This document shows positions 1 through 41,977 of a stretch of 41,977 bases of DNA, one piece after another. How positions within the stretch are numbered: the first letter of the stretch is position 1; the number at the start of each line of letters is the position of its first letter. The notes below the pieces were generated by a model, which had not been told where the DNA came from, did not search any database, and was given only the letters and a program-made list of their open reading frames with translations. A program made the position numbers and the translations under genes. Origin of the DNA: Planctomycetaceae bacterium (GTDB taxonomy: Bacteria; Planctomycetota; Phycisphaerae; Phycisphaerales; Zrk34); contig NYZD01000173.1 of NCBI GenBank assembly GCA_002685935.1, forward strand, positions 1-41,977. Reading direction: 5' to 3'.

Positions 1-163
1 CCCCGGCCGGACCCACCCCGCCCCCGCCGGACGCATCCATCGCCCCGCCAACAACCCCCCCGTGAGAATCGTCAGCGCCGTCGACGCCACCGTCGCGATT
101 GCCAACAGTAGCCTCGGCCGGACCCACCCCGCCCCCGTCGGACGCATCCACCGCCCCGCCAAC
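1..163. repeat. In-frame direct repeat, two 52-bp copies 111 bp apart
   Basis: Bases 1-52 and 112-163 match at 49 of 52 positions. The offset of 111 bp is exactly 37 codons, so the duplication keeps frame in the leftward membrane-protein gene. Each copy encodes LAGRWMRPxGAGWVRPx. Two of the three differences change a residue (Thr/Ala and Arg/Gly) and one is silent. The sequence between the copies is not clearly repeated at DNA level. Whether more copies follow beyond the left edge cannot be seen. Confidence 0.85.
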
Positions 164-540
164 GCCCCCCCCACGAACAATGCGAACGTCGCCGCCAAAT
201 AGCCCGGCAGCCATGCCCACACCGGAGGCACGTCGACCGCCAACTCACCATTGCCGCCCGGTTCTGCGATCAGACTCCCCAGCACAATCATGTTCACCAG
301 CACGTTCACCGCCGCCGCCCCCAGTCCCTGTCCGAACGACGCCCCCATGAATCGGCCCACCATGAAGCCGCCACCCACCACACATACCAGCAGCAGCACA
401 AATGTCACCACCGGCGGGCAGCGATACACCGGCAGACACGTCAAGTATCCAACCACCGCCAGCGCCACCGCCGTCGCGAACCCGCCCGAGACGACGACCG
501 ATCCCATCGGCCTCTCATTTGGTATCTGTATTTCTTGCAT
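1..540 (-). CDS. Polytopic membrane protein, 3' end missing
   Basis: This leftward reading frame is open to the window edge, giving 180 residues of an unfinished protein. I do not recognise the family. About five hydrophobic segments can be seen (near residues 14-32, 43-62, 70-88, 105-125 and 140-160), separated by short loops, so it is an inner-membrane protein. The loop motif LAGRWMRP(T/A)GAGWVRP occurs twice, 37 residues apart, encoded by a near-identical DNA duplication. The gene is divergent from ctaB, and in many genomes the heme A synthase CtaA lies here, but I see no CtaA hallmark histidines in the visible part, so that link is context only. The start is uncertain: ATG at 540 begins MQEIQIPNE; in-frame ATGs also exist at 564 and 594, the last with a GGGG stretch upstream. 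Coding character is supported by the alternation of hydrophobic and basic segments and by the absence of stops. Confidence 0.6.
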   Translation of the reverse strand, partial: MQEIQIPNERPMGSVVVSGGFATAVALAVVGYLTCLPVYRCPPVVTFVLLLVCVVGGGFMVGRFMGASFGQGLGAAAVNVLVNMIVLGSLIAEPGGNGELAVDVPPVWAWLPGYLAATFALFVGGALAGRWMRPTGAGWVRPRLLLAIATVASTALTILTGGLLAGRWMRPAGAGWVRPG

Positions 541-683
541 CGAAGCTCTGCGCGAACCGGGCATTGTAGAATCGCCGACGTCTGCATCAACCATCGCGTT
601 TGCCCCGTGTCCAACGCGCCACTACGATGCGCCTTTCGCCCCGGTAACGACCCTAAAACGTGACCGCCAAGCCCAATACCGAC

Positions 684-1691
684 ATGACCGACACCCCGCC
701 CCCCGGCGCCCTGCGGCGCTGGCTCGGTATCTACTGCGATCTGTCTAAGGCCCGGCTCAGTGCCATGGTCGTCGCCACCACCGCCGTCGGCTTCGTCATC
801 TCGTCCCGCGGCCAGATCGATTGGCTCACGCTCCTGTTCACCGTCATCGGCACCACCCTCGCCGCCGCCTGTGCCAACGCCCTGAACCAGCAGCGTGAAG
901 TCGCCCGCGATGCCCGGATGATTCGCACCCGCAATCGCCCCCTCCCCGCCGGCCGTCTCAGCGGCGCCCACGCGCTGATCGTCGGCGCCGTCTGGGGCGT
1001 GATTGGCATCGCGCTGCTCTATCGTCTTGCCAACCCGCTCACCGCCGGTCTTGCCGCCGCCAACATCGCCATCTATGTCCTGCTCTACACCCCCGCCAAG
1101 TCACGCAGCACCCTCAACACCCTGATCGGCGCCGTCGTCGGCGCCATCCCGCCCATGATGGGTTGTGCCGCCGCCACCGGACACATCGGCGCCATCGGCT
1201 GGGCCCTCGGCGCCGTGCTGTTCGTCTGGCAGGTGCCCCATTTCCTCGCCCTCGCCTGGATGTACCGGGAAGACTACCGCCGCGGCGGATTCCGTATGCT
1301 CCCCGTTGTCGACCCCGAAGGCCGCCTCACCAGCCGCGTCGTGTGCATGTACTGCCTGTTGCTCTCGCCCACCGCTGTGATGCTGACTCTCGTCGGCGGT
1401 GCCGGATGGCTCTACGCGTTCGGATCGATCGTCCTCGGTGTCTGGATGCTCTACCTCGCCGCCCAGTTGGTCCAGCAGCGCACCGACCTGCGCGCCCGCC
1501 GCGTGTTCCTTGCCTCTCTGGTCTACCTGCCCCTGCTCATGGGATTGATGCTGATCGACCAGATCCCCGCCGATGCTGCCCCCAATCGCTTCGTCAATCA
1601 GCAACCCAGCATCAGAGCCCACCCCGCCGACATGACCGACGCATCCACCCGCCCCCCATCGCCCCCCAAGCGCCTGGAATCACCCACGTGA
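684..1691 (+). CDS. ctaB: Protoheme IX farnesyltransferase (heme O synthase)
   Basis: This integral-membrane prenyltransferase of the UbiA family transfers farnesyl to heme B to give heme O, the precursor of the heme A used by the caa3 oxidase encoded downstream. About 335 residues, slightly longer than usual, with a Pro-rich C-terminal tail. The first Asp-rich motif is a variant, N68-x3-E72-x3-D76, followed by RMIRTRNRPLPAGR. The second motif is YREDYRRGGFRMLPVVDPEGR-like, as in CyoE/CtaB. Eight to nine hydrophobic helices can be traced. I chose ATG 684 (MTDTPPPGALRR); an in-frame GTG at 660 would add eight residues. The stop overlaps the GTG start of the DUF3179 gene by four bases, so the two are likely translated together. 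Family assignment is secure. Confidence 0.95.
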   Translation: MTDTPPPGALRRWLGIYCDLSKARLSAMVVATTAVGFVISSRGQIDWLTLLFTVIGTTLAAACANALNQQREVARDARMIRTRNRPLPAGRLSGAHALIVGAVWGVIGIALLYRLANPLTAGLAAANIAIYVLLYTPAKSRSTLNTLIGAVVGAIPPMMGCAAATGHIGAIGWALGAVLFVWQVPHFLALAWMYREDYRRGGFRMLPVVDPEGRLTSRVVCMYCLLLSPTAVMLTLVGGAGWLYAFGSIVLGVWMLYLAAQLVQQRTDLRARRVFLASLVYLPLLMGLMLIDQIPADAAPNRFVNQQPSIRAHPADMTDASTRPPSPPKRLESPT

Positions 1692-2746
1692 ACCCCGCTC
1701 AGCCGACGGCGACCGGTCCCCCCGCATCCAACCCCCCCGCGCGCCCGCATTGGTTTGTCATGTGGGGCTGGATGGTCACCCTTGGCCTCCTCCTTGGCAT
1801 CGCCGCCCCCGTCTGGCTGATTCTCATTGACGGCAAAGGTCTCAAGCCATCCATTGGCGACGGCGAAAACGTCGATTCCTACCGCTTCGACCTCTCCAAT
1901 CTTACCGTCCCTCAGCATCTCGTCGTCGCCGCCGGCGTACCCAGGAACTACTGGCCCGCCCTCACTGACCCCCGCGCGGTCGCCATCGATATGGTCCCCC
2001 AGTTCAGCAGTATGCAAGGCAAGTTCCTTGTCCCCAGCGACATCGTCATCGGCGTCGCCATCAACGGCCAGGCCCGCGCCTACCCGCTTCGCATCGTCCT
2101 CTGGCACGAAGTCGTCAACGATACCCTCGGTGGCGTCCCCATCGTCGTCACCCACAGCGGACACACCGGATCCATGGCCGTCTTCGATCGCACCATCGGC
2201 GGTGAAGTGCTCACCTTCGCCGGCAGCGGACTGCTCTACAACGCCAATCTCCTCCTGTTCGATCAGCGCGACGATCACGAATCCGAAAGCCTCTGGAGCC
2301 AGCTCGCATTCCAGCCCATCGCCGGCCCCGCCGTCACCCGAGGCGACAAACTCATGCCCCGGCCCTGTGTCGTCACCAACCTCGAACGATGGCAGGCCCG
2401 CCACCCCGATTCCACCGTCATCCGCGGTGATGCCAAATACGGTGACAAGCGATACAACACCTCGCCGAGGGCGCCCGATAGCCTGATCTATCCGGTTGAG
2501 CCCCTGCCCGATGCGGACACCACACTCGATCCCCGCGGGCTCGTCGTCGCTCGCTCAGATGCCGCCGGCACCTGGATCGTCACCCCATGGCATAGCCCCA
2601 AAACCGACCTCGGCGCGCCGCCGATCGATCTGAAGCCCGAGGATTTTGCCCCCATCACTCAGCCCACCGTTCACGCCAGATGGTTCGCCTGGCACGCGTT
2701 CCACGCCGCCGATTCCCGCATCATCGGCGGCTCAAAGCAGCCGTGA
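1688..2746 (+). CDS. DUF3179 domain protein, membrane-anchored
   Basis: 352 residues with one N-terminal transmembrane anchor (about residues 22-45) and a large domain outside the cytoplasm. The domain matches DUF3179 by eye: AINGQARAYPLRI, then WHEVVNDTLGGVPIVVTH, a GSxAVFDR segment, TFAGSGLLYNANLLLFDQ and SLWSQLAFQPIAG. The biochemical role of DUF3179 is not established. Several His, Cys and Trp residues sit near the conserved loops (WHEVVND, RPCVV), which would suit a metal or heme site, but this is conjecture. The GTG start at 1688 overlaps the ctaB stop (GTGA), showing translational coupling to heme O synthesis; a longer upstream reading frame in the same phase runs inside ctaB and is not credible. 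The gene ends four bases from the convergent MFS gene. Confidence 0.85.
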   Translation: MNPAQPTATGPPASNPPARPHWFVMWGWMVTLGLLLGIAAPVWLILIDGKGLKPSIGDGENVDSYRFDLSNLTVPQHLVVAAGVPRNYWPALTDPRAVAIDMVPQFSSMQGKFLVPSDIVIGVAINGQARAYPLRIVLWHEVVNDTLGGVPIVVTHSGHTGSMAVFDRTIGGEVLTFAGSGLLYNANLLLFDQRDDHESESLWSQLAFQPIAGPAVTRGDKLMPRPCVVTNLERWQARHPDSTVIRGDAKYGDKRYNTSPRAPDSLIYPVEPLPDADTTLDPRGLVVARSDAAGTWIVTPWHSPKTDLGAPPIDLKPEDFAPITQPTVHARWFAWHAFHAADSRIIGGSKQP

Positions 2747-2750
2747 CCCG

Positions 2751-3944
2751 TCATCCGTCATTCCGTGATCCCGCAGGTCGCCCCGCCCCAATCAGCACCA
2801 TCAGCGCGATGCCGCCCACCGCCGCCCCCGCCCAGTAAGGCCACGCCGCCCCGTAGGCAAATAGCACCCCACTGATCCCAAATCCCGCCGCGCGCCCGAT
2901 CGAAGTCGCGCTCTGACCCAACCCGTGACCCACGCCCTGCCCGTCCTCGCCGACCTCGTGCGACAGCATGCTCGTGATCGCCGGCATCGCCACGCTCGTC
3001 CCCACCGCCAGCAGCACCATCGCGACAATAAACACCCCATCACCACTCGGATGGGCAGCAATCCACACCAGCCCCGCTGACATCATCATCAGTCCCGCCA
3101 GACCCAGCCGCCAATTATCGATGCGCTTGCTCAGCGGCCGCACAACCCCGCCCTGCACGATGACCCCCACCAAGCCGAATAACGATAGCGCCCACCCCGC
3201 CTGCCTCACGTCCCAGTCGTACCAGTCCTCCACGATCGGCTTAAACGTCGGAATCAGCACCCCATACGCCACCGTCATCAGCAGGATCACCCCCAGCATC
3301 CCTCGGACCGCCCGCCGACCCAGCAGTGCAGCTCCGCCAACCGTCTCGACCGCGGCGCGCCCGCCATCGCCGACCGGCCGCGTTTCACGCAACCCAAACG
3401 CGATAATCAACAACGATAGTCCCTGGCAACCCGCACACACCCAACCCACCATCTGGGCCGACGTCTCATCCGCAACGATCCCCCCGACCGCAGGCCCCAC
3501 CGTGAACGCCAGCCCGAACGCCGCCCCAAGCACCCCAAGACTCGCCGTCCGCTTCGCCGTCGTGCTCACGTCGGACGCAATCGCATAGCTCAGCGCCGCC
3601 TGTGCACTGAAAACCCCCGCAATCACTCGAGATACAATCAGCCACCCCAGCCCGCCAAGCAACACACCGTTCAAAACTCCCTTGCTCAACGCCCACAGCA
3701 CCGAACCCGTCAACGTGCCCAGCGTGATCAGCGCCATCGCCAGCCGCCGTCCCCACCGCTCTGACAATCCACCCCACAACGGATTCATCACCACCTTCGG
3801 CAGCGTCACCAGCGCGAACATCAACCCCGCCAATGCCACCGAACCCCCCAGTTCTTGGGTGTAATCGGTCAACACCGGAAAGACCATCGCGAACGTCAGT
3901 CCTTCCAGCAACACGATTAGGGCGGCACAGATCAGAGCAGGCAT
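2751..3944 (-). CDS. MFS transporter, drug:proton antiporter (DHA1) type
   Basis: 397 residues with about twelve hydrophobic helices, the normal MFS size. The loop between helices 2 and 3 carries the MFS motif A form NPLWGGLSERWGRR. Helix 4-5 contains VISRVIAGVFSAQAALSYA and VGPAVGGIVAD, a motif C-like antiporter pattern seen in TetA/multidrug exporters. It is therefore likely a proton-driven exporter in the inner membrane; the substrate cannot be told. It is convergent with the DUF3179 gene and divergent from actA, with about 160 bases between the two start codons. The ATG at 3944 (MPALICAALIVLLEG) places helix 1 directly at the N terminus, as usual for the family. Confidence 0.85.
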   Translation of the reverse strand: MPALICAALIVLLEGLTFAMVFPVLTDYTQELGGSVALAGLMFALVTLPKVVMNPLWGGLSERWGRRLAMALITLGTLTGSVLWALSKGVLNGVLLGGLGWLIVSRVIAGVFSAQAALSYAIASDVSTTAKRTASLGVLGAAFGLAFTVGPAVGGIVADETSAQMVGWVCAGCQGLSLLIIAFGLRETRPVGDGGRAAVETVGGAALLGRRAVRGMLGVILLMTVAYGVLIPTFKPIVEDWYDWDVRQAGWALSLFGLVGVIVQGGVVRPLSKRIDNWRLGLAGLMMMSAGLVWIAAHPSGDGVFIVAMVLLAVGTSVAMPAITSMLSHEVGEDGQGVGHGLGQSATSIGRAAGFGISGVLFAYGAAWPYWAGAAVGGIALMVLIGAGRPAGSRNDG

Positions 3945-4038
3945 CGCCCGTAGTGTATCAAACCGGCAGAGGTCGACCGCCGACCGGTGATCGCGTCCTC
4001 AGCAACCTAAATTTTTTTCATTTATGATCTGTAACCTT

Positions 4039-4066
4039 TTGACAAAGAAATAATTCTGACTAAAAT
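4039..4066 (+). promoter_or_regulatory. Sigma70-like promoter for the act-cox cluster
   Basis: TTGACA at 4039-4044, a 16-base spacer, then TAAAAT at 4061-4066: six of six and five of six matches to the housekeeping consensus. An AT-rich run just upstream (about 4007-4034) looks like an UP element in an otherwise very GC-rich window. The predicted transcript would start near 4073, about 29 bases before the actA ATG at 4102, which is preceded by AGGGA. No other comparably strong promoter is visible before 18.3 kb, so this probably drives the whole respiratory cluster. Confidence 0.65.
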
Positions 4067-4101
4067 CTCCACCTTTCTTGAGTTTCTCGAACAGGGATGC
4101 G

Positions 4102-4899
4102 ATGGCCAACGGCGGCGCAGGTAATCGATTCATCTTCCCCAAGTGGTCGAATGCGCTGTTGCCGTTCCTGATTATCAACGCCCTCGGCGTCCCCCCGTTC
4201 ATCCTCGTCGTCGCCGTGTTTGCCCTCTCTCCGCGAACAACTGACGTCGGTTACATGCCCACCCAGCCCGTCGAATACAGCCACACGCTGCACGCCGGTG
4301 AACTTGGCATTGATTGCCGTTATTGCCACAACACCGTCGAGTCCGCGCGCTTCGCCGCGATTCCCCCCACTCAGACCTGTATGAACTGCCACAGCGCCGT
4401 GGCCTCCAAGTCCGATCCCGACAAACTCGCGCCCGTCAAGCAGAGCCACGAGACCGGTCAGCCCATCATCTGGCGCAAGGTTCACGACCTGCCCGACTAC
4501 GCCTACTTCAGCCACGCCGCCCACGTCAACAAGGGCGTCAGCTGCGTCGAGTGTCACGATCGCGTCGACCGCATGGACGTTGTCTACCAAGCCGAAACCC
4601 TCTCCATGGGCTGGTGCCTCACGTGCCACCGCGACCCCGCCCCGAACCTTCGCCCCCGTGAAGAAGTCACCAACCTTGCCTGGGGCATGAACATGTCCCG
4701 CGATGAACTCATCGAATTCCGCCAGGAACTCAAAGACCAATACGACATCGACTTGTCGCCCCGCGACAAAGACCAGAACATGACCGGCCGCCGCGATCTG
4801 ACCTCCGACGAACGTCGTGAAATCGGCGAGCAACTGATCAAACGTTACCGCATCAAATCCAGACCATTCATGGAGAGTTGCACCACGTGCCATCGCTGA
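4102..4899 (+). CDS. actA: Alternative Complex III pentaheme cytochrome c, ActA
   Basis: 265 residues. One N-terminal transmembrane helix (about 18-40) anchors a periplasmic domain with five CxxCH heme-c sites, at residues 72-76 (CRYCH), 93-97 (CMNCH), 148-152 (CVECH), 172-176 (CLTCH) and 260-264 (CTTCH). Several extra His residues, such as in YSHTLH and YFSHAAH, can serve as distal ligands. Five hemes and one anchor are the signature of ActA, which passes electrons from the quinol-oxidising core of Alternative Complex III toward a soluble or oxidase-bound cytochrome c. The ATG at 4102 has AGGGA upstream; a TTG at 4078 in frame lacks support. The end overlaps actB by 13 bases, inside the codons of the fifth heme site. 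Confidence 0.95.
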
Positions 4900-7800
4900 C
4901 CGCGGACAAATCCGGTAAGACCTACTGGCGCTCCCTTGACGAGCTGGCGGACACCCCGGAGTTCCGTCAGTGGGTCGCCACGGAGTTTCCGTCTCAGGCC
5001 GAGAAACTGCTGTCCTCCTCACGCCGTGGCTTCCTCAAGATCATGGCCGCCTCCTTTGCCCTCGCCGGCCTCGGCGCCGCGACCGGTTGCCGCCGCTGGC
5101 CCGATCAGAAGATCGCCCCCTACGCCCGTCGGCCTGAAGACCGCATGCCCGGCGTCGCCGAACAATACGCAACCGCATTTGAAATCGCCGGCATCGCGCG
5201 ACCCGTCCTCGCCACCGCCATGGACGGCCGACCCATCAAGATCGAAGGCAACGACCAGCACCCTGCCAGCCGCGGCGCCGCCGATGTCTTCACCCAAGCC
5301 TCCGTCCTCGAACTCTACGACCCCCAGCGCAACCCCGCCGTCGCCGTCCCAGCCGACCAAGACGACCATCACGCCGCCGATCAACACGATTGGGATGCAT
5401 TCCAACAGTTCGCCGCCGAACACTTCGCCGCATACAAGACCACAGGCGGCGCCGGCCTAGCCGTACTCGCCGAAGCCGGCCGCAGCCCTTCCGTCGCCGC
5501 CATGAAGGCAGGCTTCGACGCCCAATTCCCCAATGCAGACTGGGTCGAATACGAATCGATCTCCGCCGACAACGAATTCGCCGGCACCGAACTTTTCTTC
5601 GGCCGGCCCCTTAACGCCCAACTGCATCTCGACAAAGCGAAGTTCATCGTCTCGTTCGACGCCGACCTGATCGGCTCGCACGTCGATGCCCTCCGCCACG
5701 CCCGCGACTTCATGGTCGGCCGCAACTCCGTCGACGATGACGACCCCACCATGTCTCGCCTCTACGTCGCTGAAAGCAGCTTCACCCTCACCGGCGCCGC
5801 CGCCGACCATCGTCAGCCGGTCCCCGCGTCAGACATGCACGCTCTCGCCCACTTGCTCTGGTCCAGGCTGTCCGGCAACACCCCGAAAATCAGCTCCGAC
5901 CAGGCCGACGCCCTCGTGCCACCCGCCGCCGCCGAACAACTGGTCAAAGAACTCTCCACGCATCACGGCCAGAGCCTCATCGTCGCCGGCGCCAACCAGT
6001 CCGCCCAGGTCCACGCCCTCTGCCTCGCCATCAATCAGTTGCTCGGCAACATCGGCAAGACCCTCACCTTCACTGCCGCCGAGGAGCGCCCCAGCCACGC
6101 CGACGCCATCGCGCAGCTCACCAAACAACTGAACGACAACGAAGTCAGCACCCTCGTCATCCTCGGCGGCAACCCCGTGTACGATGCCCCCGCTGACCTC
6201 GACTTCCCCGCCGCACTGGCCAAAGCCCAAACCCGCATCCACCTCAGCCACTTCCACAATGAAACCTCCGACGCCTGCGACTGGTGGCTGCACCGCGCCC
6301 ACTACCTTGAATCCTGGGCAGACGGCCGCGACACCCGCGGCGTCGTCACCATCACACAGCCCCTCATCCAGCCGCTCTACAACGGCCGCAGCGTCATCGA
6401 GTTGCTCGCCCTGATCACCGGCGACGAAATCACCGCCGGCGATGCCATTGTCCGGCACACCCTCGCCCGGCTCGATGAAACCGCCTGGCGCACTGCCGTG
6501 CATGCCGGCTTCGTCGCCGATTCCGCCGACCCCACCGTCGCCGTCGGCAACCGCGGGTACTCCCCCACCGATCCGCCGCAACCAGCCGCCGCCACCGAAC
6601 TGAACTTCCGTACCGACCTCGGTGTCTACGACGGCCGATTCGCCAACAACGGCTGGCTCCAGGAACTGCCCGACCCCATCACCAAGATCACCTGGGACAA
6701 CGTCGCGATCGTCAGTCAGCGCCAGGCCGACCTCCTCGGCGTTAAGAATGGCGACCTGATCAAGATCACCGTCGGCAAGCAATCCATCGACATCCCCGCA
6801 TGGATCATGCACGGCCAACCCGACCTGTCCATCACCGTGCAGCTCGGCTACGGCCGAACCCACGCCGGTCACGTTGGCAACGACGTCGGCGTCAACGTCA
6901 ACACCCTCCGCGCCACCGGCAACATGTGGGTTGTTCCCGACATCCAGGCCGAAGCCACCGGCGATGATTACCAACTCGCCTCCACCGAACATCACCACGC
7001 CGTCGAAACCGACATGCTCCAGGAGATGCTCGATACCCGCGTCGACAAACTTGTCCGCGAAGCCGACTCCCTGGAAAAGTTCAAGCAGCACGGCGAATCA
7101 ACCTTCCACGAGCATCACGCCGTCGACGTCAAACTCCAGCAGTTCGACAGCCCCGTCAGCTACGACGGCCACAAGTGGGGCATGGCGATCGATCTCAACA
7201 AGTGCATCGGCTGCAATGCGTGCGTCGTCGCCTGCCAGGCTGAGAACAACATTCCCATCGTCGGCAAGAGCCAGGTCGCCATCGGCCGCGAGATGCATTG
7301 GATCCGCATCGATCGCTACTTCAAGGACAATTCGCACCGCAAGGATGGCAACTCCAAAGCCACCGATCCGCAGATGGCCTATCAGCCCGTTACCTGCCAC
7401 CACTGCGAAAACGCCCCTTGCGAGCAGGTCTGCCCCGTCGCCGCCACCACGCACGACTCCGAAGGCCTCAACGCCATGGTCTACAACCGCTGCATCGGCA
7501 CGCGGTATTGCTCCAACAACTGCCCCTACAAGGTGCGGCGATTCAATTACTTCGACTTCCACGCACGCGACCCGCGCAACGACGGCAACACCGCGCCGTT
7601 CATCGATTTCCCCGACCAGCAGCAGCTCAAGCAGGTCGACGAAATGCACCGCAACGTCTACAACCCCGAGGTCACCGTGCGGATGCGCGGCGTCATGGAA
7701 AAATGCACCTTCTGCACCCAACGCATCACCGCTGCCCGCATCACCGCCCGCAATGAGTTCGTCGCCGGCGATCGCGAAACCGATCGCGTTGAGGATGGAC

Positions 7801-8057
7801 AGATCGTCTCCGCCTGCCAGCAGACCTGCCCGACCCAGGCCATCGTCTTCGGCGATCTCAACGATCCCAACAGCCGTATCTCAAAACTCCAGCCCTCCAC
7901 CCACGAAAACACGCACGGCCACGCCCGCGCTTACACCATGCTGGATGAACTAAACGTCCGCCCGCGGCTCAACTACCTCGGCCGCGTGCGCAACCCCGGC
8001 GGCAAACCCGCCGGCGCCGCCCCACACAACGCAGATGGTTCAACGGAAACTCACTAA
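4887..8057 (+). CDS. actB: Alternative Complex III iron-sulfur subunit ActB (fused B1-B2)
   Basis: 1056 residues. An N-terminal segment contains a twin-arginine motif ([20 protein letters not shown]46-R47), placing export on the Tat pathway; a Cys follows in AATGC, which could be a lipobox. Residues about 60-740 resemble a molybdopterin oxidoreductase fold, which in this family has no Mo cofactor. Residues about 755-1000 are a ferredoxin-like domain with cluster motifs starting at C773 (CIGCNAC), C837 (CHHCENAPC), C869 (CIGTRYC) and C940 (CTFC) with C977 (CQQTCP). The third motif has Thr where a fourth Cys would be, as expected for a [3Fe-4S] cluster, giving three [4Fe-4S] and one [3Fe-4S]. 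GTG 4887 is chosen from GGAGAG about ten bases upstream. Confidence 0.94.
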
Positions 8058-8063
8058 CCCACG

Positions 8064-9551
8064 ATGACGACGCTGAACTCCGACACTCCGATGCCGCCTC
8101 CTGACGACAACACCGTCGATGGGCCAGGCACCCGCGCCGTCCTCGTGCAGGGCGACAAGGATTTCACCGCCGTCACCGAGACCGTCGTCGCCTTCACCGA
8201 GCAACCCAAGCCTTCCAAGGCCTGGATCATCGCCTTCCTCCTGTCCGCCTCGGTCCTTGGCATGCTCGGCCTGCTCATCGGATATCTCGTCTTCACCGGC
8301 GTCGGCATCTGGGGCAACAACTCCCCGGTCATGTGGGGCTTTCCCATCACCAACTTCGTGTTCTGGGTCGGCATCGGCCACGCCGGCACCCTCATCTCCG
8401 CCATCCTCTTCCTGTTCCGCCAGCGATGGCGCACCGGCATCAACCGTTTCGCCGAAGCGATGACCATCTTCGCCGTCATGTGTGCCGGCCTGTTCCCCGC
8501 CATTCACGTCGGCCGCCCCTGGCTCGCGTATTGGATGTTCCCCTACCCCAATCAGATGGGCACCTGGCCCAACTTCCGTTCCCCCCTGCTCTGGGACGTC
8601 TTCGCCGTCAGCACTTACGCCGTCGTTTCGGTCATGTTCTGGTACGTCGGCATGATCCCCGACCTCGCCACCCTCCGCGATCGCGCCACCACCAAGTGGC
8701 GCCAGCTCACCTACGGCCTGTTCGCCCTCGGCTGGCGCGGCACCAACCGCCACTGGCACCGCTTCGAGAAGACCTACATGATTCTCGCCGCCCTTGCCAC
8801 GCCCCTCGTCCTCTCCGTTCACTCCGTAGTCAGTTTCGATTTCGCCGTCGCTCAGGTACCCGGCTGGCACACCACCATCTTCCCCCCGTATTTCGTCGCC
8901 GGCGCAATCTTCAGTGGTTTCGCCATGGTCCTCACCCTCGCGATCCCCTGCCGCAAGTGGTTCGGCCTCACCGAAATCATCACCATGCGGCACATCGATA
9001 ACATCTGCAAGGTGATGCTCGCCACGAGTTGCATCGTCGGCTATGCCTACGGCACAGAACTGTTCATCTCCTGGTATTCCGGCGCCCCCTTCGAACAGTT
9101 CGCATTCCTCAATCGCGCACGCGGCAGCTACTCCTGGGCCTACGCCATCATGGTCGGCTGCAACGTCATCATCCCCCAATTGCTCTGGTCCAAACGGATG
9201 CGCCGGCACCTGGTCGCCATCATGGTCATTGCCATACTCGTGAACGTGGGTATGTGGTTCGAACGCTTCGTGATCATCATGTCACTCAGCCGCGACTTCC
9301 TGCCCTCCAGTTGGCAGGACTTCGCCGCCACCTGGGTCGACATCGCGATGCTCATCGGCAGCTTCGGCCTGTTCTTCACCTTCTTCCTGCTGTTCCTGAG
9401 ATTCCTGCCTGTCGTCGCCATGGCCGAGGTCAAGGGCGTCATGCCCAAGGCCCACGCCGAATCCGATCACGACTTCGGGCCCGCCGAATACCGCTCCCTT
9501 GACGCCCGCTCTGAAGATGAAACAGCGCGCCGCAAGGAGGACTCATCGTGA
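8064..9551 (+). CDS. actC: Alternative Complex III quinol-binding membrane subunit ActC (NrfD/PsrC family)
   Basis: 495 residues with about ten transmembrane helices after a hydrophilic 55-residue N terminus, fitting the NrfD/PsrC-like ActC subunit. Recognisable stretches are [36 protein letters not shown], and [15 protein letters not shown], where conserved polar residues line the proposed quinol site near ActB. It oxidises menaquinol or ubiquinol in the membrane and hands electrons to the ActB clusters. ATG 8064 lies six bases after the actB stop. Its own stop overlaps the GTG start of actD (GTGA), so expression is coupled. Confidence 0.95.
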
Positions 9552-10153
9552 CCGCCGCGCACGGCTCACAATCCGCGCCCGCGCCGGACCAGCCCCAGCT
9601 CTACGGCCTGCTCGCCGAGTTCAGCAGTGTCGACGCACTCCTGCCCGCCGCCACCAAGGTCCGCGAGGCCGGCTATCGTCGCTGGGATTGCCTCACCCCC
9701 TTCCCCGTCCACAAGCTCGACGCCGCCATGGGCGTCCGCGCCACCATCCTCCCGTGGATCGTCCTGATCGTCGGCCTCAGCGGAATGTTCGCCGGCATCT
9801 TCCTGTGCTGGTGGACCAACGCCACCAGTTTCGATCTGCCCTTCGCGATCCGCGGCTACGCCTACCACATCAGCGGCAAACCGTTCTTCTCGCTGCCCGC
9901 CAACATCCCCGTGATCTTCGAAGTCACCGTCCTCGCCAGCGCCCTGGCCGCCGTCATCGGCATGGTCCTGATGAACGGCCTGCCGCGACTCAACCATCCC
10001 CTGCTCACCATACAGCGCACTCGGCGCTTGACCCAGGATCGCTTCTTCATCGCCATCGAAGCCGACGACCCCAATTTTGACCGCCAGGCCACCGAAGCCC
10101 TCCTGCAGGAAGCTGGCGCCGACGCCGTCGAGGAGGTGACCGAGTCGCCATGA
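9548..10153 (+). CDS. actD: Alternative Complex III membrane subunit ActD (DUF3341)
   Basis: 201 residues. The N-terminal soluble part begins [18 protein letters not shown] and contains [20 protein letters not shown], the typical DUF3341 signature. Two transmembrane helices follow (about 75-97 and 125-148) around a loop with [15 protein letters not shown], then a C-terminal segment with EADDPNFD. ActD is a structural membrane subunit of Alternative Complex III without cofactors. GTG 9548 overlaps the actC stop and GGAGG lies at 9536-9540; the stop in turn overlaps the ATG of actE (ATGA). Confidence 0.93.
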
Positions 10154-10887
10154 CCGTCCGCCTCAAGATGCCTCCGATTGGTTCGCTCCCGCGCTGGATG
10201 ATCTACGTTGGCGTCATCGGCATCATCGCATCGTGGTTGCCCCTCACGCTCATCGCCCGCGCCCGCGTCACCAAGTCCGACAAGCCGCGCATCCACTTCT
10301 TTCAGGATATGGACGTGCAGCCCAGGTCCATGCCCCAGGCCCTCAACCGACAGTTCGCCGACAATCGCGCCATGAGGCCGCAAATCCCCGGCACCGTCGC
10401 CCGCGGCCATCTGAAACTCGATGATCATTTCTACCGCGGGTACGCAGCCGGAGAATTTGACATCAGCCCCGACACTGGCGAGCAAGAACCCCGCTGGCTC
10501 ACCGGCTTCCCCGCCGGCATCGACGTCAACGAAAAATTCGTCCGCCGAGGCCAGGAGCGATTCAACATCTTCTGCGCCCCCTGCCACGGACAGGCTGGCT
10601 ATGGAAGCGAGTCCGCCCTGATCGGAGATCAACCCATCTCTGCCCAGACCGGCTCCGTCCCCCGACGCACCGAACGCATCGGCCAGTCCTGGACCGTGAA
10701 GTCCATCCATTCCGATGTCGCCCGCGACTACCCCGAAGGCCGTCTGTTCGACATCGTCGGCTACGGCATCAACACCATGGCCGGTTACGCGGCGCAGATT
10801 TCCGTCAAAGACCGTTGGGCGATCGTCGCCTATGTCAGAGCCCTGCAACTGTCGCAGCATGCGACGTCCGCCGACGTTTCAGATTGA
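10150..10887 (+). CDS. actE: Alternative Complex III monoheme cytochrome c, ActE
   Basis: 245 residues. An N-terminal hydrophobic helix (about 14-34) is followed by a periplasmic domain with one heme site, CAPCH at 142-146, and a likely axial Met in INTMAGYAAQI near the C terminus. This is the monoheme cytochrome subunit that accepts electrons in Alternative Complex III. The segment before the heme, with GYAAGEFDIS and TGFPAGIDVNEKFVRRGQERF, is characteristic of ActE. It starts with a 4-base overlap on actD. The stop is three bases before a strong ribosome-binding site for actF. Confidence 0.93.
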   Translation: MTVRLKMPPIGSLPRWMIYVGVIGIIASWLPLTLIARARVTKSDKPRIHFFQDMDVQPRSMPQALNRQFADNRAMRPQIPGTVARGHLKLDDHFYRGYAAGEFDISPDTGEQEPRWLTGFPAGIDVNEKFVRRGQERFNIFCAPCHGQAGYGSESALIGDQPISAQTGSVPRRTERIGQSWTVKSIHSDVARDYPEGRLFDIVGYGINTMAGYAAQISVKDRWAIVAYVRALQLSQHATSADVSD

Positions 10888-10889
10888 TC

Positions 10890-10895
10890 GAGGAG
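10890..10895 (+). promoter_or_regulatory. Ribosome-binding site that fixes a TTG start for actF
   Basis: GAGGAG ends six bases before TTG 10902. No ATG or GTG in frame is suitably placed, and earlier in-frame codons lie inside actE. The site directly follows the actE stop (10885-10887). Confidence 0.75.
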
Positions 10896-10901
10896 CCACC
10901 C

Positions 10902-12167
10902 TTGGCCGACTGGTCCGGACATCACACCACCACGCTCGACCCCAATGAGGTCCGCGATCTGTCCCCCGTGCGCGGATTCGTCGGGCTCAAGGGCGTCGTC
11001 GGCGTGGTCGCCATGATCGTCGCCATCATCCTCGCCCTGCGCGGCACCGAAGCCACCGCCCGATTCTTCTTCGCCTATCTCACCGCCTTCGCCTTTGTGC
11101 TCAGCATCTCTCTGGGTGCCCTGTTCTTCGTGTTGATCCAGCACGTCACCTCCGCCGGGTGGAGCGTCACCGTCCGCCGCGTCGCCGAAGTCCTCGCCGC
11201 CGGCATCCCCTTCATCGCCCTCATGGCCATCCCGCTCATCTTCGGCATCAAATACCTCTACCCCGGCACCGCGCTCGACAGCTTCTTCAGATATGACCCC
11301 GAACACCCCGTCCACCTCAGCGCACTCAAGATCAACTGGCTCAGCGCCCCCTGGCTCATCACGCGCCTGGTCATCTACTTCGTTGTCTGGATCATCATGG
11401 CCCGCGCCTACCACCGCCTGTCCGTCAAACAGGACGTCTCCGGCGATCCCCAGCTTTCCATGCGACTCAAGAAATTCAGCGCCCCCTGCGTCATCATCTT
11501 TGCGCTGACCGTCACCTTCGCCTCGTTCGATCTGTTCATGGCCCTCGATCCCCAGTGGTTCAGCACGATCTTCGGCGTCTACTTCTTCGCCGGATGCGTC
11601 GTCAGCTCCGTCGGCGCGATGATCCTCGTTTTCAGCGCCCTCCAGGCCCGAGGTGTGATGGCCTCAAGCGTCAACACCGAACACTACCACGATCTCGGCA
11701 AACTCATGTTTGGCTTCGTGTTCTTCTGGGGGTACATCGCCTTTAGCCAGTTCATGCTGATCTGGTACGCATCCCTGCCCGAGGAAGTCGTCTGGTTCCA
11801 CGATCGCGGCGCCACCACCGCTGCCGGCGGCGCCAACCAATGGACCAACTTCATCCTCGTCCTGTTGGTCGGCAACTTCATCCTGCCGTTCCTCGGCCTC
11901 CTGTCGCGACACGTCAAGCGCTCCCGCGGACCACTCACCTTCTGGGCCATCTGGCTGCTCATCCTGCACTACATCGATCTCTGCTGGCTGATCATGCCCA
12001 GCTTCACCGAAGCGTTGACCGCCGCCGATGTCACGATGATGATATTGTGTTTGATCGGCCTCGGCGGCATCTACCTCGCCCTCTGCGCCCGCGTCGCCGG
12101 ACGCCGCAGTCTCGTGCCGACGCAGGATCCCCGTCTCGGCGAATCTCTGGAGTTCCATAACGCGTGA
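10902..12167 (+). CDS. actF: Alternative Complex III membrane subunit ActF (NrfD/PsrC family)
   Basis: 421 residues, about ten transmembrane helices, a paralogue of ActC within the same complex. After a hydrophilic N terminus it shows SLGALFFVLIQHVTSAGWS, the HVTSAGWSVTVRR stretch typical of ActF, then ASFDLFMALDPQWFSTIFGVY and AFSQFMLIWYASLPEEVVW. ActF completes the membrane part of Alternative Complex III and may form a proton path. The start is a TTG with a perfect GAGGAG site; reading from an upstream codon would bury the N terminus in actE. The end overlaps the GTG start of the next small gene by four bases. Confidence 0.93.
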   Translation: MADWSGHHTTTLDPNEVRDLSPVRGFVGLKGVVGVVAMIVAIILALRGTEATARFFFAYLTAFAFVLSISLGALFFVLIQHVTSAGWSVTVRRVAEVLAAGIPFIALMAIPLIFGIKYLYPGTALDSFFRYDPEHPVHLSALKINWLSAPWLITRLVIYFVVWIIMARAYHRLSVKQDVSGDPQLSMRLKKFSAPCVIIFALTVTFASFDLFMALDPQWFSTIFGVYFFAGCVVSSVGAMILVFSALQARGVMASSVNTEHYHDLGKLMFGFVFFWGYIAFSQFMLIWYASLPEEVVWFHDRGATTAAGGANQWTNFILVLLVGNFILPFLGLLSRHVKRSRGPLTFWAIWLLILHYIDLCWLIMPSFTEALTAADVTMMILCLIGLGGIYLALCARVAGRRSLVPTQDPRLGESLEFHNA

Positions 12168-12541
12168 GCAGTGACCACCCCAATCCCGATCCTCAGCACG
12201 CCGACGCGCCCAGCGGACTGGACCTCAACTTCCATGTCATCATCGGCTTCGGCGTCATCTGCGTGTTGCTCGTGATCGTGCTCACCCTCCTGTCCTGGGC
12301 ATGGGTCGGTTACATCGAAATCGGACTGTTCGACGAACAGGTCGTCGATCCCGAAATCCAGGAACTGGTCGAACTCCGCACCGAACAGACCGACCGCCTG
12401 CATCTCGATGGCCCTGTCAGAGATGGCGCCTTCTACCGTATCGACATCGACGATGCCATTGATCGCGTGGTCGCGCAATACGGCTCACCCGCACCCGCCC
12501 ACAAGGGCAACGGTCTCTCAGACGGGGGTGACCCACGATGA
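12164..12541 (+). CDS. Small single-helix membrane protein of the respiratory cluster, unknown function
   Basis: 125 residues. A Pro/Asp/His-rich N terminus of about 20 residues precedes one transmembrane helix (about 27-50, FGVICVLLVIVLTLLSWAW), then an acidic domain outside. The C-terminal half ends in DGAFYRIDIDDAIDRVVAQYG, which recalls the short (I/V)PI-x2-AM-like tail in small membrane proteins found beside SCO1 and caa3 genes in other bacteria; that comparison is from memory and unproven. Both ends are 4-base overlaps (GTGA with actF, ATGA with the SCO1 gene), so it is co-translated with the ACIII and copper-chaperone genes. It could be an accessory subunit bridging Alternative Complex III and the oxidase, or an assembly factor. 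No metal-binding motif is visible. Confidence 0.85.
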   Translation: MSSDHPNPDPQHADAPSGLDLNFHVIIGFGVICVLLVIVLTLLSWAWVGYIEIGLFDEQVVDPEIQELVELRTEQTDRLHLDGPVRDGAFYRIDIDDAIDRVVAQYGSPAPAHKGNGLSDGGDPR

Positions 12542-13377
12542 ACCTGTCGATGCGACAGTTCGCCCATCCCGTCCTCCTCTGTCTCGCGCTGTCGTGCGCC
12601 GCGGCGCCGGCCGCCGCCGAGAACGTCCAGTTCGTTCCTCCCGAGGTGCGCGACATACAGATCATCGAACATCTGGGCGGTCAACTGCCGCTCGATGCCG
12701 CCTTCACCGATGACAACGGCAAGCCCGTCCGCCTCGCTGATTACTTCAACCATGACCGGCCCGTCATGCTTAGCGTCGTCTACTACGAATGCCCCATGCT
12801 CTGCGGATTGGCGACCCAGGCCCTGCTCAACACCCTCAACCAACTCCCAGGCCGCCCCGGTGAAGATTTTGAAGTCGTCACCGTCAGCTTCGACCCCACC
12901 GAAACCGCCGACCTCGCGTTCGGTAAGAAAAAAAGCGTCATCGCCGAGTACCAGAAACCCGACGCCGCTGACGGCTGGCACTTTCTCGTCGGCACCGACC
13001 AAAACGTCAAAGCCCTCACCGACGCCGTCGGATTCCGATCCCGCTGGGACGAAAAATCCCAACAGTTCGCCCACGCCGCCGCCCTGATGATCATCACCCC
13101 CGATGGCCGCCTCTCACGCTATCTGCACGGCGTGTATTACGAACCGAAGGAAACTCAGGACGCTCTCCGCGCCGCCGCCGCCGGCCTCATCGCCGAACCC
13201 ACGGATCCCGCCGTCGCCCGCTCCCTGTTCATGACCTGTTTCAAAGCCATCGTCGGTGAACAGGCCAACATGGTCACCCAGATTCTTCGCGGCATCGGCG
13301 CGCTGAGCCTCATCATCCTCGCCCTCGTCCTGGTTCCCCTTTGGATTCGCTCGGCCCGTGCCGGACGACAGAGCTGA
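12538..13377 (+). CDS. SCO1/SenC-type copper chaperone for cytochrome oxidase
   Basis: 279 residues. A cleavable-looking signal (LLCLALSCAAAPAAA) leads a thioredoxin-like domain with the SCO copper site: C85-x3-C89 in YYECPMLCGL and H179 in QFAHAAALMIITPDGR. SCO proteins deliver copper to, or keep reduced, the CuA site of oxidase subunit II, which is the next gene. A second hydrophobic helix near the C terminus (about 250-270) should anchor the protein in the membrane, an arrangement seen in SCO proteins of other caa3 loci. The start overlaps the preceding gene (ATGA). All three copper ligands are present, so it is probably functional. Confidence 0.92.
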   Translation: MNLSMRQFAHPVLLCLALSCAAAPAAAENVQFVPPEVRDIQIIEHLGGQLPLDAAFTDDNGKPVRLADYFNHDRPVMLSVVYYECPMLCGLATQALLNTLNQLPGRPGEDFEVVTVSFDPTETADLAFGKKKSVIAEYQKPDAADGWHFLVGTDQNVKALTDAVGFRSRWDEKSQQFAHAAALMIITPDGRLSRYLHGVYYEPKETQDALRAAAAGLIAEPTDPAVARSLFMTCFKAIVGEQANMVTQILRGIGALSLIILALVLVPLWIRSARAGRQS

Positions 13378-13387
13378 AACAGATACC

Positions 13388-14494
13388 ATGCTCATGAGCT
13401 GGCTCGCACAATCTGGTAGTACCCTCTGGATGCCGCCGCCCGCATCCGATATCGCCGGCCCGGTCGACTGGCTGTTCTATTTCATCCTCTACACTTCCTA
13501 TTTCTTCCTCGCCCTCATCATCGCCCTGATGGTCTTCTTTGCCATCAAGTATCGCCGGCGCGATCCACGCGAAATGGGCTCCGGTCCAACCCACGGCATG
13601 GTCCTGGAACTCACCTGGACCATCATCCCCCTCATCATCGTCATGTTCATCTTTTTCAACGCAATCCCCGACTACTACCTCAGCGAGGGCGATCGCACCA
13701 ATCAGTTGGAGATCAACGTCACCGGCAGCAAATGGCAATGGGATTTCCAATACGACAACAACCTTCACCACGGTGAACTCCACCTGCCCGTCAACCGACC
13801 CATACGCCTGAATATCAACTCCACTGATGTCGTGCACAGCGTCTACATTCCCGCCTTCCGCGCCAAGAAAGACGCCGTCCCCGGACGCAGCAACTACATG
13901 ACATTCACCCCCACCCGCGTGGGCACCTACCCGCTGCTCTGCGCCGAGTTTTGCGGCACCCAGCATTCCGACATGCTCGCCAAAGTCGTCGTCCACCCCA
14001 AAGGCGGATACGAAAAATGGCTCGCAGAAGCCGCACGCAGTTTCCTCTCGGAGCTTGATGAAACCCAATACGAGCAGTGGAAGCTGCTTGTCACGCCAGA
14101 GGACCTGGACAACTTCCTCGCCCAATACCCCGAGCTCGAGGAGTTTGAAGACAAACTCACTACCCCCGCCATGTACGGCGAGGAACTGTACACCAAGGCC
14201 GGATGCAACCAATGCCACTCCATCGACGGCACCTCCAACACCGGCCCCACGTTCAAAGGCATGTACGGTCGCACCATCCGGGGCGAAACGGTTTTCAAGG
14301 ATGACACGAAGCTCGAGACCTACTTCAATGCCGATTACGCCGCCGAGAATTATTTCCTCGAATCCATCCATGAACCCGGCGCGAAAGTCGTCAAGGGCAT
14401 GAAGGACACCATGCCCGCCCAGAAGGGAAAGATCAGCGAACAGGAAGTCGGCGCCCTGATCGCATTCTTCAAGACACTGGAAAGCGGGCAGTAA
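13388..14494 (+). CDS. coxB: caa3-type cytochrome c oxidase subunit II (CuA and heme c)
   Basis: 368 residues. Two N-terminal transmembrane helices (about 20-52 and 70-92) are followed by a periplasmic cupredoxin domain with the CuA ligands C185, C189, H193 and M196 in CAEFCGTQHSDM, plus the upstream His in DVVHSVYIPAF. A fused C-terminal cytochrome c domain carries CNQCH at 273-277 and a probable Met ligand in KDTMPAQKGKIS. Subunit II with its own heme c defines caa3 oxidases, which take electrons directly from Alternative Complex III or a soluble cytochrome. ATG 13388 is ten bases after the SCO1 stop; a GTG at 13358 lies inside that gene and is less likely. Confidence 0.95.
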   Translation: MLMSWLAQSGSTLWMPPPASDIAGPVDWLFYFILYTSYFFLALIIALMVFFAIKYRRRDPREMGSGPTHGMVLELTWTIIPLIIVMFIFFNAIPDYYLSEGDRTNQLEINVTGSKWQWDFQYDNNLHHGELHLPVNRPIRLNINSTDVVHSVYIPAFRAKKDAVPGRSNYMTFTPTRVGTYPLLCAEFCGTQHSDMLAKVVVHPKGGYEKWLAEAARSFLSELDETQYEQWKLLVTPEDLDNFLAQYPELEEFEDKLTTPAMYGEELYTKAGCNQCHSIDGTSNTGPTFKGMYGRTIRGETVFKDDTKLETYFNADYAAENYFLESIHEPGAKVVKGMKDTMPAQKGKISEQEVGALIAFFKTLESGQ

Positions 14495-14506
14495 GAAAGG
14501 CCGCGC

Positions 14507-16297
<1,791 letters not shown>

Positions 16298-16329
16298 TGC
16301 GCGCGTTGACTCGCCGCGAGACCTAACTG

Positions 16330-17259
16330 ATGGCTGAACAGACCCCACACGACCCGAACGCTTCCGCCGAACCCGGCGCGCAGGGCGACCACGCGCACCC
16401 CGAGTTCCTCGCCCATCACTTCGATACCCCCCTGCGCCAATATTCCTCCGGCAAGCTCGGCATGTGGATGTTCCTCGCCACCGAAATCCTCATGTTCGGT
16501 GGCCTGTTCTGCGCCTACGCCATCTACAGCACCAACCACTCCGAAATGTTCAAAGATGGCCATCAACTGCTCGACAAAAAGTGGGGCGCGATCAACACCA
16601 TCGTCCTCCTGATCAGCAGTTTCTCCATGGCTTGGGCTGTCAACGCCGCCCAGCTCTCCAAACGCAAGCTCTGCGTCGGCCTGCTCGGTTTCACCTTCGC
16701 CTGTGGCGTCGCCTTCATGTGCATCAAGTACGTGGAGTACAACCACAAGTTTGAGATGGGCGTCGGCCCCGGCAAGTTCTTCGACGAAGAATTCGTCAGG
16801 AACGACGAGAACTGGCTGCAACCCGACGCTCACGTCGACGCCGTCCACGACGAATCCGACCCCGACGACCACGCACCCGATCCGTCACCACAGGACCTCG
16901 CCCTCCAGCGCGTCCGCTCCACGGTCGTCCCCGCCGCTATCGGCCCCACCGGCCTCGCGCCGCCCAGGACCGACGATGACCACGGCGGCCACGGCGACAG
17001 CGAACACCATTACCCACGCCTTACCGCCGCGCAGGTCATCGGCGCCAAAAACTATTTCAACATCTACTTCGGCATGACCGGACTCCACGGCATCCACGTG
17101 CTCGTCGGCATGGGACTCATCCTCTGGATCCTCAGACGCGCCGCCAGGAACGAATTCTCCGCCGCCTACTACACCCCCGTCGATCTCGTCGGCCTCTACT
17201 GGCATCTGGTCGACCTCATCTGGATCTTCCTGTTCCCCCTGCTCTATCTGGTCACCTGA
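16330..17259 (+). CDS. coxC: Cytochrome c oxidase subunit III with a hydrophilic insertion
   Basis: 309 residues. Helices with KLGMWMFLATEILMFGGLF, near the N terminus, and GMTGLHGIHVLVGMGL and DLVGLYWHLVDLIWIFLFP, near the C terminus, are classical subunit III sequence. Between the third and fourth helices (about residues 140-235) lies a long hydrophilic stretch rich in Asp and His, including DHAPDPSPQD and DHGGHGDSEHH, which ordinary bacterial subunit III lacks. Hydrophobic segments number about five, fewer than the seven of long subunit III forms. Subunit III stabilises subunit I and its proton entry. No strong ribosome-binding site is seen before ATG 16330; the gap to coxA is 32 bases. 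Confidence 0.92.
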   Translation: MAEQTPHDPNASAEPGAQGDHAHPEFLAHHFDTPLRQYSSGKLGMWMFLATEILMFGGLFCAYAIYSTNHSEMFKDGHQLLDKKWGAINTIVLLISSFSMAWAVNAAQLSKRKLCVGLLGFTFACGVAFMCIKYVEYNHKFEMGVGPGKFFDEEFVRNDENWLQPDAHVDAVHDESDPDDHAPDPSPQDLALQRVRSTVVPAAIGPTGLAPPRTDDDHGGHGDSEHHYPRLTAAQVIGAKNYFNIYFGMTGLHGIHVLVGMGLILWILRRAARNEFSAAYYTPVDLVGLYWHLVDLIWIFLFPLLYLVT

Positions 17260-17287
17260 TATATCGTCCCCCCGGACGCCTTCTACC

Positions 17288-17644
17288 ATGGCAAACACCA
17301 GCGAAGCCCATCACGACGCCCACAGCGCCAGCCACGCCCACCCGCTGCCCATGAAGATCATGATCGGCGTCATCCTGGCCCTGCTCGTCCTCACATGGAT
17401 CACTTACGCCGCCTCCACCGTCGACTTTGGAGCCGCCAACGTCTTCGTCGCCCTGTGCATCGCCGTGATCAAGGCCTCCCTCGTCGGCCTGTTCTTCATG
17501 CACCTGCGCTACGACAACATGTTCTACGGCCTGATCCTCATCTGCGCGCTCGGATTCGTCGCCCTGTTCATCGCCGTCACCCTCACCGATACAATCGAGT
17601 ACAATCCTGATATGGCTCCGGCCGCTCAGACCGCCCAGCCGTGA
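17288..17644 (+). CDS. coxD: Cytochrome c oxidase subunit IV family protein (caa3)
   Basis: 118 residues with three transmembrane helices (about 22-42, 50-72 and 80-102), matching the small bacterial subunit IV of caa3 oxidases. The conserved middle region is AVIKASLVGLFFMHLRYD, which is diagnostic for this family. The N terminus is His-rich (EAHHDAHSASHAHP). The subunit likely stabilises the oxidase and carries no cofactor. It starts 28 bases after coxC and ends two bases before a possible upstream GTG of the next gene. Confidence 0.9.
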   Translation: MANTSEAHHDAHSASHAHPLPMKIMIGVILALLVLTWITYAASTVDFGAANVFVALCIAVIKASLVGLFFMHLRYDNMFYGLILICALGFVALFIAVTLTDTIEYNPDMAPAAQTAQP

Positions 17645-17657
17645 CGTGACGCCGAAC

Positions 17658-17662
17658 GAGGG
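17658..17662 (+). promoter_or_regulatory. Ribosome-binding site deciding ATG 17670
   Basis: GAGGG ends seven bases before ATG 17670. The alternative in-frame GTG at 17646, which would add eight residues, has no such site, so ATG 17670 is preferred. Confidence 0.6.
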
Positions 17663-17669
17663 CCTCGTC

Positions 17670-18278
17670 ATGAATGCCAATCCCGTCTCGTCCGCCAAAG
17701 TCAACCACACGCTGCCCAGCTATGCCGGGACGTTCGGCACCGCCGTCGTCATCGTCTCGCTCGCCATCCTCTTTGCCGCCAGCATCATCGCTTATCTCGT
17801 CGCCCGCCACGCCCACCCCGACCTCCCTCAGGCCGCCACACCCGTCGGGCTCTGGGTCAGCACCGCCTTGCTCATCATCCTCTCGCTCACCGCACACGCC
17901 GCCGTCGGCGCCGCCCGGCAGGACAATCAATCGGCGCTCCGCACTACCGTCATCATCTGGTCCGTCCTCGCCGTTGGCTTCCTCGTCGCCCAGACCGCCA
18001 ATTGGATCACCTGGGCGCCGCCACTCTTCGATCGCCCACCCACCGGTGCCGAATCCGACAGCCTCTCCTTCTACAAGATGACCTTCTACGTCCTCACCGG
18101 GCTCCACGCCGCACATGTCGTCGGTGGTCTGATCCCCCTCGCCTTCGTTTGGCGCAACACCATGGCCGGCCGTTACACCCCCCAGACCTTCCACCCCGTG
18201 CGCAACTGCGCCCTCTACTGGCACTTCCTGGATGTCGTCTGGATCGTTATGTTCCTGGCGATCTTCGTAATCGGCTGA
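17670..18278 (+). CDS. Second subunit III-like protein (heme-copper oxidase subunit III family)
   Basis: 202 residues, five transmembrane helices. The C-terminal part has YKMTFYVLTGLHAAHVVGG and CALYWHFLDVVWIVMFLAIF, the conserved helix pair of oxidase subunit III (GxHxxHV and YWHFxDxVW), so it belongs to that superfamily. It differs from coxC in its short length and lack of an insertion. Many caa3/ACIII loci carry a second subunit-III paralogue at the end; it may replace missing helices of the main subunit III or act as a separate accessory subunit. It is last in the co-directional cluster and is followed after ten bases by the convergent DUF1802 gene. Confidence 0.88.
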   Translation: MNANPVSSAKVNHTLPSYAGTFGTAVVIVSLAILFAASIIAYLVARHAHPDLPQAATPVGLWVSTALLIILSLTAHAAVGAARQDNQSALRTTVIIWSVLAVGFLVAQTANWITWAPPLFDRPPTGAESDSLSFYKMTFYVLTGLHAAHVVGGLIPLAFVWRNTMAGRYTPQTFHPVRNCALYWHFLDVVWIVMFLAIFVIG

Positions 18279-18288
18279 CCCATCCCCG

Positions 18289-18852
18289 TTACCCCGAAAA
18301 CACTTCGTCCACCCGTGAGATCACCCTCGCCAGTTCCGCCTCCGCCAGCACCGCCTCGCCCCCCGCGTCATCCACCGCATCGTCCGGTTCCAGCGGCACC
18401 CAACTCACACACCCCGCGTACTCCCCTCGGTTCAAGATCGTCCGCGGCTCCGCCAACCGGCCACAACGCAGCGCCAGCAGATAGATCGGATTCTCCGGCC
18501 GATAGTCGAACCGCATGTCAATCTGCGCCGCCGACCAGCAATGCAGATCATCCAGCCGATCGAACGCCGCCCGGCTCGGAACCCGCCAGATCCGTGCCGC
18601 CTCCGCGGACCCGCCCACCGTTAGCTCACGCGGCTCATCCAACACCACCACCCGATCCTGATACGCTGGCTTCATCGCCTCCGGCCGCTGATGCGTCCAT
18701 GATGGAAACAGCGCGAACTGCGGATGCTCCAACTCAAACACCCCCGGCCCGCTCCGCTCGTGAATCCCTCCCTTGCGCAGCAACAGCGCCAACTCCCCCT
18801 CAAGCAACAGATCACAAATCACCGCCCATTCCTTCATCGCGACGTTCAGCAT
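18289..18852 (-). CDS. DUF1802 family protein
   Basis: 187 residues, soluble, no signal. The N-terminal half follows the DUF1802 pattern: KEWAVICDLLLEGELALLLR, KGGIHE, then FELEHPQFALFPSWTHQ and KPAYQD. The C-terminal half shows RPENPIYLLALR and EYAGCVSWVPLE. The function of this family is not known; it occurs in cyanobacteria and other phyla, often near nucleic-acid genes. ATG 18852 gives MLNVAMKEWA; ATG 18837 (MKEWA) is equally close to the family start. It is convergent with the oxidase cluster and divergent from the tRNA-binding protein gene, with about 107 bases between starts. Confidence 0.8.
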   Translation of the reverse strand: MLNVAMKEWAVICDLLLEGELALLLRKGGIHERSGPGVFELEHPQFALFPSWTHQRPEAMKPAYQDRVVVLDEPRELTVGGSAEAARIWRVPSRAAFDRLDDLHCWSAAQIDMRFDYRPENPIYLLALRCGRLAEPRTILNRGEYAGCVSWVPLEPDDAVDDAGGEAVLAEAELARVISRVDEVFSG

Positions 18853-18900
18853 GGCCGCCAGTTTAGTTCCCTCCGTCTCGTTTGCTCAACCCCAACCCGG

Positions 18901-18928
18901 TTGTCCGCGCCCCGTCAATCGATAAGAT
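18901..18928 (+). promoter_or_regulatory. Candidate promoter of the tRNA-binding protein gene
   Basis: TTGTCC at 18901-18906, a 16-base spacer and TAAGAT at 18923-18928, each four of six matches to the sigma70 consensus. Transcription would begin about 25 bases before ATG 18960. The spacing equals that of the stronger promoter before actA. Confidence 0.4.
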
Positions 18929-18959
18929 GCGTCCTCGCATTCCCTCTGGAGCTACCCCC

Positions 18960-19331
18960 ATGGAACTCAAGCCCACCATCGTCTACGACGATTTCGCCAG
19001 GCTCGACCTGCGCGTAGCCACCGTCCTCGCCTGCGAACCCCACCCCAACGCCGACAGACTCTTGAAATTGCAACTGGACGTCGGCCCCCTCGGCCAACGC
19101 CAGATCTGCGCCGGCCTCCGAGGCTTTCAGGAGCCCGACGACCTCGTCGGCAAACAGATCGTCATCGTCGCCAACCTAGAACCCCGAAAACTGCGCGGCG
19201 AAGAATCCAACGGCATGCTCCTCGCCGCTTCCGTCACCGCCTCCGCTGACGAGGGCGAACCCGATCAGATCACCGATATCCTTGTGTTGCAGCCCCGCGC
19301 CGCCGTGCCCCCCGGATCATCCGTCAGTTGA
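18960..19331 (+). CDS. tRNA-binding domain protein (MetG-beta / Trbp111 / CsaA type)
   Basis: 123 residues consisting of a single OB-fold tRNA-binding domain. Diagnostic stretches are DDFARLDLRVATVLACEPHP, NADRLLKLQLDVG, RQICAGLRGF, VIVANLEPRKLRGEESNGML and the C-terminal PGSSVS. In bacteria this domain is either the C-terminal part of methionyl-tRNA synthetase or a free homodimeric protein that binds the outside corner of tRNA; here it stands alone. ATG 18960 has GGAG eight bases upstream, which excludes the longer reading to 18882. It is convergent with the SurA-like gene, 30 bases apart. Confidence 0.9.
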   Translation: MELKPTIVYDDFARLDLRVATVLACEPHPNADRLLKLQLDVGPLGQRQICAGLRGFQEPDDLVGKQIVIVANLEPRKLRGEESNGMLLAASVTASADEGEPDQITDILVLQPRAAVPPGSSVS

Positions 19332-19361
19332 TTGGCCTGTCCCACCAACCGCTCACGCCAA

Positions 19362-21476
19362 CTACGCATCCGAATCTTCTGCCGTCGACTCTGCGCCCGA
19401 TGCGTCCGGCTCTTCCGCGTTCTTGCCCGATTGGCCGTCCGTAATCGGCCTGTAGCCCACCCGTTCGGCCACCGCCTCCAGCGTGAACGGGTTCCCGCCC
19501 CCCTGCAACGACGCGTACAGATCGATCCGGTCCAGATCCGATAGCAGGTCCGGCAGTCGCTGCTCAAGTTCAGGCGTCGAAAACTGTTTTAGATCCGTCA
19601 TGCGCACCACGCACAGACTGCGCAGGTGATCCACCGCCGCCGCCGCGAACTTGTATGACTCCGGCGCCTGGACCCACCCACCTGCTTGCTCGATCATGGA
19701 CACCGTGTCGAACACCTCCCGAACCACCTCGTCCGCGCGGCCGATCCCCTCAATGCTCGTCGGCTGCATCCCCAGCAGGATCTGCACCAGTCCCTGGCTC
19801 GTCCGGTACACCGCATAAAGCGGTTGCCGTCGCGTCACCAGTGCCGGCTCCTGAACCGTCTCGCCAACCTGTTCTGCCAATGCCGCAAGACCTTCCTCCT
19901 TGGCCGTCGCCAGGTATTGGTCCTTGGCCTCCAGCAGCTTCCGATACGCCCGGACCTGTTTCGCATCCCGGATCACTTCCTCGCGCACTTCGTCAAGCGA
20001 TGTCGGCGCCCGCTGCGGAGCCGAATCCATCACCCGAAACAGATACCAATTCCCATCAGCGTCCCGTAGCGGGTCGCCCGCCACGTCCGTCTGCAGCCGC
20101 CGCTCCAACAGCAGATGCACCTCGGGCGGCTCCAGCTCTCGTACCGACGCAATGTAATACGACGCCGGGTACACCGCCTCGCCCTTCTCAAGATACGCCC
20201 CGCCGATCCCATCCAGATTGTCGATCTCCGTCAAACCAATCAATGATTGTCCCAGGCGCACCACATCGCACTGCACCTCGTGCGTCTGCTGCAGATAGTT
20301 CGCCAATGCCTCAAAGTCCGGCGCGACGTAGCCCTCCCGAATCACCCAGTAGCCTTTCTCATCGCTCTGCCCGTCCGCGCTCGTCTCCGTCGCGGCCATC
20401 GCACGCTGACGTTCCGCCTTCAACCAGCTCTGTGCGTCCAACACCATCGTCGCGATCTTCGTCACCGCGCGCTGCTGACGCAGTTCCTCAACGATCTCGT
20501 CCTTCGCTTCCGATATCGTCTTCTGTCGGAATTCGCCCGCCGGCATCGTCGTCGGCGCCTCAGTCGCTTCGGGATCCGTCGGCGTCTCAGCGCCATCGGG
20601 TTCCGTCAATGGCGCCTCAGGCTCCGCCGGCACGTACGTCACGTACTTCGCCTGGTGCTCCCGGTAGTGTCGCTGCACATCCCGCGTGTCGATATCGATC
20701 GACGCCGCCACCCGCGACACCGGAATCGTCAGATACGCCAGCTTCACGCTCGCCGGACGCTGGTAACCCAACCCAAGCGGCTCGCCCGTCCCCGCCGCCG
20801 ACGCGCGGTAAGTGTCGTAGAGCTCCGTAATTTCCGCTTCCGTTGGCTCCCCCGCCTCTTCTAGCAACAGATCCGCCGAAATCGTCACGAACTCCACCGT
20901 CGCTTCGGTCTCCCTGTCGTATGCCAGGTGATCCGCACCCGGCCGGCTCTGCGCCAGGATCTCCTGGAAAAACCCATCCCCCCTGACCCGCGTCACGCCC
21001 AGGATCACATCGTGAAGCTGCTCCACCGCCAGGTAGTCCTGCCAAGCCCGGACGATGTCATCGCGCGTGATCTTGGAGTTCGGACTGACTGTCCGAAGCA
21101 TCTCCAGAAATCCCCTCTTCACCATCTCGTCAGCCGTCTGCTCGCCTTGCGCTCGACTTGACTCAATGCCCAGCCCACGCGCCTCTTCCAGCATCAGCAT
21201 CCATTGCAGACCCACCTCAAACGCATCTCCGCTCGGCAGCAGTTGCGCATTGATCAGAGGCAGTTCCTGACGTAGCGCCCCCAACAGATCCACGTCACGT
21301 GCCGCGAACCGGATATCCGATTCCCGGATCGTCCGCTCCCCCACGTGCCCCCTGTCTGCGTCGCCCTGACCGACGCCCGCGAACTGAATCGCTGGACCGA
21401 TCAAAAACAGAACCATCAGCACGATGATGCCCACCGGCAGAATCACGCGATTGTATTTACGGAAGAACTTGAACAT
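19362..21476 (-). CDS. SurA/PpiD-like periplasmic folding factor, membrane anchored
   Basis: 704 residues. One N-terminal transmembrane helix (VILPVGIIVLMVLFLIGPA, about 11-30) leads a long periplasmic part. The segment after the anchor resembles the SurA N-terminal chaperone module (a string of helices to about residue 200). The middle part, with SVKLAYLTIPV and DVQRHYREHQAKY, is like the PpiD interdomain, and the part around residues 380-500 could be a degenerate parvulin domain (EVHLLLERRL, DADGNWYLFRVMD). I see no clear catalytic parvulin signature, so chaperone rather than isomerase activity is likely. An acidic Pro/Thr-rich linker sits near residues 290-315. ATG 21476 has GGAG nine bases upstream. 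Confidence 0.72.
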   Translation of the reverse strand: MFKFFRKYNRVILPVGIIVLMVLFLIGPAIQFAGVGQGDADRGHVGERTIRESDIRFAARDVDLLGALRQELPLINAQLLPSGDAFEVGLQWMLMLEEARGLGIESSRAQGEQTADEMVKRGFLEMLRTVSPNSKITRDDIVRAWQDYLAVEQLHDVILGVTRVRGDGFFQEILAQSRPGADHLAYDRETEATVEFVTISADLLLEEAGEPTEAEITELYDTYRASAAGTGEPLGLGYQRPASVKLAYLTIPVSRVAASIDIDTRDVQRHYREHQAKYVTYVPAEPEAPLTEPDGAETPTDPEATEAPTTMPAGEFRQKTISEAKDEIVEELRQQRAVTKIATMVLDAQSWLKAERQRAMAATETSADGQSDEKGYWVIREGYVAPDFEALANYLQQTHEVQCDVVRLGQSLIGLTEIDNLDGIGGAYLEKGEAVYPASYYIASVRELEPPEVHLLLERRLQTDVAGDPLRDADGNWYLFRVMDSAPQRAPTSLDEVREEVIRDAKQVRAYRKLLEAKDQYLATAKEEGLAALAEQVGETVQEPALVTRRQPLYAVYRTSQGLVQILLGMQPTSIEGIGRADEVVREVFDTVSMIEQAGGWVQAPESYKFAAAAVDHLRSLCVVRMTDLKQFSTPELEQRLPDLLSDLDRIDLYASLQGGGNPFTLEAVAERVGYRPITDGQSGKNAEEPDASGAESTAEDSDA

Positions 21477-21564
21477 GGACCGATCACTCCGCAAGCCGCA
21501 CCATGCGCGGACCGCCGCGCTGACGCACGATTTTATTCAAATCACGCAGTATACGGACTGTCAT

Positions 21565-21606
21565 CGGGTCGGTACAGCCGCACCGTTAACTTCTCGACCC
21601 GCCCTT
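21565..21606 (+). terminator. Candidate rightward hairpin with T-run, between two leftward genes
   Basis: CGGGTCG at 21565-21571 and CGACCCG at 21595-21601 pair perfectly around a 23-base loop and are followed by a five-T run on the + strand. Both flanking genes read leftward, so a rightward terminator would stop only antisense transcription. The long loop makes this a weak call. Confidence 0.25.
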
Positions 21607-21607
21607 T

Positions 21608-22522
21608 TTATCGGCCTCCACCCCCGCGCGCCGCATTCCCCGCACCCGCTTCCGCCGCTTCCGCCGCCGGATCGTGCCGCGCCGGCGGCAGCGCCTCCAG
21701 CCGCTCCGTCACGTTCGTCAAAAATGACGCCTCACCCAAAGTAAACTCAGAATTGTTCTGCGTGTGCGCATACCGCGTCCCGATCAGCCTCCGGATCCGA
21801 TCGATCCGCGTCTGCGGCAGCGGATGCGTCTGCAAAAACTCCACACCGCCGCCCCCCGATTCCGCCTTGAAGATCTCCATCACCTGCAGCATCCCCATCG
21901 GATCGTAACCCACCGACGTCATGTACCGCAGCCCCAGATCGTCCGATTCCGTCTCATGGCTGCGACTGAACTTCAGCATCGCGAATCCGCCCGCCACGCC
22001 CCCCATCACCGCCACCCACTCCGAGTCCGTCGCCGCCGCCGCCGCACCCAGCCCCACCTGGAGAAGCATTTGCTGCGTCAACTGCTCGCCAATGTGCTTG
22101 CCCGTCACGTGACCGATCTCATGGCCCAACACCGACACAAGCTGCGCCTCGTTGTCCATCTTCTCCAGCAATCCCCGCGTGATGAATATCTTCCCCCCCG
22201 GCAGCGCGAACGCATTGATCATCTTCGAATCAACCGTGAAAAACTCCCACGGCAACGATTGCCGGCCGCTGTCCACAACCACCGTCGACGTCAGCCGCGA
22301 TCCAAGATCCGCCACGTATTCACGAATCACCGGATCATCCACCTCACCGCCGAACTGTTCCACGTACTGCGGCGCGGTCTGATTGCCGATGCTGATCTCT
22401 TCGCCCGTCGACAACATGTTCAACTGGCTGCGGCCGGTCGCCGTGTTCGTCTGGCAACCCGTCATCGAAATCGCCGCCGCCAGCACCGCACATTTCATCA
22501 GCCCGATCATGGTCTTCGCCAT
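21608..22522 (-). CDS. M48 family metalloprotease lipoprotein (BepA/LoiP-like)
   Basis: 304 residues. A signal peptide ending AAAISMTGC is a type II (lipoprotein) signal, so the protein is tethered in the periplasm. The zinc-protease motif HEIGHVTGKH is at residues 134-143, and the third ligand lies in SRSHETESDDLGLRYM, where Glu-x3-Asp follows the M48 pattern. Upstream are SxxEEISIGNQ and the PGGKIFITRGLL strand expected for this family. M48 lipoproteases of this type degrade misfolded outer-membrane proteins, which fits the adjacent SurA-like gene. ATG 22522 is preferred over ATG 22531 because AAGG is nine bases upstream. A Gly/Ala-rich tail ends the protein. Confidence 0.9.
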   Translation of the reverse strand: MAKTMIGLMKCAVLAAAISMTGCQTNTATGRSQLNMLSTGEEISIGNQTAPQYVEQFGGEVDDPVIREYVADLGSRLTSTVVVDSGRQSLPWEFFTVDSKMINAFALPGGKIFITRGLLEKMDNEAQLVSVLGHEIGHVTGKHIGEQLTQQMLLQVGLGAAAAATDSEWVAVMGGVAGGFAMLKFSRSHETESDDLGLRYMTSVGYDPMGMLQVMEIFKAESGGGGVEFLQTHPLPQTRIDRIRRLIGTRYAHTQNNSEFTLGEASFLTNVTERLEALPPARHDPAAEAAEAGAGNAARGGGGR

Positions 22523-22557
22523 TGGATTCATCCTTAAACAGGGGGTCCCGCTATTGG

Positions 22558-22563
22558 ATTATA
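22558..22563 (-). promoter_or_regulatory. Candidate -10 box for the M48 gene
   Basis: On the minus strand this reads TATAAT, a perfect -10 hexamer, 35 bases upstream of the M48 ATG at 22522. No good -35 is present at the right distance. The plus strand also has TATACT at 22560-22565, which could serve ubiE in the other direction. Confidence 0.35.
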
Positions 22564-22624
22564 CTCTGACGTCCGACCCACGGTTCGAGCCGGTCCAATA
22601 CCGACCCGCCCCACGGAACACCCC

Positions 22625-23389
22625 ATGGCCCCCGACAGTCCCCCGCCCGCATGGACCGACGACGACCTGTCCGACCCCCACGCCCATCCCGAAAAGGCGC
22701 GGCGCGTCCAGGAAATGTTCGCCGCCATCGCCGAACACTACGACCTCAACAACCGCGTCCACTCCCTCTGGCGCGATCAGGCCTGGCGACGCGCCGCCGT
22801 CCGCCTCTGCCACGTCCAACCCGACGATGTCGTCCTCGACGTCGCCTGCGGCACCGGTGACCTCACCCTCGCCTTCCGCCGCGCCGGCGCTCGCCACACC
22901 TTCGGCGCCGACTTCACCTACCCCATGCTCCAGATCGCCGATCGGAAGCACCACGCCCTCACCGACCGCATCCAGAACACCACCCGCTTCCTCGCCGCCG
23001 ACGCCATGCGCCTGCCCGTGGCCGATAACTCGATCGACATCGTCTCCATCGCCTTCGGTATCCGAAACGTCACCGACCCGGCCGCCGCCATCCGCGAATT
23101 CCACCGCGTCCTCCGCCCCCGTGGCCGCGTCATGATCCTCGAGTTCTCCCTGCCCCGCTCCCGAACCCTCCGCAGCCTCTATGGCCTCTACTTCAACCAC
23201 GTCCTGCCCCGCACTGCCACCTGGATCAGCCGCGATCGCACCGGTGCCTACAAATATCTCCCCCGCTCCGTCAACACCTTCCTCGACCGCAAAATCATGA
23301 TCCAGATGCTCCAGGACGCCGGCTTCACCAACGCCACCTGCAAACCCCTGACGTTCGGCGTAGCTGCCGCTTACCATGCCATCCGATAA
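22625..23389 (+). CDS. ubiE: Demethylmenaquinone/2-polyprenyl-benzoquinol C-methyltransferase
   Basis: 254 residues, class I SAM-dependent methyltransferase. The family signature is clear: VQEMFAAIAEHYDLNNRVHS, then W at WRDQAWRR, SAM motif I DVACGTGDLTLAF, DNSIDIVSIAFGIRNV, EFHRVLRPRGRVMILEFS and the C-terminal TFGVAAAYHAIR. It carries out the final C-methylation in menaquinone (or ubiquinone) synthesis, giving the quinol oxidised by Alternative Complex III. An extra Asp/Pro-rich N-terminal stretch of about 25 residues precedes the conserved part. It is divergent from the M48 gene. Confidence 0.95.
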   Translation: MAPDSPPPAWTDDDLSDPHAHPEKARRVQEMFAAIAEHYDLNNRVHSLWRDQAWRRAAVRLCHVQPDDVVLDVACGTGDLTLAFRRAGARHTFGADFTYPMLQIADRKHHALTDRIQNTTRFLAADAMRLPVADNSIDIVSIAFGIRNVTDPAAAIREFHRVLRPRGRVMILEFSLPRSRTLRSLYGLYFNHVLPRTATWISRDRTGAYKYLPRSVNTFLDRKIMIQMLQDAGFTNATCKPLTFGVAAAYHAIR

Positions 23390-23746
23390 ATCAATCCAAC
23401 AACAACACGCCGACCCGTCCCGCATCTCGCCCCCGCCCGCCGCCCGCCACAGTAGATAGATGTCGGTGGCAACCCGCAGTCTGCGGTCCGCCCCGTCACA
23501 AGCCCCTCTCCCTGAAGTGTTGCCCATAGCCCCCCGCGCCCGCTCCCTGCGGTCGAGCGCAACTGGCCGCCGGGAGAATCTCCCACCGCCACGCCTCATC
23601 CCTGCTCATGTCTGCCCGGTACCACCGACGCGTCACGAATCGCCGACGCCGTCAACCCCAATGGCCCCAAACGGCCCGCCACTCTGGCCCTCACAACCGT
23701 CACAGCTGTTAAGATAGATAAACTGAGGTAAATAGTAAAGAAGAAA
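23390..23746. other. Non-coding gap after ubiE
   Basis: I find no credible gene here in either direction; the short reading frames have no family likeness. A GGGAG-AAT-CTCCC mini-hairpin occurs at 23572-23584 and a CCGCA/TGCGG hairpin near 23481, neither followed by a T-run. The last 45 bases (about 23707-23746) turn AT- and purine-rich, with TAAGAT at 23710-23715 and TAAATA at 23729-23734 as possible -10 boxes, but I see no matching -35. Confidence 0.4.
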
Positions 23747-23881
23747 TCCGCCCCTGTCCGATGCTTGAGGTGTCAGACAAACGGGTCTGGCATCCCCCTG
23801 GGCTGGGACTGGGGGCATTGGGCGAAACCACCCGCGCTGGAGCGCGGAATGAGACACGCGTCGCATCGGCACGAGGCCGGA
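23747..23881 (+). ncRNA. Candidate structured leader RNA of the B12-domain-like gene
   Basis: A closing helix can be drawn between 23747-23764 and 23863-23881: TCCG with CGGA, CCT with AGG, GT with AC, and CCGATGC (23758-23764) with GCATCGG (23863-23869), with small bulges. It encloses three hairpins: TGTCAGAC/GTCTGGCA (23771-23778 with 23785-23792, one G-U), CCCC/GGGG (23794-23797 with 23811-23814), and CCGCGC/GCGCGG (23832-23837 with 23842-23847). GTCCGATGC can pair instead with GCATTGGGC at 23815-23823, so two states compete. The element ends 34 bases before the ATG at 23916, which has GGAGG at 23905-23909. I could not match it to a known riboswitch: the cobalamin, SAM and TPP core sequences are absent. 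A free small RNA is an alternative. Confidence 0.4.
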
Positions 23882-23915
23882 CCCCGACGCACGACATTGC
23901 ACTTGGAGGTCACGA

Positions 23916-24650
23916 ATGAGTCAGCAGGTCATGGTCGAACGGTTCTTTGAAACACTCATCTCCGGCAACCGTGCCGATTCCCGCGCCATCCTCGATGAAT
24001 GCCTCGTCGCCGACATCCCCGCCGAACGCATCATCGAACGCCTCTTCTGGCCCACCCTCGAAATGATCCAGAAGATGTACAAGCTCGATAACTTATCGGT
24101 CCTCTCCCATCACTTCGCCACTCGGCTGCTCCGCATGCTCGTCGATCAGACCCAGATGCGGCTCGAAGCCAAACCCCAAAACGGAAAACGCATCCTCCTG
24201 ATCTGTGGCCCCGATCAACAGGAAGAACTCGGCGCCCAAATGGCCGCCGACATGCTCGAAGCCGCCGGCTACGAAGTCTTCTTCGCCGGTGGGGGCGTCG
24301 CCAACGACGAGATCGTCGAGCAGATCGGCTCATCAGAGCCCGACCACCTCGTCGTCTTCTCATCCGCTCCCTCCGACTTACCCCACATCCGCCAACTCAT
24401 CGATCGCATCCATGACCTCGGCATCTGCCCCCGCATGCAGGTCGTCGTTGGCGGCGGCGTGTTCAACCGCGCCGACAGCCTCGCCCAGGAAATCGGCGCC
24501 GACCTCTGGGCCACCACCCCCAACGAACTCGTCGACAAAATCGACAACGAATCCGACCGCCGTGCCCCCGCCGACCAGCGCACCGTCGGTCGCCGCCGCC
24601 GCACCACGGTCGCCGCCACCGCCGACGACCCCGTCAGCGCCGCCGCCTGA
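23916..24650 (+). CDS. Cobalamin-binding-domain-like protein lacking the His ligand
   Basis: 244 residues, soluble. Residues about 1-85 are a helical B12-binding-2-like module (VERFFETLISGNRADSRAIL, LFWPTLEMIQKMY). Residues about 92-205 are a Rossmann-like B12 domain: KRILLICGPDQQEELGAQMA, AAGYEVFFAGGGVANDEIVE, PDHLVVFSSAPSDL, VVVGGGVFNRAD. The usual DxHxxG motif that supplies the cobalt ligand is replaced by D100-QQEEL-G106, with no His, so base-off cobalamin binding is unlikely. The C-terminal 40 residues are disordered with an RRRR cluster, possibly nucleic-acid binding. The architecture recalls the sensor half of CarH-type regulators but has no HTH. SD GGAGG lies six bases before the ATG. 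It is preceded by a candidate structured leader. Confidence 0.85.
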   Translation: MSQQVMVERFFETLISGNRADSRAILDECLVADIPAERIIERLFWPTLEMIQKMYKLDNLSVLSHHFATRLLRMLVDQTQMRLEAKPQNGKRILLICGPDQQEELGAQMAADMLEAAGYEVFFAGGGVANDEIVEQIGSSEPDHLVVFSSAPSDLPHIRQLIDRIHDLGICPRMQVVVGGGVFNRADSLAQEIGADLWATTPNELVDKIDNESDRRAPADQRTVGRRRRTTVAATADDPVSAAA

Positions 24651-24677
24651 TCCCGTCAACCTGATCCAACCAAAACC

Positions 24678-24710
24678 AGGGGCGTCATCTTTCAACCGGA
24701 TGACGCCCCT
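24678..24710. terminator. Convergent intergenic terminator hairpin
   Basis: AGGGGCGTCATC (24678-24689) and GATGACGCCCCT (24699-24710) form a perfect 12-bp stem with a 9-base loop, between the stop of the B12-like gene and the stop of the convergent flavoprotein gene. On the minus strand a TTTT lies just past the stem; on the plus strand only a loose TTT follows. It can serve both genes. Confidence 0.75.
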
Positions 24711-24750
24711 GTCTCATTTCAACAATCACAATCCAACCCCCGGCCGGCCG

Positions 24751-25782
24751 TCACGATTCCGGCATCTCCTGCGCATCCGGCAGCGGTGGGGGGGCGTGCC
24801 CTTGCAGCGCCGCCAGAATCTGCTCCACGTGGATGTGGCAGTTCTCAATGAACAGGCGGTACGACTGCTGCGATCCCCCCAGCGCCGTCCCCGCCACGTA
24901 GATCCCCGCCACGTTCGTCTCTCGCGTCGCCGGATCGTGCATCGGCGCTTGCTCCACCCCCTCTAGCTCGACCCCCGCCCGCGCGAACAAACTCATGTCC
25001 GCCTCATACCCCACCAACAGCAGCACCGCATCCGCCGCCACTTCTTCCTCCGCTCCGTCCCCCGCGCTCGGCCCAAGCGTCACCGTCGTCCGCGTGATCC
25101 GACGCGGCGTCGTGTTGTGGTAACACGCGATCTCCCCCCGTTTGATCCGCCCCAGCAGCTCCGGCAACAGCCAATACTTCACGCTCTTTTCATCAAACGC
25201 ACCCCGCCGATAGCTCATCGTCACATCCGCCCCCGCGTGATAGCACCGCAGCGCCGCCTCCGCCGCCGAGTTCTTTCCGCCCACGATCAACACCCGCCGC
25301 TGACAATACTCATGCGCTTCCTTGAAGTAATGACTCACGTGCTCCAGATCCTCCCCCTCGATCCCCAGCCGGTGCGGCCGATGCATATCACCCGTCGCCA
25401 GCACCACCCGCCGCGCTCGATACCGCTGCGTCCCCCGCGCCGGCTCCGTCGTCATCAAAAACCCATCACCCGTCCGCTCGATTCCCACCACCGGCTCGTG
25501 CGTCTTCACCTCCAACTCAAACGCCAGCACCAGCGACCGCAGATAAGACAGATACTGCTCCCGCGAACACTTGCCCTGATCGTCCGTCTGGATTGGCACA
25601 CCCGCAATCGCAATCCGGTCGTTTGAGCTGAAGAACGTCATCAACCGCGGAAACCACGTGATCGTCTGCGCGATCGATCCCTTATCAAATTGAACGTAAT
25701 CAATCCCCGCCCGTTTCAGCGCGATCGCCAGTTCCAGCCCGATCGGCCCCGCCCCCACAATCGCCACGTCCGTTTCAATCAT
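24751..25782 (-). CDS. YpdA-like FAD-dependent oxidoreductase
   Basis: 343 residues. Two dinucleotide-binding folds are visible: FAD site DVAIVGAGPIGLELAIALKR at the N terminus and NAD(P) site RRVLIVGGKNSAAEAALRCY near residue 165. Between them are WFPRLMTFFSSNDRIAIAG and GKCSREQYLSYLR, and toward the end GIYVAGTALGG. This is the thioredoxin-reductase-like layout without a redox CxxC, characteristic of YpdA, the putative bacillithiol disulfide reductase of Firmicutes and related phyla. Whether this organism makes bacillithiol cannot be told from the window, so the substrate is open. ATG 25782 begins at the FAD motif; an upstream TTG at 25809 is unlikely. Confidence 0.85.
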   Translation of the reverse strand: MIETDVAIVGAGPIGLELAIALKRAGIDYVQFDKGSIAQTITWFPRLMTFFSSNDRIAIAGVPIQTDDQGKCSREQYLSYLRSLVLAFELEVKTHEPVVGIERTGDGFLMTTEPARGTQRYRARRVVLATGDMHRPHRLGIEGEDLEHVSHYFKEAHEYCQRRVLIVGGKNSAAEAALRCYHAGADVTMSYRRGAFDEKSVKYWLLPELLGRIKRGEIACYHNTTPRRITRTTVTLGPSAGDGAEEEVAADAVLLLVGYEADMSLFARAGVELEGVEQAPMHDPATRETNVAGIYVAGTALGGSQQSYRLFIENCHIHVEQILAALQGHAPPPLPDAQEMPES

Positions 25783-25878
25783 GGTGCCACGCTCGCTACC
25801 CGCCGCCAACCATCACGACCCGCATCATAGTCCCCCGCCCCCATCCCTTCAGCCGCCGCCGATTCCCGTGCGCCGGAT

Positions 25879-25906
25879 TTGTCACCCCCTGCCCCCACGT
25901 TAGAAT
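25879..25906 (+). promoter_or_regulatory. Candidate promoter of the YetA-like gene
   Basis: TTGTCA at 25879-25884, a 16-base spacer and TAGAAT at 25901-25906; each hexamer matches sigma70 consensus at five of six positions. The transcript would have a leader of about 50 bases before ATG 25967. It lies in the divergent gap opposite the flavoprotein gene. Confidence 0.5.
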
Positions 25907-25966
25907 CGCCCACCGCGAACCCGCCGCAGCCGCCATCATGTTCCGCCCCACGCAAGGATGCCTCCC

Positions 25967-28285
25967 ATGCCCAACGCCAACGCCCAAACCCTCCGCGTGC
26001 ACAACCGCATCCATCGCGATTTCACCGCCCATCCCATCACCATCGGCGTCCCCTGGCCCCAGGGCGATCTGACCGACGTCGCCGCCCTCTCGGCAACCGA
26101 TGAAAGCGGCAACACCATCCCCGCCGCATTCAAATCGCTCAATGCCTGGCCCGATGGCTCCATCCAATGGGCCCTGATCGATACCGCCGTCGACCTCGCC
26201 GCTTCCGGTGATCGACACCTCACCGTCCGCGCCGAATCCGCCGCCGCGCCCGACCTTGCGCACCCCATCATCGTCCACGTCGACGGCGATCAGGCCGTCA
26301 TCGGTAACGGTCGCACCGCCCTCACCGTCTCCGCGCAGCCCGGCCAACTCGTCCAATCTTGGACCGCCGACGGCCGGCCACTCGCCGAACCCGACGGCCT
26401 CGACATCACCTTCGAGGATGAATCCGGCCAGCAATACTCCGTCCGCGCCGCCGCCAAGACGCTCTCCATCGAACACGCGAACCCCCTCCGCGCCATCCTC
26501 CGTGTCGAAGGCAAACACGCACCCGCCAGTGGCGACGGACTCCTCGACTTCTTCATCCGATTCGAAGTCTTCGCCGATCGGCCCGAAGTCAAAATCACCT
26601 ACAGCTTCCGCAATCGTGAACTGCCCACCCCGGGCATTGTCATTCAAAACCTGCGCATCCAACTCAACACCACCGTCGCCCCCGATGCCACACGCTGTTT
26701 CACCGCTACCAATCGCACCCGCCACTACCTCAACCAGTTCATGCGCGTCAACAACGAAGACCCTCACATCATCGCCTCCGACACCGGCGATATCGATAAC
26801 TACAAAGAAGCCCACGATCCCAAAGCGTCTCACGGCGAATGCTTCGTCGCCAATCCCGATGTCCTCCACGACCCCCACGAAGACAAGCCCTGGTTCCTTC
26901 GCGATCAGAAGTATCGCAAACAAGCCGGCGGCGAAAAATGCGTCTGGCCCTACCTCGCCCTCCTCGACCCCCAGGGCGGTGTCCTCACCGCCATCGGAGC
27001 CATGACCTCACTCCACCCCAAGGAACTCACCGTTCAGGGCTCAACGTTCACCTACGGCTTGTTTCCCGACTGGGCCGGCCCCCTCAGCATCACCCAGGGC
27101 GCCGGGCGCTCGCACGTCATCTACGTCTCCCCCGTCCCCGCCGGCGCCGATGACACTGCCATCCAGGACCAGTACCTCGGCTGGGAATTCGGCGGCATGT
27201 ACTCCCACGTCCCCGCCTCCGAACCCGTCGAGATCGCCCACGACATCGACCACGTCCGCCGGTGCGAAGTGTTCGGCATCCACATGCTCCCCGCCTACGA
27301 TCCCGACAAGCACTTTCTGTTCGAGCGCAAAGTCACCAACAACTGGATCGGCCTCAGCCTCGGACAACTCGGCGCCATGGACCAAGTTAGCCAATGGCCC
27401 GCGTCCGGATTCTGGTCCCACGGCGATCCCGGCGCCGGCAACAACGAAGAAATGGCCGGCGTCCCCTATTTCCAGAACTATCTTCGCAGCGGCTTCTACG
27501 GATGCTTCGAACGCGCCCTCGTCGGCGCGCGGCACATGATGGAAGTCGATCACGTTGCCTTCAGCATCGACGGCTTCCAGGACGGCGGCATGTGCGCCCA
27601 CTGCCTCAATCACAACGACGGCTCCGTCTATCCCTCCCACGAATGGTTCACCGAATTGCTGTTCGCCTACGCCCTCACCGGGGATCAACAGTTCAAGGAC
27701 ACCGCGCTCCGCGCCTGTGAAAACCTCCTCTACTGGATTCATTCCGAAATGGGTTTCCACATCATCAGCTCCGACCAGCGCGAAGCCGGCCAACCCCTCA
27801 TCAATCTCACCTGGTGCTATCAGTTCAATCCCGACCAGCGATACCTCGACGGCTGCGCCAAAATCATCAACGAATACCTCATGGTCAATGCCAAAAAGCA
27901 CGGCCGCATGCTCGACGAACTGCCCCGATCCATGCCCGTCAAGATTGCCAGCTACGGCGACTACGCCGCATGGGAAGGCATGTTCTGGTACTGGACCATC
28001 ACTCGAGACGAATCCGTCAAGCAGTTCTTCCTCGAACAAATGGAGTGGCGACTCACCGAACCGTTCTGCGCCATGCACGGCGGACACCGATCCACCGATT
28101 ACAACCCCATGGCCTACGCCTACATCATGTCCGGCGATCGCAGATGGGTCGATCAGGTCTCCCGACCCCTCCGTGCCGTCTTTCGCGCCGCGGGGTGGAC
28201 CATCTCATGGGTCCACATCATGTACGCACTCAATGTCGGTCTGGAACTCGGCGTACTCAGCGACGATGATGTGCTGATCAATTAA
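25967..28285 (+). CDS. YetA/PcRGLX-like glycan-active enzyme (RIFT-barrel N-terminal domain)
   Basis: 772 residues. The N terminus fits the RIFT-barrel domain of the YetA / exo-rhamnogalacturonan lyase (PL26-like) group: [13 protein letters not shown], then [21 protein letters not shown] beta-rich middle follows to about residue 420, then a helical barrel-like part with [48 protein letters not shown] and [20 protein letters not shown]. Members act on pectin-type or other acidic polysaccharides; the exact activity here is not known. There is no signal peptide, so it would act in the cytoplasm on imported oligosaccharides, unless the start is misplaced. ATG 25967 has AAGGA eight bases upstream; ATG 25958 overlaps that site. 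It lies 32 bases before a Gfo/Idh gene. Confidence 0.75.
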
Positions 28286-28317
28286 ACACGCGTCCCCTCG
28301 CGAGACAGGAGATCATC

Positions 28318-29355
28318 ATGGCGGATCTGAACGTCGGGATCGTCGGACTTGGCTGGGTCGCCGGCGCGCACATCGAAACCTTCAAGAACGTCACCGGCGC
28401 CAACGTCACCGCCGTCTGCTCCCGTCGCAAGCTCGACCCCGCCGCGCTCCAGGCCGAGCACGGCACCCCCCTCAAGGTCTACAATAGCTACGCCAAAATG
28501 CTCGCCGACCCCGACATCCACGTCATCGACATCTGCACCCCGCACCCCAGGCATCCCAGACAAGCCATCGACGCCGCCAAAGCCGGCAAGCATCTCATCA
28601 TCGAAAAACCCATTGGCATCGATTGGCCTCAGGTCAAGCAGGTCCGCCAGGCCATCAACCGCGCCGACGTCTGCGCCATGGTCTGTTTCGAATGTCGTTT
28701 CAGCGCCCACTTCACCATGATCAACAGTGTCCTCAAACGCGGACTCCTTGGCGACCTCCACTACGCCGAGGTCGACTACTACCACGGCATCGGGCCCTGG
28801 TACGGCCAATACGATTGGAACATCAAACGCAACATGGGCGGATCGAGCCTCCTCACCGCCGGCTGCCATGCCCTCGACTCCCTCCTGATGTTCATGAACG
28901 ACAAGGTCGTCGAAGTCAGCAGCTACCAATCTCAGTCCACCGACAAAACCTTCCAGAAATACGAATACAAAACCACCAGCGTCACCATCCTCCGATTCGC
29001 CGCCGGCCAGACCGCCAAAGTCACCTCGTGCGTCGACTGCTATCAGCCTTACTACTTCCATATCCACCTCGTCGGCTCCGACGGCAGCCTCCTCGACAAT
29101 CGCTTCTTCTCTAAGAAACTCCCCGGCATGACCAAAGATCGCTGGAGCACTCTCGAAACCGCAACCATCGATTCCGGTGACGTCTCCGACCACCCCTACC
29201 AACCCCAGTTCCAGGCCTTCGCCGACGCCACCAAATCCAAAAAGCCCATGCCTCTGACCGACTTCGACATCGCATACGAATCCCACCGCGTCGCCTTCGC
29301 CGCCGACCTCGCCGCCAAAACCAACAAACCCGTTAAACTGTCGCAAATGAAATAA
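28318..29355 (+). CDS. Gfo/Idh/MocA family NAD(P)-dependent sugar oxidoreductase
   Basis: 345 residues. N-terminal Rossmann domain with [17 protein letters not shown], the family hallmark E96-K97-P98 in IIEKPIG, and the C-terminal beta-sheet domain with the catalytic-region pattern [19 protein letters not shown] (His in the CHxxD motif). This family oxidises or epimerises sugars or sugar acids with NAD(P). The gene directly follows the YetA-like gene, with AGGAG seven bases upstream of the ATG, so the two probably form a small sugar-degradation operon. The specific substrate cannot be inferred. It converges on the adenylate kinase-like gene. Confidence 0.92.
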
Positions 29356-29421
29356 AAAACGAGTCGACTCCCCCGAATATGATTGACCGCCGCAGGCGAA
29401 CGCGGCACCCCTGCAACACCC

Positions 29422-30039
29422 TCAATCCTCAACCTGCGCCCGATACGCCTTCTGCACCGGGATCAACACTTCCAACACCCCGTGCAGCACCTCCGCCGGC
29501 GTCGGCAACGCATCCACGTCCGCGATCAACCCCTTGTCATAGTGCGCCAGCACCGGCGTCGTCTCTTCCTCATACACCCGCCACCGATTGCGAATCACAT
29601 CCTCTTTCGTGTCGTCCAGTCGATTCTCTTTCAGCGCCCGCCGGCGCAGCCGCTCGATCATCGCCTCATCATCCGAGCACACCAGATGCACGATCTTCAA
29701 CACGTCAATGTGCGCATCCAGCATCCCCGCCTGCGGGGCGTTCCGCGGAATGCCGTCCAGAATCAATAGATCATACGCCGGATCATACTGCCCGCTCTGC
29801 GCCTGATTCTGCAAATGCGCATGCCACATCCGCACCGTCACGTCGTCCGGCACCAGCTCGCCCTTCGTCGAGTATTCCAGGAACACGCGCCCCAGCTCCG
29901 AGTTTGCGTTGAGCTGGCGGAACACATCCCCGCACGAAAGATGAAAGAAACCGGGAATCGTCCCGATCGCCTTGCCCTGCGTGCCCTTGCCCGATCCAGG
30001 CGGACCGAACATCAATACCGTCGGGTAACGTTCTGACAT
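29422..30039 (-). CDS. Adenylate kinase-like nucleoside monophosphate kinase
   Basis: 205 residues. P-loop GPPGSGKGTQ at residues about 12-21, then CGDVFRQL, YSTKGELVPDDV and LILDGIPRNAPQAG, the adenylate kinase substrate-binding motifs (DGIPRN instead of the usual DGFPR). The region RRRALKENRLDDTKEDVIRN RWRVYEEET replaces the full LID domain by a short version without zinc cysteines. It should transfer phosphate between ATP and AMP or a related nucleotide in the cytoplasm. It may be a paralogue of the main adk, which normally lies among ribosomal genes. AGGAG precedes the ATG by nine bases. It is convergent with the Gfo/Idh gene. Confidence 0.85.
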   Translation of the reverse strand: MSERYPTVLMFGPPGSGKGTQGKAIGTIPGFFHLSCGDVFRQLNANSELGRVFLEYSTKGELVPDDVTVRMWHAHLQNQAQSGQYDPAYDLLILDGIPRNAPQAGMLDAHIDVLKIVHLVCSDDEAMIERLRRRALKENRLDDTKEDVIRNRWRVYEEETTPVLAHYDKGLIADVDALPTPAEVLHGVLEVLIPVQKAYRAQVED

Positions 30040-30161
30040 ATCCGATTGCTCCTGCGCTCCATGCGATCATCGGTCATCGCTATCGCGCCCCACACATGCT
30101 AACGGCAGTCGCTGCCCCAGTTCAATCCGCCGCCCCATCGCTAACGCTCAACCCACCCCGC

Positions 30162-30650
30162 TCATTTCATCAACTCCAGATACTGCTCCGATTCCTCCAA
30201 CAGATCAACCGGCTCTTGATAGTCATCCACCCCCGGAGTCAACACAACCAGCAGCCGCTGATCGCCCCCCGGCATCCGCACGGCGCCCACCGCCGTACGA
30301 TATCCCTGCCGTCGGCACACCACCCCCAACTCATATTCCAGCAGCCCCGCCCCCAGCTCGTCGATCCCCGCCGCAAACCAACCGCCGTCACCGGAAAACG
30401 TCGACCCCAGCGGCTTGCGACCCAGACTCCGCGGCGACAACGTCAGCTCCAGCGACGCGCCCCCGATCCCGCGCTGCTCCAGCCGCGGATCATCCGCCCG
30501 CGTCACCAACACCATCGGCTCTGGCCCCTCGACCACGTGCCCGCGCAACTGATAAGTGCCGCACCCCGCCCACCCCGTCACCACGATGGCCGCCAAACAC
30601 CGAATCGAATTGAAAATGAAATGCCTCAACCCGGTCTCACGCCGCCTCAC
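30162..30650 (-). CDS. Small predicted lipoprotein
   Basis: 162 residues. A basic N terminus (MRRRETGLRHF) and a hydrophobic stretch end in VTGWAGC, a lipobox, so the mature protein of about 130 residues should be lipid-anchored. The rest begins GTYQLRGHVVEGPEPM, resembling the start of a carboxypeptidase-regulatory-like beta-sandwich, and ends LVVLTPGVDDYQEPVDLLEES. I do not recognise a specific family. The GTG start overlaps the scpB stop by four bases (GTGA), so it is co-translated with scpB; a functional link to chromosome condensation is not obvious. Confidence 0.7.
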   Translation of the reverse strand: MRRRETGLRHFIFNSIRCLAAIVVTGWAGCGTYQLRGHVVEGPEPMVLVTRADDPRLEQRGIGGASLELTLSPRSLGRKPLGSTFSGDGGWFAAGIDELGAGLLEYELGVVCRRQGYRTAVGAVRMPGGDQRLLVVLTPGVDDYQEPVDLLEESEQYLELMK

Positions 30651-31243
30651 GGTTTGACCAGCTCCTCGATCTTCGGCAGGTCTTTCAGATTCGCCAGTCC
30701 AAACAACTCCAGGAACGTCTTCGTCGTGCCGTACAACATCGGGCGCCCGATCTCCTCCGCCCGACCCACGATCTTCACCAGATGACGATCCATCAGCGTG
30801 CGAATCACCTCGCCGCTCGACACCCCGCGCACCGCCTCGATCTGCGCCCGCAGCACCGGCTGCCGATACGCGATGATCGCCAACGTCTCCAGCCCCGCCG
30901 GCGACAATCGGTTGTCCACCTTCGTGCGATGCAGTTGCGCCAGCACATCCTTGAACGCAGGTAACGTCAATATCTGATACCCGCCCGCCACCTGCTCGAT
31001 CCGGAAGCTCCGCCCCTGCGCCTCGTATTCCGTGTTCAAAGCCTTGATCGCATCCGTCACCCCGCGCGTCGCGTCCAACTCCAACACCTCCGCGATGCGC
31101 CCCGCCGTCAGCGGACGATCCACCGACAGCAATATCGCCTCAACCCGCTGCCCCAGCAGCACCGGATCCACGTCACTCGCCGGCGCTTCAACCACCACCG
31201 GCGTTTCGATCCGTTCATCCACTTTTTCTTGAGTTTCCGTCAT
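30647..31243 (-). CDS. scpB: Segregation and condensation protein B
   Basis: 198 residues. Two winged-helix domains preceded by an acidic tail: QRVEAILLSVDRPLTAGRIA at the start of the first, and SPAGLETLAIIAYRQPVLRA, QIEAVRGVSSGEVIRTLMDR and GRPMLYGTTKTFLELFGL in the second, all diagnostic for ScpB. ScpB dimerises and binds ScpA in the SMC condensin-like complex that organises the chromosome. scpA, often adjacent, is not in the visible neighbourhood; the next gene downstream is a lipoprotein. ATG 31243 is chosen over GTG 31249. It is divergent from the ASCH gene. Confidence 0.93.
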   Translation of the reverse strand: MTETQEKVDERIETPVVVEAPASDVDPVLLGQRVEAILLSVDRPLTAGRIAEVLELDATRGVTDAIKALNTEYEAQGRSFRIEQVAGGYQILTLPAFKDVLAQLHRTKVDNRLSPAGLETLAIIAYRQPVLRAQIEAVRGVSSGEVIRTLMDRHLVKIVGRAEEIGRPMLYGTTKTFLELFGLANLKDLPKIEELVKP

Positions 31244-31333
31244 GCCCACATTCTAACCCGCTTCTGGATTCGGTACACATTTGATAAGCTTCAGCCGACA
31301 CGGCCGACCTCGCGGCCGACCCAGGGGACCATC

Positions 31334-32077
31334 GTGGCCGTACATGTCGCCGTGCTCAAGCCCGTCCCGCTCAAGCTCATCCTCGACGGCCGCAAAATCA
31401 TCGAATCGCGCCTCACCCGCCAGTCCCGCCCTCCCTTCGGCCGCATCAAACCCGGCGAACGCATCTACATCAAACAGTCCGGCGGTCTCTTCGCCGCCGT
31501 CGCCGTCGCCCACCGTGTCTGGATGGCCGACGACCTCACCCCCGCCGACGTCGATCAGATCGCCAAAACCCACAACCGCCACATCTGCGGCCCCCCCGAT
31601 TACTGGCACGAAAAACGCACCAATTCCCGCTACGCCACCCTCATCTGGCTCCGAGACGTCCAGCCCACCACCCAGCACCCTCGCTACCGCCCCCAAAACA
31701 TGCGCGCCTGGTACACCCTCGATGACGCTGCCGATCCCATCGCCGCCTCCCTGACCGCCGCACGCAACCGAAGCTGGCAAACCCCCATCACCCCCGGTTG
31801 CCTCACCCAGGGCTACCTCAAACTCACTGCCTGCCTCGATAGATTCCCCGCCGATTCTCTCGGCGGCCCATCCAACGCCCGCGCCACCCGGCGTCTCAAA
31901 CTCCATCTCGCCCAAGGCCCAACCATCGAAACCGACATCGTCCGATCCGCCCGCATCTTCCGCTGGCGCGGCTGGAAGCCTTGGCTCAAACAACACCGCC
32001 TCCGCCCCGGCGACGCCGTCCGCTTCACACCCATCGCCAAACATGCCTATCGTGTAGAACCCGTGAAGCGACGATGA
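31334..32077 (+). CDS. ASCH-domain (PUA-like) protein with an added C-terminal domain
   Basis: 247 residues, cytoplasmic. The first about 90 residues match the ASCH/PUA-like fold: VAVLKPVPLKLILDGRKIIE SR followed by PFGRIKPGERIYIKQSGG and a WHEKRT segment further on. Such domains bind RNA or modified bases. The last about 95 residues are different: LKLHLAQGPTIETDIVRS, then FRWRGWKPWLKQHRLRPGDAVRF, which has the 'GW..WL..H.L.PGD.V.F' pattern seen in B3-type pseudobarrel DNA-binding domains. That reading is inference. GTG 31334 has AGGGGA six bases upstream. The stop overlaps the nadC ATG (ATGA), so the gene is co-translated with nadC. Confidence 0.75.
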   Translation: MAVHVAVLKPVPLKLILDGRKIIESRLTRQSRPPFGRIKPGERIYIKQSGGLFAAVAVAHRVWMADDLTPADVDQIAKTHNRHICGPPDYWHEKRTNSRYATLIWLRDVQPTTQHPRYRPQNMRAWYTLDDAADPIAASLTAARNRSWQTPITPGCLTQGYLKLTACLDRFPADSLGGPSNARATRRLKLHLAQGPTIETDIVRSARIFRWRGWKPWLKQHRLRPGDAVRFTPIAKHAYRVEPVKRR

Positions 32078-33012
32078 ACATGCCGACAACACCAATCACC
32101 ACCGATCCCAACACCCTCCCCCTGGACGACCTGTTCGCTCAGCTCATCGACCCCGCCGCCCTCGACGCCCTCATCGACCGCGCCTTCACCGAAGACCTCC
32201 ACGACCGCGGCGACATCACCTCTCAGTCAACGATCGACGCCGATCAGCCCACCACCGCCGCTATCCGCGCCCGCCAGCCCGGCATCTGGTGCGGCGCCAA
32301 CGTCATCCCCCGCATCGCCGCTCTGCACGATCCATCACTCACCATCACCGACATCCTGCCCGACGGCTCACGCCTCACCCCCGGCCAATCCCCCGCCCGC
32401 ATCGCCGGACCAACCCGCAGCCTCCTCACCGTCGAGCGCACACTCCTGAACTTCGTCACCCACCTCTCCGGCATCGCCACCCTCACCGCCCAATACGTCG
32501 ACGCCGTCGCCCATACCCGCGCCGCCATCTTCGACACCCGCAAAACCATCCCCGCTTTCCGCCCCCTCGCCAAACACGCCGTCCGTTGCGGCGGCGGCCG
32601 CTGCCACCGCATCGGACTCTTCGACGCCATGCTCATCAAAGACAATCACCTCGCTCACCTGCCGCTCGACGATTGGCCCACAGCGATCAACGCCGCCGCC
32701 CAGCGCGCCCGCGCGCTCCCCGACCCGCCCGCCTTCATCGAAGTCGAGGTCGACAACCTCGACCAACTCCGCCGTGTCGTCGACTGCGATCTCGACCTCA
32801 TCCTCCTTGACAACTTCACCCCAGACGACATGCGCCGTGCCGTCGCCGTGCGCGACGACCTTCGCCCCGGACTTCCCCTCGAAGCAAGCGGCGGCGTCGA
32901 CCTTACTTCCGTCCGCCGAATCGCCGAGACCGGCGTCGACCGCATCGCCGTCGGCGCGCTCACCCATTCCGCGCCCGCCCTTGACCTCGGCCTCGACAAC
33001 GACAACAACTAA
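32074..33012 (+). CDS. nadC: Quinolinate phosphoribosyltransferase (nicotinate-nucleotide pyrophosphorylase)
   Basis: 312 residues. It decarboxylates quinolinate and joins it to PRPP to give nicotinate mononucleotide in de novo NAD synthesis. Recognisable motifs are EDLHDRGDITSQST, ERTLLNFVTHLSGIAT, DTRKTIPAFRPLAKHAVRCG followed by GGRCHRIGLFDAMLIKDNH, EVEVDNLDQL, DLILLDNFTPDDM and EASGGVDL. The phosphate- and quinolinate-binding Arg, Lys and His residues are retained. The start is the ATG overlapping the ASCH gene stop. It is 14 bases before the AMMECR1 gene and likely in the same operon. Confidence 0.95.
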   Translation: MNMPTTPITTDPNTLPLDDLFAQLIDPAALDALIDRAFTEDLHDRGDITSQSTIDADQPTTAAIRARQPGIWCGANVIPRIAALHDPSLTITDILPDGSRLTPGQSPARIAGPTRSLLTVERTLLNFVTHLSGIATLTAQYVDAVAHTRAAIFDTRKTIPAFRPLAKHAVRCGGGRCHRIGLFDAMLIKDNHLAHLPLDDWPTAINAAAQRARALPDPPAFIEVEVDNLDQLRRVVDCDLDLILLDNFTPDDMRRAVAVRDDLRPGLPLEASGGVDLTSVRRIAETGVDRIAVGALTHSAPALDLGLDNDNN

Positions 33013-33026
33013 CCCCCAGCCCCACC

Positions 33027-33638
33027 ATGACAGACCCCCAATCCCATTACACCCCCGATCAGCAACGCGAAATGCTCGCCCTCGTGCGCGACATCGTCAC
33101 TGATGTCCTCTCCGCCCGCCGCCCGGCGCGCCGACCCACCGCCGACTACCCCGACTATCTCCAGGCCCCGCGCGGTTGTTTCGTCACCCTCCACCATCGC
33201 CACGGCCGACTCCGCGGCTGCATCGGCACCTTCGATGATGCCCGCCCTCTCATCGAATCCCTCACCGAAATGGCCGGCGCCGCCACCCGTGATCCGCGCT
33301 TCATCACCAACGGCCCCGTCGTCCTCGCCGAACTCAACGATCTCCTCATCGAGATCTCCGTCCTCACCCCCATGCAGCCGATGGAAGACCCCCTCGACCT
33401 CCGCATCGGCACCGACGGTATCTACATCCGCGCCGCCGACCGCTCCGGTTGCTTCCTGCCCCAGGTCGCCCCCGAGCAGGGCTGGGATGCCACCGAGACC
33501 CTCACCTATTGCTGCGCCCACAAGATGGGCCTCGACGCCAACGCATGGCGTTCCCCAACCGATCTCGAATTCTTCCGCTTTCAGGCCATCGTGTTCGGCG
33601 AATCGGCGCCCGAGGTCCTCGCGGACGTCGCACCATGA
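33027..33638 (+). CDS. amrA: AMMECR1 domain protein (AmmeMemoRadiSam system protein A-like)
   Basis: 203 residues with the AMMECR1 signature LRGCIGTFDDARPLIESL, the DPRF motif (ATRDPRF), EISVLTPMQPM and GCFLPQVAPEQGWDATETL. The domain is known from a human disease-linked gene and from the AmmeMemoRadiSam group, in which it co-occurs with Memo and a radical SAM protein; its biochemical role is unresolved. Neither partner is visible here. It stands between nadC and rsmG, and its stop overlaps the rsmG ATG (ATGA). Confidence 0.92.
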   Translation: MTDPQSHYTPDQQREMLALVRDIVTDVLSARRPARRPTADYPDYLQAPRGCFVTLHHRHGRLRGCIGTFDDARPLIESLTEMAGAATRDPRFITNGPVVLAELNDLLIEISVLTPMQPMEDPLDLRIGTDGIYIRAADRSGCFLPQVAPEQGWDATETLTYCCAHKMGLDANAWRSPTDLEFFRFQAIVFGESAPEVLADVAP

Positions 33639-34354
33639 CCCAGGCTCTCACCCCGCCCGCCGATTTCCAATCCCGCTGCGCCGACCTCGGTCTCGACCTC
33701 GCGCCGACCGCCATCACCCAGCTTGGCCAATACCTCCACCAACTGCTTGAGACCAATCGCAAGTTCAACCTCACGGCCATTCGTGATCCCACCGACGCCT
33801 GGCATCGACACATCCTCGAATCCCTCACCCTCCTCCCGCACCTGGCCGATGCAAAACACGTCATTGATATCGGCAGCGGTGGGGGGGCGCCCGGCCTCCC
33901 CCTCGCCATCGCCCGACCCGATATCCACATCACCCTCGTTGAGGCCACAGGCAAGAAGGCCCGATTCCTCACCGACACCGCTGCCGCCCTCGACCTCCCC
34001 AATACCACCGTCCTCGCCGACCGCGCCGAAACTCTCGCCCAAGCATCCGACCATCGTGAACAACACGATGTCGCCCTCGCCCGCGCCGTCGGACCCATGC
34101 GCGTCCTGCTCGAACTCACCCTCCCCTTCGTCCGCGTCGGCGGCCGACTCCTCGCCCTCAAAGGCGAAACCATCGAATCTGAACTCCGCGACGCCGGCGA
34201 CGCCCTCATGATCCTCGGCGCCGGCGACATCGGTTTCCACGACGCTCTGCCCGACTCCGACGACCCCGCCGTCATTGTCCAGGTCGCCAAGGACCGCCCC
34301 ACGCCACCCGAATTCCCCCGCCGACCCGGCATCCCCAAACAGGACCCCCTCTGA
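33635..34354 (+). CDS. rsmG: 16S rRNA (guanine-527-N7)-methyltransferase
   Basis: 239 residues, SAM-dependent class I fold. RsmG signatures: LLETNRKFNLTAIRDP, HILESL, VIDIGSGGGAPGLPLAIARP (SAM motif I), VEATGKKARFL and ALARAVGPM with LLALKG further on. It methylates N7 of G527 in the 530 loop of 16S rRNA. ATG 33635 overlaps the AMMECR1 stop; reading further upstream would run through that gene. A C-terminal Pro-rich tail of about 20 residues (PTPPEFPRRPGIPKQDPL) is normal for the family. Confidence 0.95.
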   Translation: MTQALTPPADFQSRCADLGLDLAPTAITQLGQYLHQLLETNRKFNLTAIRDPTDAWHRHILESLTLLPHLADAKHVIDIGSGGGAPGLPLAIARPDIHITLVEATGKKARFLTDTAAALDLPNTTVLADRAETLAQASDHREQHDVALARAVGPMRVLLELTLPFVRVGGRLLALKGETIESELRDAGDALMILGAGDIGFHDALPDSDDPAVIVQVAKDRPTPPEFPRRPGIPKQDPL

Positions 34355-34390
34355 CCCCAACTCACCCCGCTCCCTTACCATATTCACCCC

Positions 34391-36484
34391 ATGCCCATCG
34401 ATGTCGTCCAAACCCTCGGCCCCGACGGCCCCATCGCCAACCGACTCGGCGATGCCTACGAACCCCGCTCCGAACAATCCGACATGGCCCGCGCCGTCGA
34501 TACCGCCCTCGACCACGGCTCATCCCTCGTCGTCGAAGCCGGCACCGGCGTCGGGAAATCCTTCGCCTATCTCCTGCCCGCGATCCGCGCCATCGTCGAG
34601 CGCGACCAGCGCGTCATCGTCTCCACCCACACCATCAGCCTCCAGGAACAGCTCATCGAAAAGGACATCCCCCTCCTCTCCGGCGTCCTTGATGCTGAGT
34701 TCAGCGCCGTCCTCGTAAAGGGCCGACAGAACTACCTCTCCGTCCGCCGCCTCGCCCTCGCCTCCCAGCGCGCCGAACAACTGTTCAGCCACGCACCCGA
34801 ACGCCGCACCCTCCATCAAATCGAAGACTGGGCCTACGACACCGACGACGGCTCGCTCAGCACCCTCGGTTCGCTCGAACGCCCCGCCGTCTGGGATCGT
34901 GTCCAAAGCGATTCCGGCAACTGCATGGGTCGCAAGTGCTCCACCTACGATCGCTGCTTCTACCAGGCCGCCCGCCGACGCATGGAAAACGGCGACCTGC
35001 TCATCGTCAATCATGCCCTGTTCTTCTCCGACCTCGCCCTCCGCGCCAACGGCGTCGGCTTCCTCCCCCCCTACGACCACGTCATCCTCGATGAAGCCCA
35101 CACCATCGAAGACGTCGCCTCCGAACACTTCGGCGTCGCCCTTTCCGAAGCCGGCGTCCGCCACCTGCTCAACTGCCTCTACAACACCGCCCATCACAAA
35201 GGCTTCCTCGCCTCGGTCAACATCAAAGACCCCGCCGACCGCCCCCTCCTCGATCGGGCTATCCAAGCCGTCCACACCGTCTCCAATATGGCCGACGTCT
35301 TCTTCGGCGAGCTCGCCGCATGGCAGCAGCGCCACGGCCGATCCAACGGCCGCGTCAGCGAACCCAACTTCATCGAAAACCAACTCACCCCCGCCCTCAA
35401 CGACCTCGCCCTCACCCTTCGCTTGCTCAGCCCCAAAGTCAAAACTGAAGCCGACCAATACGAACTGTCCAGCTACCTCCAACGCGCCGATCACGATGCC
35501 GCCGCCGCCCAGACCTGGCTCGACCAGTCCATCGACGGCTGCGTCTACTGGCTCGACGTCACCGGCCGACCCGGCGCCCAGCGCATCAAACTCCAGTGTT
35601 CACCCATCGATGTCTCCCCCATCCTCCGCGAACAGCTGTTCAATCGACTCAATGCTGACGCCAACCCCGTCGGCGTCGTCCTGACGTCCGCCACCCTCGC
35701 CACCGACGCCCGCACTCAATCCGCCCCCGACCCTTCTCCCCCCCCTCACGAAGTGCAACTCGATCGACCCACCGAGTCCGACGCTGCTTTCGCCCACCTC
35801 ATTGCCCGCCTCGGATGCGATGATGCCGACACCCTTCTGCTCGGCTCGCCCTTCGACTACGCCGCCGCCGTCCGACTCATCGTCGACCTCACCATGCCCG
35901 AACCCAACGACCGCGCCTTTGCCGACGCCCTCGGGCCCCGCATCCTCCACTACGTCCGGCAGACCAATGGCGGCGCTTTCGTCCTCTTCACCAGCTACCA
36001 GATGCTCAACACCGTCGCCGACTGGATCGGCCCCCACCTCCAGCAAATCGACCACCCCATGCTCGTCCACGGGCGCGACGGCCCACGCTCCATGCTCCTC
36101 GACCAGTTCCGCGCTCAACCCCGCGCCGTCCTGCTCGGCACCGACAGCTTTTGGCAGGGCGTCGACGTCCAGGGCGACGCCTTGCGTAACGTCATCATCA
36201 CCCGCCTGCCCTTCGCCGTCCCCGACCGCCCCCTCACCGAAGCCCGCATCAATCGTATCAAGGAAGCCGGCGGCAAGCCCTTCTTCGACTATCAGATCCC
36301 CGACGCCGTCATCAAATTCAAACAAGGCTTCGGCCGACTCATCCGCTCACGCACCGACCGCGGGCAGGTCGTCGTCCTCGATCGCCGGCTCATCGCCAAG
36401 CCCTACGGCCGACAGTTCATCCGCGCCCTGCCCCCCCTCACCGTCGAACACGTCAACCACGTCGACCCCTCAACCGTTGACTGA
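34391..36484 (+). CDS. dinG: DinG/XPD-family ATP-dependent DNA helicase
   Basis: 697 residues, superfamily 2 helicase. Walker [19 protein letters not shown] near residue 47, DEAH at 234-237, and C-terminal helicase motifs [37 protein letters not shown] and QGFGRLIRS. The iron-sulfur region has C178, C183 and C189, but the first ligand position of DinG (KGRxNYLC) is Ser117 here ([11 protein letters not shown]). It probably unwinds forked or R-loop DNA. I do not know whether the cluster assembles with three Cys. The gene starts 36 bases after rsmG and is followed by a short gap before the phosphomutase gene. Confidence 0.9.
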
Positions 36485-36577
36485 CCCCGCGCTGCCGCCG
36501 CATCCCGCCGCGTTGGCCGCCCCGCGCCGTTCGGGTATCGTGCACGCATCATCCTTCTTTCCTAGGATCATCCCTCG

Positions 36578-37972
36578 ATGCTCAGCGAAGTCTTCAAAGC
36601 CTACGACATCCGCGGCGTCTACCCCCGCCAACTCGATGACAAAATCGCCCGACGCATCGGCTGCGCCACCGGCCTTTACCTCAAACAACAGCTCACCGGC
36701 CGAGACGCCTCCGACCCCATGCTCCAGCACGTCGTCGTCGGCCGTGACATGCGCAAATCCAGCCCCCGACTCGCCAACGCCCTCATCCACGGCCTCCGCG
36801 CCGCCGACATGAATGTCCTCGACGTCGGCATGGTCGATACCTCGTTCATCTACTTCGCCATCAACCACCTCGGCTGCGCCGGCGGCATCCAGACCACCGC
36901 CAGCCACAACCCGCCCCAATACAACGGCTTCAAAATCAGCGGTCGACACGCCGCCCCCATCGGTTCCACCACCGGCCTTGATGACATCAAGCGCAAAGCC
37001 GCCGCCCTCCGCAAGGATCCCGTCAAGAACCCCGATACCCGCGTCGAGCAGCGCGACCTCTGGGATGACTACCGCCAACACGTCCGCAGCTTCCTCACCC
37101 TCAAACGCCCCCTCACCGTCGTCGCCGATGCCTCCAACGGCATGGCCGGCCGCGTCCTGCCCGAAGTCTTCGATGGCGTCGACGACCTCGACCTCATCTC
37201 CCTGAACCTCGAGATGGCCGGCAAGTTCGCCCACGACCCCAATCCCCTCGTCGCCAAGAACATGATCCCCACCCAACAGGCCGTGCGAAAACACAAAGCC
37301 GACCTCGGTGTCTGCTTCGACGGTGACGCCGACCGCTGCATCCTCACCGACGAAAACGGCGACATCATCGGCTGCGACCTCCTCGGCGCACTCATGGCCA
37401 AGCACTTCCTCAAATCTCATCCCGGCCAACCCGTCGTCTACGATCTCCGTTCCAGCAAAGCGCTCATGGAGACCGTCAACGACCTCGGCGGACAACCCAT
37501 CCGCGCCCGCGTCGGCCACGTCTTCATCAAACAGATCATGCGCGAACTCAACGGCCTGTTCGGCGCCGAACTCTCCGGCCACTCCTACTTCCGCGATAAC
37601 TTCTACGCCGACTCCGGATTCATCACCTTCGCCACCGCCCTCACCATCCTCTCCAACACCACCAGACCCCTCAGCAAACTCATTAAACCGTTTGCCCGCT
37701 ACGCCCAGTCCGGCGAAACCAATTTTGAAGTCGAAGACAAGGACGAAATGATCGCCCGCCTCCGCAAAACCTATCGCGGCCGCGGCGAAATCGACGATCT
37801 CGACGGCATCACTATCGACGCCATGAAACCCGAAGGCTGGTGGTTCAACGTTCGCAAATCAAACACCGAACCCATGCTCCGACTCAACCTCGAAACACGC
37901 AACGCCAAACTCCTCAGCACCATGCTCGCCGAGCTCACCGAAATGATGGGCCAGCCCGTCGAAGGACATTAA
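36578..37972 (+). CDS. Phosphomannomutase/phosphoglucomutase (alpha-D-phosphohexomutase)
   Basis: 464 residues with the four-domain phosphohexomutase pattern: N-terminal FKAYDIRGVYP, active-site phosphoserine S109 in TTASHNPPQYNGFK, Mg-binding DGDADRC at 248-254, sugar-specificity loop GAELSGHSYFRDN and phosphate-binding RKSNTEPMLRL near the C terminus. It interconverts hexose 1- and 6-phosphates (mannose and/or glucose) for polysaccharide and nucleotide-sugar synthesis, like AlgC/ManB. ATG 36578 has AGGA ten bases upstream. It lies directly before glutamine synthetase, with a 42-base gap. Confidence 0.93.
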   Translation: MLSEVFKAYDIRGVYPRQLDDKIARRIGCATGLYLKQQLTGRDASDPMLQHVVVGRDMRKSSPRLANALIHGLRAADMNVLDVGMVDTSFIYFAINHLGCAGGIQTTASHNPPQYNGFKISGRHAAPIGSTTGLDDIKRKAAALRKDPVKNPDTRVEQRDLWDDYRQHVRSFLTLKRPLTVVADASNGMAGRVLPEVFDGVDDLDLISLNLEMAGKFAHDPNPLVAKNMIPTQQAVRKHKADLGVCFDGDADRCILTDENGDIIGCDLLGALMAKHFLKSHPGQPVVYDLRSSKALMETVNDLGGQPIRARVGHVFIKQIMRELNGLFGAELSGHSYFRDNFYADSGFITFATALTILSNTTRPLSKLIKPFARYAQSGETNFEVEDKDEMIARLRKTYRGRGEIDDLDGITIDAMKPEGWWFNVRKSNTEPMLRLNLETRNAKLLSTMLAELTEMMGQPVEGH

Positions 37973-38014
37973 CGTCCCCGCGCTCGTCCCCATCGCCGCC
38001 TGCAGGAGCACTGC

Positions 38015-39427
38015 ATGACCCCCAAACAGCTCGTCCAACTCATCAAACGCGACAGCATCGAGTTCATCGACCTGCGCTTCATGGACTTCCCCGGTCGTTG
38101 GCAGCACAAGATGTACGAAGCCGTCGACCTCAACGAAGACAAACTCGCCGATGGACTCGGCTTCGACGGCTCATGCATCCGCGGCTGGAGCGCCATCAAT
38201 GAAGCCGACATGCTTCTCGTCCCCGTCCTCGATACCGCCCGCGTCGATCCCTTCTACGATCGCCCCACCCTCAGCATGATCGCCGACATCAAGGACCCCG
38301 TCACCCGAAAGGAATTCTCCCGCGATCCTCGATCCGTCGCTCGCAAAGCGCAACGCTACATGAAGACCACCAAGATCGCCGACGCCGCGATGTTCAGCCC
38401 CGAAATGGAGTTCTTCGTCTTCGACAACGTCTCCTACGACCAGACCGTCAACGCCGCCACTTACCGCGTCGACTCCAGCGAAGGCATGTGGAACCGCGGC
38501 AACGACGACCCCACCAATCTCGGCAATCAAATCCGCCTCCGCGAAGGCTACTTCCCCGTCCCGCCCATCGACACCCTCGGCAATCTCCGCAATGAAATGG
38601 TCGACGTCCTCAAACAGATGGGCATCCCCGTCGTCAGCCACCACCACGAAGTCGCCACCGGCGGCCAGTGCGAAATCGATCTCGCCCACCTCGATCTCGT
38701 CGCCATGGCCGACGTCTGCATGATGTACAAGTACGTCGTCAAAAACGTCGCCGCCCGCCACGGCAAAGTCGTCACCTTCATGCCCAAGCCTCTCTACCAG
38801 GACAACGGCTCCGGCATGCACACACACTTCTCACTATGGAAGTCCGGCAAGCCCCTTATGAGCGGCCGCCACTACGCCGGCCTCTCCCAGCTCGGCCTCT
38901 ACGCCGTCGGCGGCATCCTCCGCCACGCCCCCGCCCTCCTCGCCTTCACCAACCCCACCACCAACAGCTACAAACGCCTCGTCCACGGTTACGAAGCCCC
39001 CGTCTATCTCACCTACTCCTCGCGCAGCCGCGCTTCCGCCGTCCGCGTCCCCGTCTACCACAACACCCCCGAAACCAAACGCGTCGAAATCCGCTTCCCC
39101 GATTGTTCCGCCAATCCCTACCTCGCCTTCGCCGCCCTGCTCATGGCCGCCCTTGACGGCGTCCGCCACAAGATCGACCCCGGCGATCCCCTCGATCGCG
39201 ACATGACCGATCTCACCGAAGACGAAATCCTTGACCTCTCCACCACCCCCGCCAACCTCGATGAAGCCCTCGACGCCCTCGCCGCCGATCACGATTTCCT
39301 CCTCGCCGGCGACGTGTTCAACAGCGATCTCATCCGCTTCTGGATCAAATACAAACGCGAAATCGAAGCCGCCGAACTCCACAGCCGACCCCACCCCTAC
39401 GAGTTCTGCATGTACTTCGACATCTGA
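38015..39427 (+). CDS. glnA: Glutamine synthetase type I, adenylylation Tyr replaced
   Basis: 470 residues, the size and end-to-end layout of type I-beta glutamine synthetase. Motifs: FMDFPGRWQHK, LGFDGSCIRGW, PEMEFFVFD, catalytic-site EGYFPVPPIDTLGNLRNEMV, GGQCEIDL, GSGMHTHFSLWK, YEAPVYLTYSSRSRAS and VEIRFPDCSANPYLAFAAL. It makes glutamine from glutamate, ammonia and ATP. In E. coli the regulatory Tyr397 sits in NLYDL; the aligned segment here is RDMTDL with Thr398, so control by AMPylation at that site is lost or replaced. AGGAG lies six bases before the ATG, and CMYFDI closes the protein, as expected. Confidence 0.95.
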   Translation: MTPKQLVQLIKRDSIEFIDLRFMDFPGRWQHKMYEAVDLNEDKLADGLGFDGSCIRGWSAINEADMLLVPVLDTARVDPFYDRPTLSMIADIKDPVTRKEFSRDPRSVARKAQRYMKTTKIADAAMFSPEMEFFVFDNVSYDQTVNAATYRVDSSEGMWNRGNDDPTNLGNQIRLREGYFPVPPIDTLGNLRNEMVDVLKQMGIPVVSHHHEVATGGQCEIDLAHLDLVAMADVCMMYKYVVKNVAARHGKVVTFMPKPLYQDNGSGMHTHFSLWKSGKPLMSGRHYAGLSQLGLYAVGGILRHAPALLAFTNPTTNSYKRLVHGYEAPVYLTYSSRSRASAVRVPVYHNTPETKRVEIRFPDCSANPYLAFAALLMAALDGVRHKIDPGDPLDRDMTDLTEDEILDLSTTPANLDEALDALAADHDFLLAGDVFNSDLIRFWIKYKREIEAAELHSRPHPYEFCMYFDI

Positions 39428-39502
39428 ATCCCCGCCCGTCTTCCGCTCCCGCCCCGCCTGCGGTACGCTGGTCAAATCAGGGCTTCTACTTGAGGATTAG
39501 CC

Positions 39503-41047
39503 ATGCCGCACCTCCTCGGCATCGACATCGGAACATCCGGCACCAAGGCGCTGATCTGCACCAACCGCGGCAAGGTCCTCGCCACCGCCACCGCCGACCA
39601 CGACATCGCCTCCCCCAAGCCCGGCTGGTCCGAGCAGGATCCCCGCCAATGGTGGACCGCGACCTGCAAAGCGACCAAACAGGCCCTCAAAAAAGCCAAA
39701 GTCAAACCCGCCACCATCAAAGGCATCGGCCTCAGCGGACAGATGCACGGCTCGGTCTTCCTCGCCGATGACGGCCCCGAATCCGCCCAGCCCCTCCGCC
39801 CCGCGCTGCTCTGGAACGATCAACGCACCGTCGCCGAATGTGCCGACCTCGAAAAAGCCGCCGGCGGCCGACGCAAGCTCATCGAGATGACCGGCAACCC
39901 CGCCCTCACCGGTTTCACCGCCCCCAAAATCCTCTGGGTCCGCAAGCGCGAACCCCGCATCTTCGAAAAAACCCGGCACATCCTCCTGCCCAAAGACTAC
40001 ATCCGTTTCCGCATGACCGGCGAATACGCCACCGAAGTTGGCGACGCCTCCGGCACGTCCCTCCTCGATCCTAAGATGCGCGCCTGGAACAAAACCCTCA
40101 TCCGCAAACTTGATCTCGACCCCGCCCTCCTGCCGCGCTGCTACGAAAGCCACGAAGTCTCCGGGCAACTCACCACCCGTGCCGCCGACGCCCTCGGCCT
40201 CAAAGCCGGCACCCCCGTCGTCGGCGGCAGCGGCGATCAACCCGCCGGCGCCGTCGGCAACGGCATCGTCACCACCGGCATCGTCAGCGCCACCATGGGC
40301 ACCAGTGGCGTCGTCTTCGCCCACGCCGACCGACCCATCTACGATCCACGCGGCCGCGTCCACACCATGTGCTCCGCCGTCGCCGGAAAATGGTGCGTCT
40401 TCGGCTGCATGCTCTCCGCCGGCGGCTCCTTCCAATGGTTCCGCAATCAGCTCGGACAAACCGAAGTCGCCGCCGCCAAACGCAAACGCGTCGACCCCTA
40501 CGAACTGCTCATCGCCCAGGCCGAATCCGAACCCCCCGGCTCCGAAGGCCTCATGTTCCTGCCCTACCTCACCGGCGAACGCTGCCCCTACCCCGATCCC
40601 GACGCCCGCGGCGCTTGGATCGGCCTCACCGCTCGCTCCACCCGATCCGCCATGATCCGCGCCATCCTCGAAGGCGTCACCTGCGGCATGAACGACGCCG
40701 TACAGATCATTCGCGGCATGAAAATCCCCGTCAATACCATCCGCCTCTCCGGAGGCGGCGCGCGTAGCGCATTCTGGCGCCAACTCCAAACCGACATCTA
40801 CAACACCCCCACCGCCGTGATCAACACCGAAGAAGGCCCCGCCTTCGGCGTCGCCATCCTCGCTGGCGTCGGCACCGGTGTCTGGAAAGATGTCCCCGAA
40901 GCCGCCAACGCCGTCATCCGCGAGGTCACCCACCACCAACCCAACCCCGACACCGCCCGCTTCTATCAAAAGGTCTACCGCCAGTACCGCCGCCTCTATC
41001 CCGCACTGCGCGATCAGTTCCCCCGCCTCGCCAAACTCAACCCATGA
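39503..41047 (+). CDS. xylB: Xylulokinase (FGGY family)
   Basis: 514 residues, FGGY sugar kinase. N-terminal GIDIGTSGTKALI, then GWSEQDPRQWW, IGLSGQMHGSVFL (xylulokinase hallmark), ALLWNDQRT, LPKDYIRFRMTGEY, the catalytic Asp in GGSGDQPAGAVGNGI, and the C-terminal LSGGGARSAFWRQLQ and EGPAFGVAILAGVG nucleotide-binding motifs. It phosphorylates D-xylulose to xylulose 5-phosphate in the pentose phosphate pathway. No xylose isomerase or regulator is visible nearby. GAGGA lies seven bases before ATG 39503. The stop overlaps the ATG of the MscS gene (ATGA), although the functional link is unclear. Confidence 0.93.
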   Translation: MPHLLGIDIGTSGTKALICTNRGKVLATATADHDIASPKPGWSEQDPRQWWTATCKATKQALKKAKVKPATIKGIGLSGQMHGSVFLADDGPESAQPLRPALLWNDQRTVAECADLEKAAGGRRKLIEMTGNPALTGFTAPKILWVRKREPRIFEKTRHILLPKDYIRFRMTGEYATEVGDASGTSLLDPKMRAWNKTLIRKLDLDPALLPRCYESHEVSGQLTTRAADALGLKAGTPVVGGSGDQPAGAVGNGIVTTGIVSATMGTSGVVFAHADRPIYDPRGRVHTMCSAVAGKWCVFGCMLSAGGSFQWFRNQLGQTEVAAAKRKRVDPYELLIAQAESEPPGSEGLMFLPYLTGERCPYPDPDARGAWIGLTARSTRSAMIRAILEGVTCGMNDAVQIIRGMKIPVNTIRLSGGGARSAFWRQLQTDIYNTPTAVINTEEGPAFGVAILAGVGTGVWKDVPEAANAVIREVTHHQPNPDTARFYQKVYRQYRRLYPALRDQFPRLAKLNP

Positions 41048-41977
41048 AAACCCCTCGCCGCCACATCCTGCGATCACCCCGCGCCATCGCGTGCCTCACA
41101 ACATTCATTTGCGTTTTCGCCGTGATCGCCGTCGCACCATCCACAGCGTTCGCCCAGGATCCCGCCAGCGGCGAAACCGACCCGCCCGACGACATCGTCA
41201 CCAGAATCTGGGAATACGAACTCTTCAGCGTTGGCGAAACCACCATCCGCGTCAATCAGATTGTCACCGCCATCCTCTTGGTCATCGTCGGCGTCATCAT
41301 CAGCCGCTGGATCACCCGGCTCCTGCGCTCCCGACTCCAGAGACGCGGGCACATCGACCCCAACACCGCCGCCGCCATCGAAAAAATCCTCTTCTACCTC
41401 CTCGCCGTCACCGTCCTCATGGTCGGCTTGCAGGTCGTCCACGTCCCCCTCACCGCCTTCACCGTCTTCGGCGGGGCCGTCGCCATCGGCGTCGGCTTCG
41501 GCGCGCAAAACCTCATCAACAACTTCATCAGTGGCCTCATCCTCATGCTCGAGCGCCCCGTCCGCATCGGCGACCTCGTCGAAATAGACGATCACATCGG
41601 ACGCGTCGAGTCCATCGGCGGACGTTGCACCAACATCCGACGCACCGACGGCGTCGACCTCCTCGTCCCCAACTCCGCACTCCTCGAAAACAACGTCATC
41701 AACTGGACCCTCTCCGACAAGCACATCCGCACCAAACTCACCGTCGGCGTCATCTACGGCTCGCCCACCGATGTCGTCGCCAAGCTCATCCGACAGGCCG
41801 TCGAGGGACACCAACGCGTCCTCAAAACACCTGACCCCATCCTCCTGTTCGAGGAGTTCGGCGACAACGCCCTCATCTTCGATATCTATTTCTGGGCCGA
41901 GGTCGAACGCGAAATGGACCTACGCGAAATCAAAAGCGACCTCCGCTTCGAGATCGACCGCCTCTTCCGCGATGCCG
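41044..41977 (+). CDS. MscS-family mechanosensitive channel, 3' end missing
   Basis: 311 residues are visible before the right edge. A cleavable-type signal (about 1-38, ending STAFAQ) is followed by a short periplasmic segment, two or three transmembrane helices (about 70-90 and 115-150) and the MscS pore helix and domain: GGAVAIGVGFGAQNLINNFI, SGLILMLERPVRIGD, GRVESIGGRCTNIRRTDG and VPNSALLENNVINW. This channel releases solutes during hypo-osmotic shock. The N-terminal signal makes it a short MscS with an exported N terminus. It is coupled to xylB by a 4-base overlap, and the cut is likely close to the normal C terminus. Confidence 0.9.
   Translation, partial: MKTPRRHILRSPRAIACLTTFICVFAVIAVAPSTAFAQDPASGETDPPDDIVTRIWEYELFSVGETTIRVNQIVTAILLVIVGVIISRWITRLLRSRLQRRGHIDPNTAAAIEKILFYLLAVTVLMVGLQVVHVPLTAFTVFGGAVAIGVGFGAQNLINNFISGLILMLERPVRIGDLVEIDDHIGRVESIGGRCTNIRRTDGVDLLVPNSALLENNVINWTLSDKHIRTKLTVGVIYGSPTDVVAKLIRQAVEGHQRVLKTPDPILLFEEFGDNALIFDIYFWAEVEREMDLREIKSDLRFEIDRLFRDA

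Follow-up and report, generated by a model that had tools for sequence, protein, structure and literature searches.

Sites bound by CsrA are characterized by a GGA in a hairpin loop, often accompanied by another one at the ribosome-binding site (PMC7652899; PMC4894983), and both are present in the CsrA-repressed leaders of E. coli glgC (PMC7652899) and Campylobacter jejuni flaA (PMC4894983). The flaA leader is also an example of an mRNA leader that titrates CsrA (PMC4894983). Promoters of the flagellar sigma factor sigma28 (FliA) follow the consensus TAAAGTTT-n11-GCCGATAA in E. coli (PMC2859248), and photocobilin, CarH and AerR regulators share the two domains B12-binding_2 and B12-binding (PMC10979010). 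In the window, the 41,977-nt stretch of planctomycete DNA analyzed here, elements resembling all three of these systems were found at a single locus, the gene for a B12-fold protein and the region upstream of it (Table 1). We consider it moderately probable that this gene is expressed from a FliA-type promoter and that CsrA acts on the leader that follows to control translation of the protein.

Table 1. Features of the B12-fold gene and its upstream region; promoter, leader and CsrA assignments are predictions
Feature	Position	Strand	Remarks
A+T-rich block GTTAAGATAGATAAACTGAGGTAAATAG	23708-23735	+	conserved in most family members, judged by eye in orthologous upstream sequences
-35-like element TAAAG	23736-23740	+	T[AGC][AC]AG-N17-CCGAT/ACGAT in 8/8 family members
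-10-like element TCCGATGC	23757-23764	+	invariant CGAT across the family; coincides with the inner part of the 5' helix strand of the sequence-only reading
Predicted mRNA 5' leader	23770-23915	+	start site predicted from the -10-like element; about 146 nt
Hairpin 1 (GTGTCAGAC...GTCTGGCAT)	23770-23793	+	loop without GGA
Hairpin 2, candidate CsrA site	23795-23815	+	7-bp stem, loop GCTGGGA
Hairpin 3, candidate CsrA site	23832-23847	+	6-bp G+C stem, loop TGGA
GGAGG ribosome-binding site	23905-23909	+	holds a further GGA
B12-fold protein gene, 244 aa	23916-24650	+	Pfam B12-binding_2 and B12-binding, no HTH

The putative promoter consists of two short blocks at a fixed distance. CCGAT, or ACGAT in one case, follows the -35-like element after N17 in each of the eight members of the window's family, and no other invariant block of the family alignment is as long as CGAT, which is contained in GTCCGATGC (23756-23764); in the window the exact pattern TAAAG-N17-CCGAT spans positions 23736-23762. 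A motif search in the upstream regions of orthologues, of which more than 80 were collected first and extended later, returned cCGATGAac, located about 134 nt (median) ahead of the start codon, as well as a GTGAAGA motif, and across the whole order TNAA peaked 18-19 nt before CGATGA. Similar arrangements were present ahead of other genes, namely TAAAG-N17-CCGATAA, which in related genomes lies upstream of a gene recognized by eye as encoding a TolB-like lipoprotein, and TTAA-N18-CGATA, which lies upstream of certain flagellin copies, one of them in this genome. The window element has the TAAAG and CCGAT cores in common with sigma28/FliA promoters (PMC2859248). Moreover, FliA is encoded in all genomes of the family; it scored 250 bits in this genome vs a cut-off of 189.6, and the FliA gene adjoins FlhF/FlhG-like genes. 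In contrast, the spacing differs, since the window and its family exhibit TAAAGAAG-n13-TCCGATGC, two nucleotides longer than the n11 of E. coli (PMC2859248), and the lineage's own TAAAG-N17-CCGATAA examples display the longer spacing as well. FliA was also found in genomes without flagellin and the promoter alone therefore does not imply a role in motility or the flagellum. The A+T-rich block upstream of the -35-like element possibly represents an activator or UP site. Exact scanning of whole genomes for GTRAAG-N18-CGATGA produced uninformative matches, the gene itself not being among them, and simple sigma28 regular expressions performed weakly at flagellin loci, where they later matched upstream of certain flagellin copies only. 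Another candidate, TTATCGGAC as a divergent sigma28 promoter, was discarded because the minus strand had no visible -35 by inspection.

Two of the three hairpins in the predicted leader present GGA in the loop, which was reached in 0.4% of shuffles (p = 0.004). The predicted fold places the GGAGG in no separate hairpin loop. As GGA is found in most ribosome-binding sites, its occurrence at 23905-23909 is weak evidence for a CsrA target. The preferred ANGGA core is absent from both loops of the window and enriched in those of its relatives. Among 63 orthologous leaders, extending from the CGAT element to the start codon, GGA-loop hairpins with a stem of 6 bp or more were present in 32 compared to 7.1 +/- 2.1 in dinucleotide shuffles. 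ANGGA loops occurred in 14 of these leaders vs 1.4 in shuffles, an approximately tenfold excess, and in 17 vs 3.1 when stems of 5 or more were considered. Of all 64 loop triplets GGA was the most enriched (49 observed, 17.6 expected), its complement TCC occurred rarely (6), and directly upstream of the promoter GGA loops were not in excess (14 vs 11.5). Similarly, a GGA-loop hairpin was found in 28/63 leaders of this gene and 28/231 leaders of other genes from the retrieved loci (p = 8e-8, with relatedness ignored), and minimum-energy folds of 87 non-redundant leaders contained GGA loops in 51 compared to 17.2 +/- 4.6.

A CsrA-family gene above the cut-off was detected in 101/101 genomes, with a score of 91 bits in the window's own genome, where the FliW, CsrA and flagellin genes are neighbors. 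The ribosome-binding site of the flagellin gene in this genome is located inside a classical CsrA-type GGA-loop hairpin (CCACAATCAAGGAGGATTGTC, folded on the identical sequence of a relative), and this type of flagellin hairpin recurs in many relatives. Most of 100 genomes of the order carry two CsrA-family genes, one canonical and one divergent (about 50-60 bits), while the window's family mostly has one; seven flagellin-less genomes encode the divergent CsrA only. Full-length FliA above the curated cut-off was present in 15/16 genomes without detectable flagellin.

As in known CsrA/RsmA targets, the locus combines an encoded CsrA with a GGA in a leader hairpin loop and another one at the ribosome-binding site. 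Further points in common with the glgC and flaA leaders are that FliW is encoded alongside CsrA and that hairpins of this type are found in the flaA-like genes of the lineage. In contrast to those leaders, the one predicted here is about 146 nt long, its candidate CsrA sites are positioned well upstream, the A of ANGGA is missing from their loops, and the gene encodes a B12-fold protein. According to the proposed mechanism, RNA polymerase carrying a FliA-type sigma factor would recognize TAAAG-N17-CCGATGC (23736-23764) and initiate transcription near position 23770. The stem-loops of the resulting leader would then present GGA in their loops in addition to the one in the ribosome-binding site, and a CsrA dimer occupying both loop and ribosome-binding site would block translation of the B12-fold protein until FliW binds CsrA and relieves the block. 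In keeping with this account, the two promoter-like blocks stand at a constant distance, GGA loops are enriched in the leaders, and the genome encodes CsrA, FliW, FliA and flagellin. Several features argue against it, including the two loops without the preferred A, the fact that most SELEX-derived CsrA sites have stems less stable than the 6-7-bp ones of the window (PMC7652899), an unremarkable fold of the predicted transcript 23770-23915 (z = -1.2) and the promoter spacing of n13 instead of n11.

A different mechanism had been suggested by the sequence-only reading, in which 23756-23764 would pair with either 23815-23823 or 23863-23871 and gate the ribosome-binding site as in a riboswitch-like cis switch. 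Both pairings do occur in the window. The irregular enclosing helix (23747-23764 with 23863-23881) has the claimed 16 pairs (-22.0 kcal/mol) and is part of the minimum-energy fold, the competing duplex of GTCCGATGC with 23815-23823 comprises 9 pairs (-12.5 kcal/mol), and the three enclosed hairpins, all strong and accompanied by two additional 3-bp ones, as well as the GGAGG ahead of an ATG at 23916 were found as described. Statistical support for the two pairings against chance is weak. The fold of 23740-23915 reached z = -2.2, an equally good partner for the 18-nt strand 23747-23764 was found in 96/500 shuffles and for the 9-mer alone in 1/500 mononucleotide shuffles, and pairing of the strand around CGATGC in the window gave p ~0.04 with dinucleotide shuffles. 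The covariation that would be expected of a switch in related leaders did not appear: in the alignment of eight same-family genomes 52.9% of cells of the enclosing helix were paired vs 51.1% with shuffled partners, covariation was absent, its measures being close to those of the shuffles, and RNAalifold returned zero consensus pairs. The alternative helix was somewhat above shuffles and slid controls, yet just 53% paired. In an alignment-free test of 58 non-redundant leaders, the CGAT strand paired with its own leader at p < 0.05 in 7% (median p 0.53, dinucleotide shuffles) and no better than after swaps with other leaders; an initial excess of 17% at p < 0.05 with mononucleotide shuffles was lost once dinucleotide shuffles and non-redundant leaders were used. 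The earlier failure to recognize a known riboswitch core was borne out by Rfam, which gave no family match in strict or permissive mode, nothing on the window reaching gathering level and the sole entry being a chance snoRNA match (E 3.9), and the conserved covarying core expected of a metabolite riboswitch, for cobalamin or otherwise, was not found. Since the shared strand overlaps the conserved bipartite promoter-like element, it is probably absent from the RNA; the 5' helix strand would be a -10 box that remains DNA. The notion of a structured, probably regulatory leader before the B12-fold gene is retained, while the two-competing-helices mechanism is very improbable. The case illustrates how a promoter box conserved in the DNA can look like one strand of an RNA helix. 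A nucleotide search of the window's own genome for more copies of the region recovered only itself.

Of the explanations that accept a leader RNA, action in trans would have the leader, whole or as a short RNA cleaved from it, titrate CsrA in the manner of the Campylobacter flaA leader (PMC4894983) or CsrB-type RNAs. The leaders of several relatives, with two to five GGA-loop hairpins each, would suit such a role, and titration is compatible with repression in cis. By eye, a terminator-like end was not seen in the leader, and the window, with two sites, offers few for a sponge, which makes titration as the principal function quite unlikely. Somewhat less remote, though still unlikely, is that the GGA loops serve as a ribosome standby site, bind another protein or affect the stability of the mRNA, or that in this species they lack a function. 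This would be in line with the non-ANGGA loops and unremarkable fold of the window, and also with the comparison of leaders from genomes with the divergent CsrA only (six independent leaders, derived from the seven genomes and related named loci), in which GGA loops were present in 2/6 vs 51/87, a difference in the direction expected for CsrA control that was not significant. A role unrelated to CsrA is harder to reconcile with the roughly tenfold excess in relatives of precisely the ANGGA signature known for CsrA, and with a CsrA-family gene in every genome searched. CsrA control in cis remains the preferred reading.

The B12-fold gene itself is widely distributed, with a convincing match in 100/101 genomes searched; the lone exception (G003), from the window's own family, also lacks flagellin. 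Its named relatives belong to the Phycisphaerales/Phycisphaerae of the Planctomycetota. The closest solved chain to the protein was the photocobilin AbPcob (8j2y, E 7e-16), followed by CarH and AerR as further matches. In contrast to these regulators, with which it shares both domains (PMC10979010), the protein has no globin, GGDEF or HTH domain and lacks the ligand histidine of the DxHxxG motif. Closer examination of 44 aligned sequences revealed no His among the leading residues at this position, where Asp, Glu or Met were commonest. With the cobalt-ligand histidine replaced mostly by acidic residues, cobalamin binding of the usual type appears doubtful. The window's protein additionally has a basic, GRRRRRTTV-like C-terminal tail.

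Taken further, the near-universal B12-fold protein of the Phycisphaerae, which has neither a DNA-binding domain nor the cobalamin-ligand histidine, might belong to a flagellar sigma/Csr regulon, with a FliA-type promoter and CsrA repression acting on a rapidly changing multi-hairpin leader that could itself titrate CsrA; we regard this combined scenario as speculative and, taken as a whole, unlikely. A search of one paper library, judged by title and abstract, returned nothing on Csr regulation in Planctomycetes. The CsrA-type hairpins, which persist despite changes in sequence and position, would offer a directly testable CsrA target in this group, and confirmation would tie an uncharacterized B12-fold protein to CsrA control.

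Additional motifs were observed in the vicinity of the gene and elsewhere. A motif reverse-complementary to GTCCGATAA, gTTATCGGaC, was present upstream of the gene in 49/74 orthologues, sometimes in several copies (e.g. at about 140-330 nt from the gene in L003, L004, L010, L011 and L021), and was not seen in the window. GTCCGATAA was also located upstream of one class of flagellin genes. In four related genomes (L223-L226) TAAAG-N16/17-GTCCGATAA preceded a TolB-like lipoprotein gene, and this arrangement possibly marks a conserved regulon of the window's family. At a further locus (L227; G001, contig 45), TAAAG-N17-CCGATAA was found with its first base 39 nt before a gene with a FliM-looking product.
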